A stretch of 64,000 bases of DNA from Candidatus Nitrosotenuis aquarius. GTDB lineage: Archaea; Thermoproteota; Nitrososphaeria; Nitrososphaerales; Nitrosopumilaceae. The stretch lies in contig NZ_CP024808.1 of assembly GCF_002787055.1 (NCBI RefSeq), positions 708,328 through 772,327 on the forward strand, in the 5' to 3' direction. Below are positions 1 to 64,000 of this stretch, piece by piece. Every line of letters begins with the position of its first letter. Positions within the stretch are counted from its first letter, which is position 1. Below the pieces are notes generated by a model. The model was given only the letters and a program-made list of their open reading frames with translations, was not told where the DNA came from and did not search any database. The translations under genes were made by a program, and so were the position numbers.

Positions 1-144
1 GCAATGGGTGACTATGGCAGAATATCAAGAATTTTGTGTCTGCATCTTGGCGCCCCGTACACCTATGTCTCACTTGGCAAGCCAGTGGCACCCGGCCAGT
101 TCAGCTTAGATGAGATTAAATCGCTGCAATCCCTGCAGAAATAA
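1..144 (+). CDS. aroD: 3-dehydroquinate dehydratase, type I (C-terminal end only)
   Basis: The window opens inside this gene. The last 47 codons read in frame 1 and contain GAPYTYVSLGKPVAPGQFS, the usual C-terminal signature of type I dehydroquinase, where the Q of the APGQ motif closes the active site. The enzyme dehydrates 3-dehydroquinate to 3-dehydroshikimate. The stop is two bases before the aroE start, so it is the first visible gene of the aromatic operon. The N-terminus and the Schiff-base lysine lie outside the window. Confidence 0.88.
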   Translation, partial: AMGDYGRISRILCLHLGAPYTYVSLGKPVAPGQFSLDEIKSLQSLQK

Positions 145-146
145 CA

Positions 147-962
147 ATGGTCAAAACCTTTGCAGTGATAGGAGACCCAATAGAGCATTCGTTGTCTCCT
201 AGCATTCACAATGCCGCATTCAAGGCGCTAAACTTGGACTGCACCTATATCGCATACAGGATTCCAAGGGGCGAGCTAAAAGAGGGAATCGAGTCATTGC
301 GCCAAATAAAAATCGCAGGATTCAATGTTACCATTCCGCACAAAATAGAGATGATGCAGTATCTGGATGATATAAGCCCGGAATGCAAGATGATTGGCGC
401 AACAAACACAGTATCCAATGACAACGGAAAGTTCACAGGCTACAACACAGACATGGACGGATTCCTAGAACCAATCAAGAAAAGAAACATCGGGATTTCC
501 GGCGAGTCTGTCTTGGTATTAGGTTCAGGCGGCGCAGCCCGGGCAATAGTTGCAGGCTTTGCAAAGGAAAAGGCAAAAAAAATCACCATATCAAACAGGA
601 CATTACAAAAGGCGCAAGCCCTATCAGAATTTGCATCCAGTCTCGGTGCGGAAGCTGATTACATCAAACTGCAAAATGTCGACGTCTCAAAATACAAGTT
701 TGTCATAAACGCAACCTCTGTCGGACTAAAAAACGAGCCCAGCCCCATTCCCACAGGTGCAATAAACGCAAATCACGTCGTATATGATATCATATACATG
801 CCAATGAACACCGACCTAATCCAGCAGTCAAAGAAAAATTCCGCCACGATAATCTACGGGTATGAAATGCTCCTAGGCCAAGCTGCCCTAGCATTTCAAA
901 TATGGCACAGAGTCCAGGCCCCATACGAGGCAATGAAAAAGGTCTTGCTTGGAGGATTCTAG
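147..962 (+). CDS. aroE: shikimate dehydrogenase
   Basis: NADPH-dependent reduction of 3-dehydroshikimate to shikimate. The 271-aa length is normal for the family. The N-terminal substrate domain has the motif NVTIPHK with the catalytic Lys and later NTDMDGF with the catalytic Asp. The Rossmann domain has LGSGGAARAI as its glycine-rich loop and NRT shortly after, typical for NADP recognition. The C-terminal GYEMLLGQAALAFQIW helix is also characteristic. The gene sits between aroD and the shikimate kinase gene, and its TAG stop directly abuts the next ATG, which indicates one transcript. Confidence 0.96.
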   Translation: MVKTFAVIGDPIEHSLSPSIHNAAFKALNLDCTYIAYRIPRGELKEGIESLRQIKIAGFNVTIPHKIEMMQYLDDISPECKMIGATNTVSNDNGKFTGYNTDMDGFLEPIKKRNIGISGESVLVLGSGGAARAIVAGFAKEKAKKITISNRTLQKAQALSEFASSLGAEADYIKLQNVDVSKYKFVINATSVGLKNEPSPIPTGAINANHVVYDIIYMPMNTDLIQQSKKNSATIIYGYEMLLGQAALAFQIWHRVQAPYEAMKKVLLGGF

Positions 963-1814
963 ATGAAGGTAAAGGCTACAGTAAACGGCGCAATCTCCTT
1001 GGTAAACGCAATTGCCACCTGGAAGGGCGCAACGCTTGGAATAACTGCCAAGGTAGAGGCAACAGTATCCACATCTGAAGGCAAAGGAATCCAGCTGGAG
1101 CTTGACAACCAAAACACCAGCTCACGCCTTGTAAACAAGGTGGTGGAATTTGCAGTGCCAAAAAAGGAGCTGGAAAAAAACAAGATAACAATCTCACTCC
1201 AGTCCGAAATCCCGACAGGGTACGGCCTCAAAAGCTCTAGCGCAATTTCATCTGTGATATCGCTTGCATGCCACAAAATATTCAAGCCAAATTACACGGA
1301 TTCCCAGGTCCTAAACGCTGGAATTGACGCATCGCTTGCCACAAAGGTGAGCATGACTGGCGCATACGACGATGCATCTGCGTGCTATTTTGGTGGAATC
1401 CAGGTCACCGACAACAAGGCCCGCAAGACAATAAGATCAGACAAGACCCCAGCAAATCTTGTCGCAGTAGTGTTTGTCCCAAAGTCAAGAAAGCGAGGAA
1501 ATGTAAAGCAGCTCAAAGTACTAGATACAGTATTTGAGCGGGCGTGGAATTTTGCAAAAAACGGCGACTATTGGAATGCAATGATTCTGAACGGGTACGC
1601 AACATCTGCCGTCCTAAACTCGGATCCAAAAATAATCTCATCACTGATTGAAAACGGCGCACTGGGGGCATCGGTGTCAGGAAACGGGCCTTCCATTGCA
1701 GCAATAGTAAAAAAAGACAATGCACCAAAAATAAAAAAGGTCTTCTCAGAGCATGAGGGAGCAACCATGCTAGCAGAAATCAACAACCGGCGGGCCGAAG
1801 TCCATGAAGTGTAA
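963..1814 (+). CDS. aroK: shikimate kinase, archaeal GHMP type
   Basis: Phosphorylates shikimate to shikimate 3-phosphate with ATP. It is not the P-loop bacterial AroK. It carries the GHMP-kinase motif PTGYGLKSSSAISS at about residues 82-95 and the C-terminal glycine motif SGNGPSIAAI near residue 240, as in archaeal shikimate kinases. The length of 283 aa fits. The start codon touches the aroE stop, and the 3' end overlaps the aroA start by 11 bp, so translation of the three genes is probably coupled. Confidence 0.95.
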   Translation: MKVKATVNGAISLVNAIATWKGATLGITAKVEATVSTSEGKGIQLELDNQNTSSRLVNKVVEFAVPKKELEKNKITISLQSEIPTGYGLKSSSAISSVISLACHKIFKPNYTDSQVLNAGIDASLATKVSMTGAYDDASACYFGGIQVTDNKARKTIRSDKTPANLVAVVFVPKSRKRGNVKQLKVLDTVFERAWNFAKNGDYWNAMILNGYATSAVLNSDPKIISSLIENGALGASVSGNGPSIAAIVKKDNAPKIKKVFSEHEGATMLAEINNRRAEVHEV

Positions 1815-3072
1815 GGTGGAACAATCAAAGCTCAGCGGGACCCTGTCGTGTCCCCCAAACAAGAGCTACACGCACAGGGCAATCTTTCTGGCATCCCTAG
1901 TAAATGGAAAGAGCCTAGTCAAAAACGTCCTAAGATCAAGGGACACAAACGCAACAATTGAAATCTGCAGGCAGCTTGGGGCAGAAATCACAGAGGCTGG
2001 AAGCAACCTCAAGGTAAAAGGAATATCAAAATTTGAAAAAGAAGATCTGACACTTGATGCGTCAAATTCTGGAACCACCATACGCATAGCGTCCGCGATT
2101 TCCGCTCTGCGCGATGCCAAGACAATACTTACTGGCGATGAATCCCTGATAAAGAGACCAATGAAGCCGTTGCTTGATGCGCTGGAATCACTTGGCGCCA
2201 AGTGTAAATCAAACGACGGCAGGCCTCCACTAGAAATAACTGGCAGCATCAAGGGGGGCGAAGTATCCATACCAGGAAACGTGTCAAGCCAGTTCATCTC
2301 CGCATTATTCATTGCGGCACCACTGACAGAAAACGGAATTACAATTAACATTTCATCAGAGTTGGTCTCAAAGCCGTATCTGGATGCCACAATATCCACA
2401 ATGAAAAAGTTCGACGTCAAAGTCGAGGTGATAACACCGTACAAAAAATACCACATTGCACCACAAGAATACAAGCACACCACCATCACAATCCCGTCTG
2501 ACTTTTCCAGTGTCGCATTGTTATTGTCTGCTGCCGCCTTGGTAGGGGAAAAGCTCACAGTCAAGGTCTCAATTGGGGAATTGGCACAGGGCGACGAGGC
2601 AATAATTGACATTTTGGGCAAGATGGGCGCAGACGTCTCACTTAACAACAATGCAATCAAGGTGAAATACCCAGAAAGGCTAGCAGGCGGAAGGTTTGAT
2701 CTATCCAACACGCCAGACCTGTTGCCGCCACTGGCAATTCTTGGGCTAAAGTGCGAAACACCCCTGGAATTATACAATGTAAAGCATGCAAGATTCAAGG
2801 AAACAGACAGAATAGCAATTCTGGTCCGGGAGCTAAAAAAACTAGGACTGGAAATAACGGAAAAAGAGGACGGCATGATAATCAACCCGCCAACAACACT
2901 TAGGGGGGCTGAGCTAAATTCAGAAGACGACCACAGGTTGTTCATGGCGTTTTGCATTGCTGGCATGTATGTTGGAGGGTGCACAGTATCCGACCCAGAA
3001 TCAGTTGATGTGTCATATCCAAGCTTTGTTGCAGACATGAATCGAGTCGGCGCAAAAATTGCAACGATATAG
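1804..3072 (+). CDS. aroA: 3-phosphoshikimate 1-carboxyvinyltransferase (EPSP synthase)
   Basis: Transfers enolpyruvyl from PEP to shikimate 3-phosphate. The 422-aa protein shows the family motifs CPPNKSYTHRAIFLAS near the N-terminus (catalytic Lys and Arg), NSGTTIRI, RPMKPLLDAL and RFKETDRI, in the order expected for the two inside-out alpha/beta domains. It starts inside the last codons of the shikimate kinase gene. The reverse strand has a 405-aa open frame over the same DNA that shows no family motif. Confidence 0.97.
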   Translation: MKCKVEQSKLSGTLSCPPNKSYTHRAIFLASLVNGKSLVKNVLRSRDTNATIEICRQLGAEITEAGSNLKVKGISKFEKEDLTLDASNSGTTIRIASAISALRDAKTILTGDESLIKRPMKPLLDALESLGAKCKSNDGRPPLEITGSIKGGEVSIPGNVSSQFISALFIAAPLTENGITINISSELVSKPYLDATISTMKKFDVKVEVITPYKKYHIAPQEYKHTTITIPSDFSSVALLLSAAALVGEKLTVKVSIGELAQGDEAIIDILGKMGADVSLNNNAIKVKYPERLAGGRFDLSNTPDLLPPLAILGLKCETPLELYNVKHARFKETDRIAILVRELKKLGLEITEKEDGMIINPPTTLRGAELNSEDDHRLFMAFCIAGMYVGGCTVSDPESVDVSYPSFVADMNRVGAKIATI

Positions 3073-3080
3073 GTTATAAG
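3073..3080 (+). promoter_or_regulatory. TATA-like box before aroC
   Basis: The sequence GTTATAAG lies 24-31 bp upstream of the aroC ATG, the spacing expected for a leaderless archaeal transcript. It suggests an internal promoter within the aromatic operon. No mapping data support it. Confidence 0.45.
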
Positions 3081-3103
3081 CATCAGGTGCTGATTTTTTA
3101 CTA

Positions 3104-4198
3104 ATGGCGGGCAGCTCTATTGGTCAGAGGCTAGTGCTCACTAGTTTTGGTGAAAGTCATGGTAGATGCATAGGAGCTGTCCTTGATGGATGCCCGGCAG
3201 GCCTAGAACTGGAAGAAAAAGACATTCAAAAAATGCTCGACCAGAGAAAGCCAGGCCAGTCCCTAGTATCTACACAAAGAAAGGAAGGCGACATTGTGGA
3301 AATTCTCTCTGGCGTATTCCGCGGTTATACTACCGGCGCGCCCATTGCAATGATAATTTGGAACAAGGACCAGCATTCTCGCGATTATGATAACTTGGTA
3401 ACAAAGATGAGGCCGGGCCACTCTGACTATCCAGCTCTGGTAAAATATCACCAATATAATGACCATCGCGGTGGCGGACGATTCTCAGGAAGACTTACTG
3501 CCACACACGTGATGGGCGGGGCAATTGCAAGAAAGCTGCTCAAGGTAACACTAGGCATTGAAACCAATTCCTATACTGTAAAAATTGGAAAGATTTCCAT
3601 GAGTGAAAAGTTTGACTCTAAAATGAAAAATGCAATTTACCAAAACGAGGTCCGGTGCCCAAACCCAAAGACCGCGGAAAAAATGCGGGCGGCAATTTTA
3701 TCTGCAAGAAAAAGCGGCGACTCGCTAGGCGGAATAATAGAATCCACCACAACAAATCTCCCAGTGGGCCTTGGCGAGCCGATATTTAGCTCACTAGAAT
3801 CAGACATTGCAAAGGCAATCTACTCAATCCCATCTGTGAAGGGAGTAGAGTTTGGATCAGGCTTTGCAGGATCAGAATTGTACGGCTCGCAAAACAACGA
3901 CCCATACATTTCAAAAAAAGGCAAGGTCTACACCAAGACAAACAATGCCGGGGGAATCCTAGGTGGACTCTCCACCGGAATGCCAATCACAATGAGAATA
4001 GCATTCAAGCCAGCATCATCTATAGCAAAAAAACAATCAACAATAGACATCAAGACAAAAAAACAGGCAATACTGCAAGTGCAGGGAAGGCACGACCCGT
4101 GCGTTGTACCAAGGGCGCCCCCAGTGGTGGACTCGCTGGTGTCGTTGGTACTAGCTGATCATGCGCTCATCGGCGGATTCATCAAGCCGGTTTTGTAA
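3104..4198 (+). CDS. aroC: chorismate synthase
   Basis: Converts EPSP to chorismate using reduced FMN. The 364-aa product has the signature SFGESHG near residue 15, RPGHSDYPALVKY and the conserved DHRGGGRFSGRLTA segment, plus RHDPCVVPRAPPV near the C-terminus. The start ATG follows a TATA-like element and a 31-bp gap after aroA. The stop lies 3 bp before the chorismate mutase-aminotransferase gene. Confidence 0.97.
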   Translation: MAGSSIGQRLVLTSFGESHGRCIGAVLDGCPAGLELEEKDIQKMLDQRKPGQSLVSTQRKEGDIVEILSGVFRGYTTGAPIAMIIWNKDQHSRDYDNLVTKMRPGHSDYPALVKYHQYNDHRGGGRFSGRLTATHVMGGAIARKLLKVTLGIETNSYTVKIGKISMSEKFDSKMKNAIYQNEVRCPNPKTAEKMRAAILSARKSGDSLGGIIESTTTNLPVGLGEPIFSSLESDIAKAIYSIPSVKGVEFGSGFAGSELYGSQNNDPYISKKGKVYTKTNNAGGILGGLSTGMPITMRIAFKPASSIAKKQSTIDIKTKKQAILQVQGRHDPCVVPRAPPVVDSLVSLVLADHALIGGFIKPVL

Positions 4199-4201
4199 AA
4201 A

Positions 4202-5569
4202 ATGTCAAACATTGACCAGCTCCGAAACAAAATAGACGAAATCACAATACAGATGCTCAAGCTGCTCAAAGAGCGAACCGACATATCAAAGCAAATAGGC
4301 GAGCTCAAAAAAAGCAGCGGACTGTCAGTATTTGACGAAAAAAGAGAGGAACAGTTACGCACGGAGGTAGCCAATCTCTGCAAGCAAATTGGTCTGGACG
4401 AGTCCATTGGCAAAAAATTCCTAAATTTCCTCCTAAACGAGTCGGTAAAAGTCCAGTCAGACGGAAAACAAACGCACCTGACAATATTTCTCAAGGCAAA
4501 GACACTAGAGCAGCAAGGCAAGAAGATAATCCACATGGAGGTAGGCGAGCCGGACTTTATGCCATCGCCAATCATAAAATCCGCACTAGCCGAAGCATAC
4601 GACAAGGGCCTAGTAAGGTATGGTCCGGCGCAAGGCATGCCAAAACTGCGCGAGGCACTTGCACAATATTGTACCAAGAAATTTGGCGCAAATATCAAGA
4701 CAGAAAACATCCTGGTCTCACCCGGTGGAAGATTTTCCGTGTTTTTGGCAATCTCTACTTTGCTAAACCCAGGTGACGAAATCATAGTAATAGAGCCGGC
4801 ATGGCCTGCATACCGAGACTGCGCAGCAAACGCCGGAGTAAAGGTCAGGACCATAGCAACCACACTGGAGAACAGCTGGGACCCATCAATTTCCGAAATA
4901 GAAAATACCATCAACTCTAACACAAAGATGATAGTGCTGAACTATCCAAACAACCCGACAGGTAAGGTACTCTCGCCAAAGTTGCAGGACCAGATCATAG
5001 AGCTGGCAAAAAGGCACGACCTGTATGTTTTGTCTGACGAGATTTATTCCGAGTATGCGTTTTCAGAATGGAAGTCGATTCTATCAAACAACTATCCAAA
5101 GTCGATTGTAATACAGTCATTTTCAAAATCGCACGCAATGACAGGCCTGAGAATCGGCTACACCATCACAGATCCAAAAATAATTGAAAAGATGGTCAAG
5201 CTCCAAGCATTATGCATCACAAATGTAGCAGAGCCAGTCCAGTATGCGGCACTCAAAGCACTAGAAGCAGATACTACACAAAACGCAAGAATGGTAAAAT
5301 CAAAAATCAGTATACTAGTAGATGAGGCAAAGAAAATAGGACTAGAGTTTGCCAATCCAGACGGCGCAATGTATCTTTTTGCCAAAATAAACAAGCCGGG
5401 ATTTGACGGCCTAGAGTTTACCAACAGGCTTTTAGACCATGGCGTTGCCGTAGCACCTGGGGACGGGTTTGGCAGCTACCGGGGATTCATCAGGATTTCA
5501 GCCTGCCAGGACGAGGGCAGCCTAAAGAAGGGAATGATGATATTACATGAGGTTCTGGAGGAACAATAG
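4202..5569 (+). CDS. chorismate mutase (AroQ)-aminotransferase fusion
   Basis: A two-domain protein of 455 aa. Residues 1-85 are all-helical and read as an AroQ chorismate mutase (LRNKIDEITIQMLKLLKERT, later EEQLR and LNFLLNESVKVQ). Residues 90-455 are a fold-type I, aspartate-aminotransferase-like enzyme: MEVGEPDF, NYPNNPTGKV, SDEIYSEYAF, and the PLP lysine in SFSKSHAMTGLRIGY. The fusion would convert chorismate to prephenate and then transaminate prephenate, phenylpyruvate or hydroxyphenylpyruvate. Its place between aroC and tyrA supports a role in Phe/Tyr synthesis. The amino acceptor cannot be read from sequence. Confidence 0.9.
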   Translation: MSNIDQLRNKIDEITIQMLKLLKERTDISKQIGELKKSSGLSVFDEKREEQLRTEVANLCKQIGLDESIGKKFLNFLLNESVKVQSDGKQTHLTIFLKAKTLEQQGKKIIHMEVGEPDFMPSPIIKSALAEAYDKGLVRYGPAQGMPKLREALAQYCTKKFGANIKTENILVSPGGRFSVFLAISTLLNPGDEIIVIEPAWPAYRDCAANAGVKVRTIATTLENSWDPSISEIENTINSNTKMIVLNYPNNPTGKVLSPKLQDQIIELAKRHDLYVLSDEIYSEYAFSEWKSILSNNYPKSIVIQSFSKSHAMTGLRIGYTITDPKIIEKMVKLQALCITNVAEPVQYAALKALEADTTQNARMVKSKISILVDEAKKIGLEFANPDGAMYLFAKINKPGFDGLEFTNRLLDHGVAVAPGDGFGSYRGFIRISACQDEGSLKKGMMILHEVLEEQ

Positions 5570-6424
5570 ATGAAAAAAAGCATCACTGTTTTGGGCGCAG
5601 GCGGCAAGATGGGCCAGTGGTTTACCAAGTATTTTGCATCAATTGGCTACGAGGTAATTGGCTTTGATTCAGAGGCGCCAATCACGGACAAGTCAGTCAA
5701 AAAGGCAACATCGCTAGTCGGCGCAGTTCTCAACGCAGACTTGGTACTGTTGTGTACACCAACAAGACGCACACCGGAAATAATCAGACTAATTGCAAAG
5801 GAAATGAAGCGGGGATCATTTCTCATAGAGATAACATCGCAAAAGGCAAAGACTGCAGCTGCATTACTGAAAATTCCATCAAAGATAAACCCAGTTTGTA
5901 TTCATCCAATGTTTGGCCCAGGCGCAAAAAAGATCAAGGGACAAAACATCATCTCAATTCCAATCAAGGATGCAAAAAAGGAACTTGCCCTTGTAAAATC
6001 ACTGTTCGAGGGCGCAAACTTTGTCACAATAGACGCAATTGAACATGACAAAAAAATAGCAATCATACTTGGCTTAACACACCTGGTGAATCTGGCATTT
6101 GCGAATATTTTATCCAAGGATGACAAGATTTCCCTGACAGAGCGCATGTCCGGCACCACGTTCAAGATTCAAAAGATTCTCTCAGAGAGCATCATGACGG
6201 AATCAACTGAGCTGATTGAAACAATAATATCAAATCCAGAAATCAGAAGGGCCGCAGAGGAATTCTGGAAGGACGTAGGAAGACTGCTCACCGCTATCCA
6301 GGAGGGAAAATCAGAGGAAATAAACACCTATATCAGAACAGTTCAGGAAAACTTGGCAAAGAACTCGAACCTGGAAGAGTCCTACAAGAAACTAAATACA
6401 ATGATCAACGCAATCGAAAAGTGA
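5570..6424 (+). CDS. tyrA: prephenate or arogenate dehydrogenase
   Basis: The 284-aa protein starts with the NAD(P)-binding Rossmann motif LGAGGKMGQWF, followed by HPMFGPGAK and GLTHLVNLAF, which hold the histidines typical of the TyrA family. It oxidatively decarboxylates prephenate (or arogenate) toward tyrosine. There is no C-terminal ACT domain, so allosteric control must lie elsewhere. The gene follows the mutase-aminotransferase stop without a gap. The N-terminal loop lacks an Asp that would decide NAD versus NADP, so I leave the cofactor open. Confidence 0.9.
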   Translation: MKKSITVLGAGGKMGQWFTKYFASIGYEVIGFDSEAPITDKSVKKATSLVGAVLNADLVLLCTPTRRTPEIIRLIAKEMKRGSFLIEITSQKAKTAAALLKIPSKINPVCIHPMFGPGAKKIKGQNIISIPIKDAKKELALVKSLFEGANFVTIDAIEHDKKIAIILGLTHLVNLAFANILSKDDKISLTERMSGTTFKIQKILSESIMTESTELIETIISNPEIRRAAEEFWKDVGRLLTAIQEGKSEEINTYIRTVQENLAKNSNLEESYKKLNTMINAIEK

Positions 6425-6828
6425 TGCGTTCTACAAAAATAGTAACATCCTTTGTCGTATCCCAGGAAAAAATACTCATCCTAAAGCGAAGCAACCACGT
6501 AAAATCCATGAAAGGACTGTGGGGCGCAGTAAGCGGAATAATAGAGGGAAACGAGGATCCACTACATCGAGCCAAAATAGAGATTTTCGAGGAAATTGGC
6601 GCAAAACCAGAATCAATAAAGCTTCTCAAGGCGGGAAAGGACATGACTGTGTCATCTCCCCAGTATCCAGACCACCAGTGGCACATCTTTCCGTTCTTGT
6701 TTAAAATGGAGACTACGGAGGTCCTGCTAAACTGGGAAAACTCGTCCTACAGGTGGATTAGCCCCAACGAGATAAGCCAGTACGAGACGGTTCCAAACCT
6801 GGACGAAGTCCTACTCAACTTGCTGTAG
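6424..6828 (+). CDS. Nudix hydrolase with a variant Nudix box
   Basis: A small Nudix-fold protein of about 134 aa. The box reads GIIEGNEDPLHRAK followed by IEIFEEIGA. The EE pair that binds metal is kept, but the arginine of the canonical REUXEE core is replaced by Ile. A 'TGATG' junction with tyrA favours the ATG at 6424 over the in-frame GTG at 6421. The gene ends 18 bp inside the convergent thiC gene. The substrate is unknown; its place at the end of the aromatic operon could reflect cleansing of a phosphorylated side product, but that is only inference. Confidence 0.8.
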   Translation: MRSTKIVTSFVVSQEKILILKRSNHVKSMKGLWGAVSGIIEGNEDPLHRAKIEIFEEIGAKPESIKLLKAGKDMTVSSPQYPDHQWHIFPFLFKMETTEVLLNWENSSYRWISPNEISQYETVPNLDEVLLNLL

Positions 6829-8139
6829 GTTTTCGTTTTCTTTGACGTACTTTCTTTGCTGTGGCAGCATCAAGTAGACGCATGCCCCGCCACACATTGT
6901 ACATGGGACGTTGTTGCCAGTGTGCTGGCCTGTCCTGTTGTGGATTCTAGCTGCCTCTTCCGGATCAATAGATAGTGCGATTTGTTTTTCCCAGTCCAGG
7001 GTTCGTCTTGCTTCTGTCATCTTTGTGTCCCAGATGATTGCCTTATCGCGCAGCTTTACCAGGTCTCCCGCATGTGCTGCAATTCTGTATGCAATCAATC
7101 CCTGTCGAACTTCGTGCGCATTTGGCAACGCCAGGTGTTCTGCAGGGGTCAGATAGCATAAGAGATCAACGCCCTCGCTTGCCGCAATTGCGGCACCTAT
7201 TGCACTTGAGATATGGTCATAGCCAGATGCGACATCGGTAACCAATGGTCCCAGCACATAATACGGAACATCGCCAATCAAGGATTTTGCAAGCCTGACG
7301 TTTGCGGCAACCTCGTTTAGGGGAACATGCCCTGGGCCTTCAACCATTACCTGCACGTCTTGCTCGTGTGCTTGCTTTGTCAGCCTTGAGATGTTTATCA
7401 TTTCCTGCACCTGTAGCTCGTCATGCGAATCCAAAATGGAACCCGGTCGCAGTGCGTCGCCAAGGCTAAACGTTATGTCGTATTTTTTGGCAAGTTCCAT
7501 CAGATAATCATAATGAGTAATGTAGGGATTTTCCTTGTCGTATTTTAGCATCCAGGCGGCAGTGATCGTTCCGCCCTTGCTCACAACGCCCCCATATCGC
7601 TGAACCTTGAGGATTCTCTTGGCGATTTCTTTAGTTATGCCAGAGTGTATGGTGGTGTAATCTACGCCGTCTTTTGCATTGTTCTCAAATGCGTTTAGAA
7701 AATCATCCTCTGTGATATCTAGTGGATTTTTGTGCTTTTCAACCCCGTGGTTGTATGCCTCATAGATTGGCACAGTACCAAATGTGATTGGTGCGGCCTC
7801 TAGTAGTGCTCGCCTAATTGCGCCAACATCGCCGCCATCGGACAGATCCATGATAGTATCAGCATGGTGCTTTACTGCCACCTGCGCCTTTTCAATTTCC
7901 TCGTTTAGATCAACTTTGAGTGTAGATGTGCCAATGTTTACGTTGACCTTGGTCTTGAGTCCTTTTCCAATTCCGACCCGGTGTACTTTTTGTGGTCGAA
8001 CATTGTTTGCAGGTATGATAATCGAGCCGGTTGCCATTCTAGAGCGCAGCCATTCGGGAGTTACTCCCTCGTCTTTTGCCACTTGCTTCATTTCGTCCGT
8101 TATAACACCACGACGTGCGGCAGCTAGCTGAGTTCCCAT
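6811..8139 (-). CDS. thiC: phosphomethylpyrimidine synthase (HMP-P synthase)
   Basis: A radical-SAM enzyme that turns aminoimidazole ribotide into hydroxymethylpyrimidine phosphate for thiamine. The 442-aa protein has the family segments NVNIGTS, MEGPGHVPLNEV, YVLGPLVTDVASGYDH and a C-terminal cysteine motif CTMCGGACVY for the 4Fe-4S cluster. The cysteines are spaced C-x2-C-x3-C rather than the x4 spacing of many bacterial ThiC. The gene is divergent from thiD-thiN, with 86 bp between them. A TATA-like TTTAAATC on the minus strand lies about 25 bp before the start. Confidence 0.96.
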   Translation of the reverse strand: MGTQLAAARRGVITDEMKQVAKDEGVTPEWLRSRMATGSIIIPANNVRPQKVHRVGIGKGLKTKVNVNIGTSTLKVDLNEEIEKAQVAVKHHADTIMDLSDGGDVGAIRRALLEAAPITFGTVPIYEAYNHGVEKHKNPLDITEDDFLNAFENNAKDGVDYTTIHSGITKEIAKRILKVQRYGGVVSKGGTITAAWMLKYDKENPYITHYDYLMELAKKYDITFSLGDALRPGSILDSHDELQVQEMINISRLTKQAHEQDVQVMVEGPGHVPLNEVAANVRLAKSLIGDVPYYVLGPLVTDVASGYDHISSAIGAAIAASEGVDLLCYLTPAEHLALPNAHEVRQGLIAYRIAAHAGDLVKLRDKAIIWDTKMTEARRTLDWEKQIALSIDPEEAARIHNRTGQHTGNNVPCTMCGGACVYLMLPQQRKYVKENENLQQVE

Positions 8140-8225
8140 GGTATCATTAGGTCGAGTCTAGATTTAAACAGTAGGCAGAATAGAACTACAAATACTATAA
8201 TTCAGAGAATCTGCAAGAAATCTCA
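8140..8225. promoter_or_regulatory. divergent thiC / thiD-thiN promoter region
   Basis: This 86-bp intergenic stretch has a minus-strand TATA-like element (around 8161-8168) for thiC and a plus-strand ACTATAATT (8194-8202) for thiD-thiN, each 22-32 bp from its start codon. That leaves almost no 5' leader on either side, so there is no room for a TPP riboswitch. Regulation is more likely at the DNA level. Confidence 0.5.
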
Positions 8226-9524
8226 ATGAATATTTTGGCAATCGGCGGCTCTGATCCATCTTCTGGTGCAGGAATACAATCTGACATATTGGCAGCGCAG
8301 GCACTTGGTGCAAATTGTTTTTCTGTAATTACCGCAATCACTGCACAAAACTCCAAGCAGTTCAGCTACGCAGAGCCCGTCTCGGCAAAATCAATTGGAA
8401 TGCAGATTGATTCTGTCTTGTCAGATTTTGATGTGGATGCAATCACAATAGGAATGGTGTACGATACTGCGGCAATCAAGGCAATTCATGCCAAACTAAA
8501 AAACGCCAAGATTCCAATAATACTGGATCCTGTGATAAAATCCACTACTGGCGGGGTTTTGCTAAAAAAAGACGCAATCTCTGCGCTAAAAAAACTCTTA
8601 ATTCCCATTTGCAATACAATAACCCCAAATGTTGCAGAGGCAGAACTAATCTCAGGCGTAAGAATCAGAAAACCATCAGACTTGCTTCTGGCTGCAAAGG
8701 CACTAAGCAAGCTTGGCGCAAAAAACATCATAATAACAGGTCATTTCCTTGAGAGAGGTAAAATCAGTGATTTTGTCTTTGACGGAACAAGACACCAATC
8801 AATTCCTGGCAAAAAACTTTCTGGGCAAAACCACGGCAGCGGGTGCAATTTTGCTATTGCAGTATCATTATACATAGCAAGGAAAAAAAACATTTTTGAT
8901 TCTGCCAAATTTGCAAAACAGTTCACGTATGATTCCATAAAATCTGCACAGCGACTTGGCCGCGGACTAAAAATTACAAGGCCTGGCCGGGACCAAATCC
9001 AGTCCGAGCTTGCAGAATCCATCAAGAAATTTGAAAACCTAAAGGAGATTCACGCCCACATTCCAGAATGCCAGACAAACTTTGTCTTTGCAAAACCAAA
9101 AGCAAAGACAACTGGTGATGTTTTGGGAGTCTCTGGCAGAATAGTAAAGGCAGGAACCCAGGCCATAACAGCCGGCAGCCTGGAATATGGAGGATCAAGA
9201 CACGTGGCAACTGCTGTTCTTACAATGCAGAAAAAATTTCCCAAAATCAGGTCCGCCATCAACATAAGATACGACGAGTCCACAATCAAAAAGTTCGCAA
9301 AATCCAGGGCAAAAATAGCAAGCTACAACAGACTGCAGGAACCAAAATCCAGCAGGCAAAAAGAAAACTCGTCCATATCTTGGGGGGTCAGCCAGGCAAT
9401 ACAAAATCTCTCAACGCCGCCAGACATCATATACCACAAGGGGGATTTTGGAAAAGAGCCGATGATCATTGTCTTTGGCACCGCGCCATCTGAGGTATTG
9501 CAGAAACTGGCAAAAATTCTCTAG
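8226..9524 (+). CDS. thiD: HMP/HMP-P kinase fused to thiamine-phosphate synthase ThiN
   Basis: The 432-aa protein has two parts. Residues 1-255 are ThiD (AIGGSDPSSGAGIQSD at the N-terminus, TPNVAEAELISG, and a GSGCNFAIA anion-hole motif) and phosphorylate HMP and HMP-P. Residues 270-432 are a ThiN domain (VLGVSGRIVKAGTQAITAG, HVATAVLTMQKKFP, GDFGKEPMI) that joins HMP-PP to the thiazole phosphate, replacing bacterial ThiE. ThiD-ThiN fusions are known in archaea. Its divergence from thiC supports a thiamine role. Confidence 0.94.
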   Translation: MNILAIGGSDPSSGAGIQSDILAAQALGANCFSVITAITAQNSKQFSYAEPVSAKSIGMQIDSVLSDFDVDAITIGMVYDTAAIKAIHAKLKNAKIPIILDPVIKSTTGGVLLKKDAISALKKLLIPICNTITPNVAEAELISGVRIRKPSDLLLAAKALSKLGAKNIIITGHFLERGKISDFVFDGTRHQSIPGKKLSGQNHGSGCNFAIAVSLYIARKKNIFDSAKFAKQFTYDSIKSAQRLGRGLKITRPGRDQIQSELAESIKKFENLKEIHAHIPECQTNFVFAKPKAKTTGDVLGVSGRIVKAGTQAITAGSLEYGGSRHVATAVLTMQKKFPKIRSAINIRYDESTIKKFAKSRAKIASYNRLQEPKSSRQKENSSISWGVSQAIQNLSTPPDIIYHKGDFGKEPMIIVFGTAPSEVLQKLAKIL

Positions 9525-9584
9525 GGCCGGCGCAAAGATCTTTGTGTAATTGTGCATAAATACTTGGTATTTTGGTATAATTTT

Positions 9585-10286
9585 ATGAAGGCAGTAATTC
9601 TGGCAGGCGGCCTCGGAACACGGCTCCAGCCATATACGACATTTTTGCCAAAGCCAATGCTGCCATTGGGCGAAAAACCACTGCTAGAGCACCTCATAGA
9701 ATGGCTTCGACGCAACAAGGTAGAAGAAATTGTTCTGTGTGTTAGTTATCTGAGAAAGACAATCGAGGATTATTTTGAGGACGGGTCCAGATTTGGAGTC
9801 AAGGTAGAATACGCAATAGCAGACAAGCCACTTGCCACTGCAGGCCAGCTAAAGACTGCAGAATCCTTTGTTGACGATACCTTTGTGTGTGTTTATGGGG
9901 ATTCCGTGTTTAACTTTGATCTTAAAAAAATGATTGCACAGCACAAGGCAAAAAAATCATTTATCACAATGAGCCTTCACCAGTACAAGACCAACCTAAA
10001 ATATGGCGTAATAGAGACTGCCAAGTCCGGCAAGGTGACGGTATGGAATGAAAAGCCAGAAATCAAGGCAAACATCAACATCGGGTGTTATGTGATGGAG
10101 CCCGGGGTATTTTCCTACATACCGCAGGCAAAGCCATACGGAATGGACGACGTAATCAAAAAGGCACTTGCCAGAAAAAAGGACGTCGGCAGCTTTATCA
10201 TCAAAAACGGCTTTATCGACATTGGAGACAAGGCATCCTACAAAAAGGCATACCAAGAATTCAGGGAAAAGCTTGGCAAGATTTAA
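9585..10286 (+). CDS. sugar-phosphate nucleotidyltransferase
   Basis: A GlmU/RmlA-family nucleotidyltransferase of 233 aa. The start is the ATG at 9585, which gives the canonical opening MKAVILAGGLGTRLQPYT with the downstream LPKPMLPLGEKPLLEH; an upstream GTG frame would add a poor 11-residue extension. VYGDSVFN is the metal/substrate Asp region. No left-handed beta-helix follows, so it is a nucleotidyltransferase domain only. The specific sugar is not readable. Its coupling by a TAATG overlap to a GNA1-like acetyltransferase suggests hexosamine-phosphate activation. Confidence 0.88.
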   Translation: MKAVILAGGLGTRLQPYTTFLPKPMLPLGEKPLLEHLIEWLRRNKVEEIVLCVSYLRKTIEDYFEDGSRFGVKVEYAIADKPLATAGQLKTAESFVDDTFVCVYGDSVFNFDLKKMIAQHKAKKSFITMSLHQYKTNLKYGVIETAKSGKVTVWNEKPEIKANINIGCYVMEPGVFSYIPQAKPYGMDDVIKKALARKKDVGSFIIKNGFIDIGDKASYKKAYQEFREKLGKI

Positions 10287-10720
10287 TGTCTGATATTTTA
10301 GTTCGCAAAATCATCGAGTCGGATCTTGACAACGGGTTCCTAGAGTCGCTGGATTCCCTCAGAGCGGCAAGCGACATTGACAGAAAAAAGGCAAGGCAGA
10401 TCCTAGAGAAGATAAGCAAAAACCCAGACCACGTGATTTTTGTTGCAGAATACAATGACAAGATAATTGGCTCCACGACACTCCTAATAGAGCAAAAGTT
10501 CATCCACGACGGAGGCAAGGTAGGCCACATCGAAGATGTTGTGGTCTCAAAGGAATTCCAGTCAAAGGGAATAGGCGTCATAATAATTCGTGCTGTATTG
10601 GATTATGCAAAAAGCCAAGGCTGCTACAAGACCATTCTGGACTGTGATGATAGTGTCAAGCCATTCTATGAAAAGATGGGCTTTGCTAGGCATTCAAACG
10701 GAATGCGATACGACCACTAG
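10286..10720 (+). CDS. GNAT acetyltransferase resembling glucosamine-6-phosphate N-acetyltransferase (GNA1)
   Basis: 144 aa starting at the ATG that overlaps the previous stop. The acetyl-CoA segment is VVSKEFQSKGIGVIII. The C-terminal part GCYKTILDCDDSVKPFYEKM, followed by GF and an RYDH end, matches the eukaryotic GNA1 pattern (LDC...FY.K.GF) better than generic GNAT proteins. If correct, it acetylates glucosamine-6-phosphate on the way to UDP-GlcNAc, and the neighbouring nucleotidyltransferase would act after phosphate migration. GNAT membership is firm; the substrate is inference. Confidence 0.75.
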   Translation: MSDILVRKIIESDLDNGFLESLDSLRAASDIDRKKARQILEKISKNPDHVIFVAEYNDKIIGSTTLLIEQKFIHDGGKVGHIEDVVVSKEFQSKGIGVIIIRAVLDYAKSQGCYKTILDCDDSVKPFYEKMGFARHSNGMRYDH

Positions 10721-11139
10721 AAGAATTCCTTGATTGGTCGCTTTTTTGTCTTGAACAGTACGGCGCCCGCTGCCATTACCGCAACAGAGATTCCCATGAA
10801 CAATGGCGGGACCAGCTCAACAGTTGAGATCCTATAGTTTACGTCAATTCTTGGCACGATCGAGTTTGCAATTATCATTCCGACTAGCAATACTGCGCCG
10901 CCTGCAACAATCAACATTCCTATTTGTCGCGAGCCATATCTTTTTGACATGATAAACGCAGTTCCGGCCATCACAGATGCAGGTGCGACGCCAATTGACA
11001 TGTACATTAGCAGCTTTGCCTCAGGTTCCGTCTCTACGTTTGGATGTGTCAGGTAATTGTAAAACACGTTAACTTCGCCTGCAAACATTGCAAAGAGTCC
11101 AAGTGATGCAATAGCAATGTATTTTTCAATTCCCGCCAT
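10717..11139 (-). CDS. small integral membrane protein, unknown function
   Basis: A 140-aa hydrophobic protein with about four predicted membrane spans (around residues 7-25, 48-66, 75-92 and 110-130), ending in a basic tail FKTKKRPIKEFF. I recognise no family. It overlaps the 3' end of the convergent GNA1-like gene by 4 bp. Nothing in the context gives a function. Confidence 0.7.
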   Translation of the reverse strand: MAGIEKYIAIASLGLFAMFAGEVNVFYNYLTHPNVETEPEAKLLMYMSIGVAPASVMAGTAFIMSKRYGSRQIGMLIVAGGAVLLVGMIIANSIVPRIDVNYRISTVELVPPLFMGISVAVMAAGAVLFKTKKRPIKEFF

Positions 11140-11173
11140 GATTATGCAAAAACGATTTTAGATAAATAAACGG

Positions 11174-12190
11174 TTAGATTATCCCGACTAGGCCTGCAAG
11201 CTCTTTTCTGCATGCGGCACCCAATTGCTCCGCTGCCTTTTCCGGTGCAATCGAGTTGAGGAACACTCCATATCCTCGCTCCAGGCCAGACCATGCAGAT
11301 GTCAGTGGATATACCTCAATATGCCAGTGGATCTGTCTGCTGTTTTTCTTTTCCGGCGACAGATGGAATGCCAAATTGTATGAGACATTTTTGAGCGAGT
11401 TTGAGAGTCCGCCAAGTGTTGCTCGCAAAATCAGAGAAAGATCATTGATTTCCTTTTGGGTTATCTTTGAGAAGCTAGTGGTGTGTTTTTTTGGGCAAAT
11501 CCAGAATTCGTATGGGTGTGATGGGGCCCACGGACAGAAAGCCAAAAACCCTTCAGTCTGGAGCACCTGCCTTGGTCCGCCAGTCTCGGTGTTCACCGTC
11601 TGGCATAGCGGACATGCTCCCTTTTCGTTGAGGATCCTGTGCGAGGATTCCGCCTCGGATTCTATTAGTGGCGGAATTGTGGAAAACGTCACCATGTTGA
11701 TGTGCGGATGTGCCGTTACACTTCCTGCCTCCTTGCCATGGTTTATGTAAATTGAAACATATGTGACACCGCGCTGGGTGTACAGCCATCGCAGTCTGTC
11801 CTGGATTACGACTAGGATGTTTGACCACTGCTCTACAGATATTGTGGCCAGTGATTCCTTGTGCTTTTCAGACGCCACAACAATATAGTGATAGCCGTAT
11901 GCCGGCTCTGAGTACAATGGTCGCTCGCTGTACGAGTTTTCTGCCGCAACTGTGACTGCCGCATTTTTGCTCTCAAAGACACGAACCGTCCAGTCCTCGA
12001 TGTAGTTGTCCTCAGAGTCCTGGAGTCGTTGCAGCATTCCGTCTTTGGCAACAAGAGACAACAACGATGGGTTTGTCATGGATTCGTTTCCAGGACAAAA
12101 GGGACATTTTTTTGAATCATCGACTTTGTCGTCATTTTGGGAGACAATCACAAATCGTTCAGAAATGTAGTCCTTTCGCATGCTCCCCAT
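11174..12190 (-). CDS. galT: galactose-1-phosphate uridylyltransferase-like protein (GalT/HIT superfamily)
   Basis: The 338-aa protein has two GalT-type half domains. Two zinc-knuckle pairs are visible, KKCPFCPGNE near residue 29 and GACPLCQTV near residue 195. The nucleotidyl-acceptor region is TAHPHINMVTF, with the HPH of the HIT/GalT family, and a late LAFHLSPEKKNSRQIHWHIE supplies further metal histidines. It swaps UMP, or another nucleotide, between sugar phosphates. Together with the nearby nucleotidyltransferase it suggests sugar-nucleotide metabolism for surface glycans. Confidence 0.82.
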   Translation of the reverse strand: MGSMRKDYISERFVIVSQNDDKVDDSKKCPFCPGNESMTNPSLLSLVAKDGMLQRLQDSEDNYIEDWTVRVFESKNAAVTVAAENSYSERPLYSEPAYGYHYIVVASEKHKESLATISVEQWSNILVVIQDRLRWLYTQRGVTYVSIYINHGKEAGSVTAHPHINMVTFSTIPPLIESEAESSHRILNEKGACPLCQTVNTETGGPRQVLQTEGFLAFCPWAPSHPYEFWICPKKHTTSFSKITQKEINDLSLILRATLGGLSNSLKNVSYNLAFHLSPEKKNSRQIHWHIEVYPLTSAWSGLERGYGVFLNSIAPEKAAEQLGAACRKELAGLVGII

Positions 12191-12303
12191 ATTCGATACT
12201 ATGAATACGTGTATGATAAAACCTTTTCAAAGATCGCAAATTGATTTTTGGTCAGCTCAAAGTTTAAAGTGATCTTGGATCAGATTTCAAAAAGGGGATT
12301 TAG

Positions 12304-13584
12304 TTGTCGGACAATTCCAAAGTCAAAATAGTTTACGTTTTGCTTGACGGAGTCGGCGACCTGCCACACCCGGATCTGAAAAACACCACCCCGCTTGATT
12401 ATGCACAAACCCCCAATCTAGACAAAATGACAAGAAACGGCGCAATGGGTGAAGTCATATCAGTGGGAAAGGGAATTGCGCCAGAGTCCGACATTGCGGT
12501 GTTCAACATGCTTGGCTACAAGTTCCAGCACTCTGAATACGCAGGACGGGGAGTAATAGAGGCAATAGGAACTGGAATTGATTTTAAGGACGGAGACCTG
12601 GCTTTGCGCGGAAACTTTGCCACATTAGACGATTCTGATATCATAGTAGACAGGCGAGCAGGACGCAAAATCGAAAAAGAAGACGCACTGACAGTATCAA
12701 GGGAAATTGAAAATAAAATAAAATTCTCAGAGCCTGGCGCATCGGTAGTAGTTGCGCCCACAATTGGGCATCGAGTGGTGGTCAGGATTCGCTGCGAGGG
12801 AAAGCAGCTATCATCAGAGATAACAAACACAGACCCGGCATATTCACGGGTGGATGGCATGGGAATTGCCAAGGCAGTAGGCGACTATCTCAAAATAGAG
12901 CGATGCTTGCCTCTAAACCAGCTGCCAAATTCTGAATTGACTGCCAGGCTGGTAAACGAATTCACAGAGCAATCACTCAAAATCCTACGGGAAAGCCAGA
13001 CAAACAAGAATAGAAAAGCACAGGGCAAAAAGCTCCTAAACGCTATTTTGCTTCGCGATGCAGGCAACCACTACCCAAAGGTAGTGCCAATCAACGACTT
13101 GTATTCAATGAGATTTTCCTGTATTGTTGACATGCCGGTAGAAATCGGCATATCCGAAGTACTCAAGATGCGCACATTTAGCGCAGGAGGCCTGACAGAC
13201 TATGAGGAAAAGGCCCGCGTTGCGGCAAAGGCAATGGAGACAGAAAATGCCATCTATGTTCACCTAAAGGGGCCTGACGAGTTTGGCCACGACGGCGACG
13301 CAATCGGCAAAATGAAAAACATTGAGGAAATCGACAGAAGATTCTTTGGTACTTTGCTAGACAATATCAATACTGGCAAGGTTGCAATCGTGGTGTCTGC
13401 TGATCATTCCACACCATGTATCAACAAGGGCCACTCTGACGATCCTGTTCCTGTCTTGGTTTCAGGAGACATGGTCAAAAAGGACAACAGCACGCGATAC
13501 ACGGAAAACAATGCAAAAATAGGAAGCATAGGACTGCTTGAAGGCGCACAGGTAGTCAAGACGGCAATCCAGATGATCATATAG
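12304..13584 (+). CDS. apgM: 2,3-bisphosphoglycerate-independent phosphoglycerate mutase, archaeal type
   Basis: Interconverts 3- and 2-phosphoglycerate. The 426-aa protein has the alkaline-phosphatase-superfamily metal sites: YVLLDGVGD near the N-terminus, the nucleophile region GIAPESDIAVFNMLGY, HLKGPDEFGHDGD, and the late VVSADHSTPCINKGHSDDPV. The start is a TTG; a TATA-like GTTTAAAG lies about 45 bp upstream. In autotrophic thaumarchaea it serves gluconeogenesis together with pgk, which is at 45.9 kb. Confidence 0.95.
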   Translation: MSDNSKVKIVYVLLDGVGDLPHPDLKNTTPLDYAQTPNLDKMTRNGAMGEVISVGKGIAPESDIAVFNMLGYKFQHSEYAGRGVIEAIGTGIDFKDGDLALRGNFATLDDSDIIVDRRAGRKIEKEDALTVSREIENKIKFSEPGASVVVAPTIGHRVVVRIRCEGKQLSSEITNTDPAYSRVDGMGIAKAVGDYLKIERCLPLNQLPNSELTARLVNEFTEQSLKILRESQTNKNRKAQGKKLLNAILLRDAGNHYPKVVPINDLYSMRFSCIVDMPVEIGISEVLKMRTFSAGGLTDYEEKARVAAKAMETENAIYVHLKGPDEFGHDGDAIGKMKNIEEIDRRFFGTLLDNINTGKVAIVVSADHSTPCINKGHSDDPVPVLVSGDMVKKDNSTRYTENNAKIGSIGLLEGAQVVKTAIQMII

Positions 13585-14134
13585 TAAATAGCGAAATTTT
13601 CCCAGAATCCCTAATTGCATCCAGCTTTTGTCTAATCAAGTCCACATTGATTCCATGGTATGATCCAGATGAATTGCTTAGCTTCTCACTTGCTCTGCCC
13701 AAAACAGAAAGACAAATCGAATTTTCGTCCTTTTGAAAATGGACCAAAGCCGCAGCAACCAGAATAATTCCCTGAACCAGGTCTTTTTCGCCCTCGTAGC
13801 ATTTCTTCCAGACTCCTTCCAGAACTTCGTGCGCCTCCCAGAACCGCTCGTCATTAAAGTAAGAAACGCCCTGCTGGATTGCCTCTTCCTTTGGAATGTG
13901 TTCTTCTGTTACCAGCCTTGCGTGGTCCAGAGGCGCAATTGGCTTTAGCTTGCCAACCAGATCGTCCATTTTTGATTTGTCAACGGATACATCAAATTCG
14001 ACGTATTTTGTAGAGACCCGACAGTCGCGTATTGTGCAGTCTTTTCCAAGGTTCCTAGCTTGCAGTAAAAGCTGGCTTGTATCGGATGGAGAAAATCCAG
14101 TGTTTCTTAGATGCAGCATGAATCTGTCCAACAA
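13577..14134 (-). CDS. DUF309-domain protein
   Basis: 185 aa. The C-terminal half contains YFNDERFWEAHEVLEGVWKK, the hallmark of the DUF309 helical family. The N-terminal 85 residues (CTIRDCRVSTKYVEFDVSVD) look like a small alpha/beta domain that I cannot name. The function of DUF309 is unknown. The gene overlaps the convergent apgM end by 8 bp and is divergent from the S24e gene. Confidence 0.8.
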   Translation of the reverse strand: MLDRFMLHLRNTGFSPSDTSQLLLQARNLGKDCTIRDCRVSTKYVEFDVSVDKSKMDDLVGKLKPIAPLDHARLVTEEHIPKEEAIQQGVSYFNDERFWEAHEVLEGVWKKCYEGEKDLVQGIILVAAALVHFQKDENSICLSVLGRASEKLSNSSGSYHGINVDLIRQKLDAIRDSGKISLFTI

Positions 14135-14184
14135 TTGGCAAATGTTGAATTTTCTTAAATCTCTTCGCGAAATTCCGGTAATGG

Positions 14185-14191
14185 TTTATAT
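14185..14191 (+). promoter_or_regulatory. TATA box of the S24e-S27ae operon
   Basis: TTTATAT lies 27-33 bp before the S24e ATG, consistent with a leaderless ribosomal-protein transcript. Confidence 0.5.
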
Positions 14192-14217
14192 GAAATAGAA
14201 AAACGAGGCAAGAATAC

Positions 14218-14565
14218 ATGTCAATGCAAGTAGTAAGCGATGTAAACAACACATTCCTCTCAAGAAGAGAGATAGTGTGCGAGTTTCCAGGCTTAGCAGG
14301 CAAGCTCAAAAAGCTAGATGCCGCAGACATGATTTCAAAGCAGTTCAAGCTTGACGGCAAGATAATCATTCCAATTTCGATGAAAAGCCACTCCGGCAGA
14401 CCAACAGTCCGGGGAACTTTTTATGTTTATGACAATGAAGAGTTGGCAAAAAAACAGGTCAACCCAACCATTTTCAAGAGACTGGACAAGATCAAGGCAG
14501 CAATTGCGGCAGCCGCTCCAAAAGAGGAGGCTCCTGCAGAAACACCAGCAGAGGCTAGCTCATAA
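14218..14565 (+). CDS. rps24e: ribosomal protein S24e
   Basis: A 115-aa small-subunit protein. The segments LSRREIVCEFPGLAGKL, the K-rich middle and the GTFYVYDNEELAKKQV region match archaeal/eukaryotic S24e. The last about 18 residues are an Ala/Glu-rich tail (PKEEAPAETPAEASS) that is longer than in many archaea. It forms an operon with S27ae, which starts on the last base of its stop codon (TAATG). A TATA box precedes it by about 30 bp. Confidence 0.93.
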   Translation: MSMQVVSDVNNTFLSRREIVCEFPGLAGKLKKLDAADMISKQFKLDGKIIIPISMKSHSGRPTVRGTFYVYDNEELAKKQVNPTIFKRLDKIKAAIAAAAPKEEAPAETPAEASS

Positions 14566-14744
14566 TGGCAGGCAAAAAAGAGGCAGCCAAGGCAACCGGC
14601 GTTGCAGCATACTATAAAATTGCAGGCGACAAGGCAACCAAGATCAGAAAAATCTGCTCAAGATGCGGCAAGGGCGTGTTCATGTCAGAGCACAAAAACA
14701 GAAAGACCTGCGGCAAGTGCGGCCTGACTGAGTTTAATCAGTAG
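14565..14744 (+). CDS. rps27ae: ribosomal protein S27ae
   Basis: 59 aa. A basic N-terminus is followed by a zinc ribbon with C-x2-C (ICSRCGKG) and C-x2-C (KTCGKCGLTEF), the standard archaeal S27ae without the eukaryotic ubiquitin fusion. It begins with the ATG of a TAATG junction after S24e. Its stop overlaps the stop end of a convergent HExxH protein gene by 7 bp. Confidence 0.95.
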   Translation: MAGKKEAAKATGVAAYYKIAGDKATKIRKICSRCGKGVFMSEHKNRKTCGKCGLTEFNQ

Positions 14745-15445
14745 AGTTTCTTCTTTCGCAGCTTGGATTCCTTTTCTTCGTATTCCAGGATTTTCTGCAA
14801 CAGCATTGGATCTATTGTAACCTTGGATAGAGATTCTGCAGAAAGTTTTACAGTGTTAGAATCAAGTGCCACGTTTGTGACTGGAAGCTGCTTTGCAATC
14901 CAGAGCTTTTCCGTCTTATCTTCCAGTTTATAGTCCTTAAACCCAGTTGGAAACTTCTTTGTAATGTGTGTAAGCAGGGTTTGGTCTGAGAATACTGCCC
15001 TTGGCTCAAACAATCTGGTGCTGTCGGCATATGTGTTCTCAAATAAATTCGATGATATCTCGTCTGATAGCAATTCCATTTTGGATATTTTGCGAATCAG
15101 TTCGATATAGTGCAAAAATTCATGCGCCAAAATGGCATGGATTGTTCCCTTGAGGCCAAACGCTACAAGTGGCGCAGAAATCTGGATCATCACCTGGAAT
15201 TTTTCCTCAAAGAACACTGGAATCGTCCTTGCAAACAAAATTCCGTACTGAAACGACATGTCCGAGCTGCTAGTCAAAATTGCGGACGGCTCTACGTACG
15301 ATATTGGATATTTTGCGCCAGATGCTTTTTCGATTCGCGCAATTCCCTCGGTTACAAGCTCAAATCTCTCGTTTATTGTATCATAGATGTTCTGAGGCAG
15401 AACCTCTTTTTGGTGTGCCTCTCTTACCTTTACTAGCTGATCCAA
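14738..15445 (-). CDS. putative metalloprotease-like protein with HExxH motif
   Basis: 235 aa, no family recognised. Residues 106-115 read LAHEFLHYIE, an HExxH zinc-protease signature in a helix preceded by FGLKGTIHA. A candidate third ligand is in the following acidic helix (ELLSDEISS). The last 15 residues are strongly charged (EYEEKESKLRKKKLY). There is no signal peptide or membrane segment, so the protein should be cytoplasmic. The neighbours (S24e-S27ae convergent, Pus10 downstream on the same strand) give no direct clue. Confidence 0.65.
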   Translation of the reverse strand: MDQLVKVREAHQKEVLPQNIYDTINERFELVTEGIARIEKASGAKYPISYVEPSAILTSSSDMSFQYGILFARTIPVFFEEKFQVMIQISAPLVAFGLKGTIHAILAHEFLHYIELIRKISKMELLSDEISSNLFENTYADSTRLFEPRAVFSDQTLLTHITKKFPTGFKDYKLEDKTEKLWIAKQLPVTNVALDSNTVKLSAESLSKVTIDPMLLQKILEYEEKESKLRKKKLY

Positions 15446-15477
15446 CGGTATGACTCTAGCAGGACATGTAAAAAGCC

Positions 15478-16641
15478 TTAGCGTATCTGTATTTGGTCAA
15501 AATCAAATTTCTCTAGCGCACACTTGATTGAAATCAGATCAGAGACATTTGGAAAAATGTTATCCCCATACACAAAGTGCTTTAGCGGAACTCCCCCATC
15601 AAGTGTCATTTCCAGTGTAAAGGAATTTGGAGACGTCAATGCATGTTTTACAGAATGAATTTTCTTTTCCGATCGTTTGCCTGACTTTTCATAGATTGCA
15701 ACTGTGTTGCCTGCAAGCCCGTCAAGCTTTGCAAGACTTTCCGGCGCGATTGGATTTTCTGCGGTGATGTAAAGCGTAACTTTGGATAGAAACTGGATTG
15801 GTCCCTGCGGAATCTTGGGTATTTGCTTGAGGTTGTGGATTTTGATCTTGCCAGAGGAAATTGTCTTTGGCAGTACTAGTTTTCTTTTCTTTGGGTTTAG
15901 GAGCTTGGCAAAAAACGGCCTGCCCTTGCCCAAGACAAGGCTTGTAGTGTCCTCGCCGCCAATCCAAGTTATCTTTGCCTGAGCTGCGCCGAACTTGTCA
16001 AAAAAATACTTGCAGATCATGCCCTCTACGCTGTCAAACTCGGTCATGCCGTGCCTGTGGCAGCTAACGCATCCCTTGCCGAGACAGTTTGAACACGGCT
16101 TTTGTTTTTGCGCAATGTCACGGGTTGGCTTGGTGTATCTTCCTGAGAAATAAAGCGATTTAGAGTGAGCCTCGCAGGACTCTGTCTTAAAATCAACTGT
16201 CAGAGTAAGGTCCGGCTCGGCCTGGTTTTGCCTTTTGTTGGTTTTGCGAGAAAATTGTTTTGCCAGCTCCCGCGTGATGCTTGTCTTGATTCCATCAATT
16301 CCCCTTAGCTTGAACTGGGATCTGATGTGGTCGTCCCTGTCCAGAACCGACGGCCTTAGCTTGGCGCCTACCAGAAACGTCTTGTATTGGTATTGCGATG
16401 AAGAGTCCTGCATCTTTTCAATGTAATAGTGTAGAGTATCAAAGACATTTTTGCAAATGTGGCATTTTTTGTTTTGAATGCCTAGTTTTTTGTGGATTTT
16501 TTTGCCAAGCAGTTTGTATGACGAGAGGCGCAGTTTTTTTGCAAACAGCCTGCCAAGGCAGTTATCGCACAGATCATATTCCGATAGGATTTTCTTTGAT
16601 ACCACCAATACTGATGCAAACTTGTCTTGCTCCAATGACAA
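15478..16641 (-). CDS. pus10: tRNA pseudouridine synthase Pus10
   Basis: In archaea Pus10 makes pseudouridine 54 and 55 in the tRNA T-loop. The 387-aa protein has an N-terminal zinc site (YDLCDNCLGRLFAKKL, then KCHICKNVF), a THUMP-like middle, RDIAQKQKPCSNCLGKGCVSC as a second cysteine set, and a C-terminal catalytic domain with SVEGMICKYF and TWIGGEDTTSLVLGKGRPFF, where the catalytic Asp sits in the GGED loop. It lies in a minus-strand run with SRP54 and Dph6. Confidence 0.92.
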   Translation of the reverse strand: MSLEQDKFASVLVVSKKILSEYDLCDNCLGRLFAKKLRLSSYKLLGKKIHKKLGIQNKKCHICKNVFDTLHYYIEKMQDSSSQYQYKTFLVGAKLRPSVLDRDDHIRSQFKLRGIDGIKTSITRELAKQFSRKTNKRQNQAEPDLTLTVDFKTESCEAHSKSLYFSGRYTKPTRDIAQKQKPCSNCLGKGCVSCHRHGMTEFDSVEGMICKYFFDKFGAAQAKITWIGGEDTTSLVLGKGRPFFAKLLNPKKRKLVLPKTISSGKIKIHNLKQIPKIPQGPIQFLSKVTLYITAENPIAPESLAKLDGLAGNTVAIYEKSGKRSEKKIHSVKHALTSPNSFTLEMTLDGGVPLKHFVYGDNIFPNVSDLISIKCALEKFDFDQIQIR

Positions 16642-16672
16642 AAATCTGATAATATGACTATTAGTGGTTTGC

Positions 16673-17998
16673 CTAACCCATTCCCATTTTGCGCAAAAAT
16701 CCTTGCATCTGTCTGCCCTTGGCCGCCTTCATCATGCCCTTGGAGTTTTTGTAATTTTTGAGCAGCTCCTTTACCTCATGTTCCGGCCAGCCGGAGCCAC
16801 GGGCAATTCTCTTTATCCTTGATGCATTTAGCAAGTCAGGGTCTGCTTTTTCTGCCTTTGACATGCTTTGGATGATGTAGCGCCAGCGCTGGATTCTAGT
16901 TTCCATTTGCTCTACCTGGTCTTCTTTTACCATGCCAGACATGCCCGGCATGTTGTCCAAAAATCCCTTGAGTGAGCCCACCTTGGATACTTCTTCCAGC
17001 TGGTAATAGAAATCATCCATGTTCATCTTTCCGCTAGAGATTCTCTTTAGTCTGACATCGTCTGCCTCGTTTTCTAGTCTTTTTGCCAGGTCCAGTACAG
17101 CCTGGATGTCACCCATTCCAAGTAACCTGCCAACAAATCTGGTAGGTGAGAACAATTCCAGATCATCGATTCGCTCGCCTGTTCCAATGTACATCACCTT
17201 GGCTCCGGTTGCCGCAGAGGCCGCCAGTGCTCCACCTCCCTTTGCAGACGAATCAAGTTTTGTAATTATGATGCCGCCAACTGGGACGGTCTTGTGAAAT
17301 GATTCTGCCTGGTTGTAGCATTGCTGTCCTATTGTTCCATCTATAACAAGTAGTGCAAGATCCGGCTCTGCTACCTTGCCTATCTCTTTCATCTCATCTA
17401 GCAGGTCTTTTTCCTCCTTGTGTCTGCCCGCAGTATCAATTAGCATGATATCTAAAGCGTGATTCTCAAAGTGCTTTAGTCCGTTTTTGACTATACCCGG
17501 TGCATCCTTGTTGTTTTCTTCCCCATATACTTCGACTCCAGACTTTTCACAGTTTGTCTTTAGCTGGACTAGTGCACCAGGTCTGTAGGTATCAGCGCCA
17601 ATTACTCCCACCTTGTAGCCTTGCTTTGTGAGGAATTTTGCCATCTTGCCAGTAACTGTAGTTTTTCCACTTCCCTGGATTCCAAGCATCAGTACCTTGT
17701 TTAGCTTGCCTGGCTTGAACTCGAAATTGTTTTCTTTGCCTAATAATCCTGCCAGCTCGTCATATAGAATTTTGATAATGTGATCTTTGCGCGACAATCC
17801 GGGCGGCGGAGTCTCATTAATGGAGCGTTGCTTTAGATTTTCTGCTATTCTCAGTGCGAGATCAATTTTGACATCAGCTGCAAGCAGTGACTTTAGAACG
17901 TCGTTTGCAAGCTGCTTGATTAGCTCCTCGTCCACCCCGGAAGAGCTGACTATTTTTTTGATTGCTGCTCGAAGGCCGGTCTTGAGATTATCTAGCAT
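16673..17998 (-). CDS. srp54: signal recognition particle 54 kDa protein
   Basis: The GTPase subunit of SRP. 441 aa with the N domain (residues 1-90), a G domain with [16 protein letters not shown] (P-loop), [14 protein letters not shown] (G3) and [13 protein letters not shown] (TKxD), and a C-terminal M domain that ends in a methionine- and glycine-containing tail ([14 protein letters not shown]). It targets membrane and secreted proteins cotranslationally with SRP19, which is encoded at 29.1 kb. The start overlaps the end of the dph6 gene by 11 bp. Confidence 0.97.
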
Positions 17999-18680
17999 TA
18001 TTTTTCATCTTTGCAGCCAGTATTTCAAATCTTCCTCTGTATCCATCCCAGAACTTTTCATATTGAGTGATTTCTATTGGGCTGGAAAAAATTGGACAGT
18101 TTGTCACAAACGTTTCTGCCTCGCCTCCCTCAAAGCTCAAATTGAATTTGGATTTTTCCGATTTTTGTATTAGCTTGTCGAGGTTTTGCGGTGTTATTTT
18201 TTTCCCAACCCATGATTCATCCAGTCCATCACAAGAGACTGCAGATATGACAAACTCAAAGCCAGAGTCAAGCAATTCTTTCATGTATTGTTTTTGATCC
18301 TTTTTCCAGATTGGTGCAATCACCTCAAGGCCTAGCTCTTGCGCTATTTTCTCAAATTTTGTCTTTTGAAATTCCGACAATATTCCGCCGTGTACCACAC
18401 CCTCAATTGAATAATCCTTTTTTGCCCGAGTCAACCCTTGCTTTAGCAGCTCCAATTCGTCCTTAGTCTTGTCAGATTTTGACTCTAGCAAAATCTGCGG
18501 TATGTTCATTGATTGCGCCTGTACCTTTGTTGCCGAAATATTTGGATGGTGTAACAAATGGCTGTCTGCAGATTGCGCCATAATTGTAATCAGGCATTTT
18601 ACAGCATATCCCATTTTTTGCGCCCGGTAAATTGCAAATGTGCTGTCCTTTCCGCCAGAGAACAGTGCTGCCAGATTCAT
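17988..18680 (-). CDS. dph6: diphthine-ammonia ligase
   Basis: The last step of diphthamide synthesis on elongation factor 2. The 230-aa ATP-pyrophosphatase begins with LAALFSGGKDSTFAIYRA (PP-loop). It has the family segment YSIEGVVHGGILSEFQK and later SAVSCDGLDESWVGK and FEGGEAETFVTNCPIF, characteristic of Dph6/MJ0570-type enzymes. It sits upstream of srp54 and next to aIF5A. Confidence 0.92.
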   Translation of the reverse strand: MNLAALFSGGKDSTFAIYRAQKMGYAVKCLITIMAQSADSHLLHHPNISATKVQAQSMNIPQILLESKSDKTKDELELLKQGLTRAKKDYSIEGVVHGGILSEFQKTKFEKIAQELGLEVIAPIWKKDQKQYMKELLDSGFEFVISAVSCDGLDESWVGKKITPQNLDKLIQKSEKSKFNLSFEGGEAETFVTNCPIFSSPIEITQYEKFWDGYRGRFEILAAKMKNNAR

Positions 18681-18802
18681 GTCATGGTATAGTACATTGA
18701 ATATTAGAGTCCTTCAATACTCATAATCGTCATCAACAATCAGATGGCTTTTCCGCCCTATCATCAGGACCCGATTTAAAATTTAATGTGTGGTATTAGT
18801 AA

Positions 18803-19213
18803 CTAACTCTTTATTCTCATTACCTTGGTGCGTTCCATAACCTTCCAATATTCTACCATCTGGCCTTGTTCAAGCTTGCCTTGGACTTCCTCGTCAATCA
18901 TTTGAACATCTATTGTCTCAAATGTCTCGCTGTCCATTAACTGGACTTGGTCGCCGGTAATTGAGATGATTTGGCCTGAGCGCTTGTCAATTAGCGGTAT
19001 GTGCACCTGCATTGAAACCGGACTTACATGTGGTCTTTTTTGTCCATCAAAGATTCCAACCCCGACAATTCTTGCCTTTGCTGCACCGTGCTTTCCCGGC
19101 TTGCTGGTATCATATTCGATGATTCTGCACGGCTCGCCAGTTGGCTGATCAGCTACGGGTAATAGAATGTAAGAGCCGATTTTTAGTGAACCAAGATCTG
19201 CAGGCTTGCTCAT
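18803..19213 (-). CDS. eif5a: translation initiation factor aIF5A
   Basis: 136 aa: an N-terminal SH3-like domain and a C-terminal OB fold. The hypusine loop reads TSKPGKHGAAKA with the modified lysine at K41; the usual GKHGHAK has Ala in place of the second His. The protein relieves stalled ribosomes. TATA-like elements lie outside the 40 bp upstream region I checked, so the promoter is unassigned. Confidence 0.95.
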   Translation of the reverse strand: MSKPADLGSLKIGSYILLPVADQPTGEPCRIIEYDTSKPGKHGAAKARIVGVGIFDGQKRPHVSPVSMQVHIPLIDKRSGQIISITGDQVQLMDSETFETIDVQMIDEEVQGKLEQGQMVEYWKVMERTKVMRIKS

Positions 19214-19255
19214 AGTCTGACCAATTTATGCTTCAGTATTTAACATTTATGAAGA

Positions 19256-19861
19256 TCACTTGAGCTTTTCTAAAATCGACAATCCTACCAGATTGTTCAT
19301 TGTGATCCCTTTTCTGCAAACGTTTCGTCTTGTTTGCTCGCAGTACTTGTTTACACTTTGGTGGCTTTTTTGGCTGGACACCTCCAATACCACAATGTTG
19401 TCCTTGTATGGGAATGTAAATTTTGGCGGCTCGGATGAAAATGACGTCATGTTTCCTGTTGTTGCCTTGCTTACAAGATCGTTTTTGGATACTGCCATTG
19501 CAAGATCCGACATGTCTTCATCAGATTTAGAGTATTCCAGATAATACACAGACACAAAGTTCATCGTTCCCTCTACGTCGCGCTCAAAGAGCTCTGCGTT
19601 TGTGTTAAAGACAAAGGCGGTCTTTTGTTGCGGGTGTTTTTCAAGATCCTTGGTTATTTTGGAGTCATTGTTGAATTTGGCCAAAAGATAGTGGTTTGCG
19701 TATGAGGGAAAGTAAGGCTTGCTGTCATCAGAAAACGTGGCAGTCACAAAATACATGTTTTCTACGTTTTTTGACTGCTGCCAAGAATCCTTGATCTCTA
19801 CAGATTGGTGGTCGTGCATGTACGGAATACACACATAGCCATCAGATGTTGCTTCTGACAC
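19256..19861 (-). CDS. hypothetical protein, 201 aa
   Basis: No family recognised. It is soluble, has no signal peptide, and is rich in aromatic residues and Ser (HDHQSVEIKDSWQQ, YFPSYANHYLLAKF). A C-terminal segment with NKYCEQTRRNVCRKGITMNN has two cysteines. It lies between aIF5A and the tRNA-Tyr gene. It reads as one clean frame with no competing frame of similar quality. Confidence 0.6.
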   Translation of the reverse strand: MSEATSDGYVCIPYMHDHQSVEIKDSWQQSKNVENMYFVTATFSDDSKPYFPSYANHYLLAKFNNDSKITKDLEKHPQQKTAFVFNTNAELFERDVEGTMNFVSVYYLEYSKSDEDMSDLAMAVSKNDLVSKATTGNMTSFSSEPPKFTFPYKDNIVVLEVSSQKSHQSVNKYCEQTRRNVCRKGITMNNLVGLSILEKLK

Positions 19862-19959
19862 TGGAAAAATTCCCTTTCGAGATTATTTAACAGTTTTTTG
19901 ATCTATACAATTATAGAATCAAGAGTTTTGCGCAAAATTTTCTGATCGTCTAACAATAC

Positions 19960-19968
19960 CTATTTAAT
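19960..19968 (+). promoter_or_regulatory. TATA-like box before tRNA-Tyr
   Basis: CTATTTAAT lies 25-33 bp before the mature tRNA 5' end, normal spacing for an archaeal stable-RNA promoter. Confidence 0.45.
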
Positions 19969-19992
19969 AGAAACATTGGCGAATTTTTTTGT

Positions 19993-20115
19993 CCCAGCCT
20001 AGCTCAGCCTGGTAGAGCTTCCGGCTGTAGTGGTTGGCCATCGGCTAACTGAAAATCACAGCCTACTAGGCACACAGATACCGGAGTGTCGAAGGTTCAA
20101 TTCCTTCGGCTGGGA
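19993..20115 (+). tRNA. tRNA-Tyr (GTA) with a 49-nt intron
   Basis: Acceptor arms CCCAGCC (19993-19999) and GGCTGGG (20108-20114) pair fully and give the C1-G72 pair diagnostic of archaeal tRNA-Tyr, with discriminator A. The D stem is GCTC/GAGC and the T stem GAAGG/CCTTC. The anticodon stem is TCCGG (20020-20024) with CCGGA (20081-20085), loop C-T-G-T-A-G then A, anticodon GTA. The intron is 20031-20079, between positions 37 and 38. CTGT (20025-20028) can pair with ACAG (20074-20077), leaving 3-nt bulges AGT and ATA at the two cut sites, the expected splicing-endonuclease geometry. CCA is not encoded. Confidence 0.93.
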
Positions 20116-20227
20116 CTACATTCCTTTTTCCAATTATGGCAACGAATAGATCGCCGAAGGCCATATCACAAATTTGAGATTTAGATTGTCCTTCAAAGTT
20201 TAATAATATTATATTAGAAAAATAATT

Positions 20228-20536
20228 ATGCTGTTTGGTGTCTTTGCAGTTCACAGTCCAGAATCTTGTCCGTTAAACAATGAGCAAAGCAAAGAGATCT
20301 TTTTGGGCATCGAAAAAAAGATTAAAGAAAGCATCAAAAAACACAACATAGAAAGGCTCATCGGCTTTTACATGTCGGTTTTAGAACACCAGTGGATAAT
20401 AATTCTGGATGCAAAAAACGCACATGATGTAGAGACGATGTGCATAGATGTCGGCATATCTGCCACTAGCACCGTAAAAATTGTCCCACTCAATGAATTT
20501 TCCAAAGTAATCAAGAGAATAAGGGCCAGTCAATAG
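20228..20536 (+). CDS. conserved-looking small protein, unknown function
   Basis: 102 aa, alpha/beta. It begins MLFGVFAVHSPESCPLNNEQ and continues with a long charged helix, then HQWIIILDAKNAHDVETMC. The layout of two beta-alpha units recalls ferredoxin-like DUF3303/GYD-type small domains, but I cannot assign it firmly. A TATA-like AATAATATTATAT region lies 15-30 bp before the ATG. It is followed by a strong inverted repeat. Confidence 0.6.
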   Translation: MLFGVFAVHSPESCPLNNEQSKEIFLGIEKKIKESIKKHNIERLIGFYMSVLEHQWIIILDAKNAHDVETMCIDVGISATSTVKIVPLNEFSKVIKRIRASQ

Positions 20537-20550
20537 AACATAAGAATAAA

Positions 20551-20611
20551 ACGAGAACGCATGAAGGAACAGGGGGTCGAATCTGAACAACCAAAGCTAT
20601 TGCGTTCTCGT
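20551..20611. other. perfect 11-bp inverted repeat with 39-nt loop; candidate structured RNA
   Basis: Arms ACGAGAACGCA (20551-20561) and TGCGTTCTCGT (20601-20611) are perfectly complementary. The loop contains GGGGGTCGAATCT, loosely like a T-arm. There is no U-run immediately after the second arm, and archaea do not use classic hairpin terminators, so a small RNA or a 3'-end processing element is more likely. No known RNA family was recognised. Confidence 0.5.
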
Positions 20612-20655
20612 CTAAGTGTTAGATGTTATTTTTGCTATTATTGGATGCTTAACAT

Positions 20656-20675
20656 TGTTAATCATTGGCTAAATA
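20656..20675 (+). promoter_or_regulatory. shared promoter/operator element, copy 1 (cupredoxin gene)
   Basis: The 20-mer TGTTAATCATTGGCTAAATA lies 23 bp before the TTG start of the cupredoxin gene. 18 of 20 positions recur at 21946-21965 at nearly the same distance from another start. The CTAAATA end sits at the TATA position; the TGTTAATCATT part lies where a BRE or activator site would be. Confidence 0.5.
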
Positions 20676-20698
20676 CCAAATACACCGCCATTCTCTAG

Positions 20699-21163
20699 TT
20701 GTCAAAACAAAAGCGAAGTAGAAAGATAAGCGGAAAGGCAATTCTTGCCATAGTAGGAATCATCCTGATTGGCTCAACTGTTGGATATTCATGGATTAAT
20801 TCAATGATTCCAGTAAATGGTAAAGTGCCTGTTTTAGGGTTTGCAGAAAACGTCGTGATAACCACAAAACACACTGACCAGGGATTTGTGTTTGCATCAC
20901 AGTCAAGCGGCAAAAAATCAATCAGACCAATTCATATTTCGCCGACAATTCACCTCTCAAAGGGACAGATTGCAACTATTCGTATCATGAATGAAGACAA
21001 CATATCCAAGCACAATTTTAACATCGATGAGTTCAACGTGCACAGTCGTGATCTTGGATATTTTGAGCCACAAGCAATAACGTTCATTGCTGACAAGACG
21101 GGAAAATTCCACTATCATTGCACGATACATCCAGAGATGAGCGGAGAGTTAATCATACAATGA
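20699..21163 (+). CDS. membrane-anchored cupredoxin-domain protein
   Basis: 154 aa from a TTG start. A basic N-terminus and one membrane span (about residues 14-30, ILAIVGIILIGSTVGYSW) place the rest outside the cell. The C-terminal cupredoxin fold has HNFNIDEFNVH with H105, and FHYHCTIHPEM with C141, H144 and M147 as likely copper ligands. Ammonia-oxidising archaea use many such blue-copper proteins for electron transfer in place of cytochromes c. The specific partner is unknown. Confidence 0.85.
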   Translation: MSKQKRSRKISGKAILAIVGIILIGSTVGYSWINSMIPVNGKVPVLGFAENVVITTKHTDQGFVFASQSSGKKSIRPIHISPTIHLSKGQIATIRIMNEDNISKHNFNIDEFNVHSRDLGYFEPQAITFIADKTGKFHYHCTIHPEMSGELIIQ

Positions 21164-21194
21164 TTTTTTCAACTTTTATTAGATTGAGATAGCC

Positions 21195-21584
21195 ATGTCA
21201 GGCATGGAGGACTCGGCCCGGCTCAGCATAGTTGAGGTAATTGAAGGATTTATCAACAAAATAAACCAGATACAAAGAACACTAGTAGGCATATCAATTT
21301 CCGCTTTGATTTTGGCACCAATGGCAATTGGATTATCCATCTATTTGATTACGCATCCACATTTCTTTTTCATAATGGAGGAATATGATGAGTTTGGCCT
21401 CTTTCTTGCCATCTCGCTTGGAGTGATAATTGCGGTTTCAGTCACGTGGCTTGCACTGGGAATACGTCAATACATCATGCTCAAATCTTGGAATACCAAC
21501 TATTCCAACTATATTCAGAAAAAAGAACAAGTCGACAACAGAATTTCATCCGAATTCAAGCTAGACGAGGATCAAGAGCCGTAG
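21195..21584 (+). CDS. membrane protein with two transmembrane helices
   Basis: 129 aa. An N-terminal amphipathic stretch is followed by spans at about residues 33-52 (ISALILAPMAIGLSIYLI) and 75-95 (FLAISLGVIIAVSVTWLAL), then a charged cytoplasmic tail rich in Lys, Glu and Gln. No family recognised. It follows the cupredoxin gene by 31 bp and may be cotranscribed. It overlaps the end of the convergent winged-helix gene by 24 bp. Confidence 0.7.
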   Translation: MSGMEDSARLSIVEVIEGFINKINQIQRTLVGISISALILAPMAIGLSIYLITHPHFFFIMEEYDEFGLFLAISLGVIIAVSVTWLALGIRQYIMLKSWNTNYSNYIQKKEQVDNRISSEFKLDEDQEP

Positions 21585-21890
21585 CTTGTTTTGGTCAGAA
21601 TTGGTCGATTTTCTAGGGAATAATTCCTCGTACGGCTCGATTATCGCTCTGCAAAACTCTAATCCTTTTGCAGTAGCTTTGTAAACTGTGATCGTACGTT
21701 TGCCGTCCTCGACGACAGACTTTGATATGAATCCTTTCTCCTCAAGGCTGTCTAGAATATGTTTGTGTTTTTTGAGATTCAATCCGCTATAGCTGACAAG
21801 TGCAGTCTGATTTAGTGCCCCATATTCAGCAAGCAAGCTTATGATGTCTTTTATGATGTAGATTTTATCTCGATAGCTTTTGCCTGCCAA
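21561..21890 (-). CDS. winged-helix transcription regulator
   Basis: 109 aa. It opens with MAGKSYRDKIYIIKDIISLL, then LNQTALVSYSGLNLKKHKHI (recognition helix), a LEEKGFI turn and a wing KRTITVYKATAKGLEFCRAI. This is the pattern of thaumarchaeal/crenarchaeal single-domain winged-helix repressors. It is divergent from the small ORF at 21987, whose promoter shares an element with the cupredoxin gene, so it could act on that element (inference). Confidence 0.78.
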   Translation of the reverse strand: MAGKSYRDKIYIIKDIISLLAEYGALNQTALVSYSGLNLKKHKHILDSLEEKGFISKSVVEDGKRTITVYKATAKGLEFCRAIIEPYEELFPRKSTNSDQNKLRLLILV

Positions 21891-21945
21891 TGTTTTTTTG
21901 TGCAGATTTGAGCTAAATAACTTGTAAGATTCTTTTAGTTACCAA

Positions 21946-21965
21946 TGTTAATCATTTTCTAAATA
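21946..21965 (+). promoter_or_regulatory. shared promoter/operator element, copy 2
   Basis: TGTTAATCATTTTCTAAATA differs from the copy at 20656-20675 at two positions only. It lies 21 bp before the ATG of a 43-codon ORF and about 56 bp upstream of the divergent winged-helix gene. Confidence 0.5.
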
Positions 21966-21986
21966 TCATAACAGACATCATATTCC

Positions 21987-22118
21987 ATGAATGATCCAAC
22001 ATTCGGATTAATTCGGCTTGAGAGACTCTCAAATGGGACAATATTTGTCAGATTCAAAAAAAACCATTTGTTCCCAGATACCAAGTTAACAAGGTTAACT
22101 AGACATTATAAGCAATGA
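21987..22118 (+). CDS. candidate small protein, 43 aa
   Basis: The frame runs from ATG at 21987 (MNDPTFGLIRLERL, then VRFKKNHLFP) to TGA at 22116-22118. The product is basic with alternating hydrophobic residues. Support comes mainly from the promoter-like element at the right distance. No homologue recognised; it may be non-coding. Confidence 0.35.
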   Translation: MNDPTFGLIRLERLSNGTIFVRFKKNHLFPDTKLTRLTRHYKQ

Positions 22119-22133
22119 TGGAAAAGCTGCGTC

Positions 22134-22301
22134 ATGCCAATCAAATTTATCTGTAAAGACTATGGCTTTGACTGTGATTTTGTAACCACATCAAAAGATG
22201 TGGCCGGAGCAATTGAGGAATACAGCAAGCACTCCAATCACGAGCACGGCATAGAATACTCTAAAGAAATCTTGATGCAGTTTATCATGCGAAAAGGCTG
22301 A
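22134..22301 (+). CDS. DUF1059 small protein
   Basis: 55 aa: MPIKFICKDYGFDCDF at the start, then a helix and SKHSNHEHGIEY. The two early cysteines (CKDYGFDC) and the H-x2-H-x-H cluster are typical of DUF1059, a family common in haloarchaea and thaumarchaea with a proposed metal site. The function is unknown. Confidence 0.78.
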   Translation: MPIKFICKDYGFDCDFVTTSKDVAGAIEEYSKHSNHEHGIEYSKEILMQFIMRKG

Positions 22302-22356
22302 ATTTGTCCCACTGTACTACAAAATATTCAAAAACCACTTGTTTTGTTGGTAAAGT

Positions 22357-22857
22357 ATGAGTGGAGAGGCTTGGTCGAACCTAGACAAAGTCGACCAAAA
22401 GATCATTGAAATCCTAAACAACAATGCCCGCACCCCCTCAAAGGACATTGCAGTGGAATTACGAAAGTCTGGGCATGACGTCTCGGATAGAACCATTCGA
22501 AAAAGAATAGAGCGACTGGAAAAATCCGGAATCATCAAGGGGTACAAGGCAGTATTGTCAGACGTGGCAGAGACAAACGAACATGAGGCATTGTTTCTCA
22601 AATTCAAAGTAACAAAATCACTAGAGAACCTAAAGGAATCAGTGCGCGAGCATGTGGTGTCATTGCCATATTATCTGATGGCAGCAAACATGGACGGAGA
22701 ATGGAACATGCTTGTTATTTTACGTATGGAGCGGGGCCTCAAAAATCCGGCATCAAGGATCATAGAAAAATTCTCCGAAGACATCATAGACTATAGAATC
22801 ACAAAGATTGACTTCAAAAACGTCAATATTGTCAATATGTCACTTTTGCTTCTTTGA
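22357..22857 (+). CDS. Lrp/AsnC-family transcriptional regulator
   Basis: 166 aa. The N-terminal helix-turn-helix begins LDKVDQKIIEILNNNAR and has SDRTIRKRIERLEKSGIIKG as its recognition helix. The C-terminal ferredoxin-like ligand/oligomer domain covers residues 75-160. Thaumarchaea hold many such regulators; the effector is unknown. The 3' end overlaps the convergent response-regulator gene by 18 bp. Confidence 0.88.
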   Translation: MSGEAWSNLDKVDQKIIEILNNNARTPSKDIAVELRKSGHDVSDRTIRKRIERLEKSGIIKGYKAVLSDVAETNEHEALFLKFKVTKSLENLKESVREHVVSLPYYLMAANMDGEWNMLVILRMERGLKNPASRIIEKFSEDIIDYRITKIDFKNVNIVNMSLLLL

Positions 22858-23595
22858 TAAGGAAAATTCAGACTCTGCAGTAGCTAGTGCGTCCTTTAGT
22901 TCCTTTATGGTAAACGGTTTTTGGATAAATGCCAAGACGCCTGAGCTGATTGTATCTTTGACTCGTTTTGTGGTTTTCTCATCTGCCGTAATCAATATTA
23001 TTTGAGCGTCCGGCTTTTCTTCTAGGATTTTGGATGCAATGACGTCCCCGTTTGTGTCAGGCAGACTCATGTCTAGCAATATTATAGGATTTGACTTTAG
23101 TATCTTTTTGCATCCAGCCAGTCCTTCGTTTCCCGTGTAAAACTGGTGTGTGTTGGAATAGCCAAGGTTGTTTAGGTATCCCTGGATTTTGAGAACTATA
23201 GCCTTGCTGTCGTCTACTATTACGACAGGCCTTGAGGCCTCTTCTTGTGTTATGGTGAATTCTTTGGATTTTTCAAATGCGTCTTTTGCAGAGTCATATT
23301 GGCCTGCTTTTAGAAAACATTTTGCCGCACACAAAAACGCAGACTTTGCTGTAAAGCTTTTTTCTTTTTTTGCAAATGTAAAGAACAGTTTTCCTGCCTC
23401 CACTGCCTCGCTGGTCGAGTCCTTGTTTTGGCGGTTTTTGCACTCTGATGCCAAAATTAAAGACAGTGCGGCCTTGATCGGGTCGGATTTTTTAAGAGAG
23501 TCTGCAATTCCAGTCAGCATGTTGTATGCAGCCATGTTTTGGTGGTTTCGCAGATGTGTTAGTGCCAAATCAAAGTCGGGCTTTTTTGTTACCAC
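22840..23595 (-). CDS. response regulator with N-terminal helical-repeat domain
   Basis: 251 aa. Residues 1-125 form a TPR-like helical array (LTHLRNHQNMAAYNM, SAFLCAAKCFLKAGQYDSAK). Residues 128-245 are a receiver domain: VVIVDDSKAI (acidic pocket), ILLDMSLPDTNG with the phosphoacceptor Asp, ITADEK (Thr) and FIQKPF (Lys). There is no DNA-binding output domain, so signalling may work through the helical part. No histidine kinase gene is adjacent. Confidence 0.85.
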   Translation of the reverse strand: MVTKKPDFDLALTHLRNHQNMAAYNMLTGIADSLKKSDPIKAALSLILASECKNRQNKDSTSEAVEAGKLFFTFAKKEKSFTAKSAFLCAAKCFLKAGQYDSAKDAFEKSKEFTITQEEASRPVVIVDDSKAIVLKIQGYLNNLGYSNTHQFYTGNEGLAGCKKILKSNPIILLDMSLPDTNGDVIASKILEEKPDAQIILITADEKTTKRVKDTISSGVLAFIQKPFTIKELKDALATAESEFSLSKKQK

Positions 23596-23660
23596 AAAGA
23601 ATCCAAGGTTGTGTTTTATTTTATACTAGTTGTTTAACGATTGAACACACAAGATGAAAA

Positions 23661-24653
23661 TTATGCACCTACTATCCAGTGTATAATAATAGTAGACGCA
23701 TATGCAATTGCGGCGCTTCCAGGTATTGTAATCAGCCAAGTTGCGACAATTTGTTTTCCCACCTTCCATCTAACTGCGTGTTTTCTCCTAGTAGCGCCGG
23801 CCCCCATAATTGAGCCAGTAATTGCGTGGGTAGTGCTTGCCGGAATTCCAAGCGATGCAAATACAGCCAATACAATTCCACCTCCTGTCTCTGCAGCAAA
23901 GCCTTGATACGGTCGCAGTCTAGCAATCTTCATACCAAGGGTCTTGATTACCTTAAAGCCGCCAATGAAAGTACCTAGGGCTATTGCAGATGCTGCCGCC
24001 AGAATAACCCATATAGGGACTTCAAAAGATGTGAGAATTCCCTCCGACATCAATATCAACACAATGATTCCCATTGTTTTCTGCCCGTCGTTTGCCCCGT
24101 GTGTTATTGCGAACCAGGCCGATGAGAGTAATTGCAATTTTCCAAAGACCTTGTTTACTGGTGCTGGTTTTCTTTTGGCAAAGATCGTAATTAGAACAGT
24201 CGTAAACAACATGCCAATCAAGAGACCGCCAATTGGAGACGCTACAATTCCGATTAGTACCTTATACAATCCATCAAAGAGTAGTTTTTCATATCCGACA
24301 GAAGCCAGTCCTGTACCAATCAGTCCTCCAATGAGAGAGTGACTCACAGATATCGGCATGCCAAAATATGTGCATATTGAAGCCCAAGATATTGCTCCCG
24401 CAAGTGCTCCAATTATCATGTAAATTGTGACATCTTCTGGATTTAGGATTCCTTTCGCTATAGTGGTTGCAACTGCGACACCAAACAAAAACGGCCCAAC
24501 AAAGTTTGCAGCTGCTGCCATCAGCACAGCATGTATCGGCTTTAGGACTCGAGTCCCAATTACTGTTGCAACAGAGTTTGCAGCGTCGTTCCAACCATTG
24601 ACAAAATCAAATACGAGTGCCGCAATTATAGCACCTATTGCAAGTTCGTACAT
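23661..24653 (-). CDS. pit: PiT-family inorganic phosphate transporter
   Basis: 330 aa with about ten membrane spans. The two PiT signature repeats are present: DFVNGWNDAANSVATVIGTR at residues 16-35 and FAITHGANDGQKTMGIIVL in the second half. ASTTHAITGSIMGAG is also typical. It couples phosphate uptake to H+ or Na+. It lies 2 bp downstream of the DUF47 gene, an arrangement common for Pit systems. The GlnK-like genes nearby raise the question of nitrogen-phosphorus coordination. Confidence 0.95.
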   Translation of the reverse strand: MYELAIGAIIAALVFDFVNGWNDAANSVATVIGTRVLKPIHAVLMAAAANFVGPFLFGVAVATTIAKGILNPEDVTIYMIIGALAGAISWASICTYFGMPISVSHSLIGGLIGTGLASVGYEKLLFDGLYKVLIGIVASPIGGLLIGMLFTTVLITIFAKRKPAPVNKVFGKLQLLSSAWFAITHGANDGQKTMGIIVLILMSEGILTSFEVPIWVILAAASAIALGTFIGGFKVIKTLGMKIARLRPYQGFAAETGGGIVLAVFASLGIPASTTHAITGSIMGAGATRRKHAVRWKVGKQIVATWLITIPGSAAIAYASTIIIHWIVGA

Positions 24654-24655
24654 GA

Positions 24656-25288
24656 CTAAGTGTATTTGAGAACAATGTCCTCGATTACATCTGCAACATC
24701 AAGGCATCTGTCCGATGCGGATTCGATTGCTTCATAAATGTCTTTAAGCTTGATTATCGTTACTGCGTCGCTTGTTTCAAATAACTTTCCTACCGCTATT
24801 CTATACAGATCGTCAATGTTGTGCTCAATGTCGCTGATTTTTCTGCAGTGATCAATGAGGGACTTGTCTGCCTTTACTTCTTTTAGTCTTGATATGAGAA
24901 GCTCGACTTCTTTTATTGCATTTAGTAGTTCTTTAGCAATGTCTAGCATGTATGGAGGTGCGGTTTGCACGTGGTAGCTCTTGATTCTTCCCGCGATTCC
25001 TTCGATATAGTCAATTACATCATCGGTCTTGGAGGCAATTCTTTGAATGTCTTCTCTGTCCAGAGGCGTGATGAAGGTCTTGTTTAGTTCTGCAAAGATA
25101 GATCGCGTAAGCTCATCCGCCTCTCGCTCTAGTTTTTTGATTTCCTCTTGATATTGATCAGATTTATCCATATTAGCAAGCAGGTTTACCAGCTGTTCGG
25201 CAGTCTCTTTTGCCTTGATTGCCAGATTATCCAGAATTGTGAGGATCTCTTTTTCGTTTGACTTTACCCATGATAGCCATTGACCCAT
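24656..25288 (-). CDS. DUF47/PhoU-like phosphate transport accessory protein
   Basis: 210 aa, all-helical. Segments LEREADELTRSIFAELNK, PLDREDIQRIASKTDDVIDY and ESASDRCLDVADVIEDIVLK match the DUF47 (Pit accessory) family, related to PhoU. It probably binds metal through the acidic motifs and regulates the transporter encoded directly downstream. The start lies 125 bp from the divergent PII gene. A minus-strand TATA-like CTATATAG is about 45 bp upstream. Confidence 0.9.
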   Translation of the reverse strand: MGQWLSWVKSNEKEILTILDNLAIKAKETAEQLVNLLANMDKSDQYQEEIKKLEREADELTRSIFAELNKTFITPLDREDIQRIASKTDDVIDYIEGIAGRIKSYHVQTAPPYMLDIAKELLNAIKEVELLISRLKEVKADKSLIDHCRKISDIEHNIDDLYRIAVGKLFETSDAVTIIKLKDIYEAIESASDRCLDVADVIEDIVLKYT

Positions 25289-25412
25289 AAACGGACTCCG
25301 AGGCTCATGTCATTAAAGTGTGTTCTACATATTCTATAGTTCGCTATATAGATGCAGATCGACATGACAGCCCAGGCAAAACAATTTTGTATTATGTAAA
25401 AACCACAAAATT

Positions 25413-25751
25413 ATGAAACGCATAGAGGCAGTCATTCCATCAAATAGACTAAACTTGGTAGTCTCTGCAATAGAAGAAAGCGGCGTTACCGGAATCACAA
25501 CAATTGAGGCCAAGGGGAGGGGCAAGGGAGCAAGGCCTTCGCTTCGAAGCTCGCGTGGGACCAGCACACAAATAGCGGAATACAACAGCTTGGCCACAAT
25601 AATCACAATTGTCGAGGACTCGAGAGTAGATCAAATAATCAGCGCAATACTGAATACGGCAAGCACGGGTTCTAGCGGAGACGGCAAGATCTTTGTCTCC
25701 ACAATAGATGACGTAATTGACATTCAGACAAAAAAGAAAGGTCTTACCTAG
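25413..25751 (+). CDS. glnK: PII signal-transduction protein (GlnB/GlnK family)
   Basis: 112 aa, full PII length. It starts MKRIEAVIPSNRLNLVVSAI and has the B-loop TGSSGDGKIFVSTIDDVIDI for nucleotide binding. The T-loop (RGKGARPSLRSSRGTSTQIAEYN) is present but lacks the uridylylated Tyr of enterobacterial PII at the usual place. It senses ATP/ADP and 2-oxoglutarate. The usual partner in archaea is an Amt channel, but here no amt gene is near; a Pit/DUF47 operon lies upstream. It is convergent, overlapping by 4 bp, with a second PII-like gene. Confidence 0.9.
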   Translation: MKRIEAVIPSNRLNLVVSAIEESGVTGITTIEAKGRGKGARPSLRSSRGTSTQIAEYNSLATIITIVEDSRVDQIISAILNTASTGSSGDGKIFVSTIDDVIDIQTKKKGLT

Positions 25752-26299
25752 AATCTGATTGAATTTAGATCATACACGGTCTTTTTGGTTTTTTGCTGCA
25801 ATACCGGCAGATATTCCAAGATGCAGAAATTAACAAAGTCGCTAAACGATTTGATTTTGTAATTTTCCAACAATATTGTCTTGTTTTGCTCGTAAAACTC
25901 TTCAACCTTGGTCAGAGTATATTTTTGCAGTGGCACGAGTCTGCTTCGCTTGGTTGGAGTTGTGACTTCAAGCTCCTTTTCTCCTTCTAGTGTCTGCATG
26001 TCCACAATTTCAGTCATCTCCGAGACGAAGATTTTTCCGCCATCAGAGGATTTTATGCCGGATGATTCAGAGATAATTCCAATTACTTTTTTTGCATCAA
26101 CGTCTGGAATTACCAGCTCAATTTTGAGCAGAGGTATGCTCTTGAGATTTGTGCTTCCTATTTTGGAGCCATGTTGCCTATCAAAGATGTCATTGTTGGA
26201 TATTTCGTGCTTGGCTATCAGATATGTGCCTATTTTTGAGATCTTGTTTTTTAGCTCGACAAAATTTTGCGCGCGAATTATCGCTTCTATTTTCTTCAT
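25748..26299 (-). CDS. divergent PII-like protein with C-terminal extension
   Basis: 183 aa. Residues 1-105 align with PII (MKKIEAIIRAQNFVELKNKI; the end KIFVSEMTEIVDMQT), but the B-loop is degenerate: SDGGKIFV replaces the TGxxGDGKIFV form. The T-loop is shortened and altered. About 70 further residues follow (PTKRSRLVPLQKYTLTKVEE onward), helical and charged, matching no family I know. ATP binding is doubtful. It may form mixed trimers with, or antagonise, the adjacent canonical PII (inference). Confidence 0.75.
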   Translation of the reverse strand: MKKIEAIIRAQNFVELKNKISKIGTYLIAKHEISNNDIFDRQHGSKIGSTNLKSIPLLKIELVIPDVDAKKVIGIISESSGIKSSDGGKIFVSEMTEIVDMQTLEGEKELEVTTPTKRSRLVPLQKYTLTKVEEFYEQNKTILLENYKIKSFSDFVNFCILEYLPVLQQKTKKTVYDLNSIRF

Positions 26300-26301
26300 T
26301 T

Positions 26302-27351
26302 CTAAGGATTAATGATTGCCCTGCCCAGAATCTTGCGGGACTTGAGATCCTCTAGTGCTACATTTGCATCAGACAAAGAGTATCTTTTTGATATTATTGG
26401 GTTGATTACTCCGCGCTTTGCCAGATTCAGCAATTCCACCATGTCGTTATAGTTTCCAGTGTACGCGCCCTGAATGGTGATTGCCTTCAGAGGTATTGAT
26501 ACCAAAGACAAGTCAATTGCGCCGCCAAAGAGCCCTACCAAGGTCATTGTGCCTCGTTTACGAATTACTGCAAGGCCCATCTTTACCGTCGGCGGTGCAT
26601 TTACAAAGTCAATTATACAGTCTGCACCTTTGCCTCCGCACAAGGTCATTATTTTCTGAACTGCATCCGGATCCTTTGAGTTCACTGCATGATCTGCGCC
26701 AAGCTCCTTTGCTGTCTGGAGTTTTGCGTCATCGATATCTACAATTATGATGTTTGCGTTTGTAATTGCCCTTGCAATTTGGACGCCCATCAAGCCTAGG
26801 CCGCCTGCGCCAAAGATCACCATGTTGCTTTGTGATGTGGCATTTGATTTTTTGATTGCAGTATAAGCCGTAAGGCCAGAACAGGCAAGAGAAGCCGCTG
26901 CATCAAGCTCAATTCCCGTTACTTTGGATAGGAATTTGAAATGTGGAATCAGTGCATATTCTGCATAGCCACCGTTTTGAAAAACACCCAAAGAACGTGG
27001 AGTATCGCAAACGTTGTCATTTCCCACTCGGCACGCGGCGCAGTTTCCGCATCCAATCCACGGATACACCAAGACATTATCACCTATTGCTATTCCCTGG
27101 ACTGCATTTCCTATTTCAGTCACGGTGCCCACTATTTCGTGCCCCGGGATGACTGGGAATTTGACTCCTCTGTCGGTTACCTTCATGAAGCCATCGCCAG
27201 TATCATATCCGCCTTCCCATAGATGCAAGTCGCTGTGGCAAACGCCGACTGCTTTTACCTTGATTAGTACTTCGGTTCCTTGCGGTTTTGGAGTTGGCAC
27301 TTCGGATATCTCTAGTGCCTTTTGCGGCTCCATTATTCTGGCTGCTTTCAT
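26302..27351 (-). CDS. zinc-dependent alcohol dehydrogenase, MDR family
   Basis: 349 aa. Catalytic zinc residues are in GVCHSDLHLWEGGYD and PVIPGHEIVGTVTEIG. The structural zinc loop is CGNCAACRVGNDNVC. The nucleotide site is IFGAGGLGLMGVQIAR, followed by VDIDDAKLQTAKELGADH, whose Asp favours NAD over NADP. The substrate is not readable. It follows the second PII-like gene's start by 2 bp on the same strand, so the two could share a transcript, with the dehydrogenase first. Confidence 0.93.
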   Translation of the reverse strand: MKAARIMEPQKALEISEVPTPKPQGTEVLIKVKAVGVCHSDLHLWEGGYDTGDGFMKVTDRGVKFPVIPGHEIVGTVTEIGNAVQGIAIGDNVLVYPWIGCGNCAACRVGNDNVCDTPRSLGVFQNGGYAEYALIPHFKFLSKVTGIELDAAASLACSGLTAYTAIKKSNATSQSNMVIFGAGGLGLMGVQIARAITNANIIIVDIDDAKLQTAKELGADHAVNSKDPDAVQKIMTLCGGKGADCIIDFVNAPPTVKMGLAVIRKRGTMTLVGLFGGAIDLSLVSIPLKAITIQGAYTGNYNDMVELLNLAKRGVINPIISKRYSLSDANVALEDLKSRKILGRAIINP

Positions 27352-27453
27352 CAGATCAGGGGAACTATGATTGCAATATAAGAGTTAGTTGACTGGGGAC
27401 GGCAAAAAAGTAGAGCCTTCTAGTATTAGTAGACAAAAAGGCACATCTCTTCA

Positions 27454-28125
27454 TTGAGTGAGAACCAAGTAGAAAACATATCACAGGCGCCAGTAAATGT
27501 TCTGTTTAATCCAAATACAGTCATAAAAAAAGACGTCTGGGAGATAAACATAATTCAGATCCTAGAGATCCTAATTAGAATTCTAAAAAAGGCGGACAAA
27601 AAGGACCTGCGCGTGGCAGGAATGGCTGCTCTGTCATCGTCACTAATTCACAGAATGAAGGTAGAGAGAATCTTTGCACTGCAAAAGGCTGCAATGGAAA
27701 AAAAGCCACTATCGCAGAGAACAGACGTTGATATTCAGCTGCTAAACATTCCGTATCGCCACGAGTCAACATATCCAGTCACACTGGAAGAATTAATGGA
27801 CCTGCTTGAGAACCTGATTGGAACAATCGCAAACCCCCGATCAAGAAAAGGGGGGCAGCTAAAGTTTGAGCCAATAGAGGCACCTGACTTTAAGGAATAT
27901 TTCGTATCACTTGAATCCCTAATTGGCAAATACGAAGAATTGATACTGCGCAAGCTTGGCCCAGACGGAGTTGGCTTTTTGCACGCAATAATTGCCGATC
28001 TAGATACAACTGATTCTATTCGATGCTTTTTTGCCATTTTGTTCCTTGCTAGAGACCAAAAAGTCGACCTAGAGCAAGCAGGCGATGACATCAAAATCAC
28101 AATACTGCGTGAGGTAACACCATGA
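27454..28125 (+). CDS. scpA: segregation and condensation protein A
   Basis: Kleisin subunit of the SMC complex. 223 aa from a TTG start. The N-terminal SMC-neck-binding helices include INIIQILEILIRILKKADKK and LRVAGMAALSSSLIHRMK. The C-terminal winged helix ends FFAILFLARDQKVDLEQAGD, the kleisin signature. It overlaps scpB by an ATGA. No smc gene is in the window. Confidence 0.9.
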   Translation: MSENQVENISQAPVNVLFNPNTVIKKDVWEINIIQILEILIRILKKADKKDLRVAGMAALSSSLIHRMKVERIFALQKAAMEKKPLSQRTDVDIQLLNIPYRHESTYPVTLEELMDLLENLIGTIANPRSRKGGQLKFEPIEAPDFKEYFVSLESLIGKYEELILRKLGPDGVGFLHAIIADLDTTDSIRCFFAILFLARDQKVDLEQAGDDIKITILREVTP

Positions 28126-28676
28126 AAATAGAGGATGAAGGCGAGGCAACCTCAAGGCTAGAGGCAGCCCTGTATTCTGCCGGAAGGCCCCTGACAGTAG
28201 AAGAACTAATCAAGGCATCAGGCACAGAATCTAGAACCAAGACCCTGGCATTACTAGGAATGATAGAAAAAAAGACGAAGTCGGCGTTCAGGGCAATCGA
28301 GATAGCCACATTACCTGACGGCTCGTACGTAATGCAGCTAAAACCTGAGCTAAACGACACAGTACGCAAGTTTGCCTCGCGCCCAATTCTTGCAAAAGCC
28401 ACACTCAAGACATTATCATATATCGCATACATGCAACCAATCTCATCCAAGCACCTAGTAGAAACAAGAGGTAGCGGCGTCTATTCCCACCTAAAAGAAT
28501 TAGAACAGCTTGATTTCATATCGCACCAAAATGTGGGAAGACTCAAGATTTTCACCACAACTGCAAAATTCCAAAAATACTTTGGAATATCTGGAGACAC
28601 CGACATCCTAAAGCAGATTCTATTCAAAAAACGAAAATCCACTCCAATATCGCAGCCAATCGCACAACAAGCCTAG
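28122..28676 (+). CDS. scpB: segregation and condensation protein B
   Basis: 184 aa with two winged-helix domains. The first begins RLEAALYSAGRPLTVEEL. The second has KATLKTLSYIAYMQPISSKH and the RGSGVYSHLKELEQLDFI recognition region. It binds the ScpA kleisin and controls SMC loading. Translation is coupled to scpA. Confidence 0.9.
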   Translation: MKIEDEGEATSRLEAALYSAGRPLTVEELIKASGTESRTKTLALLGMIEKKTKSAFRAIEIATLPDGSYVMQLKPELNDTVRKFASRPILAKATLKTLSYIAYMQPISSKHLVETRGSGVYSHLKELEQLDFISHQNVGRLKIFTTTAKFQKYFGISGDTDILKQILFKKRKSTPISQPIAQQA

Positions 28677-28700
28677 ATTTGCGCATAATTGTGGCGTTGT

Positions 28701-28710
28701 CTATAAATTA
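28701..28710 (+). promoter_or_regulatory. TATA box before S8e
   Basis: CTATAAATTA lies 21-30 bp before the GTG start of the S8e gene. Confidence 0.5.
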
Positions 28711-28730
28711 GACTTCTGTAGAGCAGACTC

Positions 28731-29111
28731 GTGAAACGATCAGTCGAAAATCTTGCGACAAGCAAAATCACTGGCGGAAGACGCGTCCCACTAAAGACTA
28801 GAAGAAAATATGACATGGATAGATTCCCAAATGAAGCAGTATTAGGCGAGCAAGTAACAGTGACACGCGAAGTCCGTGCAAACCACACAAAGACTGGACT
28901 CAAGACATCAAATGTTGTGAACTTGGCAATTGCTGGCGGCAAGGTAAAAAAGACAAAGATTCTCAAAGTTTTAGAAAATGCAACAAACAGCGACTATCAA
29001 AGACGCGGTGTAATTTCCAAGGGTGCAATTCTAGAAACAGAAGACGGCAAGTGTCGTGTTGTATCAAGACCAGGCCAACACGGACAAGTAAATGCAATTT
29101 TGATAAAGTGA
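28731..29111 (+). CDS. rps8e: ribosomal protein S8e
   Basis: 126 aa from a GTG start. ENLATSKITGGRRVPLKTRR and the RTSNVVNLAIAGGKVKKTKI-like region (here LKTSNVVNLAIAGGKVKK) are the S8e hallmarks; the end RRGVISKGAILETEDGKCRV is also conserved. It heads a cluster with SRP19, Gar1 and TFB. Confidence 0.96.
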   Translation: MKRSVENLATSKITGGRRVPLKTRRKYDMDRFPNEAVLGEQVTVTREVRANHTKTGLKTSNVVNLAIAGGKVKKTKILKVLENATNSDYQRRGVISKGAILETEDGKCRVVSRPGQHGQVNAILIK

Positions 29112-29115
29112 TTAA

Positions 29116-29415
29116 ATGAAAGATTACGAACATGTCGTAATCTGGCTGGATTATTTTAACAAGAACCTGACAATTCGGGCTGGGCGAAGACTGCCAAAAG
29201 AAAAATGCATTTTCGATCCATCCCTCAAAGAACTTCAAGATGCTGCAACCGATGCAGGCCTAGTACTCAAAGAATCCAACGAAAAGGCAAGATTTCCAAG
29301 ACGGGCGTTTGTCAGGTCTGGATACATCGTAGTACCAAAAACAACACCCAAGGGAAAAATTCTTGCCAAGATTTCCGAGAAGATGGTATCAAAACGCGCC
29401 AAACAGTCAAAATAA
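29116..29415 (+). CDS. srp19: signal recognition particle 19 kDa protein
   Basis: 99 aa. VVIWLDYFNKNLTIRAGRRL matches the SRP19 RNA-binding core (D-Y/F-N-x-x-x-T-R-x-x-GRR-V/L), followed by the second conserved loop ARFPRRAFVRSGYIVV and a basic tail. It binds 7S RNA and helps SRP54 assemble. The SRP RNA gene itself was not found in the window. The start lies 4 bp after the S8e stop. Confidence 0.93.
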   Translation: MKDYEHVVIWLDYFNKNLTIRAGRRLPKEKCIFDPSLKELQDAATDAGLVLKESNEKARFPRRAFVRSGYIVVPKTTPKGKILAKISEKMVSKRAKQSK

Positions 29416-29489
29416 GATTGACCCTAGCTACAAGCTAAAGTAAAGTTGACAAAAGTCTATGATTAGCTGAGATTCATTTTGAAGAACAA

Positions 29490-29756
29490 TTGCAGGAGAT
29501 AGGGGAAATTATGCACTTAGCCAGTAGTGGCCGAGTCATCATCAAGTTGACTAGGCCTCTAGATGAAGGCGACTATGTTTGCGACGATTCCGGCAGAAAA
29601 ATCGGCAAGGTCACAGAACTAATCGGTCCTGTGTCTGCGCCGTTTGCATCTGCCATATCGCTGACAAACAATATCAGAAAATACGTCGGGGCCAAAGTGT
29701 ACTTCCTTGATGAGCCTGTGATTAAGCGAAATAAATCAAGGAGACACAGAAGATGA
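29490..29756 (+). CDS. gar1: H/ACA RNP protein Gar1
   Basis: 88 aa. The beta-barrel core reads IMHLASSGRVIIKLTRPLDE then VCDDSGRKIGKVTELIGPVS and a basic end KRNKSRRHRR. It supports RNA-guided pseudouridylation. The best start is a TTG at 29490, since no ATG or GTG precedes the conserved start in frame after the upstream stop; an ATT at 29472 would be the only extension. It is coupled to TFB by an ATGA overlap, a common archaeal gar1-tfb pair. Confidence 0.88.
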   Translation: MQEIGEIMHLASSGRVIIKLTRPLDEGDYVCDDSGRKIGKVTELIGPVSAPFASAISLTNNIRKYVGAKVYFLDEPVIKRNKSRRHRR

Positions 29757-30712
29757 ATATCACAGAACTAGAAACTTGCTGCCCAGAATGCAAATCATCT
29801 TTAGTAGATGATATTCACAATGGAGAGCGAATCTGTTCCATGTGCGGAATAGTCGTCATGGAACAGCTGGCCGATTATGGTCCAGAGTCAAAAAGCTCAA
29901 GCCTTGAAGAAAGAACAAAGCTCACGCGAGCAAGCGGACAAACAACTTTTTCGCAACACGACTTGGGGATTGCAACAGAGATTTCCATATCTACAAAAGA
30001 CTTTTCTGGAAAGACAATCAATTATCAAGTCGCAAGCCAGATGCACAACCTTCGAAAATGGCAACAACGAGTTCGAGTCTCATCTCCAAGAGAGAGACGA
30101 CTTGCAAACGTGCTGTCCATGATCGGCGGCACATGCCAATCCCTGACACTGTCAGGAAATGTTTTGGAGACCGCATCGATGATCTACAGGAACTTGGACT
30201 CCCACATGGAAGTCAAGGGAAAGTCTGTTGCATGTATTGCAGCTGCCGTAATTTACATGGCGTGCAAGCAGTGCAATGTAGTAAGATCACTAGAAGAAGT
30301 CTGTTCAGGAACCGGCTCCAACAAGGACCTCAAGATGAGGACCAAGTTGTCTGCCAAGTACTACCGCATGCTAGTCATGGAGCTAGGCTCAGTCACAGCA
30401 CCAGTCATAACCATGGACAAGTACATCTCCAAAATCTCGAACCTGACAAATACGGATGTTCGAGTAGAGAGACTTGCCTTGGAGATAGCAGAAAAGACAA
30501 AGGACATGAACGTCTCAGATGGCAAGGCGCCAAACGGAATTGCCGCTGCCTATCTGTACATTGCCTCAATTCTTTTGGGACAAAACGTATTGCAACGCGA
30601 CGTATCAAGCGTTGCAGGCGTAACCGAAGTCACGATTCGAAACAGGTGCAAAGAGATTCTTTCAGGCTACAAGCTGAACCTGACGCTAAGACCGAGTTTT
30701 GCCAAAAACTAA
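29753..30712 (+). CDS. tfb: transcription initiation factor B (TFB)
   Basis: 319 aa. The N-terminal zinc ribbon has C-x2-C (CCPECKSS) and C-x2-C (RICSMCGIVV). Two cyclin-like repeats follow, the first with SKSVAC-type residues KGKSVACIAAAVIYMACKQC, the second with DGKAPNGIAAAYLYIASILL and the helix GVTEVTIRNRCKEI that reads the BRE. It recruits RNA polymerase with TBP. Thaumarchaea often carry several TFBs, so this may be one paralogue. Confidence 0.97.
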   Translation: MNITELETCCPECKSSLVDDIHNGERICSMCGIVVMEQLADYGPESKSSSLEERTKLTRASGQTTFSQHDLGIATEISISTKDFSGKTINYQVASQMHNLRKWQQRVRVSSPRERRLANVLSMIGGTCQSLTLSGNVLETASMIYRNLDSHMEVKGKSVACIAAAVIYMACKQCNVVRSLEEVCSGTGSNKDLKMRTKLSAKYYRMLVMELGSVTAPVITMDKYISKISNLTNTDVRVERLALEIAEKTKDMNVSDGKAPNGIAAAYLYIASILLGQNVLQRDVSSVAGVTEVTIRNRCKEILSGYKLNLTLRPSFAKN

Positions 30713-30736
30713 CTCTTTTTCTTTTTGTTTTTTTAG
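30713..30736 (+). terminator. T-rich tract after tfb
   Basis: The 24 bases after the tfb stop consist almost wholly of T runs (CTCTTTTTCTTTTTGTTTTT and on), the usual intrinsic termination signal of archaeal RNA polymerase. It separates the S8e-TFB run from sufC. Confidence 0.6.
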
Positions 30737-30762
30737 ATTAGGACTAGCTAAAATTCATCGAG

Positions 30763-30771
30763 ATTATATAC
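30763..30771 (+). promoter_or_regulatory. TATA box of sufC
   Basis: ATTATATAC lies 23-31 bp before the sufC ATG, as for a leaderless transcript. Confidence 0.5.
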
Positions 30772-30793
30772 AGAAACGAAACTTTGCGAAAAC

Positions 30794-31558
30794 ATGGCAG
30801 TCCTAGAAATCAAAGACTTGCATGTGCAGCGAGAGGGAAAGCAAATCCTCAAGGGAGTCAACCTAAAGACCGGCCCAGGCGAGGTCCATGCTATCATGGG
30901 GCCAAATGGCTCTGGCAAGTCTACTTTGGCATACACCCTACTAGGACATCCAAAATACGAAGTAACGCAGGGAAAAATTATCTTTGATGGTGAAGACATA
31001 ACAGAAGCATCAACTGATGAGCGGGCAAAGAAAGGATTGTTCCTTGGATTCCAGTATCCAACAGAGGTATCTGGTGTGGGTTATTCGCATTTTCTTAGAA
31101 CATCATACAATGCATTATCAAAATCTCTGCAGAGTAGCAACAGAGAGGTATTCATCACAGTTAGAGAATTTCAGAATTATCTCAAGAAAAACTTGCAGAC
31201 AGTAGGCCTGCGGGACGACTTTTTGGGTAGATACCTAAATGAGGGATTCTCTGGCGGAGAAAAGAAAAGATCTGAGGTACTCCAAATGGCAGTACTAAAA
31301 CCAAAGGTATCCATACTAGATGAGCCAGACTCGGGTCTTGACATTGATGCAGTTCAGGCAGTGGCCAAGGCAATCAATGACGTCTCCACGCCAGATGCAA
31401 CAATAATTGTAATTACTCATTATGCGAGAATTCTTAATTTTCTCAAAAAGCTGGACTATGTTCATGTGTTTGCCCAAGGCAAGGTTCTCAAGTCAGGCGA
31501 TGCAAGCCTTGCGCAAGAATTAGAACAGAAAGGCTACGACTGGATAGTAAAAGCATAG
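30794..31558 (+). CDS. sufC: Fe-S cluster assembly ATPase SufC
   Basis: 254 aa. It has Walker A GPNGSGKSTLAYTLLGH, the SufC-specific KGLFLGFQYPTEVSGVGYSH, the signature FSGGEKKRSEVLQMA and Walker B VSILDEPDSGLDIDA. It drives the SufBD scaffold. Its partners sufB and sufD are about 20 kb away in a separate operon on the other strand. A DUF167 gene follows directly. Confidence 0.97.
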   Translation: MAVLEIKDLHVQREGKQILKGVNLKTGPGEVHAIMGPNGSGKSTLAYTLLGHPKYEVTQGKIIFDGEDITEASTDERAKKGLFLGFQYPTEVSGVGYSHFLRTSYNALSKSLQSSNREVFITVREFQNYLKKNLQTVGLRDDFLGRYLNEGFSGGEKKRSEVLQMAVLKPKVSILDEPDSGLDIDAVQAVAKAINDVSTPDATIIVITHYARILNFLKKLDYVHVFAQGKVLKSGDASLAQELEQKGYDWIVKA

Positions 31559-31768
31559 TTGCGATATACTGTTTCAATAGTTTTCAGACAAGACTTTGTT
31601 GAGATTGTTGGAAATCACATCACCATAGGAGTTACTGCAAAGCCTGTTGGTGGTGCCGCCAATAAAGAAATCATCAAAAAACTTGCAAAGCATTTTGGTG
31701 TCTCTTCTGCAAATATTACAATAAAGTCAGGACACAAATCAAAGGAAAAGATTGTTGATATTGTATAA
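31559..31768 (+). CDS. DUF167 (YggU-like) protein
   Basis: 69 aa from a TTG that directly follows the sufC stop. The end KPVGGAANKEIIKKLAKHFG and SSANITIKSGHKSKEKIVDI is the DUF167 fold signature. The function of the family is unknown. Confidence 0.85.
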   Translation: MRYTVSIVFRQDFVEIVGNHITIGVTAKPVGGAANKEIIKKLAKHFGVSSANITIKSGHKSKEKIVDIV

Positions 31769-31793
31769 AAAAATGGCAATTGGCAAAAATGCA

Positions 31794-31855
31794 AACTGGT
31801 CAGAACTGGTCAGGTTTTTGTAATGCATGCGTAAAATCACACCATAACTGGTCAG
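31794..31855. repeat. three copies of AACTGGTCAG
   Basis: Copies lie at 31794-31803, 31804-31813 (a perfect tandem) and 31846-31855, in the 208-bp space between two convergent genes (DUF167 and the TPR gene). The rest of this gap shows no ORF. The role is unknown; options are a protein-binding array or a 3'-end element. Confidence 0.55.
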
Positions 31856-31976
31856 GCAACGCAATTCAAGGATTTAATCCATGAAATGTAAACTGTCTGA
31901 TTTTTGTCTAGTGTTAAACGCATGATAAGCTAGATTACCTAAATCTGGAGTCCAGTTTTTGCTGGTGTACCTGCTC

Positions 31977-32675
31977 TCATTTTTCCAAGGACTCGTATTC
32001 TACCATACAGTAATAATCAAAAATCCTCATCTTTTTTGCGCGTGCCTCTGCCACATATTTTTCAATGTCAGATACCAACAATCCTTGCGCTGCCAAGAAC
32101 GCCTCGTCTTCTTTTCCTAGTTTTTGATAGGCATTAGATTTTGCCATCGCAGTCTTGGTTTGCTTTTCTTGTTGTTGCGCCAGATCATAATACGATACAG
32201 CATCAGCATATTTTCCCAAAAATGCAAGCGTGTTTGCCTTGTTTAGCAGAGCAGTTACGTTTGCGGGTTCTATTGCAAGTGCCATGTCATAGTATGATAT
32301 TGCGTCAGTGTGTTGCCCTAGCTCGTTGCACGCCAGTCCCTTGCTGTTTAGCATCCATGGATTAGACGGATTTTTTGACAATGATTTGTTGCACAAAGCA
32401 ATTACAGCATCATGCTTATCCAGTCTTTCTAATGCCAAAATCTTGTTTTTGATGGCATATTCATCAAACTCGTTTAGCTCAAGCACCCTATCACAAAAAG
32501 AAACTACCTCGTCGTATTTTCCCAGATTCAGTAATGCATTTGATATGTTTTGCAGCGCAACCAGATCCTTTTGGTCGGAGTCCAGCATTTTTTGGCAAAA
32601 TAACACGATCTCATCCCATTGCTGGTTTGAGTATAGCTTTTTGATTACATCGATTGGGTTGCCAACATATGCCAA
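31977..32675 (-). CDS. tetratricopeptide-repeat protein
   Basis: 232 aa made of about six TPR units, e.g. NALLNLGKYDEVVSFCDRVL, SKGLACNELGQHTDAISYYD and KANTLAFLGKYADAVSYYDL. There is no membrane segment or enzyme domain, so it is probably a cytoplasmic scaffold. It is convergent with sufC-DUF167. Confidence 0.88.
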   Translation of the reverse strand: MAYVGNPIDVIKKLYSNQQWDEIVLFCQKMLDSDQKDLVALQNISNALLNLGKYDEVVSFCDRVLELNEFDEYAIKNKILALERLDKHDAVIALCNKSLSKNPSNPWMLNSKGLACNELGQHTDAISYYDMALAIEPANVTALLNKANTLAFLGKYADAVSYYDLAQQQEKQTKTAMAKSNAYQKLGKEDEAFLAAQGLLVSDIEKYVAEARAKKMRIFDYYCMVEYESLEK

Positions 32676-32703
32676 GACACCATCATACTAGTATAGACAC
32701 ACA

Positions 32704-32910
32704 TTAAGATTTCAAGATAATTTTTCCCTTTTTGAGGCGCTCATGCAGTTCTATTATAAAATGAAAACCAATTACCTTGGCAAAGACAATGCCAGAAATC
32801 AAAGCAATTGTAGTTTGGCCCAAATACAGCAAGTATGCAGTAACACCAGTTGCAGTCATTAACTCCAAGGTAGTACAGGTACAAAACCAGAGCAGCCTGT
32901 CTTTTTTCAC
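32704..32910 (-). CDS. small membrane protein, 68 aa
   Basis: Two hydrophobic segments (about residues 15-31 and 34-52: AYLLYLGQTTIALISGIVFA is the join) with a basic tail ERLKKGKIILKS. An N-terminal CTCTTLE may hold metal or form a disulfide. No family recognised. It lies upstream of the TPR gene on the same strand. Confidence 0.6.
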   Translation of the reverse strand: MKKDRLLWFCTCTTLELMTATGVTAYLLYLGQTTIALISGIVFAKVIGFHFIIELHERLKKGKIILKS

Positions 32911-32944
32911 GGTACAATTATGACATTATTTCAATTAAAGATTC

Positions 32945-32958
32945 ATCCAAATTTGGAT
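32945..32958. promoter_or_regulatory. 14-bp perfect palindrome
   Basis: ATCCAAATTTGGAT is a perfect palindrome in the about 200-bp intergenic region between the small membrane protein gene and the Cys-rich protein gene, 35 bp upstream of the former's start. It could be an operator for a dimeric regulator. A chance AT-rich palindrome is possible. Confidence 0.3.
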
Positions 32959-33115
32959 CTTAAAGTGTCCAGCCATCATCAGATCTCGCATATGTCAAAA
33001 TTATTGGCCAAACTCATTTCCAATACCAAGTAAACTTGTCAATATACAAGGCATTGAAGAAAATCCTGAATCAATTATCCATAATTCTTATTTTTCAAGT
33101 TTGGTACAAATTGTT

Positions 33116-33358
33116 ATGGAAAAACTTCGTCTCAAACGATTCAGGTTTGGTGATGGTAGCCAATACAGAAAGAAGGGAGACAGGTGTTCTTGTGTATGCC
33201 ACAGTCCAAAAAATAGCCTGCCTTGTTGTAAAAAATGTAAGGACGATCTTTGGCCGGGCGAGATTTGTGCAATAGAAAATTTCGATGAATCTGAAGTCTA
33301 TCGATTTGACAATGCTGACGATGCGATAAAATCACCCCATTCTCAAAAGCAGACCTGA
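33116..33358 (+). CDS. small Cys-rich, probably zinc-binding protein
   Basis: 80 aa from ATG at 33116; an upstream TTG at 33101 is possible. The core has RCSCVCHSPKNSLPCCKKCK, six cysteines and a histidine that suit a zinc knuckle, then an acidic C-terminus. Another frame over the same DNA (33036-33275) is hydrophobic and less convincing. The function is unknown. Confidence 0.6.
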   Translation: MEKLRLKRFRFGDGSQYRKKGDRCSCVCHSPKNSLPCCKKCKDDLWPGEICAIENFDESEVYRFDNADDAIKSPHSQKQT

Positions 33359-33413
33359 ATTTGAGTTAAGATTCTAAATTATCGTTAAATATGGTGATAT
33401 CAAAACCAGACTC

Positions 33414-34082
33414 ATGTCAGAAAACAGAACATTCTTCAACTTTTCATTCTTCAAAATAGACCCAAAATGGCGATGGATGGCAGACCTGGCAAAAGAAGAA
33501 TCTGCAAAGGAAATCGAGCAGGTGATTAGAAACTCCAAGATAAAGTGCAGGACTTATTCCACGCTAGGCTTGCGAGACGACGCAGAATTCTTGTTCTGGT
33601 TTGCATCCGAATCTGTAGAAGAAATACAGAGTGTGATGGCAAAAATCTACTCCACCGTCTTTGGAAAATACATTATTCCATCCCATGTGTATCTGTCATC
33701 CACTAGGCCGTCAATTTACGCAAAGATGGGCAGAACTATATCATTTGTTGCAGGAGACGAGCCAAAAAAATACGTAATTGTGTATCCTTTTGTCAAGACA
33801 AGGGAATGGTATCTACTACCTTTAGAGCAAAGAAAGAAAATGATGGATGAGCACATTGATGTAGGCCACAAGTACCCGCAGGTATTGCTAAACACGACTT
33901 ATTCCTTTGGAATCCACGATGAGGACTTTATGCTAGCGTTTGAAACAGATGATCTACCTGCATTCCAAGATCTTATAATGGAGCTGCGAGAGACCCAGGT
34001 CTCCAGATACATCGAAAAAGACACGCCCATGATCGTGTGTGTCAAAAAAGACATTGTTCCGCTGATTTCAAGTCTTGGATAA
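33414..34082 (+). CDS. chlorite dismutase-family protein, HemQ-like (candidate coproheme decarboxylase)
   Basis: 222 aa. Two ferredoxin-like halves of the Cld fold are visible. The haem-binding half has MMDEHIDVGHKYPQVLLNTT, with a histidine in the place of the proximal ligand, then YSFGIHDEDFMLAFETDD and LMELRETQVSRYIEKDTP, the family pattern R-E-T/A-x-x-R-Y. Bacterial HemQ converts coproheme to haem b, and some archaeal Cld-family proteins do the same. The haem genes 3-7 kb away support this. Chlorite dismutation is less likely. Confidence 0.8.
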   Translation: MSENRTFFNFSFFKIDPKWRWMADLAKEESAKEIEQVIRNSKIKCRTYSTLGLRDDAEFLFWFASESVEEIQSVMAKIYSTVFGKYIIPSHVYLSSTRPSIYAKMGRTISFVAGDEPKKYVIVYPFVKTREWYLLPLEQRKKMMDEHIDVGHKYPQVLLNTTYSFGIHDEDFMLAFETDDLPAFQDLIMELRETQVSRYIEKDTPMIVCVKKDIVPLISSLG

Positions 34083-34155
34083 ACTCAGGGATGCAAATCT
34101 TGGATAAGCATAAATGTAAATTCAGAATCGAGAACTCCAGTATCAAGGTTATATT

Positions 34156-35148
34156 ATGAAATATCGAACTCTGGGAAAAAGCGGAATCAAGGTATCTGAG
34201 ATAGGATTTGGAGCTTGGACCATAGCTTTAGACTGGTGGGGCAAAAAAATCGAGGACGACGAAGCAAAAAGAATGCTAAGACGAGCATATGACCTTGGAA
34301 TCAATTTCTTTGAAACAGGCGACATGTACGGAAAAGGCAAAAGCGAAAGGCTAATCGGCGAAGTATTCAAGGGAATGCGAAATGACATTGTAATTTCTAC
34401 CAAATACGGCTATGAATTCGAAGGCGCTACACAAATAGGACATTCAGAGTTGCCGCAGAGATTTGACCCGTTATTCACAGAGCATGCCCTAAGAAACAGC
34501 CTTGCAAGGCTGCAAACTGACCATATCGACGTGTACGGTTTGCACAATCCAAAGATGCACCACATTGAGGACGATGTGATTTTCAACACTCTTGACAGAA
34601 AGATAAACGAGGGAGTAATTGGCACATACCAAGTAGCACTAGGTCCGGCAATTGGCTGGACAAAAGAAGGTATTGCTGCAATGAGTCGCAAAAACGTCTC
34701 TGCAGTGCAAACAGTTTACAATATTTTGGAGCAGACGCCGGGAAACGAGCTAATCGACGAGGCTGCAAGAAAAAACGTCGGGATTTTGGTACGAGTGCCG
34801 GACGCATCTGGAATACTCACAGGCAAAGTAAAGGCAGACACCAAGATAGATGAAAAAGACCATAGATCAGTTAGGCGCGGAGAATGGGTAAAGTCAGCAC
34901 TAGACAAAGTGGAACAGTTACGACCGATTGCGGAGAGAAACGGCCTCAACATTACAGAGCTTGCAATCAAGTTTATTCTATCAAAGAATCCTGTGTCATC
35001 AGTATTTCCAACTGTCATTAGCATAGAGGAAATAGAGCAGTTTGCAGCAATGTCGGATGGGCGATACATTCCTTCTTCAGACATGGAACAAATTTCCAAA
35101 ATGTACTCTACTTGGCCATCATATGAGCTCAAGGCAACAGTAGCATAA
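34156..35148 (+). CDS. aldo/keto reductase
   Basis: 330 aa, TIM barrel. It has IGFGAWTIAL at the start, the catalytic Tyr in TGDMYGKGKSERLIGEV, the Lys in VISTKYGYEF and the His in DVYGLHNPKM. The C-terminal NADP segment SSVFPTVISIEEIEQFAAM is present. The substrate is unknown. A TATA-like TTATATTATG overlaps the start region. Confidence 0.92.
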   Translation: MKYRTLGKSGIKVSEIGFGAWTIALDWWGKKIEDDEAKRMLRRAYDLGINFFETGDMYGKGKSERLIGEVFKGMRNDIVISTKYGYEFEGATQIGHSELPQRFDPLFTEHALRNSLARLQTDHIDVYGLHNPKMHHIEDDVIFNTLDRKINEGVIGTYQVALGPAIGWTKEGIAAMSRKNVSAVQTVYNILEQTPGNELIDEAARKNVGILVRVPDASGILTGKVKADTKIDEKDHRSVRRGEWVKSALDKVEQLRPIAERNGLNITELAIKFILSKNPVSSVFPTVISIEEIEQFAAMSDGRYIPSSDMEQISKMYSTWPSYELKATVA

Positions 35149-35232
35149 CATACCATTTTGGAACCAAAAACACAGATCTGATTCCAATCTCATTATATCA
35201 CATTACTACGCTCAAATTATTAGGAAGGCAAG

Positions 35233-35529
35233 ATGAACTTTAGTGTGTATCCGGAAGAAAATGTGGACAAGGCGTTTTTGGCCTTTTGTATAGAGATAGT
35301 CTTGCTACGAATGGGCATGCCCCAATATGAAAAAGTAGTATCAAAGCTGGAAAAGGAATACCAAACATATCTTCCAGAATGCGACAAAAACCCACTGATC
35401 CTGAAGCGAGTCCTCCAGGACATCTTTGGCGACGCATATGACGACATACTAAAAGAGATCAGAACAGAGATTGGTGAGATTGTGTCCAAAAAATACTATA
35501 CAGACTTTTTAACCGCAATGGTAAAGTAA
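35233..35529 (+). CDS. small helical protein, unknown
   Basis: 98 aa, mostly alpha-helical (FLAFCIEIVLLRMGMPQYEK, ILKRVLQDIFGDAYDDILKE). It could be one of the small thaumarchaeal output domains (NitrOD type), but I cannot confirm this. It lies 12 bp before a multi-span membrane protein gene and is probably cotranscribed. Confidence 0.65.
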   Translation: MNFSVYPEENVDKAFLAFCIEIVLLRMGMPQYEKVVSKLEKEYQTYLPECDKNPLILKRVLQDIFGDAYDDILKEIRTEIGEIVSKKYYTDFLTAMVK

Positions 35530-35541
35530 GCCTGAAATAGA

Positions 35542-36330
35542 ATGCAGCAGGTGCAGATTTCACAAAAGGGCGCATTGCTTGTGTGCCTTGGCATGATGGG
35601 CTTTGTTTACTTTCTTGCCAACATTTTCCAGCAGGAAAACTATCCAATAATTGAAAACAGCGTCTATCCTACAGATATTTTCTTTATTGTAGTGTCGCCG
35701 ATTACAATCATCATAGCCGCAATATTGGTAGTGCGACACGGCACCACCGGGAATCACTCCATTGCATGGATTTTGTTTTTGGCAGGCGCTATAGTCTGGT
35801 ATGCTGCAGATCTGACATATTATTACAATTCAGAATATGTCGCAGAGAACAACCAGTCGTATTTGGTGGATTACCTGTATTATTCCAGCTATTTTCTGTA
35901 CTTTGGGTTTATGGTATTTTACCTAAGACCGCGAAAAAACAAGATTTCAAAAAAAATGATCATACTTGGAATAATAATTTCTGCTAGTTTTATTATGCCA
36001 AGCTTGTACTTTATTTCGCAAAAACCAATCACCGACAATGCAGAAACTGGCATAAACCTAGTCTATCCGTTTTTGGACTCGATGGTCTTTGTACCGGCGT
36101 TTGTTGCGGCGATTTTGTTTTTCAGGGGAGAGGTGAACTTTTTGTGGATCACAGTGACACTGGGAGTAATATGCATGGCAGTTGCAGACACTGTATTTTT
36201 GATAGAGCGGTGTCTTGAGATATTTTCTACAAGCAGCATGGCAAACCTGTTTTTTGCGTGGAAGTGGATACTCTTTGGGTTTGGCGCATACAGCCACGTC
36301 AAGATCTTTGGCGCAAAACCTAGGCAGTGA
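35542..36330 (+). CDS. multi-span membrane protein, unknown
   Basis: 262 aa with about seven or eight membrane helices in pairs: ALLVCLGMMGFVYFLANIF, ITIIIAAILVV, ILFLAGAIVWYAADLTYYY and further. Aromatic residues are abundant and there are few charges in the spans. The layout resembles a sensor-type 7TM module without a cytoplasmic output domain; the helical protein encoded just upstream could be its partner (inference). The last 11 bp overlap the convergent ahbAB gene. Confidence 0.7.
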   Translation: MQQVQISQKGALLVCLGMMGFVYFLANIFQQENYPIIENSVYPTDIFFIVVSPITIIIAAILVVRHGTTGNHSIAWILFLAGAIVWYAADLTYYYNSEYVAENNQSYLVDYLYYSSYFLYFGFMVFYLRPRKNKISKKMIILGIIISASFIMPSLYFISQKPITDNAETGINLVYPFLDSMVFVPAFVAAILFFRGEVNFLWITVTLGVICMAVADTVFLIERCLEIFSTSSMANLFFAWKWILFGFGAYSHVKIFGAKPRQ

Positions 36331-37333
36331 TTGGCTCTTCTATTGTAAACTCGCTTTCCGTGAAATATTCGACACGCGTCTTTTTGAATTCGCGTGAGCT
36401 GAATAAAATTTTGTAGTCATCCACATTGATGTGCTTTTGGATGTCCTTTGCCATTTCCTCTGCCTCTGGAATGGATTTGCAGTGGACCATGGAAAACACA
36501 TTGTACGGCCAGTCTTCATATACAGGCCTTTGGTAGCAGTGGCTGATTTGCGGAAACGCGCCAAGCTTTGCGCCAACTGGCTCTATTTGGTCTTCTGGAA
36601 CGCGCCAGACAATCATGCCGTTTGCCACAAACCCCGCATCGCGGTGTCGCAATATTGCGGCATATCTTCTCATCACGCCAATTTCTTCGTAATATGCCAG
36701 TTTTTCAAAGACCTGCTCTTCTGTCATTCCAAGCGCATTTGCTGCCGGAAGAAACGGCCTGTCCACCACCGGCAGGTCTTTTTGGAGATGCCTGATGAAT
36801 TCCTTGTCGTCCTCAGTTGGCGTGAACTTTGTCTCTGTTATCTTTTTCTTTTCTTCCGTTGGGGCGACCTCTTTTTTCTTGTCGTCGACCATGTCCAGTT
36901 TTACCCCTATCTTGAAGAGCTTTATTGTTGGAAGCAGCCGCACCTTTAGAATTCCAGGCAACTTGGAAAACTTGTCAACCTCTGTCTTTAGATCAGAGCC
37001 TGGCGGCGTTGCAAGTGTAAACCACAAATTGTACTCGTGGTTCCTCTCGTAATTATGCGACACACCGGGGTGTCGGTTAATCTGGTTTGCAACATAGTCC
37101 AGCTTGTCAGGGGCAATTGCCATTGCGACAAGGGAGCTCTTGTAGCCCAGTCGTCTTGTGTCAAAAATTGCCGATAGCTGTCGCAATACGCCTGCTGATT
37201 TTAGATCTGTGATTCTTTTTTTCATTTCTTCGTGCGTTATGTTGAATTTTTCTGCCAGTGTTCGGTATGGCTCTGAGACTAGCGGAAAGGACCACTGGAT
37301 TTCATTTAGAATTTCTCTGTCTAGTGCATCCAT
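36320..37333 (-). CDS. ahbAB: fused AhbA-AhbB-type siroheme decarboxylase
   Basis: 337 aa made of two homologous Lrp/AsnC-like halves. Half one (1-148) starts MDALDREILNEIQWSFPLVS and has GVSHNYERNHEYNLWFTL. Half two (178-337) has DLPVVDRPFLPAANALGM and ISHCYQRPVYEDWPYNVFSM. Both carry the SH-x-Y-x-R segment of AhbA/AhbB. A charged linker rich in Lys and Glu (150-175) joins them. The reaction is decarboxylation of siroheme to 12,18-didecarboxysiroheme. In sulfate reducers these are two proteins. It is divergent from met8-hemA-hemB, which supports the assignment over a plain Lrp regulator. Confidence 0.85.
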   Translation of the reverse strand: MDALDREILNEIQWSFPLVSEPYRTLAEKFNITHEEMKKRITDLKSAGVLRQLSAIFDTRRLGYKSSLVAMAIAPDKLDYVANQINRHPGVSHNYERNHEYNLWFTLATPPGSDLKTEVDKFSKLPGILKVRLLPTIKLFKIGVKLDMVDDKKKEVAPTEEKKKITETKFTPTEDDKEFIRHLQKDLPVVDRPFLPAANALGMTEEQVFEKLAYYEEIGVMRRYAAILRHRDAGFVANGMIVWRVPEDQIEPVGAKLGAFPQISHCYQRPVYEDWPYNVFSMVHCKSIPEAEEMAKDIQKHINVDDYKILFSSREFKKTRVEYFTESEFTIEEPITA

Positions 37334-37416
37334 TACACCATAAAATCCCGGTTTGAATTAAAAACGTAGCGAGATTTTCACAATCCTATAAATACAATTT
37401 CAAATCTGCCCTGATC

Positions 37417-38070
37417 GTGATTGTCGACCTGAACCTCAAGGGCAAGCTAGTCATTGTGGTCGGCGCGGGAGGCGAGGGCCTAAAAAAAGTAAATTCGCTT
37501 TTGACGCAAGACTGCCAAATTTTAGTAATATCGGATTCTGCAAACACGCAAATCACAAGTCTTGCAAGGCAGGGCAAAATTCAGTTCAAAAAGACAAAGC
37601 TCGAAGACGCAAATTTCCTCAAAGAATACGACCCGATTTTGGTAATGGCATCAACCGACAACAAGGAGCTAAACAGAAAGATTGTGCAAGAGGCAAAAAA
37701 GAAAAGGTGTTATGCATACGCATCTGACGATCCCGAGTTTTCAGACTTTGCGCATCCATCCGTCATAAACATTCAAGACACAATCCAGGTTGCGATTTCT
37801 ACCGGCGGGCGCTCGCCTGCAATGGCAAGAAAACTCAAGCTAAGGGCGGAAAAAATATTCAATGAAATAATAGACAAGGAAGACATTTACCAAATAAAAC
37901 TGCAAAAAATAGCGCGCGATGCCGCAAAGGCAAAGATCCCAACGGTTCTTGAGCGAAAAAAATTCCTGTACTGGGCTCTCAACGACAAACATATCAAACA
38001 GTTATTAAAAGACGACAATTTTTCAACTGCACAGAAAGAAGTAATGAGGAGACTTGGCGAGTGGAAATGA
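37417..38070 (+). CDS. precorrin-2 dehydrogenase / siroheme synthase (Met8-like)
   Basis: 217 aa from a GTG. The NAD site is LVIVVGAGGEGLKKVNSLL. VAISTGGRSPAMARKLKLR is the conserved CysG-N/Met8 motif, whose Ser-Pro-Ala region shapes the active site. It oxidises precorrin-2 to sirohydrochlorin and may insert iron. It overlaps hemA by ATGA and is 83 bp from the divergent ahbAB gene. Confidence 0.92.
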   Translation: MIVDLNLKGKLVIVVGAGGEGLKKVNSLLTQDCQILVISDSANTQITSLARQGKIQFKKTKLEDANFLKEYDPILVMASTDNKELNRKIVQEAKKKRCYAYASDDPEFSDFAHPSVINIQDTIQVAISTGGRSPAMARKLKLRAEKIFNEIIDKEDIYQIKLQKIARDAAKAKIPTVLERKKFLYWALNDKHIKQLLKDDNFSTAQKEVMRRLGEWK

Positions 38071-39317
38071 GCAATATCATCAATGCCCGTGTAACTTTTA
38101 GAAATTCCCCAATCCACATTCTGGAAAAATTCACGTTCAAGGACCTGGACTCGGCATACGAGTCTTTCAAAAAGCACTCGGGGCTCAAGGAACTGGTGAT
38201 TTTGCAGACATGCAACAGAGTTGAAATATTTGGTTCAACTGACAAGCCAGACATTAGGAAAATAAAAAAGACTTGGGCATCCCTGTCAGGCCTAGAAGAA
38301 GTCGCGTTCAAGGAAAATTTCGAAGTATCAGACGACACTGCAGTCTGCGAGCACTTGCTTAGGCTAACATCAGGCCTTGATTCCATGGTAGTGGGAGAGG
38401 AGCAGATCCTAGGCCAGATCCGCGACGCAATAATAGATGCCAAAGAGCGCAAAATGTCTGGCGAATATCTCAATACCTTGTTTGATAAAGCAGTAAAGAT
38501 AGGCACGCGCGTTCGCAACTCTACTGGAATAAACAAGGGAACAATATCTGTCGGCTCCATGGCAGTCAAACTGGCTGAAGAAAACATTGACGAGTTAAAA
38601 TCAAAGAAAATCCTGCTGATTGGAACCGGCGAGGCGGCAACACTAGTTGCAAAATCATTGGAAAAGCGCGGCTATCCGTTTTTTGTCACAAGCCGAACAA
38701 TGGAAAGGTCGCAGGCATTTGCAGAAACGGTTGGTGGAAAGCCAGTCAGCTTTGAAGAGATAATGAAGGGGTTTTCCAACTATGATGTTTTATTTGTGGC
38801 AACAGTAGCCCCGTATTTTTTGGTCACATACGACAGAATAAGCGAGGCAATGAAGAACAAAACAGGCATGATGATTCTGGACCTATCCAACCCAAGAACC
38901 GTAGACGAAAAGGTTGCAACCATCCACGGCATAAAGATGATGAATCTAGACCAGATAGCGGAAATGGTGGACAAGAACATGCGATACAGAACAAACCAGA
39001 AAGACAATGCAGAAAAAATAATTAGTGAAGAAATACAGGTACTAGAGGCCCAAATGAGACGACTCGAAGTAGAACCAGTGGTAAAAGAGATTTTCAAGGA
39101 CATTGATACGAGGCGCACAAAAGAACTGGAAAAAGCACTGCGCATGCTTGGGGAAACGGACGCATCCAAGGTCAAAATCATAGAGGACCTCACAAAGGCA
39201 GTAGTCGAGGGAATAATCTCAGAGCCGATGAACAACCTAAGAAAGGCATCAGAGCAGGCAGACGAGGACCTGCTCAAGGCAGCGTCCAAGCTATTCGATT
39301 ACAAGAAAAAAGAGTAA
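38067..39317 (+). CDS. hemA: glutamyl-tRNA reductase
   Basis: Reduces Glu-tRNA(Glu) to glutamate-1-semialdehyde, the first committed step of tetrapyrrole synthesis. 416 aa from the ATG at 38067 (ATGA overlap with the met8 gene; a GTG at 38061 would add two residues). The catalytic cysteine is in VILQTCNRVEIFGSTD; GLDSMVVGEEQILGQIRDA and the NADPH site KILLIGTGEAATLVAKSL follow. The C-terminal dimerisation helices are complete. Confidence 0.96.
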   Translation: MSNIINARVTFRNSPIHILEKFTFKDLDSAYESFKKHSGLKELVILQTCNRVEIFGSTDKPDIRKIKKTWASLSGLEEVAFKENFEVSDDTAVCEHLLRLTSGLDSMVVGEEQILGQIRDAIIDAKERKMSGEYLNTLFDKAVKIGTRVRNSTGINKGTISVGSMAVKLAEENIDELKSKKILLIGTGEAATLVAKSLEKRGYPFFVTSRTMERSQAFAETVGGKPVSFEEIMKGFSNYDVLFVATVAPYFLVTYDRISEAMKNKTGMMILDLSNPRTVDEKVATIHGIKMMNLDQIAEMVDKNMRYRTNQKDNAEKIISEEIQVLEAQMRRLEVEPVVKEIFKDIDTRRTKELEKALRMLGETDASKVKIIEDLTKAVVEGIISEPMNNLRKASEQADEDLLKAASKLFDYKKKE

Positions 39318-39352
39318 TCTAGAATTATATTGTATTACAAGTGATTTTTTAT

Positions 39353-40336
39353 ATGTCTGCATCATTTCCTACAAAAAGACTGCGAAGACTGCGCAAAAGC
39401 GAAAAGATGCGAAATTTGGTCCAGGAAGTTTTGTTTTCGCCAAATGATTTGATTTGTCCTGTTTTTGTGCAAGAAGACCTCAAGGAGAAGAGTTTTGTCA
39501 AGTCCATGCCAGATATTGTAAGGCTGCCGTTATCCGATGTAACCAAAGAAGTCCAAGAAATAAGGGACCTAAAGATACCCGCAATAATGTTATTTGGAAT
39601 TCCTGCACACAAGGATGATTCCGGAACCGGTGCATTTATCGACGACGGCATTGTACAAAAGGCAATCACCCAGGTGCGAGAAAACTTTGGCGAAGACATT
39701 GTGATAATGGCAGACGTATGTCTGTGCCAGTACACATCATCAGGCCATTGCGGGATTCTCAAGGGAAATAAAATCGACAACGACGCCAGCCTCAAGACGC
39801 TTGCAAGCATTGCATTATCTCAGGCAAAGGCAGGAGTCGATATTGTTTCTCCTTCTGCAATGATGGACGGCCAAGTAAAGGCAATCAGGCAAATTCTGGA
39901 TGAAAATGGGTTTACGGATGTTGGAATAATGTCGCACTCTGCAAAGCACCGATCCTCATTTTACAATCCGTTCCGTGACGCAGCCGACTGTGCGCCACAA
40001 TTTGGCGACAGAAAGACCTACCAAGTCCCATTTACCAATCCTAGAGAGGCAATGCGTGAAATCGAGCTCGACATAGCAGAAGGAGTAGATATTGTCATGG
40101 TAAAACCCGCATTGTCATATCTGGACCTGATTGCAGAGACAAAAAGAACTCACAACATTCCGGTTGCTGCCTATTCGGTCTCTGGCGAATATGCTCTGGT
40201 AAAAGGGGCTGCCCAGCTGGGCTGGATAAATGAAGCAGATATCATGTCAGAGATTTTGTATTCTATCAAAAGAGCTGGGGCAGACATGATAGTTACCTAT
40301 TTTGCCAAGAAAATGGCGGCCCTGCTTAACAAATGA
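39353..40336 (+). CDS. hemB: porphobilinogen synthase (delta-aminolevulinate dehydratase)
   Basis: Condenses two ALA molecules. 327 aa from ATG at 39353; a GTG at 39341 would add four residues. The zinc site is ADVCLCQYTSSGHCGIL. The two active-site lysines are in MSHSAKHRSSFYNPFRDA and DIVMVKPALSYLDLIAE. The gene follows hemA by 35 bp and overlaps the next small gene by ATGA. Confidence 0.97.
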   Translation: MSASFPTKRLRRLRKSEKMRNLVQEVLFSPNDLICPVFVQEDLKEKSFVKSMPDIVRLPLSDVTKEVQEIRDLKIPAIMLFGIPAHKDDSGTGAFIDDGIVQKAITQVRENFGEDIVIMADVCLCQYTSSGHCGILKGNKIDNDASLKTLASIALSQAKAGVDIVSPSAMMDGQVKAIRQILDENGFTDVGIMSHSAKHRSSFYNPFRDAADCAPQFGDRKTYQVPFTNPREAMREIELDIAEGVDIVMVKPALSYLDLIAETKRTHNIPVAAYSVSGEYALVKGAAQLGWINEADIMSEILYSIKRAGADMIVTYFAKKMAALLNK

Positions 40337-40644
40337 GAGACGACGAGCGATTCGAAATAGAGCGCGCATATGACTTGCTACCGCATGTGATTGGTGCAAG
40401 CTGGGCGTGTGTTTGGTTTAGGACAAATAACATCAAAAAGCCCACAATAGAGGAATTTCGAAGCAAGACTGTCGAATATTTTGAAATCATACAGAAGATG
40501 AGTGATGCATATCCTGCAGAGGACAAATTTTTGGACATCATATCATACATGAAAAAGCGTCATGAGCAAGAAGTGGAAAATATCATTTCTGGAAAGAATC
40601 CTGAAATTGAAAAAAGATACAAGAGATACGTCGATTACGGGTAA
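40333..40644 (+). CDS. hypothetical protein at the end of the met8-hemA-hemB operon
   Basis: 103 aa, highly charged and helical (RDDERFEIERAYDLLPHV, EVENIISGKNPEIEKRYKRY). It has a Trp/Cys patch GASWACVWFR. No family recognised. Its ATGA overlap with hemB shows cotranslation, so a role in tetrapyrrole handling is possible but not shown. Confidence 0.6.
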   Translation: MRDDERFEIERAYDLLPHVIGASWACVWFRTNNIKKPTIEEFRSKTVEYFEIIQKMSDAYPAEDKFLDIISYMKKRHEQEVENIISGKNPEIEKRYKRYVDYG

Positions 40645-40687
40645 TTCCGGATAACAAGTTATGATTTTTGAATAATTGGAACAAATG

Positions 40688-41308
40688 TTAGATTTCGCTT
40701 TTTAATGCAGACAGAAATTCTATCATCAGTCTAGTTCTTTTTTTGGCAAGCGCTTTTCCTGTCTTGGTATTCATTTTTTTCTCCAATAATAACAACTTCC
40801 TATAGAAGTGATCAACTGTCCAGGAATGATCATCTGGCTTTCTAGTGCAACAGAAAGGATCCGAATCATGATATATTGACCTGCCTTCAGAGCCACCAAC
40901 AGAAAATGTCCTAGCTATTCCAATTGCTCCCAGCGCATCCAGTCTGTCTGCATCCTGTAGTATCTTGCCTTCTATGGTTTGAGGGATTTTTCCTCTAGAA
41001 TAGCTGTGGTCGCGTATTGCATCAGAGATTATCTTGATTTCAGATTCTGCAAAATGATACTTTTTTAGGATTTTTTGTGCCAAAACAGCGCTCTTTACAG
41101 ACGCAGTCTTGGAGCGAGGATCAGATTTTGGAAACTGGACTATATCGTGTAGTAGGACAGCCGCTAGGACTAACCTTGTGTTTGCTTTTTCGGTTTTGGC
41201 TATTTTTTGCGCATTCTTGTATACTCGCATTACATGAGAATAGTCATGTGCAGGGTCGTTTTGGATCCTTTTTTTGACCTCTAATTGTAATGGCTTTAGC
41301 GATTTCAC
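40688..41308 (-). CDS. HD-domain phosphohydrolase
   Basis: About 206 aa from a GTG at 41308; the open frame extends to 41359. Metal ligands are H in DPAHDYSHVMRVYKNA, HD in AAVLLHDIVQFPKSD, H in AIRDHSYSRG and D in LQDADRLDALGAIGIAR. This is the pattern of small HD nucleotide or metabolite phosphohydrolases (YpgQ-like). The substrate is unknown. Confidence 0.85.
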   Translation of the reverse strand: MKSLKPLQLEVKKRIQNDPAHDYSHVMRVYKNAQKIAKTEKANTRLVLAAVLLHDIVQFPKSDPRSKTASVKSAVLAQKILKKYHFAESEIKIISDAIRDHSYSRGKIPQTIEGKILQDADRLDALGAIGIARTFSVGGSEGRSIYHDSDPFCCTRKPDDHSWTVDHFYRKLLLLEKKMNTKTGKALAKKRTRLMIEFLSALKSEI

Positions 41309-41344
41309 TGCAAAAATTTTCCCAAATATACTACAAATAGATTT

Positions 41345-41904
41345 TTGTTCCCACCACACAAAGCCAGATCAGTGTTTGCCAAAAAATTCCAAATACTAGA
41401 AAAGACGCTTGTTTTGCGCTATCCAGTATCATCGGATGCCAGAAATTTGATGAATCTGATAAACTCGCTAGTAAAGGAAAGAGCCGACATTGCCAAAACC
41501 AAGCCAGTCACCATACAGCAGGAAAAAAATGGCTTGCAGATTCACTAAAATCTATTCAGGATAAAAACAAAATAATCATACTAGCTGAATTGGACGGAAA
41601 ACTAGTTGGCAGCTGCGAAATAACGCGAGACAATTATGACGTATCAAGGCATGTCGGCACACTGGGAATTGGAATCAGTAAAGGGTATAGAGGAATTGGG
41701 ATTGGCACCAAGCTAATCAAACAAACATTATCAGAAGCAAAAAAACTCGGAATAAAACTAGTCAAACTATACGTCTTTGATTCCAATAATGTGGGTAAAA
41801 GCATCTACGAAGAATTTGGATTTACAGAAACAGGAAGAATCCCAAAAGGAATCCACCACAACAAAAAATACAAAGACGACATCATCATGGTAAAACGCCT
41901 ATAG
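41345..41904 (+). pseudogene. GNAT acetyltransferase broken by a -1 frameshift in an A7 run
   Basis: The N-terminal part (TLVLRYPVSSDARNLMNLIN onward) reads to a stop at 41546-41548. The C-terminal part, with RHVGTLGIGISKGYRGIGIG and YEEFGFTETGR, reads in another frame. In that frame the sequence upstream continues as KKWLADSLKSIQDKNKIIIL right after the A run at 41523-41529. One extra A (8 instead of 7) would restore one uninterrupted GNAT protein. It may be a sequencing error, a recent mutation or a slippage switch. The true start is likely the GTG at 41372 or the TTG at 41345. Confidence 0.8.
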
Positions 41905-42519
41905 CTTCCAAAACTTGGGCTTGACAAAGCGTATTTTCTTTTCAGATATCAAAACATTCCAGTTCACAGAGGCAAATAAAACCATCATGGCAATGCTTGC
42001 CAAGTCCACTACCAACACCCCTACATATCGCTCCTGGAACATTTGCAAAAATGGCGTCAACACCACATCACTTACCGATAGCATCACGTAATATGCCGCA
42101 AATCGCCCAAGCCAATATCCACAATAAATCTGGGCACTTTTTGCCCTCATCAGGCCATACGTAATAAACAAGATATTGTCAGGAAGTGGCGTTGCGGCAA
42201 AGACAAACGATGTGCCAAAGTATCCAAGTCTTTTTGATTGCAAAAAGTTTTGGATTTTATCAAGGCTTGACTTTCTCTCTGTGCTAAGAAATTTTGTAAA
42301 ATAGCTGCTTGCCTTGAGCAGGACAAACCTTCCAAGCGTTGCCCCGCTTGCCCCAATTGCAGCCAACGCAATAGGGTTTAGTGTTGGGTCCAGCGCTCTG
42401 AATGAGACCAGCACAATCCAGGTTGGCGGCATCAAAATAGGCGCCAAATTCAGTACAAACATTAGCAAAAAGATTCCAAAGTACCACAACTGGTAGAAAA
42501 TGGAGAAAATCTCTTCCAT
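41899..42519 (-). CDS. VTT/SNARE-associated-domain (DedA-like) membrane protein
   Basis: 206 aa with about five membrane helices. LNLAPILMPPTWIVLVSFRA and the glycine-rich helix AAIGASGATLGRFVLLKASS, then FGTSFVFAATPLPDNILFI with its Pro-x-Pro, match the VTT domain. These proteins are linked to lipid scrambling or membrane homeostasis. The 3' end overlaps the convergent GNAT frame by 6 bp. Confidence 0.8.
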   Translation of the reverse strand: MEEIFSIFYQLWYFGIFLLMFVLNLAPILMPPTWIVLVSFRALDPTLNPIALAAIGASGATLGRFVLLKASSYFTKFLSTERKSSLDKIQNFLQSKRLGYFGTSFVFAATPLPDNILFITYGLMRAKSAQIYCGYWLGRFAAYYVMLSVSDVVLTPFLQMFQERYVGVLVVDLASIAMMVLFASVNWNVLISEKKIRFVKPKFWKL

Positions 42520-42648
42520 TGATTGATTTTTTGTGCCTATACTAAATTGGTTTGTGGTTTGCGGCTGCGAAATTGTGCAATTTCAGCTACAATCTTGCAA
42601 TAATTTGCGATTCTGATCCCAATTTGCAAATTTGTGGACGAATGGTCC

Positions 42649-42660
42649 AATATATTTAAA
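42649..42660 (+). promoter_or_regulatory. TATA box before the mini zinc-finger gene
   Basis: AATATATTTAAA lies 24-35 bp before the ATG at 42684. Confidence 0.5.
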
Positions 42661-42683
42661 TTTTAAGCAGTGTATTATATCCC

Positions 42684-42806
42684 ATGAGTGCCCGGGCTTG
42701 GAAGTGTTATAGGTGCAGCCTAATTTTCCGGGATGAAATGTCTGCACAAATCCATCGCGACTTGTCGGGCCACAAAACAACCTCCGCTGAGATTGTAGAA
42801 GTATAA
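42684..42806 (+). CDS. 40-aa C2H2 zinc-finger protein
   Basis: MSARAWKCYRCSLIFRDEMS and then AQIHRDLSGH give a C-x2-C-x12-H-x5-H C2H2 finger, which makes up nearly the whole protein. The strong TATA box at the right distance supports expression. Single-finger proteins of this kind occur in archaea as small regulators or adaptors; the target is unknown. Confidence 0.75.
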   Translation: MSARAWKCYRCSLIFRDEMSAQIHRDLSGHKTTSAEIVEV

Positions 42807-42808
42807 GG

Positions 42809-42906
42809 TGCAGAGGGTGGGATTTGAACCCACGAACCCCTAAAGGAAGGGATGTCTTATTTTGATCTTGAGTCCCTCTCGGTTGGCCGGGCTTCGATAC
42901 CTCTGC
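42809..42906 (-). tRNA. tRNA-Leu (CAA) with a 13-nt intron
   Basis: On the minus strand, acceptor GCAGAGG (42906-42900) pairs with CCTCTGC before discriminator A (42809). The D stem is TCG/CGA. Anticodon stem AGGGA/TCCCT frames the loop C-T-C-A-A-G plus A with anticodon CAA. The 13-nt intron ATCAAAATAAGAC (42866-42854) lies between positions 37 and 38. A long variable arm (CCTTTAGGGG) confirms a class II tRNA. The T stem is GTGGG/CCCAC. CC, but not the full CCA, follows the discriminator. Confidence 0.9.
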
Positions 42907-43031
42907 AAGAGCAATTTTCTATTCAGAGTATATAACTGCTCTAGCTGGGATCTGCGATGTTTTGGTATGATTTGCAAAAATGTAAATTAATTTTCAAAAA
43001 CTTAATTATGGAATAATTTGGGATTTAGTTC

Positions 43032-43328
43032 GTGGTAACCACAGAACAAGCAAAAAACATGCGAAACAAAATCGACATTGAAGGAACCATAGAAAGAATG
43101 GGAGAACCACGAACAGTAAATCTCAAAGTTGGCGGAACAACCGAGGTATGCGATGCGTTTTTGGTTGATGAAGCAGGTGAAATCAAGCTAGCACTTTGGG
43201 GAGAAGACATCAAAAAAGTAAAGAACGGATCCAAAGTAGCAATCAAAAACGGCTACACAAACACCTTCAAAAACGAAGTATCGCTTGGCAAAGGCAAATA
43301 CGGCGAGCTAATCGTCAAAGAATACTAG
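43032..43328 (+). CDS. OB-fold nucleic-acid-binding protein (RPA/SSB-like)
   Basis: 98 aa from a GTG. The strands IDIEGTIERMGEPRTVNLKV, CDAFLVDEAGEIKLALWGED and KVKNGSKVAIKNGYTNTFKN make one OB fold of the thaumarchaeal/crenarchaeal SSB-RPA type, without zinc finger or acidic tail. It probably binds single-stranded DNA or RNA. Confidence 0.85.
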   Translation: MVTTEQAKNMRNKIDIEGTIERMGEPRTVNLKVGGTTEVCDAFLVDEAGEIKLALWGEDIKKVKNGSKVAIKNGYTNTFKNEVSLGKGKYGELIVKEY

Positions 43329-43924
43329 GTAAACCTAGAACTTTTCTTTCTATAATCAATTACTAGAATTATTACTCCAATTATTATTACGATAATTCCA
43401 ATCATTAGCAAAATTCCAGATATTGCAAGTGGCACCAGCGTCTTGACAAGAGGCGAGTCAGGGTCTGAGAATTTCTCAGATGTTTCCGGATTTTTTGTAA
43501 ACATCATCATGGTGTTGATTGGCCTAGGTCCGGTGTTTTTTACATGAAAACTGTAAATGTCTGGATTTTCTATTTTCATAGTCTCAAATAGTGCAGGCTG
43601 GTCTGACTGGAATGTTCCAAGATCATCGCCGTAAATGTTTGATATTGAAATTGATACAGAGTCACCACTCTGGAAATCCATTATCTGTATGCCCCAAAAT
43701 ACAGAATCAACACCACTGCTGGCATCAAATGAGAATGTTCCCGTCTCGCCAGGCTCGATTTGAGTTCTGTCTGTGACCTCATCGAACATTCCTTCCATCA
43801 TGTCAGATATGGCAAACTCGGAATCCGGAAAGCCGGTGCTTGAAACAAGAGACATTGCAACTGCAAACGATATCACCACTAGCGATACTCCGCCAACTGA
43901 GATGTAGATTCCGCGCTTTTGCAT
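43325..43924 (-). CDS. membrane protein with extracellular beta domain
   Basis: 199 aa. An N-terminal span (about residues 7-27, ISVGGVSLVVISFAVAMSLV) and a C-terminal span (about 160-187, ISGILLMIGIIVIIIGVIIL) flank an outside domain rich in Ser, Asp and Gly (TFSFDASSGVDSVFWGIQIM). No family recognised; it resembles archaeal emp24-like/GOLD-type lumenal beta domains only loosely. Confidence 0.7.
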   Translation of the reverse strand: MQKRGIYISVGGVSLVVISFAVAMSLVSSTGFPDSEFAISDMMEGMFDEVTDRTQIEPGETGTFSFDASSGVDSVFWGIQIMDFQSGDSVSISISNIYGDDLGTFQSDQPALFETMKIENPDIYSFHVKNTGPRPINTMMMFTKNPETSEKFSDPDSPLVKTLVPLAISGILLMIGIIVIIIGVIILVIDYRKKSSRFT

Positions 43925-43955
43925 GACTGACTAGAAATTTCGTGTTATAATGAGC

Positions 43956-44792
43956 TTATCGTCTGGATTTCTTTGGTTTGGCTTTCTTTGCTTTTTTGGC
44001 TGCTTTTCTTTTTGCGGCCTTTTTCTTGGCAGCTGCCTTTCTTTTTGCCGCTGCTTTTTTGGCCGCTGCCTTTCTTTTTTTGGCCATTTGTTCTTCTAGC
44101 TTGGCAGTAATCTTTGCCAGTGCTTTGGCTGCACTTTCCTCTCGCTTTTCTGCCGTTGCTAGCTTTTTCTTGAACTTTTCAGAATCAATTTTGCTTTCCT
44201 TTAGTTGTGTGACAAGAGTGGGCTTTGACTTTGCCTCCTTGTGGATTTTTTGAGTCGTAGCTGATTGGGATTTTTTGTAATCGACGATTTCTTTGTCAAC
44301 CTTTTGCACTGCCTTTTCCCTTATCTGTAACTCTGATTCTAGCTCTTGGATCTTTTCTGTTGCTATGTCCAGTCGGTATTGGGCGTTTGATTTTGCCTCG
44401 TCGGTGTCGGCATTTGCCAGATCAATTTCTGCCTGGTCTTTTGCCTCGTTTTCTTTGATCAGCCTTTCCTGGGCGGATTTTGCCAGCCTCTCCAGGCTTT
44501 CCTTTCTTGCTAAAATCTGGTTAAACTCCATGTTAATGTCGGTTAGCTGCTCTTTGTCGTGTTCTAGGTGTCGCTCCAATCTTTTTAGTCCCGATGTTGA
44601 GCGCCTTCCAAGCGATTTTGCCTCATCTAGCGCACGCTCGCTTTGCCTTCGAATTTTGGCTGCTTCCATCTTTTGCTGTTTTAGTCTCTCAGCTAGCTTT
44701 TCTAATGATGCCAATACCAAAAACTCCTCAAATGATACGCATAAGCTTTGACTATTTTCAGTATTTGACTTGTGAGTTAAGAAATTTAACAC
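43956..44792 (-). CDS. coiled-coil protein with Lys/Ala-rich histone H1-like tail
   Basis: 278 aa in the longest frame (GTG at 44792); the real start may be a TTG near 44714-44720, just before ASLEKLAERLKQQKMEAA. Residues 30-215 are a continuous coiled coil (heptads rich in Lys, Glu, Gln). The last about 50 residues are almost only Ala and Lys with a few Arg (AAKRKAAAKKKAAKRKAAKK), like histone H1 or bacterial HC1 tails. DNA or RNA binding and compaction is a reasonable inference. Confidence 0.75.
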   Translation of the reverse strand: MLNFLTHKSNTENSQSLCVSFEEFLVLASLEKLAERLKQQKMEAAKIRRQSERALDEAKSLGRRSTSGLKRLERHLEHDKEQLTDINMEFNQILARKESLERLAKSAQERLIKENEAKDQAEIDLANADTDEAKSNAQYRLDIATEKIQELESELQIREKAVQKVDKEIVDYKKSQSATTQKIHKEAKSKPTLVTQLKESKIDSEKFKKKLATAEKREESAAKALAKITAKLEEQMAKKRKAAAKKAAAKRKAAAKKKAAKRKAAKKAKKAKPKKSRR

Positions 44793-44860
44793 TGGTACGA
44801 GTTTTTTGGTAGCGGTAAGGGGCGGATTTAGTTAAATTGATCCCATTATACCACCAAAGC

Positions 44861-45172
44861 ATGGAATTTCACCCATCTCAGATCCCAATAATCAAAACAT
44901 ACAGCATCACCGACGAAAAGGCGGCATCCGAGTCTGCCCTAGAGATGGTCAATTTGGGGTTTGAGAACCAAAAGGGCGGATTCAAGGTTTTAATGCCAAA
45001 ACAGGAAAAGATTGCAAAAAGAATCGGATTTACCATAACTACTGAGATCAATTACATGTTGCGCAAAAAAAACCAAGAGCGAAACCTAAGGTACTGGACC
45101 TATCACCATGACGAGAAAAGCTATGCAATCGTGCTGATCAGCGGCAATGTCTTTGACGAGCTAGGCCTCTGA
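44861..45172 (+). CDS. hypothetical protein, 103 aa
   Basis: Starts at ATG 44861 (MEFHPSQIPIIKTYSITDEK); a TTG eight codons upstream is less likely. Charged, alpha/beta, with QKGGFKVLMPKQEKIAKRIG and YAIVLISGNVFDELGL. No family recognised. The last 12 bp overlap the convergent PAP2 gene. Confidence 0.6.
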   Translation: MEFHPSQIPIIKTYSITDEKAASESALEMVNLGFENQKGGFKVLMPKQEKIAKRIGFTITTEINYMLRKKNQERNLRYWTYHHDEKSYAIVLISGNVFDELGL

Positions 45173-45820
45173 CTTTGCAAAGAATTTGTACAGCTTTAGC
45201 TTGTTGCCAATTATGGCTGCCAGAGTAGTGCCAAATATTGTTCCGCCGATTACATCCATCGGGTAGTGCTGCAACACATAGACTCGGCTCAGCGATTCCA
45301 GAACGGGAAATGCCCAGATCAGGTATCTGCCCCGAGGGAACCTATTAGATAACGCATAGCCAGCAAGCAAAGCAATCACTGCCGCCCTAGTAGCATGGCC
45401 TGACGGAAAAGAGCCGTTTGTTCCCAGAACAAATGTGTCCTGGGCTATCTCATATGGCAATTCACTTCCCAAAAATTCCAGTTCTGGCCTAGGATTGTCA
45501 ATTACGTATCCCTTGAGATAGCCTGCACCAATTGTGCCTGCAACCAGGCTCAAGAGCATCACAAGTCCAATTCTTCTAGTTCTTCGAATAATCAGAATCA
45601 CTATGCTAAATAGTACCAGCCAGCGCACATCGCCAATTTCTGTTATAATCCACATTGCAAGGTCCAAGTTGTGGTTTCCCCCAATTGACTGGAAGTACAA
45701 AACAGTGGAGCGGTCAAAGTCTTGCGTTACTTTGGTCTGCACCAAAACAGACAGCACTATGAATGATATCATCAAGACAAAGAACGGCCTAGATCGTAGG
45801 CCAAACAACCAGTTTTGCAA
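45161..45820 (-). CDS. PAP2-family membrane phosphatase
   Basis: 219 aa with about six membrane helices. The three phosphatase motifs are present: KGYVIDNPRP, FPSGHATRAAV and SRVYVLQHYPMDVIGG. Such enzymes dephosphorylate lipid phosphates or polyprenyl pyrophosphate. It is divergent from pgk. Confidence 0.9.
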   Translation of the reverse strand: MQNWLFGLRSRPFFVLMISFIVLSVLVQTKVTQDFDRSTVLYFQSIGGNHNLDLAMWIITEIGDVRWLVLFSIVILIIRRTRRIGLVMLLSLVAGTIGAGYLKGYVIDNPRPELEFLGSELPYEIAQDTFVLGTNGSFPSGHATRAAVIALLAGYALSNRFPRGRYLIWAFPVLESLSRVYVLQHYPMDVIGGTIFGTTLAAIIGNKLKLYKFFAKSEA

Positions 45821-45909
45821 TCACACAAAGGCCAGTGCTGTTGCTTTTAATTTTTCTGCAGAAATTGATCGGCTCAAAGATTTTAAGATGGCAAAAAAAC
45901 ACCACAGAC

Positions 45910-47118
45910 GTGAAGATCCTAACGCTTGGAGATTTTGACCTAAAGGGAAAGACAGTTCTCCTTCGCGTTGACATGAATTGCCCAATAGATCCTGCAACCG
46001 GCGAGATTTCCGGAGTAAAGAGAATTGAAGAGGCAACCGAAACCATCACTGCACTATCAGAGGCCAAAGTGGTTGTAGTGTCACACCAGGGCAGAGTTGG
46101 CAACAAGGACTATATCGGAATGGAGCAGCACGCAAAAATTTTGGAAAAGATGCTCGGCAAAAAAGTCACATACGTGCAAGACGTAATTGGCTCACTTGCC
46201 CAAGATGCAATTAAGAAAATGCAAAACGGCGACATCATCCTGTTGGATAATTTGAGGTTTTGTGCAGAAGAAAATTACGAGTTTACACCAGAAGATGCAT
46301 CGCAGACAATAATGGTGCAAAGACTGGGAAAATTATTTGACCTGTGTGTTCTGGATTCATTTCCGTCTGCACACAGGGCGCACCCTTCCTTGGTTGGGTT
46401 CTCCCATGTCATACCCACATGCGCAGGCAAGATAGTAGAGCGAGAGGTAAGAAAGCTGGAAGAGATCCTAACCGTGGCAAAGGCTCCGCACGTAATAGTG
46501 CTTGGGGGCTCCAAGGTGACTGACAGACTGGAAGCAATCAAGATGCTAATCAAGCGTGGGCGGGCAGACCAAATACTTCTGACGGGCCTAATAGGCAACG
46601 TTTTCATGCGTGCGCAGGCTCGAATCAAGTACCCATTAGGCATCAAGGGGGAAGAGGACGCAGTAGCCAAAGCCCATGCACTAATGGGAGAATACCCAGA
46701 CGTCTTCTTTACACCAGTGGATGTCGCAATCAGTAATGAAGGAAAGCGAGTCGAGCTTGATGTACGATTATTAAACAAGGGCGACCAGATTTACGATCTT
46801 GGGCCAAAGACAATAGAGCACTATTCCAAGATAATATCTGGTGCAGGAACCGTATTCATTTCAGGCCCGCCAGGATTTTTTGAAAAAGAAGACTTTAGCT
46901 ACGGAACCAAGGCAATGCTAGAAGCGGTTGCAAATTCCATGGCAACAACAATTGTTAGCGGCGGACACCTAACATCTGCTCTAAAAAAATATGGCCTAGC
47001 AGAGAAAATAACTCACATCAGTACGGCAGGCGGGGCACTGGTGTTATACCTGACTGGAGAAAAGCTTCCAATGATCCAGTCGTTGGAATCGGCAGCCGCC
47101 AGATTCAGATCTAAATAG
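45910..47118 (+). CDS. pgk: phosphoglycerate kinase
   Basis: 402 aa from a GTG at 45910, chosen because VKILTLGDFDLKGKTVLLRV begins the conserved domain; the longer frame to 45835 adds an unlikely hydrophobic leader. Segments RVDMNCPIDPATGEI, SHQGRVGNKDY, FPSAHRAHPSLVGF, LGGSKVTDRLEAI and VSGGHLTSAL are PGK hallmarks in archaeal form. It works in gluconeogenesis with apgM (12.3 kb). Confidence 0.95.
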   Translation: MKILTLGDFDLKGKTVLLRVDMNCPIDPATGEISGVKRIEEATETITALSEAKVVVVSHQGRVGNKDYIGMEQHAKILEKMLGKKVTYVQDVIGSLAQDAIKKMQNGDIILLDNLRFCAEENYEFTPEDASQTIMVQRLGKLFDLCVLDSFPSAHRAHPSLVGFSHVIPTCAGKIVEREVRKLEEILTVAKAPHVIVLGGSKVTDRLEAIKMLIKRGRADQILLTGLIGNVFMRAQARIKYPLGIKGEEDAVAKAHALMGEYPDVFFTPVDVAISNEGKRVELDVRLLNKGDQIYDLGPKTIEHYSKIISGAGTVFISGPPGFFEKEDFSYGTKAMLEAVANSMATTIVSGGHLTSALKKYGLAEKITHISTAGGALVLYLTGEKLPMIQSLESAAARFRSK

Positions 47119-47431
47119 CTGCATTACACAGGGGACAGTTTTTTTCTTCTGACTTGTTTACTGGGATTTCTGCCTTGCATGCGGGACAGGTTACTTTTTC
47201 CAGCGGATCGAATAGCTTGAACCATTGTGTGGTAAAGTTTTGCGCAATGTTTCTCATAATTCCTGCATCGCACAGATTGGCAAAGTACTGTTCCATGTCG
47301 TCTATTGTGAGTGATTTTTCTATCTTGTTTGTGTTTTGCAGTTCTGCAAATATTTGGTCGTTTGTGAATCTTTCATCTGTGTTGAATTTTGCAAAAATAG
47401 CGTTGCGAATCTCTAATGAAATGTCCGACAT
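47111..47431 (-). CDS. winged-helix plus zinc-ribbon small protein
   Basis: 106 aa. Residues 1-70 look like a winged helix (FTNDQIFAELQNTNKIEKSL, YFANLCDAGIMRNIAQNFTT). The C-terminal ribbon has C-x2-C twice (VTCPACKAEI, KNCPLCNAAI). It may be a small transcription or RNA-related factor. It lies downstream of the suf operon on the same strand, 7 bp after sufU, so cotranscription is likely. Confidence 0.7.
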   Translation of the reverse strand: MSDISLEIRNAIFAKFNTDERFTNDQIFAELQNTNKIEKSLTIDDMEQYFANLCDAGIMRNIAQNFTTQWFKLFDPLEKVTCPACKAEIPVNKSEEKNCPLCNAAI

Positions 47432-47438
47432 AATACCA

Positions 47439-47873
47439 CTAGTATAGGCTTGAGGCTTCCTGTTTTAAGGCATCTGCATTTGCATCTTTTGCTGCCAAAT
47501 ACGAGTACAGGCCGTATTTTAGGACCTTGAGTGAGAGTAATGCGCATTTTATGCGCACGGCCTGGAGGTTTTCGAGGCCCAATTCCCCAAGGACATCATT
47601 TTTCTGGATCTTTCGCACGTCTTCGATGCTTTTGCCCTTGACTATTTCGGTCAAAACCGAGGTGCATGCAAGGCAGATTGCGCATCCGCGTCCGCTGAAC
47701 TTGATGTCAGATACCTTATCGTTGTCAACATTCATGTAAATGTCGATGCTGTCCCCACAAAGAGGATTGCTGTCGTGGTAATGTACCGTCGGGTTTTCAA
47801 TTTTGCCAAAATTGCTTGGGTGCCTAGAGTAATCCACGATCATTTCGTGGTAAATGTCTGCATTGTCACTCAT
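47439..47873 (-). CDS. sufU: SufU/IscU-like Fe-S scaffold or sulfur-transfer protein
   Basis: 144 aa. The three conserved cysteines are in SNPLCGDSIDIYMN, SGRGCAICLACTSV and later VRIKCALLSLKV. The 18-21-residue insertion region typical of SufU seems to be represented by the GKSIEDVRKIQKNDVLGELG segment. It would accept sulfur from SufS. It is coupled to sufS by ATGA. Confidence 0.93.
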   Translation of the reverse strand: MSDNADIYHEMIVDYSRHPSNFGKIENPTVHYHDSNPLCGDSIDIYMNVDNDKVSDIKFSGRGCAICLACTSVLTEIVKGKSIEDVRKIQKNDVLGELGLENLQAVRIKCALLSLKVLKYGLYSYLAAKDANADALKQEASSLY

Positions 47874-49111
47874 AGCTTAAACAACCTCGCAGCTCTGGAC
47901 AGTGAATTGATGAGTACGTCTACTTCTTCTTTTGTATTGTAAATGTAAAAGCTTGCACGAGAGGTTGCCGCAATGTCTAGCTTTTCCATTAGTACTTGGG
48001 CGCAGTGGTGGCCTGATCGTATTGCAACCCCGTCTTCATCTATTATTGTAGCTAGGTCATGCGGGTGAATGTCCGCAAAATTAAACGATATTACTCCTCC
48101 TCGCTTTGACATGTCCGATGTTCCGTATAGTTTGATTCCGTTTATTTGCGATAGCTTGTCCAGTGCGTATTTTGTGATTTCTATTTCATGTGCTCGCACA
48201 TAGTCCATGCCAATGTTGTTTAGATAGTCAATTGCTGCGGCAAATCCGATTACGTCCGCAATGTTTGGAGTGCCTGCCTCGAATTTGTACGGCAGATCAT
48301 TCCATGTTGTTTCGTACTTGTGGACCTCGCGAATCATGTCGCCTCCCCCGTGGAATGGCGCCATTTGCTCTAGGAGTTCTTTTTTTGCCCAAAGGACCCC
48401 AACGCCTGTAGGACCTAGCATTTTGTGCCCAGAGAAAGCAAAGAAATCGCATCCAAGCGCATCAATGTCCACTTTCATGTGCGGAACAGACTGGGCGCCG
48501 TCAATTAAAACCCGGACTCCTGCCTTTTTGCATTTTGCAATCACCGCCGCAACATCAGTAATGGTTCCCAGCACATTTGACATTTGGCTTACTGCTACTA
48601 GCTTGACTTTGCCTGTTGCCAGGTACTGGTCTAGCTGGTCTAGCATCAGCTCGCCATTGTCATCGATTGCAATGTATTCCAGCTTGCCCTTTTTTTCCTG
48701 GGTCAGGAGCTGCCATGGAACAATATTGGAATGGTGCTCGTATTCCGTGGTGACTATAATGTCGCCTTCCTTGATGTTTTGCCTGCCCCATGCATATGCT
48801 ACCAGGTTGATTGCCTCTGTTGTTCCCCTAACAAAGACGATTTCTTGCCTGTCCTTGATGTTGAGGAACTTTGCAATCTTGTCTCGGGTCATCTCGTATG
48901 CTTCTGTTGCCTCTTCTGCCAATGCGTGTACTGCCCTGTGGATATTGGAATTGTGATTGGTATAGAAATCAGTAATTGCGTTGATTACCTGGATTGGCTT
49001 TTGTGTTGTTGCTGCATTGTCCAGGTATACTAGATTTTTTCCGTTTCGAACCTTTCTCTGTAGAATTGGAAAGTCTTTTCTGATTTGTTCAGTGGAAATT
49101 ATAGTTTGCAT
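47870..49111 (-). CDS. sufS: cysteine desulfurase SufS
   Basis: 413 aa, PLP enzyme. It starts with IRKDFPILQRKVRNGKNLVY and YLDNAATTQKP. The PLP lysine is in DFFAFSGHKMLGPTGVGVLW; the catalytic cysteine is in AIRSGHHCAQVLM. These are group II (SufS/CsdB) features. It supplies sulfide for SufBCD. Confidence 0.96.
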   Translation of the reverse strand: MQTIISTEQIRKDFPILQRKVRNGKNLVYLDNAATTQKPIQVINAITDFYTNHNSNIHRAVHALAEEATEAYEMTRDKIAKFLNIKDRQEIVFVRGTTEAINLVAYAWGRQNIKEGDIIVTTEYEHHSNIVPWQLLTQEKKGKLEYIAIDDNGELMLDQLDQYLATGKVKLVAVSQMSNVLGTITDVAAVIAKCKKAGVRVLIDGAQSVPHMKVDIDALGCDFFAFSGHKMLGPTGVGVLWAKKELLEQMAPFHGGGDMIREVHKYETTWNDLPYKFEAGTPNIADVIGFAAAIDYLNNIGMDYVRAHEIEITKYALDKLSQINGIKLYGTSDMSKRGGVISFNFADIHPHDLATIIDEDGVAIRSGHHCAQVLMEKLDIAATSRASFYIYNTKEEVDVLINSLSRAARLFKL

Positions 49112-49113
49112 GG

Positions 49114-49431
49114 CTAAACCTCAACGTAGATCTCGTTGTGATCTATTTTAACATTGTAAATTTTCAGAGCAACTTCGGCCGGCGGATTTTGCGGCTGCCC
49201 GTTCTCCAGATTAAAAACAGAAAGATGTAATGGGCATCGAACCCCATCATCTGACAAAAATCCAGTTGACAGGTCAGCCTCTGCGTGCGTGCATATTCTG
49301 TCGGTTGCGTAGATTTTGCCCCCTAGATTTGTGATTAGCAATTTTTTTTCTTCAATGTCAACAGAGCACATGTCGTTGTTTTTTAGCTGGTCTTGCGCAC
49401 ATGCCTTTACCCATCTTCCCAAGCTGATCAC
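49114..49431 (-). CDS. Rieske-type [2Fe-2S] ferredoxin in the suf operon
   Basis: 105 aa from a GTG overlapping the sufD stop (GTGA). The cluster motifs are C-x-H (RICTHAEADL) and C-x2-H (VRCPLHLSVF), 17 residues apart, as in soluble dioxygenase-type Rieske ferredoxins. It could deliver electrons for cluster assembly. The gene order sufD-Rieske-sufS makes this role plausible (inference). Confidence 0.9.
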   Translation of the reverse strand: MISLGRWVKACAQDQLKNNDMCSVDIEEKKLLITNLGGKIYATDRICTHAEADLSTGFLSDDGVRCPLHLSVFNLENGQPQNPPAEVALKIYNVKIDHNEIYVEV

Positions 49432-50828
49432 CTGTACTTGTAGTGGGTTTCTATTTGGTCTGCTTCCTTGTATCTTACTTCTTCCACTTCGACTATGGCT
49501 CGAAGATTTTCGTCTGATTTGAGTACGAGGTCGCGTCCTGCCCACTTTGATTCAATAAGATATGCAATCCATGCCCGCACTTGGTACGACATTGTTCTAG
49601 ACATCGGCTCTAGGAATCCTTCTACGATGATTCTCTCTGCCTCTGCCCTGTCTAGACACCTGCAGCCAAGATAGAAAATCTGCTCTTCATCCACCTGTGC
49701 TACGGATGCAGAGTGTGTTGCCTTGACATCGTTGGTCAGGATTTCAAGGCCTGGAATTGCGTCGGATTTTGCGTCTTTATCCAATAGAATAGAACGCCCT
49801 GACAGAAATGATCTTGATTGTGAAGCGCCTTCCAGAATTTTGATCATTCCTTTGAATAATGATTTTGATTTGTTTCTTAGAACTGATCTTTGCACTACCT
49901 TGCCTTCGGTTGCCTGTTTTTTGTGAATCAGGTTTGCAGACAGGTCAAATGACTGCTCATTGTCGCCAAAGACAATTTCTGCGTCTTCTGCATATGCGCC
50001 GACACCGTCAAGGTAGTAGTTTGTCCTGTATCTGGACAGCATAGAGCCAAACAGCCCCAGATACCAAGTTATTTTTGCGTCCTGTGATATGGTACAGTTT
50101 CTAGTTGAGAAATTTACTGCTGACTGGTCCATTGCCTGAAATGTAGTCATTGCAAGCTGCGAGTTTGCCTGGGCGTCAACTGTTAGCAGTTCCAGGTATG
50201 CTTGCTGGCTTGTGCTTTTTGGCGCGTACAATTCCTGTACGATGCTTGCCTTGCTTGATTGTTCTGCCACTATGACATTTTTGGATATTGTGGATGTGCC
50301 GTCTGGCGATATGCAGGACACGATATGAATTGGTTTGTCCAAGATCAGGTTCTTTGGGATTTTGACAAATATCCCAGAGTTGAATGCTGCATTATTCAAT
50401 GCCGTGTACTTGTCTTCTTTTGGATCCGATGATTCCAGTGCTTTTTTGACCAGCTCTGGATTGTTTTGAATTGCGTCATAAATCGATGATATTACAACTC
50501 CTTTTGCCTTGAGATCCTCTGGGAGGTTTATTCTGAAAATATTGGTGCCAGCTTGGATGATGTGGATTTCCTTTTCCAGTTCTGCCAGTCTTGGCTTTAG
50601 CGCATCAAAGATTGCGTTTTGCGATTCTGTTACTAGTGATACCTCGGATGGATTCATTCTTTTTGCGTCTGTGTACTTGTTGTATAGCGGCGACACCTCT
50701 GGCGGCAGTGACTCATAAATTGCAAACGAGTTTTTTCTGATTTGTTTTAGCCAGTCTGGCTCTTTTTTTGATGCAGAGATTTCATCCACATGAGTCGGAT
50801 TGATTGTGGATAAAGCGAGTTTTTGCAT
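49428..50828 (-). CDS. sufD: Fe-S cluster assembly protein SufD
   Basis: 466 aa, SufBD family. The N-terminal helical part has KKEPDWLKQIRKNSFAIYES; the beta-helix core follows, and the C-terminal end DVKATHSASVAQVDEEQIFY with GCRCLDRAEAERIIVEGFLE is the SufBD signature. It lacks the SufB-specific early segments, so it is SufD. It forms the scaffold with SufB and SufC. Confidence 0.93.
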   Translation of the reverse strand: MQKLALSTINPTHVDEISASKKEPDWLKQIRKNSFAIYESLPPEVSPLYNKYTDAKRMNPSEVSLVTESQNAIFDALKPRLAELEKEIHIIQAGTNIFRINLPEDLKAKGVVISSIYDAIQNNPELVKKALESSDPKEDKYTALNNAAFNSGIFVKIPKNLILDKPIHIVSCISPDGTSTISKNVIVAEQSSKASIVQELYAPKSTSQQAYLELLTVDAQANSQLAMTTFQAMDQSAVNFSTRNCTISQDAKITWYLGLFGSMLSRYRTNYYLDGVGAYAEDAEIVFGDNEQSFDLSANLIHKKQATEGKVVQRSVLRNKSKSLFKGMIKILEGASQSRSFLSGRSILLDKDAKSDAIPGLEILTNDVKATHSASVAQVDEEQIFYLGCRCLDRAEAERIIVEGFLEPMSRTMSYQVRAWIAYLIESKWAGRDLVLKSDENLRAIVEVEEVRYKEADQIETHYKYR

Positions 50829-50853
50829 GGTACAACAAAAAGAATGATAGGCT

Positions 50854-52254
50854 TTATCCTACCGAGTCGTCCATTTCCAGTTTTATGAGTCGGTTTAGCT
50901 CGACTGCATATTCCATTGGGAGCTCTTTGGTAAATGGCTCCATGAATCCGTTTACAATTAGTGTCAGTGCTTCTTCTTCTGAAAAGCCTCTGGTCATCAG
51001 GTAAAAGATTTGCTCGTCACCTATCTTGCCTACAGTTGCCTCGTGGGTAACGGTTGCGTCTTCTTGGTTGATTTCCATGTATGGGTAGGTGTCAGTTTTT
51101 GAAGTGTCATCTAATAGTAAGGCATCGCATCGTACTGAGGATTTTACGTTTGTAGCTCCCTTCGCCACATGCAACAAGCCTCTGTAGGTGGTTCTGCCGT
51201 TTAGTCTGCTTACTGATTTTGATGTGATTCGCGATGTTGTTTCTGGTGCCAGGTGTACCATTTTTGCTCCGGTGTCTTGGTGCTGGCCTTTTCCTGCAAA
51301 TGCGATGGACAGTGTTTCGCCGTGCGCCTTTGGTTCTAGCAAGTAGATTCCAGGATACTTCATTGTTATTTTGCTGCCAATGTTGCCGTCAATCCATTCT
51401 ACTTTTGCACCTTGGTATGCATATGCTCGTTTGGTGACAAGATTGTACACATCAGAGCTCCAGTTTTGGATTGTTGTGTATCGCAGCTTGGCGTCCTTGT
51501 GTGCAACCAATTCCACTACGGCAGAGTGCAATGACTCTGAGGAATATACTGGTGCAGTGCATCCTTCGATGTAGTGGACTTCGGATCCTTCGTCCGCAAT
51601 GATTAGTGTTCTCTCGAACTGTCCAATGTTTTCTGCGTTGATTCTAAAGTATGCTTGTAGCGGCATGTCGACTTTGACTCCTGGTGGAATGTAGATGAAC
51701 GATCCTCCGCTCCACACTGCAGAGTTTAATGCCGCAAACTTGTTGTCTTCTGGAGGAATTATTTTGCCAAAATACTTCTTGAAGATCTCCGGATGTTCTT
51801 TTAGTGCAGTGTCCGTGTCTAGGAATAGTACGCCTTGCTTTGCCAAGTCTTCACGCAGATTGTGATATACAACTTCGGATTCGTATTGTGCGCCTACGCC
51901 TGCTAGGAATTTCTTTTCTGCCTCTGGAATTCCCAGCTTGTCAAAGGTTCTTTTTACCTCTGGTGGGACATCATCCCAGTTTTTCTCTGTTTTTTCAGAA
52001 GCCTTTGCATAATAGTAGATATTTTGAAAGTCGATCATGCCCAAGTCTGGACCCCAGTTCGGCATTGGCTTTTTCATGAACACTTCGTATGCTCTTAGTC
52101 TGAAATCAAGCATCCATTGTGGTTCATTTTTTAATTTAGAAATTTCTTGAATTACTTCTTTTGATAATCCTTTTTTTGATAAATGCACATACATCTCGGT
52201 GGATTCTTTGAAATCATATTTTGAATAATCCATGTTGAGATTTTCTTGCGCCAT
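50854..52254 (-). CDS. sufB: Fe-S cluster assembly protein SufB
   Basis: 466 aa. SufB features: [40 protein letters not shown], the beta-helix and [20 protein letters not shown] followed by [20 protein letters not shown]. The C-terminal [13 protein letters not shown] is also typical. It is first in the operon, with a TATA box 22-30 bp upstream. Confidence 0.97.
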
Positions 52255-52275
52255 GCAACACAGAACTTCGTTTTG

Positions 52276-52284
52276 TTATAAATA
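52276..52284 (-). promoter_or_regulatory. TATA box of the suf operon
   Basis: On the minus strand TATTTATAA lies 22-30 bp before the sufB ATG, suggesting a leaderless mRNA for the sufB-sufD-Rieske-sufS-sufU operon. Confidence 0.55.
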
Positions 52285-52336
52285 GATTCTACACTGATTA
52301 CTAGTTGTGAGTCGGAGTAGGGAAAGCTAATGTAGC

Positions 52337-53134
52337 TCAAGCTAATGAAAAAATATTTTTCATTGCTTCAAAAGCTCCTGGAACAGTATGAACGCCTGCA
52401 ACTTTTGGTTCGACGTTGAATTTTTTTAATTCCTCTGCAGTGAACGGGCCGATTGCTACGATCTGTATTTTCTCTAATTTTTTTAGCAACTCTTTATTTT
52501 CAAAATCAGACATTATCTCAAAGAATCCTCGAACTGAGGATGCTGACGTGAAAACAATTCCATCAATTTTATTTTGTGAAAATAATTCCTTGAAGTCTTT
52601 CCATTGGGCATGATCAGAGAACGCTTGCACGTCATACAGGTGGTTTTCTTTTACTATTAGTCCTATTTTTTCTAGAAGCTTTGCCAGAAATTCTGTTGAT
52701 GCGCCGCTTCTTGGCACTATTACCTTTTTTCCTTCCGCATTTAGCCTCGTGAACTGCTCACCTACGCCAACGGAAGAAAATTTGCTTGGAACAAATGACA
52801 CCTTGATTCCCTCGTCTTCTAGTGCCTGCTTTGTCTTTGGGCCTACCGCCATCACCATGGTGTTTGCTATAGCAAGCTGCAGTTTTTGGTATTTTCCTGT
52901 GTTTTTTGCCACATCAAATAGCAGTTTGACTGCCTTTGAGCTCATAAAAACGGAATAGTCCGGCTGGAATTCTTGTACGTCCTGCAAAAAGTCATCCACT
53001 ATCTTGTCTCCCTTTGGCATCAGCTCTATTGTCGGTATGGGTAATGGTATTGCATTGTCTTTTGATGCCAGGTCAATGAATTCCTGCGCATCGTCCTTTG
53101 AGCGAGTAATGGCTATTGTTTTTCCTGAAATCAT
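52337..53134 (-). CDS. hemD: uroporphyrinogen-III synthase
   Basis: 265 aa from the ATG of an ATGA overlap; a GTG at 53143 would add three residues. HemD is poorly conserved, but ISGKTIAITRSKDDAQEFID at the start, YSVFMSSKAVKLLF, the VPRSGAS region and DGIVFTSASSVRGFF followed by VAIGPFTAEEL are typical. It cyclises hydroxymethylbilane. The last gene of the hemL-hemC-SUMT-hemD operon. Confidence 0.9.
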   Translation of the reverse strand: MISGKTIAITRSKDDAQEFIDLASKDNAIPLPIPTIELMPKGDKIVDDFLQDVQEFQPDYSVFMSSKAVKLLFDVAKNTGKYQKLQLAIANTMVMAVGPKTKQALEDEGIKVSFVPSKFSSVGVGEQFTRLNAEGKKVIVPRSGASTEFLAKLLEKIGLIVKENHLYDVQAFSDHAQWKDFKELFSQNKIDGIVFTSASSVRGFFEIMSDFENKELLKKLEKIQIVAIGPFTAEELKKFNVEPKVAGVHTVPGAFEAMKNIFSLA

Positions 53135-53874
53135 TTTCTCCACGCTATTGTTTTGTGTAGTTTGACTACGTTTCCTATTATTATAACTGACGGCGGCGTG
53201 AATTTGTTTTCCTTGATCTTTTGCGCAATGTTTGATAAATTTCCGACGAGTGTTTTCTGATCTTCGTTTGTTCCCTTGTATATCACTGCAACAGGCGTTG
53301 TCTTGGACATGCCCCCAGCAACCAACTGCTTTGATATTGTACCGATTCTGGATAGTCCCATCATTATCACTATGGTTTCAACTGATTTTGCAAGCTTTTT
53401 CCACTGCACCGGGGATTTTGTTTTACCAGGATCTTCGTGGCCTGTCACAAAAACTACAGATGACGAGTATTTCCTATGAGTCAATGGTATGCCAGAGTAT
53501 ATCGCAGAGCCGATGCCAGATGTTATGCCTGGAATTATTTCGAATTTTATTTTGTATTTTTTTAGATATTCTGCTTCTTCACCGCCTCGGCCAAAGATGA
53601 ATGGGTCGCCTCCCTTTAGTCGTACAACATTTTTGTTTGATTTTGCAAATTTTACCATCTGCAGGTTGGTGTCGTCTTGGTGCTTGTAGTCATCGCCTAC
53701 TTCTCTGCCAACATATAGCTTGGTCGTTCTTTTTGGAATCATTGCTATGATTTTCTTTGATACCAGTCTGTCATAGAGGACGACATCTGCGGATTTGATG
53801 AGCTCAGCTGCGCGTAGCGTGAGTAGTTTGTGGTCTCCAGGACCTGCCCCAACCAAATATACGGTTCCGCTCAT
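53131..53874 (-). CDS. cobA: uroporphyrinogen-III C-methyltransferase (SUMT)
   Basis: 247 aa from the ATG that overlaps the hemC stop (ATGA); an upstream ATG at 53883 adds three residues. TVYLVGAGPGDHKLLTLRAA, VVLYDRLVSKKIIAM, VRLKGGDPFIFGRGGEEAEY and the PGITSGIGSAIYSGIPLTHR region are SUMT signatures. It methylates uroporphyrinogen III to precorrin-2, the branch point to siroheme, Ahb-haem and cobalamin. Confidence 0.95.
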   Translation of the reverse strand: MSGTVYLVGAGPGDHKLLTLRAAELIKSADVVLYDRLVSKKIIAMIPKRTTKLYVGREVGDDYKHQDDTNLQMVKFAKSNKNVVRLKGGDPFIFGRGGEEAEYLKKYKIKFEIIPGITSGIGSAIYSGIPLTHRKYSSSVVFVTGHEDPGKTKSPVQWKKLAKSVETIVIMMGLSRIGTISKQLVAGGMSKTTPVAVIYKGTNEDQKTLVGNLSNIAQKIKENKFTPPSVIIIGNVVKLHKTIAWRK

Positions 53875-54803
53875 TTGTTCCACTCGTCCAACTTTGCTCT
53901 CCAGTCTTTGGCAAGATCATTTACACCTTTTCGTTGCAATTCTTCTGCTGCCTCTTTTCCTATTTGGTATGGATTTGACTTGTTTCCGGATTTTTTTACA
54001 ACTAGTGCTTGCTTGCCATCAATTGAATATGCGATTACTGTGAGGTCTAGTATGTCATCGTTTATTTGGGCAAATGCGCCAACAGGGAATCTGCACCCAG
54101 AGTCTACAAATTCGGATAGTGCACGCTCGGATTCCACTGCGATTCTGGAGTTATTGTCTTGGATTTTTTGTAGCATCGATATTGTTTGAGTGTCGTTTTT
54201 TCGGCAAACAATTCCCAGCGCTCCCTGTCCTGGGGAGGGTGGAAAGTCAACTATTGGCAGCGGGGTGTGCTTTACGTTTACTCCAAGCCTGTTGATTCCT
54301 GCTTGTGCCAGAACAATCCCATCAAATATTCCGTCTTGGACTTTATTTATTCTAGTTTCCACGTTTCCGCGAATTGTCTTTACTTGGAGGTCAGGCCTTT
54401 TTCTGGAAACTTGGACTGCGCGTCTCAGACTGCTTGTGCCAATTAGCGCACCTTTTTTGATGGTATCTAGTGTGTCGCCGTTTTTTGAAATGAAAATGTC
54501 GTTGAACGGCTCTCTTGGTGGAACACATCCAAGGATTAGATCATCTGGGAGAATTGATGGTACATCCTTGAGGCTGTGCACTGCAAAGTCTACTTGTTTT
54601 TCTGCGACTGCCTTGTCGATTTCTTTTTCAAAAATTCCCTTTTGGTTTATCGTAAATAACGGTCTTGCGTCGGTGTCGCCCTTGGTCGTTATTGTTTTGA
54701 TTTCATAATCTGAATCTGGGTTTTTCTTTTTTAGCTCCGACACTACCCAGTTTGTCTGCGATATTGAAAGCTGGCTTCCCCTAGTGCCAATCAGATATTT
54801 CAT
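53871..54803 (-). CDS. hemC: hydroxymethylbilane synthase (porphobilinogen deaminase)
   Basis: 310 aa. TRGSQLSISQTNWVVSELKK at the start, HSLKDVPSILPDDL, GTSSLRRAVQVSRKRPDLQV, IRGNVETRINK and the dipyrromethane cysteine in VDSGCRFPVGAFAQI. It polymerises four porphobilinogens. It overlaps hemL and cobA by ATGA. Confidence 0.97.
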   Translation of the reverse strand: MKYLIGTRGSQLSISQTNWVVSELKKKNPDSDYEIKTITTKGDTDARPLFTINQKGIFEKEIDKAVAEKQVDFAVHSLKDVPSILPDDLILGCVPPREPFNDIFISKNGDTLDTIKKGALIGTSSLRRAVQVSRKRPDLQVKTIRGNVETRINKVQDGIFDGIVLAQAGINRLGVNVKHTPLPIVDFPPSPGQGALGIVCRKNDTQTISMLQKIQDNNSRIAVESERALSEFVDSGCRFPVGAFAQINDDILDLTVIAYSIDGKQALVVKKSGNKSNPYQIGKEAAEELQRKGVNDLAKDWRAKLDEWNK

Positions 54804-56071
54804 TGTCTGACCTGCCTTAGTGCATAATCGTATGCATGTATTGTCTTGTCCAAGTCAGATTCTGTGTGTGCATATGATAAAAATCCGGTTTCAAACTGGG
54901 ATGGTGCAACAAAGATTCCCTCATTTAGCAAACTATGGAATAGTTTGTGGAATTTTTTTCCGTCTGCTCTTTTGGATGATGCATAGTCTGTGACTGGCTT
55001 GTCTGTAAAGAAAATCTGAAACATGGACTCTATTGCATTTACTTGGTGCTGTATTCCGTATTTTGTGGCGGATTCGTGGATGGATTTTGCCAGAGTCAGG
55101 CATTGTTTTGCCAGTTTTGGATAGATTTTGCTTTTCAGCGTAGACATTGTGCGTATGGATGCTATGCCGGCCGCAACGGAAATTGGATTGCCTGCAAATG
55201 TGCTTGCCTCGTACACTTTGCCGCCAGGCGCTAGCTGGTCCATTATCTCTTTTTTTCCTCCAACTGCAGAGATTACAAATCCGTTTGACAGTGATTTTCC
55301 AAGTGTTGTGATATCAGGCGTAATTCCAAAGTGTTCCTGTGCGCCTCCCAGGCCCATCCTAAATCCCGTGATTATTTCATCGAAGATCAGTGGAATGCCC
55401 GCTTGCTTTGTCATTTTTCTCATGTCATGGAGGAAATTCTTTTCTGGCAAAATAAGGCCCATGTTGCCAAGGACTGGCTCTACTATAACGCCAGCAATGT
55501 CTTTGTTTTTTGAAATTACTTTGTCTAGTTGTTCTGAATTGTTGTACTGGACTACAATGGTGTTTTTTGTAAAATCATCAGGTATGCCATCAGATACTGA
55601 AATTCCTGCTAGTCCAGAGCCAGCTCGCACCAGCATTGATTCGTGTGCGCCATGGTAACAGCCTTCAAATTTTATTATCTTTTTTTTCTTGGTAAAGCCC
55701 CTTGCCAGTCTAATTGCGGTCATGGTGGCCTCAGATCCAGTGTTTACCAGTCGAATCTTTTGCATTGATGGATATGCTTTTTTGATTAAAGTTGCTAGTT
55801 CTACCTCAAGCGCGGTTGGCGCGCCATATAGTGTTCCAGTGTTTAGCTGTTTTTGTACTGCAGAAATCACTTGTGGGTGCCTGTGGCCCAAAATCATTGC
55901 GCCGTATCCTGTGCAGTAATCTACATACTCGCTTCCGTCTTCATCCCAAATTAGGCTGCCCTGCGCTTTTTTGACAAAAAACGGATATGGCTCAAAATAG
56001 CGTACAGGGCTGCTGACACCAGACGGGATTATTTTTTTTGCAGAATCAAATAGTTTTTTTGATTTAGGCAA
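54800..56071 (-). CDS. hemL: glutamate-1-semialdehyde 2,1-aminomutase
   Basis: 423 aa from a TTG. IPSGVSSPVRYFEPYPFFVK, VNTGSEATMTAIRLARGFT, DEIITGFRMGLGGAQEHFG, the PLP lysine in TTLGKSLSNGFVISAVGG and the EASTFAGNPISVAAG end are typical. It forms ALA from the HemA product. It heads this operon; hemA is in the other haem cluster. Confidence 0.96.
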   Translation of the reverse strand: MPKSKKLFDSAKKIIPSGVSSPVRYFEPYPFFVKKAQGSLIWDEDGSEYVDYCTGYGAMILGHRHPQVISAVQKQLNTGTLYGAPTALEVELATLIKKAYPSMQKIRLVNTGSEATMTAIRLARGFTKKKKIIKFEGCYHGAHESMLVRAGSGLAGISVSDGIPDDFTKNTIVVQYNNSEQLDKVISKNKDIAGVIVEPVLGNMGLILPEKNFLHDMRKMTKQAGIPLIFDEIITGFRMGLGGAQEHFGITPDITTLGKSLSNGFVISAVGGKKEIMDQLAPGGKVYEASTFAGNPISVAAGIASIRTMSTLKSKIYPKLAKQCLTLAKSIHESATKYGIQHQVNAIESMFQIFFTDKPVTDYASSKRADGKKFHKLFHSLLNEGIFVAPSQFETGFLSYAHTESDLDKTIHAYDYALRQVRQ

Positions 56072-56110
56072 CGAATTGAGGTGGAATTTTTGTTATTATT
56101 AATTCTAGAC

Positions 56111-59100
56111 TTACTCACATTTAATCAGAATGTCATCGTCATTTTCCGATACTATGCAAGAGTCTGAATCATCACCACCATCAATGATATCAACACCAGT
56201 CATCCCAATTAGGAAATCCTCGCCGGATTGGCCCTTGATTATATCGGCACCGTCTCCGCCGTTGATGTAGTCGTTTCCTTCGTTTCCATATACAATATCA
56301 TCGCCGTCACCTGCCAAGATACAGTCGTTTCCTTTTTCCGCAGTTATGATGTCGTCTCCTCCAAGGCTGATTATTAGGTCAGCTAGGTTTGTGCCAACTA
56401 GAATGTCGTCATCTTCTTTGCCGATTATGACATTGTATGATGATTCCGGCTTGCCGCAGGCTTCCACAGTTACTGTCTGGGTTTTGCTAAGCGAGTTGCC
56501 GAACTTGTCCTCGACGGTCCAAGTTACTATAGTCTGTCCAAGTGGGAATGTTTCTGGTGCATCGCTAGTTATGTTTGGCGCATCGTCAGTAAGATCGGTT
56601 GCGGTTGCAACACCCACGGATACCGGCGTCTTGAGCGATACTGCATCAGTTACTATACTATCAGGAATGACCAGTGTTGGTGCGGAAGTATCTACCACAG
56701 TTACCTTTTGTGTTATGGTGGATGCGTTTCCTGCCTCGTCTGTTGCAGTCCAGGTTACAGTGGTGTCTCCTAGCGCAAAGACATATGGTGCATCGTTTTC
56801 AATGTGAACCTCGCTTACTGTATCTTGTGCAGACGGTAATGATAGTGAAATTGTGTTTTGCGTTGCAGATGTTGCCTCTACTGTCAAGCCTTCAGGTTGT
56901 ATTATTTTTGGTGCAGTGGTGTCTACTATGGTGATTTTCTGGGTGGCAGACGCTACGTTTCCTGACAGATCGGTTGCAGTCCAAGTAACCAGAGTCTCAC
57001 CTAATGAGAACACGGATGGTGCATCGTTTGTTACTGTAGATATTTCTACTAAATCAGACGCATCCGCCTTGCCAAGCGATACTATGTTTTCTCCAAATGA
57101 TGTTGCCTCCATGGTAACGTCTGCTGGCGGCGTAATTGTTGGCGATGTAGTGTCTTGTATGGTGATTCGTTGTGTTGCAGTAGCCGAGTTTCCTGCTTCA
57201 TCTGTTGCAGTCCAGGTAACTGTTGTTTCACCCAGCGAGAATTGTGCTGGAGCGTCATTGGTCAATGAAGTAATATCCAGAATATCAAAGACAGTTGGTA
57301 CTGCTAGGCTCACAGAGTTGCCGTCCTTGCTTGTCGCTTCTACTGTAATATCAGGTATTTTAGCAAACTTTGGTGGAACCGTATCAACTATGGTAATCTT
57401 TTGAGATACAGACTCAGAGTTGCCTGTGCTGTCCTTGGCAGTCCAGGTTACAATTGTATCCCCTACTGGGAAGAATTCCGGTGCATCGCTAGTTATGGAT
57501 TCAATTCCGACGTTATCCGATACTGATGGCGTCTCCAGGGTTACTGTGTTTTCCAGTTTCGATGTTGCCTCTTGGGTGATATCAGATGGTGCAGAAATTG
57601 TCGGTTTTGTGGTGTCCACTATTGTTATTTTTTGAGTGGCAGTGCTTGTGTTTCCAGCAGAGTCTGTTGCAGTCCAGGTGACAATGGTCTCGCCCAATTC
57701 AAATGAGTCTGGTGCATCGTTTTCAACTGATACCAGTGCAACGGCATCTTCTGCTTTTGCTTCACCAAGATCTACAACATTGTCAGATGGTGAGGTTGCC
57801 TCTTGGGTGATATCAGATGGTGCTGTGATGGTTGGCTTTGTATTATCAGATACTGTGACTTTTTGAGTAGCAGTAGCCGAGTTGCCCGATGAATCACTTA
57901 CTGTCCAGGTGACTAGGGTTTCACCCAGTGGGAATGATTTTGGTGCATCGTTTGTAATTGTGACTTCGCTTACCGTATCAGATGCTACTGGCTCGCCAAG
58001 AGATACTGAATTATCAGTTGGCGATGTTGCCTCAAATGATACATCTGATGGTGCTGTGATAATTGGTAGTGTAGTGTCTTGTACGGTTATAGTCTGAGTT
58101 GCAGTGGCCGAGTTTCCAGCCTCGTCTGTCGCAGTCCAGGTAACTGTGGTTACTCCCAGCTTGAAATAATCTGGTGCATCGTTTGTTACTGATACCACCT
58201 CGACTAGGTCATTTGTCTTGATGTTTCCAAAATCAACTGCGTTCTTGTCCTCGCTTGTTGCTTCAACTGTGACATCAAATACGCGGATTTCTGGTTTTGT
58301 GGTGTCCACAATACTTACTTTTTGCTCTACAGTCGATACTAGTCCGGACGAATCTGTTGCAGTCCAGGTTACAATTGTATCCCCTACTGGGAAGAATTCC
58401 GGTGCATCGCTAGTTATGGATTCAATTCCGACGTTATCCGATACTGATGGCGTCTCCAGGGTTACTGTGTTTTCCAGTTTCGATGTTGCCTCTTGGGTGA
58501 TATCAGATGGTGCAGAAATTGTCGGTTTTGTGGTGTCCACTATTGTTATTTTTTGAGTGGCAGTGCTTGTGTTTCCAGCAGAGTCTGTTGCAGTCCAGGT
58601 GACAATGGTCTCGCCTAGCGGGAATGACTCTGGTGCATCGCTAGTTATGGTAACTTCACTTACTGTGTCTGATGCAGTTGGCAATTGTAACGACACGGTA
58701 TTCTCAGAAGCAGATGTTGCCTCTTGGGTGATATCAGACGGTGCCACAATGCTTGGCGCAGTAGTATCCATAATGGTAATTTTCTGATTTGCAGTCGAGA
58801 TATTTCCTGATGAATCTGTTGCAGTCCAGGTGACAATGGTCTCGCCTAGCGGGAATGACTCTGGTGCATCGCTAGTAACGGATTCAACCTTGATTGCATC
58901 GCTTACTTGGGCATCTCCAATTGATACTTGTGTTCCATCCTTTCCTGTTGCCTCTTGGGTTACATCTGCTGGAACAGAGATTACTGGTGCTGTTGTATCT
59001 ACGACAGAGATTAGCTGTGTGGCAGTGCTTGTGTTGCCCGAAGTATCAGTTGCAGTCCAGGTTACAGTGGTGTCTCCTAGCTGAAATGACTCTGGTGCAT

Positions 59101-61366
59101 CGCTAGTAACAGATGCTACTTCGACTAGATCAGATGTCTTTGGAGTTCCCAGCTCGACAATATTTCCGGTTGTGCCTGTTGCCTCAAAGACAATATTTGG
59201 TGGAGCAGAAATTCCAGGAGCAGTAGTATCTATTATTGTGACATTTTGAGTCTTGGATACGGTATTTCCATAATTATCAGTTGCAGTCCAAGTTACTATA
59301 GTGGTTCCAAACGGATAATCCGAAGGACCGTTGTGGCTAATTGATGATACGCCTGTTGCGTCTGTTGCCACAGGCTCGCCAAGTGACACAGTGTTGCCTG
59401 CCTTGCCAGTTGCCTCTTGTATTACATCGGCTGGCACGGTTAATATTGGTGCCAAAGTATCAACTACAGAAATTGTCTGGGTTATGGTGGAGTTGTTTCC
59501 AGAAACATCCTTTGCCATCCATGTTACTGTGGTATCACCCAGTGGGAAAAATGTAGGTGCATCGTTTGTAATTGTGACAGCTTGAACATCGGTTGCATTT
59601 GGCGGAGTCAAAGAAACTACGTTTTGTTTTTCAGATGTAGCCTCTATTGTTAGGCCTGCAATTGGTGCAATGACTGGCTTTGTTGTATCTATTATGGTGA
59701 CCTTTTGTGTCGCAGATCCGACGTTGCCAGCCAAGTCCACTGCAGCCCACGTTACTGTGGTCTCGCCCAGTGGAAAAGATTGTGGTGCATCGTTTGTAAT
59801 TGAGGATATTTCGGAATTGTCAGTTATTGTTGGCTGGCCTAATTCCACAAAGTTCTGATCAAGGCTTGTTGCTTCATACGTTATTGCAGACGGTGCCTTT
59901 ACCTTTGGCGGTTTAGTGTCAATTATTGTTACAGTCTGTGTTGCAGTCGCCTCGTTTTTTGCAACATCGATTGCAGTCCAGGTAACTATTGTCTCTCCAA
60001 GTGGGAATGTCTCTGGTGCATCGTTTTCTATTGATAATACTCCCACCAGATCATTTACTGTTGGGTTGCCAAGGTTTGCGGTGTTTTGCGCGCCATTTGC
60101 CTCTAGTGTGATATCTGTCAATCCAGAAATTACTGGCGGTGTGGAATCGCCAACGGTTATGGTCTGGGTTGCAATTCCCATGTTTCCGGCATTGTCTATT
60201 GCTGTCCAGATTACTGTGGTAATTCCTAGAGGGAATTCCTCTGGTGCGTTACTGCCAAGGGATTTGATGCCGGATTCGTCAGTCGCAATTGCTTGGCCTA
60301 TCGATACACGGGTCAAGCCTCCTGTCGCTTCTACGTAAAGGTCCTTTGGAGGCGTGACTGTGGGCTTTTTGAGGTCGGTTCCTGTCGGTTTTGTGGTAGT
60401 TGTAGTTGTTGTTGTGGTGGTAGTTGTGCTCTCTGTTGCGGTATCTTTAGAGCCAAACTTTTGGATTCTGTGATTGCTAGAATCTACTACGAATAAATCG
60501 CCATCAGAGTCAGCCGCAACGTCCTTTGGCATCTTGAATTGAGAGTTACCTGTTCCTGTCTTGCCAAAGCTGATCACTGTCTTTCCATCTTTGTCCAATA
60601 CCACTATTCTGTTGTTGCTAGAATCTGCAAGGATTAGGTTTGATCCCGAATCAATATCAATTCCATCTGGAGAAATAGCAAGGCCGCCAATTGATGAGTT
60701 GTAGCTGGTCACAAATGCCCCATTAGAGTTGAATTTGAGAATTTTTTTGTTTCCGGCATCAGCGACGAAAACATTTCCATCTGAATCCACCGCTATGCCG
60801 AGTGGTGTTAGAAATCCGCCATCGGATGTTCCGCTAGAGCCAATAATGGATACAAATTTTCCAGTAGAGTCAAATTTTTGGACTCGCGAGTTGCCCGTAT
60901 CTACTACAAAAACAAAATTGTCTTTAGACACCGCAATACCGTTTGGAAGCTTTAGCTTGCCTGCCTCGGTCCCTGTTCCTCCCCATGAAGATACAAAGTT
61001 TCCATTGGTGTCAAATTTTTTTACAACGTTTAGTTCGTGGTCTGCCACATAGACGTAGCCACCGCCCACTGCAATTCCTGCAGGTGCGTGAAATTCAGAC
61101 TTGCCAGTTCCCTTGGAGCCCCATGCATGCAAGAATTCGCCATCGTTGTCAAATTTCTGGACTCGCGCATTTCCAAGGTCTGTGACATAGATGTTGCCAG
61201 AATCGTCTAGTGCGGCATATTGAGGATAGGTAAATGCTCCGGTCTTGACTAGTCCTTGGGTTCCAAAGCTGGACACATACGGATAGTTCACGGCTGCCAG
61301 CGCAGGCTGGGATAATACCATAGTAAAAACAAAAAACGCTACTAGCGTAGCTATTTTTAGCTGCAT
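56111..61366 (-). CDS. giant secreted NHL - HYR repeat - RTX protein, 1751 aa
   Basis: Residues 1-24 are a Sec signal peptide (LVAFFVFTMVLSQPALAA). Residues 28-305 hold about six NHL repeats (e.g. PAGIAVGGGYVYVADHELN, FVVDTGNSRVQKFDSTGKF), a beta-propeller. A run of twelve Thr near 313-325 is a likely O-glycosylated linker. Then come 17 HYR-like repeats of about 77 aa, each with a copy of a TTVTWTATDEAGN-type motif and DTTAP/DTTKP boundaries. The last about 90 residues carry RTX-type nonapeptides (GGDDIITAEKGNDCILAG, GNEGNDYINGGDGADIIKG) and three cysteines. It is probably a calcium-dependent surface or adhesion protein. No transmembrane anchor is visible after the signal. Confidence 0.88.
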   Translation of the reverse strand: MQLKIATLVAFFVFTMVLSQPALAAVNYPYVSSFGTQGLVKTGAFTYPQYAALDDSGNIYVTDLGNARVQKFDNDGEFLHAWGSKGTGKSEFHAPAGIAVGGGYVYVADHELNVVKKFDTNGNFVSSWGGTGTEAGKLKLPNGIAVSKDNFVFVVDTGNSRVQKFDSTGKFVSIIGSSGTSDGGFLTPLGIAVDSDGNVFVADAGNKKILKFNSNGAFVTSYNSSIGGLAISPDGIDIDSGSNLILADSSNNRIVVLDKDGKTVISFGKTGTGNSQFKMPKDVAADSDGDLFVVDSSNHRIQKFGSKDTATESTTTTTTTTTTTTKPTGTDLKKPTVTPPKDLYVEATGGLTRVSIGQAIATDESGIKSLGSNAPEEFPLGITTVIWTAIDNAGNMGIATQTITVGDSTPPVISGLTDITLEANGAQNTANLGNPTVNDLVGVLSIENDAPETFPLGETIVTWTAIDVAKNEATATQTVTIIDTKPPKVKAPSAITYEATSLDQNFVELGQPTITDNSEISSITNDAPQSFPLGETTVTWAAVDLAGNVGSATQKVTIIDTTKPVIAPIAGLTIEATSEKQNVVSLTPPNATDVQAVTITNDAPTFFPLGDTTVTWMAKDVSGNNSTITQTISVVDTLAPILTVPADVIQEATGKAGNTVSLGEPVATDATGVSSISHNGPSDYPFGTTIVTWTATDNYGNTVSKTQNVTIIDTTAPGISAPPNIVFEATGTTGNIVELGTPKTSDLVEVASVTSDAPESFQLGDTTVTWTATDTSGNTSTATQLISVVDTTAPVISVPADVTQEATGKDGTQVSIGDAQVSDAIKVESVTSDAPESFPLGETIVTWTATDSSGNISTANQKITIMDTTAPSIVAPSDITQEATSASENTVSLQLPTASDTVSEVTITSDAPESFPLGETIVTWTATDSAGNTSTATQKITIVDTTKPTISAPSDITQEATSKLENTVTLETPSVSDNVGIESITSDAPEFFPVGDTIVTWTATDSSGLVSTVEQKVSIVDTTKPEIRVFDVTVEATSEDKNAVDFGNIKTNDLVEVVSVTNDAPDYFKLGVTTVTWTATDEAGNSATATQTITVQDTTLPIITAPSDVSFEATSPTDNSVSLGEPVASDTVSEVTITNDAPKSFPLGETLVTWTVSDSSGNSATATQKVTVSDNTKPTITAPSDITQEATSPSDNVVDLGEAKAEDAVALVSVENDAPDSFELGETIVTWTATDSAGNTSTATQKITIVDTTKPTISAPSDITQEATSKLENTVTLETPSVSDNVGIESITSDAPEFFPVGDTIVTWTAKDSTGNSESVSQKITIVDTVPPKFAKIPDITVEATSKDGNSVSLAVPTVFDILDITSLTNDAPAQFSLGETTVTWTATDEAGNSATATQRITIQDTTSPTITPPADVTMEATSFGENIVSLGKADASDLVEISTVTNDAPSVFSLGETLVTWTATDLSGNVASATQKITIVDTTAPKIIQPEGLTVEATSATQNTISLSLPSAQDTVSEVHIENDAPYVFALGDTTVTWTATDEAGNASTITQKVTVVDTSAPTLVIPDSIVTDAVSLKTPVSVGVATATDLTDDAPNITSDAPETFPLGQTIVTWTVEDKFGNSLSKTQTVTVEACGKPESSYNVIIGKEDDDILVGTNLADLIISLGGDDIITAEKGNDCILAGDGDDIVYGNEGNDYINGGDGADIIKGQSGEDFLIGMTGVDIIDGGDDSDSCIVSENDDDILIKCE
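57438..57694. repeat. 257-bp direct repeat, copy A, inside the giant gene
   Basis: By eye it is identical to 58359-58615. The offset is 921 bp, exactly 307 codons, so the frame is kept. It covers most of one HYR unit and the start of the next. Confidence 0.85.
58359..58615. repeat. 257-bp direct repeat, copy B, inside the giant gene
   Basis: Second copy of the 57438-57694 segment. The other HYR units differ much more at DNA level, so this pair is a recent duplication or gene conversion. It could also be an assembly-sensitive site. Confidence 0.85.
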
Positions 61367-61441
61367 TTACGCATTGTTGGCTTTTTTGGCAAAAGATCTG
61401 CCAAGTTAGGAATAGTTGAAGTTTAGGTCAATTTTTGACAC

Positions 61442-62218
61442 TTAGAACGGTTTGTTGACTTCGCGCGTAAAGACATAGCTGGCAATGACTAGCATCGAGA
61501 CCACAAATGCGCCAATTATGCCCAGGCTCACTACAGCAGATACTCCTTCCGTTACGCCCGTCATCATTTCCCGCACCAGAAGAACCGTATAGGTAACAGG
61601 GTTTAGCCTAGCAACTGTCGCAAGCCAGTCTGGGAGCAACTCCAGTGGGAACAAAGCTGGGCTGAGCATGAAAAGTGGCATTCCAAGAAAATTGATTATT
61701 CCCCAAAATGTCTCCTGTGATTTTGCAGTGGCCGCCACAATTACGGAAATTCCGGAAAACCCAAGAGAAAATAAAATCACAAGTGCCATTATTGGAATGA
61801 TTACCAAGAGATTTGAAAATGTGACACCAATTAGAATAGCAATGCCAATTATCAAGGCAGACTGCATTGCAGAAATCAGCGATATTGCAAGCATCTTCCC
61901 AAGCGCTATTGATGATCTTGACGCCGGCGACACCAGTGCCTTGTTCATGAATCCATACCTTCTGTCCCATAACGTGTTTACGCCGCCAAAGATGCTGGTA
62001 AATATTGCAGTCAGAATTATGACGCCAGGTGCCATGAATTCCAGATAGCTTCCATCAAAGCCAACAGACTGGATTAGCGGCTTTGTTCCAGCAAAGGTAT
62101 GGCCTATAACAATTATCCATATTGCGGGCTGGATCAGTCTTATTAGAACTCCGCTTCGAGACTTTCTGTATCTTTTCAGCTCGCGCCAAAACACAGTATA
62201 GGTGTCGTATAACATCAT
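61442..62218 (-). CDS. ABC-2-type exporter permease
   Basis: 258 aa with six membrane helices. LKRYRKSRSGVLIRLIQPAI at the start and the conserved GFSGISVIVAATAKSQETFW and the LPDWLATVARLNPVTYTVLLVR loop match DrrB/ABC-2 permeases. It is coupled to its ATPase by ATGA. The substrate is unknown. Confidence 0.92.
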   Translation of the reverse strand: MMLYDTYTVFWRELKRYRKSRSGVLIRLIQPAIWIIVIGHTFAGTKPLIQSVGFDGSYLEFMAPGVIILTAIFTSIFGGVNTLWDRRYGFMNKALVSPASRSSIALGKMLAISLISAMQSALIIGIAILIGVTFSNLLVIIPIMALVILFSLGFSGISVIVAATAKSQETFWGIINFLGMPLFMLSPALFPLELLPDWLATVARLNPVTYTVLLVREMMTGVTEGVSAVVSLGIIGAFVVSMLVIASYVFTREVNKPF

Positions 62219-63222
62219 GTCTTCATCCTCTGCATTTTGCGGTATTCCTTTCTTCTATCGTATGATTTCTGAGTGCTGTCGTCTCTCAGGTCATGGCCGG
62301 TAAAAGACAAGAACACGTCATCCAGCGTTGGCTGCGTTATGGACACGGATTTTATTGCAATACCAAGACTAGAAGAAAGAGAAAATATCATCGGGGCAAC
62401 CTCGGTTCCCTTTGCGGAAAAAACTGTAATGGTATCGTCCAGAATTGTGGCATCGCGCACAAACTCGATTTGTTTTATCTTGGAGACAAGCTCGGCTTTA
62501 GCAGGATTTTCCTCTATTGTAAGGGAAATGACTCCTCCGCCAAGCGCATTTTTGAGGCTGGAAGGCGCATCTATTGTCTGGATTTTGCCATGATCTATTA
62601 TTCCGACTCGCCCGCAAAGCTTGTCGGCTTCTTCCATGTAATGGGTGGTAAGAAAAATAGTCATCTTGTACTCATTGTGGATTTTTTTGATATACTCCCA
62701 GATTTTCTGCCGGGTTTGTATGTCAAGGCCCACAGTCGGCTCATCTAGGAATAACACCTTGGGCCTGTGCAAGAGTCCTCCGGCAATTTCCAGCCTCTTT
62801 CTCATTCCGCCAGAATATGTGATTGCTGCATCGTTTGCCTTGTCGTCTAATTCCACTAGATTCAGTAGATCCTCGATTCTGGAATTTATTTGGTCTTTTG
62901 GTATGTGGTTTAGTCTTGCCTGCAGCAAGAGATTTTCCCTTCCTGTCAGATACTCATCAATTGTTATGTCTTGCTGTACATAACCGATACTTGCGCGGAC
63001 ATTTTTTTGCTGGGTTGCAACATTGTATCCTGCGACAAACGCCTCTCCACCTGACGGCTTGAGCAGTGTGGTCAGGATCATCATTGTTGTGCTTTTGCCT
63101 GCGCCGTTTGGCCCAAGAAATCCAAAGATCTCGCCTTCCTCTACGTCAATAGATATTCCATCGACTGCCACCGTTCCTGATTTGTAGATTTTTTTGAGAT
63201 CCTTGGTTTGTATAGAATACAC
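62215..63222 (-). CDS. ABC exporter ATP-binding protein (DrrA-like)
   Basis: 335 aa. Walker A is FGFLGPNGAGKSTTMMILTT; the signature is TYSGGMRKRLEIAGGLL; Walker B is VLFLDEPTVGLDIQTR; a C-terminal DrrA-type domain holds the ITQPTLDDVFLSFTGHDLRD motif. A basic tail RRKEYRKMQRMK ends the protein. With the permease it forms a two-component drug- or polymer-type exporter. Confidence 0.94.
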   Translation of the reverse strand: MYSIQTKDLKKIYKSGTVAVDGISIDVEEGEIFGFLGPNGAGKSTTMMILTTLLKPSGGEAFVAGYNVATQQKNVRASIGYVQQDITIDEYLTGRENLLLQARLNHIPKDQINSRIEDLLNLVELDDKANDAAITYSGGMRKRLEIAGGLLHRPKVLFLDEPTVGLDIQTRQKIWEYIKKIHNEYKMTIFLTTHYMEEADKLCGRVGIIDHGKIQTIDAPSSLKNALGGGVISLTIEENPAKAELVSKIKQIEFVRDATILDDTITVFSAKGTEVAPMIFSLSSSLGIAIKSVSITQPTLDDVFLSFTGHDLRDDSTQKSYDRRKEYRKMQRMKT

Positions 63223-63243
63223 TGATACTGGCCCCAGATATTG

Positions 63244-63252
63244 CTATAAAAT
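63244..63252 (-). promoter_or_regulatory. TATA-like box of the ABC exporter operon
   Basis: Minus-strand ATTTTATAG lies 22-30 bp before the ATPase start. Confidence 0.45.
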
Positions 63253-63321
63253 GCTAGGTTTTTGCACCACAGCAAAGCCCGCACAAAAAAATTAAAAATA
63301 ACAAATTTGTTTTATCAAGTC

Positions 63322-63420
63322 ATGAAAGGACTGTGTCATGTGTGTAATTCCTCAAACGTGGAGACAACACTGCAAAACGGCATGCCGGTTTGCGCCGCCT
63401 GCAAGTCTAAAACAAAATAA
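63322..63420 (+). CDS. 32-aa zinc-ribbon mini-protein
   Basis: MKGLCHVCNSSNVETTLQNG followed by MPVCAACKSK gives C-x2-C, 15 residues, C-x2-C, which is a complete zinc ribbon. A TATA-like TTAAAAATAA lies about 25 bp upstream. The function is unknown; too short for standard gene finders. Confidence 0.65.
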   Translation: MKGLCHVCNSSNVETTLQNGMPVCAACKSKTK

Positions 63421-63423
63421 AAA

Positions 63424-63924
63424 TTAATGTAGGTTCTTGAACTGATCTTTTGTCAGCTTCAGGATTACTTTTTCACCGACACCCCAAATGTCCGACTTGG
63501 TTACGATTCTTGTGTGGATCAGACCATCAGATACTTCGATAGAGTGCAGTTCATTTGTCTGCGGGTCCTTTACCAGTCGCTTTATCTTGCCTAGTTTGTG
63601 GCCGTCAATGTCGACTACCTGGACGTTGGTCCTGACTGGCGACCTTGAGAGCAAAAGTGTCTCTTCTGTGAAATGGTCAATGTATTCTGCCGGCAAATAA
63701 TAGTCCTTGTGAAACCCTTGGTGTATTGTGACTCCAGATACCGCTAGGGTCTTGGAGTTGATGTGGATGTGCTTTACCTCGCCGTACTTGATGCCCTCTC
63801 GGTCAACTACGCGCTTGCCTGTGAATGTGTCTGCGGTGCAGTTGTTTTGTGGTATTTCTTCTAGTGCTGCCATGCGGTACGGTTTTGAAAATCCTTTATC
63901 CAAACCAAAAATCACAATTTTCAA
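63424..63924 (-). CDS. PRC-barrel domain protein
   Basis: 166 aa in the longest frame; a start at 63873 (MAALEEIPQNN) would give 149 aa. Two PRC-barrel-like units are seen: FTGKRVVDREGIKYGEVKHI and VQVVDIDGHKLGKIKRLVKD. PRC barrels occur in RNA-processing (RimM) and photosynthesis-related proteins and are common, with unknown roles, in thaumarchaea. No gene is seen in the final 76 bp of the window. Confidence 0.8.
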   Translation of the reverse strand: MKIVIFGLDKGFSKPYRMAALEEIPQNNCTADTFTGKRVVDREGIKYGEVKHIHINSKTLAVSGVTIHQGFHKDYYLPAEYIDHFTEETLLLSRSPVRTNVQVVDIDGHKLGKIKRLVKDPQTNELHSIEVSDGLIHTRIVTKSDIWGVGEKVILKLTKDQFKNLH

Positions 63925-64000
63925 TCAATCGGATTAAATTACTTGACTTTGGGCACGCCTCATGCAAAAAAGCGCTTTTCGAGCCACGCTAACCACAAAA

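Follow-up and report, generated by a model that had tools for sequence, protein, structure and literature searches.

The open reading frame at 36320..37333 (minus strand, ATG start, 337 aa) of the window, the 64,000-nucleotide stretch of Candidatus Nitrosotenuis aquarius DNA analysed here, almost certainly encodes a natural AhbA-AhbB fusion and, judging from its sequence, a siroheme decarboxylase rather than a plain Lrp regulator. The presence of both proteins in one polypeptide, as put forward in the original prediction, was borne out, since both curated models scored above their cut-offs in the expected halves. The novelty that it implied did not hold: the fusion is already known, having been in print since 2010, a close relative included, and split genes are the exception in archaea. 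Storbeck 2010 (PMC3004389) describes an ahb-nirDH fusion in almost all archaea with these genes and the split as a methanogen trait. In its table, NMAR_0512 of Nitrosopumilus maritimus has two entries, in what we read as the nirD and nirH columns; this fusion belongs to the lineage of the window but to another species. Kuhner 2014 (PMC3942049) reports both genes as fused in all other heme-synthesising archaea, and a 2024 fusion survey (PMC11237513) describes a fusion of ahbA and ahbB in 14 TACK lineages and in most Euryarchaeota; for a bacterial fused protein, the siroheme decarboxylase NirDL of Hydrogenobacter thermophilus, there is a crystal structure. The present gene adds a further example of what is usual in archaea. 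It fixes entry into late heme synthesis in abundant marine and soil archaea, and the heme route around it is a more interesting question than the fusion itself.

Relatives were taken from several samples. The phylum sample was an even set of 151 genomes, with a match threshold of E ≤ 1e-10, and the window's family is referred to as f1. Named loci came from a GTDB genome scan with 591 confirmed loci, of which the best 80 were kept.

Both halves of the protein were recognised by NCBIfam equivalog models with scores about double the cut-offs. The AhbA model NF040708 scored 269.1 bits for the whole protein (cut-off, 140), with the AhbA half at residues 5-148 (36890..37321, minus strand), and the AhbB model NF040707 scored 253.3 bits (cut-off, 125), with the AhbB half at residues 180-323 (36365..36796, minus strand); each model matched two stretches of the fusion. 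In accordance with the two Lrp-like halves originally described, two NirdL-like HTH domains and two AsnC_trans_reg2 domains were found with Pfam, and the SH-x-Y-x-R segment was present in each half, as SHNYER (residues 92-97) and SHCYQR (residues 264-269). HNYER (residues 93-97; 37043..37057, minus strand) aligned to Desulfovibrio desulfuricans AhbA, and HCYQR (residues 265-269; 36527..36541, minus strand) aligned to AhbB of the same organism. The charged linker said to join the halves was located by alignment and predicted model at about residues 149-172 (36818..36889, minus strand) and had a high content of K, E and D in each of the 25 aligned family proteins.

The Lrp/AsnC fold with its two HTH domains might also be that of a tandem regulator, sensing heme or siroheme and controlling the divergent met8-hemA-hemB genes, the start of met8 being separated from that of the fusion by 83 bp (37334-37416); moreover, DNA binding has been reported for a heliobacterial homologue (cited by Palmer 2014, PMC4145669). 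However, no curated Lrp/AsnC regulator model in NCBIfam exceeded its cut-off for the fusion, the best being LrpA (45.3 bits; cut-off, 250), followed by LysM (41 bits; cut-off, 180) and AsnC (28 bits; cut-off, 227), whereas the AhbA and AhbB models scored far above theirs. Because the regulator models fell so far below their cut-offs, a plain Lrp regulator was rejected as the main reading. With the catalytic HxYxR residues invariant in both halves and a fused enzyme, 4CH7, as the clear best fold match, such a regulator is extremely improbable. The warning that the fusion might be mistaken for an Lrp protein is justified for older annotation, but current NCBIfam models would name it correctly.

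Each half aligned to its D. desulfuricans subunit (4CZD) with the siroheme-site residues retained. In this alignment, which was checked by script, H93 and R97 of the fusion corresponded to AhbA His115 and Arg119, and H265, Y267, R269 and K318 corresponded to AhbB His98, Tyr100, Arg102 and Lys152. According to Palmer 2014 (PMC4145669), His115 is an iron ligand, Arg102 is called catalytic, the R102A complex having no activity, and His98 and Tyr100 are suggested to assist. All six positions of the fusion were invariant in the 25 family proteins, as were H, Y and R of both HxYxR motifs, and both motifs were present in each of the 80 named relatives (the best 80 of 591). A lack of the binding arginines and histidines from both halves, the observation that had been named as decisive against the enzyme, was not seen. 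Unlike the window fusion, AhbA and AhbB of D. desulfuricans and Methanosarcina barkeri are encoded by separate genes. In fusions from two other families, f8 and f16 (L033-L036, L086 and L090), the motif retained His and Arg, with Phe, Val or Leu close to its tyrosine (SHNF/THNF, THVVLR), which suggests that the tyrosine may not be essential.

The AlphaFold2 model of the fusion, built from a shallow alignment of 19 sequences, had a pLDDT of 86.1 and a pTM of 0.79, the linker being its least certain internal part (mean pLDDT of 57-59 over residues 151-170). In the model, two HTH-RAM units formed a pseudo-dimer with an intervening cleft. This intramolecular dimer, the modelling of which had been suggested, fitted the fused NirDL of H. 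thermophilus (4CH7) with a Z of 29.7 over 304 residues; because the whole-model rmsd to 4CH7 was 4.5 Å, the position of the halves relative to each other is only approximate. The next structural matches were 4CZC (Z of 29.2) and then AhbB of 4CZD (Z of 12.8), and RAM or Lrp proteins rendered a Z of at most 11.8 (at most 11.1 for HTH-RAM Lrp proteins). Foldseek ranked 4CH7, 4CZC and 4CZD at the top, and a sequence search of solved structures gave 4CH7 as the best match (276 bits, residues 7-327), followed by AhbA and AhbB of 4CZD on the expected halves. H. thermophilus NirDL (4CH7, 4CZC) resembles the fusion in being a single chain of two Lrp-like halves with HxYxR in each, at about 40% identity over nearly the full length and in agreement with the predicted fold; it differs in being bacterial and in taking its name from heme d1 genes.

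From the characterised homologues we infer the substrate, the product and the roles of the residues. Thus, the fusion would decarboxylate siroheme at its C12 and C18 acetates, yielding 12,18-didecarboxysiroheme. Its two Lrp-like halves would pack together within one chain in the manner of the AhbA/AhbB heterodimer, enclosing the tetrapyrrole in a cleft; H93 in the AhbA half would be positioned for iron binding, and decarboxylation would be carried out by H265, Y267 and R269 of the AhbB half.

The divergent heme genes invoked in favor of an enzyme were found at 37417-40336 on the plus strand. They encode a Met8/SirC-like precorrin-2 dehydrogenase of the cysG N-terminal type (37417..38070; TIGR01470, 112.1 bits, cut-off 62.3), the glutamyl-tRNA reductase HemA (38061..39317; TIGR01035, 346.6 bits) and the porphobilinogen synthase HemB (39341..40336; PF00490, 456.5 bits). 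This linkage was kept across relatives: of 24 AhbAB loci in the family, 23 had Met8 and all 24 had HemA. It fits the enzymatic reading, for which the curated models, the catalytic residues in both halves, the fold and the gene context all speak. In the N. maritimus row of the table mentioned above, NMAR_0509 to 0512 fill what we take to be the hem gene columns, one dehydrogenase column and both nir columns. An ORF of 103 aa (40333..40644, plus strand) overlaps the HemB stop by 4 nt; it was observed in 23 of the 25 family loci examined, and no Pfam family was found for it (best E, 0.011).

The persistence of the divergent arrangement, the HTH kept in both halves and the binding of heme b by M. 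barkeri AhbAB (PMC3942049) would also suit a bifunctional protein, that is, a siroheme decarboxylase that is in addition a repressor or sensor at the divergent hem promoter. However, no Met8 or HemA match was found beside the fusion in the f8 and f16 loci examined, and Palmer 2014 (PMC4145669), where DNA binding by AhbA/B is left open, notes that the HTH of AhbA may not be positioned to bind DNA. We consider such a double function rather unlikely, the siroheme decarboxylase remaining the preferred reading.

An AhbAB match was obtained in 66 of the 151 phylum-sample genomes, including 25 of 25 in f1, each as one open frame. One genome, G066, showed a stop inside the matched stretch, yet its open frame measured 336 aa. 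Of the 100 genomes in the class sample, 89 matched AhbAB; the fusion was present as one ORF in 73 of 74 f1 genomes (it was missed in G153, of 0.8 Mb), and 14 of 15 genomes from other families of the window's order gave a match (all but G210). Similarly, a single frame was observed in 79 of the best 80 of 591 named loci, L109 having one internal stop; the closest named relatives among these 80 were Thaumarchaeota and Nitrosotenuis MAGs. Since a one-frame fusion recurs across family genomes and named loci, it is no assembly accident. The single frame is real, neither chance nor assembly error.

Separate ahbA and ahbB frames beside ahbC and ahbD were found in four genomes of family f2 and in G238, a deep member of the window's order, where the split genes stand in line with ahbC and ahbD (L186). 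In G112 (f21), the two frames were also separate, with ahbC close by. The fused gene of G265, a deep member of the window's order, is convergent with ahbC-ahbD (L188). An unrooted tree of 26 rows, with several long branches and seven inner branches open, placed the f1 fusions together with that of G265 (94/87) and NirDL from H. thermophilus (98/95). The fusions in f8, f16, f27 and f10 fell apart from f1, and the split pairs (G238, f2 and f21) lay nearer the f1 side. As a lead only, this topology would need at least two fusion or fission events. A tie between the fusion and the loss of AhbC and AhbD was rejected, as G265 has the fused gene beside both of these genes and in f8 genomes a fused AhbAB occurs together with good scores for AhbC and AhbD.

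A complete Ahb pathway was not found in the window's family, neither AhbC nor AhbD being detected in the 25 genomes. The best matches to the AhbC (TIGR04546) and AhbD (TIGR04545) models were 2.4e-17 and 6.0e-19, respectively, and E ≤ 1e-10 was reached in only 10 of 25 genomes in both cases. Where split ahb genes adjoin AhbC, the AhbC scores lay between 1e-135 and 1e-175, and f8 genomes gave about 1e-75 to 1e-82. Other radical-SAM proteins reached 2.3e-75 with the AhbC model (G127) in genomes without an AhbAB match, and therefore mid-range scores are no proof of AhbC; those of f1 were far below all three groups. In the order sample (101 genomes), AhbC was above cut-off in none, full-length AhbC matches at E < 1e-150 occurred only in G238, G251 and G265, and partial matches were observed in G270 and G274 of f38 (4.8e-37 and 1.4e-30, respectively). 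In G059 and G071 of f16, both AhbAB and PF06778 were present, and no candidate for AhbC or AhbD scored better than 7.1e-21. Earlier papers have already noted the absence of AhbC and AhbD from N. maritimus and further ammonia-oxidising archaea and have called the heme route of these archaea incomplete (PMC3004389, PMC4010524); the M. barkeri pathway, unlike that of the window's family, has AhbC and AhbD as well (PMC3942049).

The search for another coproheme source comprised ferrochelatase and HemE. Ferrochelatase was found in 0 of 31 family genomes and HemE over cut-off likewise in 0 of 31, with one weak HemE match (G162, 9.8e-4). A classical or coproporphyrin route to coproheme was rejected on the grounds of these two enzymes, and siroheme is therefore the only recognised route to coproheme in the family. 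As AhbC and AhbD were not found there, the classical pathway is broken after AhbAB.

With both later enzymes undetectable in the family, AhbAB could be vestigial, making no heme, or could make didecarboxysiroheme as a cofactor of its own, and heme synthesis in N. maritimus was questioned by Storbeck 2010 (PMC3004389). Neither outcome agrees well with catalytic residues that are invariant across the family, with the retention of the gene in all but one of the f1 genomes of the class sample, with a ChdC-like gene mostly near AhbAB, or with cytochrome b/b6, a heme protein that Park 2014 (PMC4010524) names for ammonia-oxidising archaea. We judge them distinctly improbable and retain an active AhbAB as the preferred reading.

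The locus of the fusion points to a testable end of the heme route, namely, the neighboring ChdC-like gene. It lies at 33414..34082 (plus strand) and encodes a coproheme-decarboxylase-like protein (ChdC/HemQ; PF06778, 205 bits), whose best solved matches were coproheme decarboxylases (116 bits) and then chlorite dismutases (75 bits). Against the HemQ_actino equivalog model, which was made for actinobacteria, it stayed below the cut-off (151.5 bits; cut-off, 235). Y124, the VYPF tyrosine, and H147 aligned to the Corynebacterium diphtheriae enzyme and were invariant in 25 of 25 family proteins; we take them to be the catalytic Tyr and the proximal His, respectively. The stretch aligned to what is presumably the position of the distal histidine in actinobacterial ChdC/HemQ was variable in the proteins of the family. 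The gene was single-copy in all 25 f1 genomes. In the order sample, AhbAB and PF06778 occurred together in 87 of 89 genomes, the other two having PF06778 only, and their starts were within 6 kb in 78 of the 87, farther apart on one contig in four and on different contigs in five. Two order members in the class sample, G153 (0.8 Mb, weak PF06778 match) and G210, had PF06778 without an AhbAB match and are possible cases of heme-route loss.

We infer a hybrid route leading from siroheme through AhbAB and a hypothetical AhbC substitute to ChdC. In the ammonia-oxidising archaeon, didecarboxysiroheme would be converted to coproheme by this putative substitute, and coproheme to heme b by the neighboring ChdC-like protein in place of AhbD. 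We give about even odds to an aerobic hybrid route of heme synthesis in ammonia-oxidising archaea, with fused AhbAB, a non-radical-SAM replacement of AhbC and the "chlorite dismutase-like" protein acting as terminal coproheme decarboxylase rather than producing oxygen; the ChdC-linked aldo/keto reductase may be the substitute for AhbC, or ChdC may act twice. We know of no precedent for the replacement of AhbC. For ChdC in place of AhbD, a precedent is provided by Haloferax, which is reported to rely on ChdC when oxygen is present and on AhbD when it is not (PMC8305020). In print, the chlorite dismutase-like enzymes of ammonia-oxidising archaea have been called proteins of unknown function (ISME J 2023, PMC10432482; PMC5817080), and a literature search, which left subscription journals mostly outside, found no paper that links their PF06778 gene with the making of heme. 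A HemQ paper is cited for gap filling in a metabolic model of N. maritimus (PMC6038301), with no detail in the text seen, and this link may have been used there.

The aldo/keto reductase is encoded at 34156..35148 (plus strand) and was a constant neighbor of the ChdC-like gene, adjoining it in 24 of 24 f1 loci with that gene. Among the best 80 of 591 named loci, those with at least 2.5 kb downstream contained the reductase in 63 of 66 cases and the PF06778 gene in 60 of 66. Glu53 of the reductase was invariant in 25 of 25 family proteins, and Y58, K83 and H130 were kept; Glu53 presumably occupies the position of the catalytic Asp in the AKR tetrad. The phylogenetic profile did not support the reductase as a substitute for AhbC: of the 151 genomes, 87 contained relatives of it, and many of these had AhbC or lacked AhbAB. 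In G090, the ChdC-like gene and the reductase stay together as a pair about 60 kb from AhbAB.
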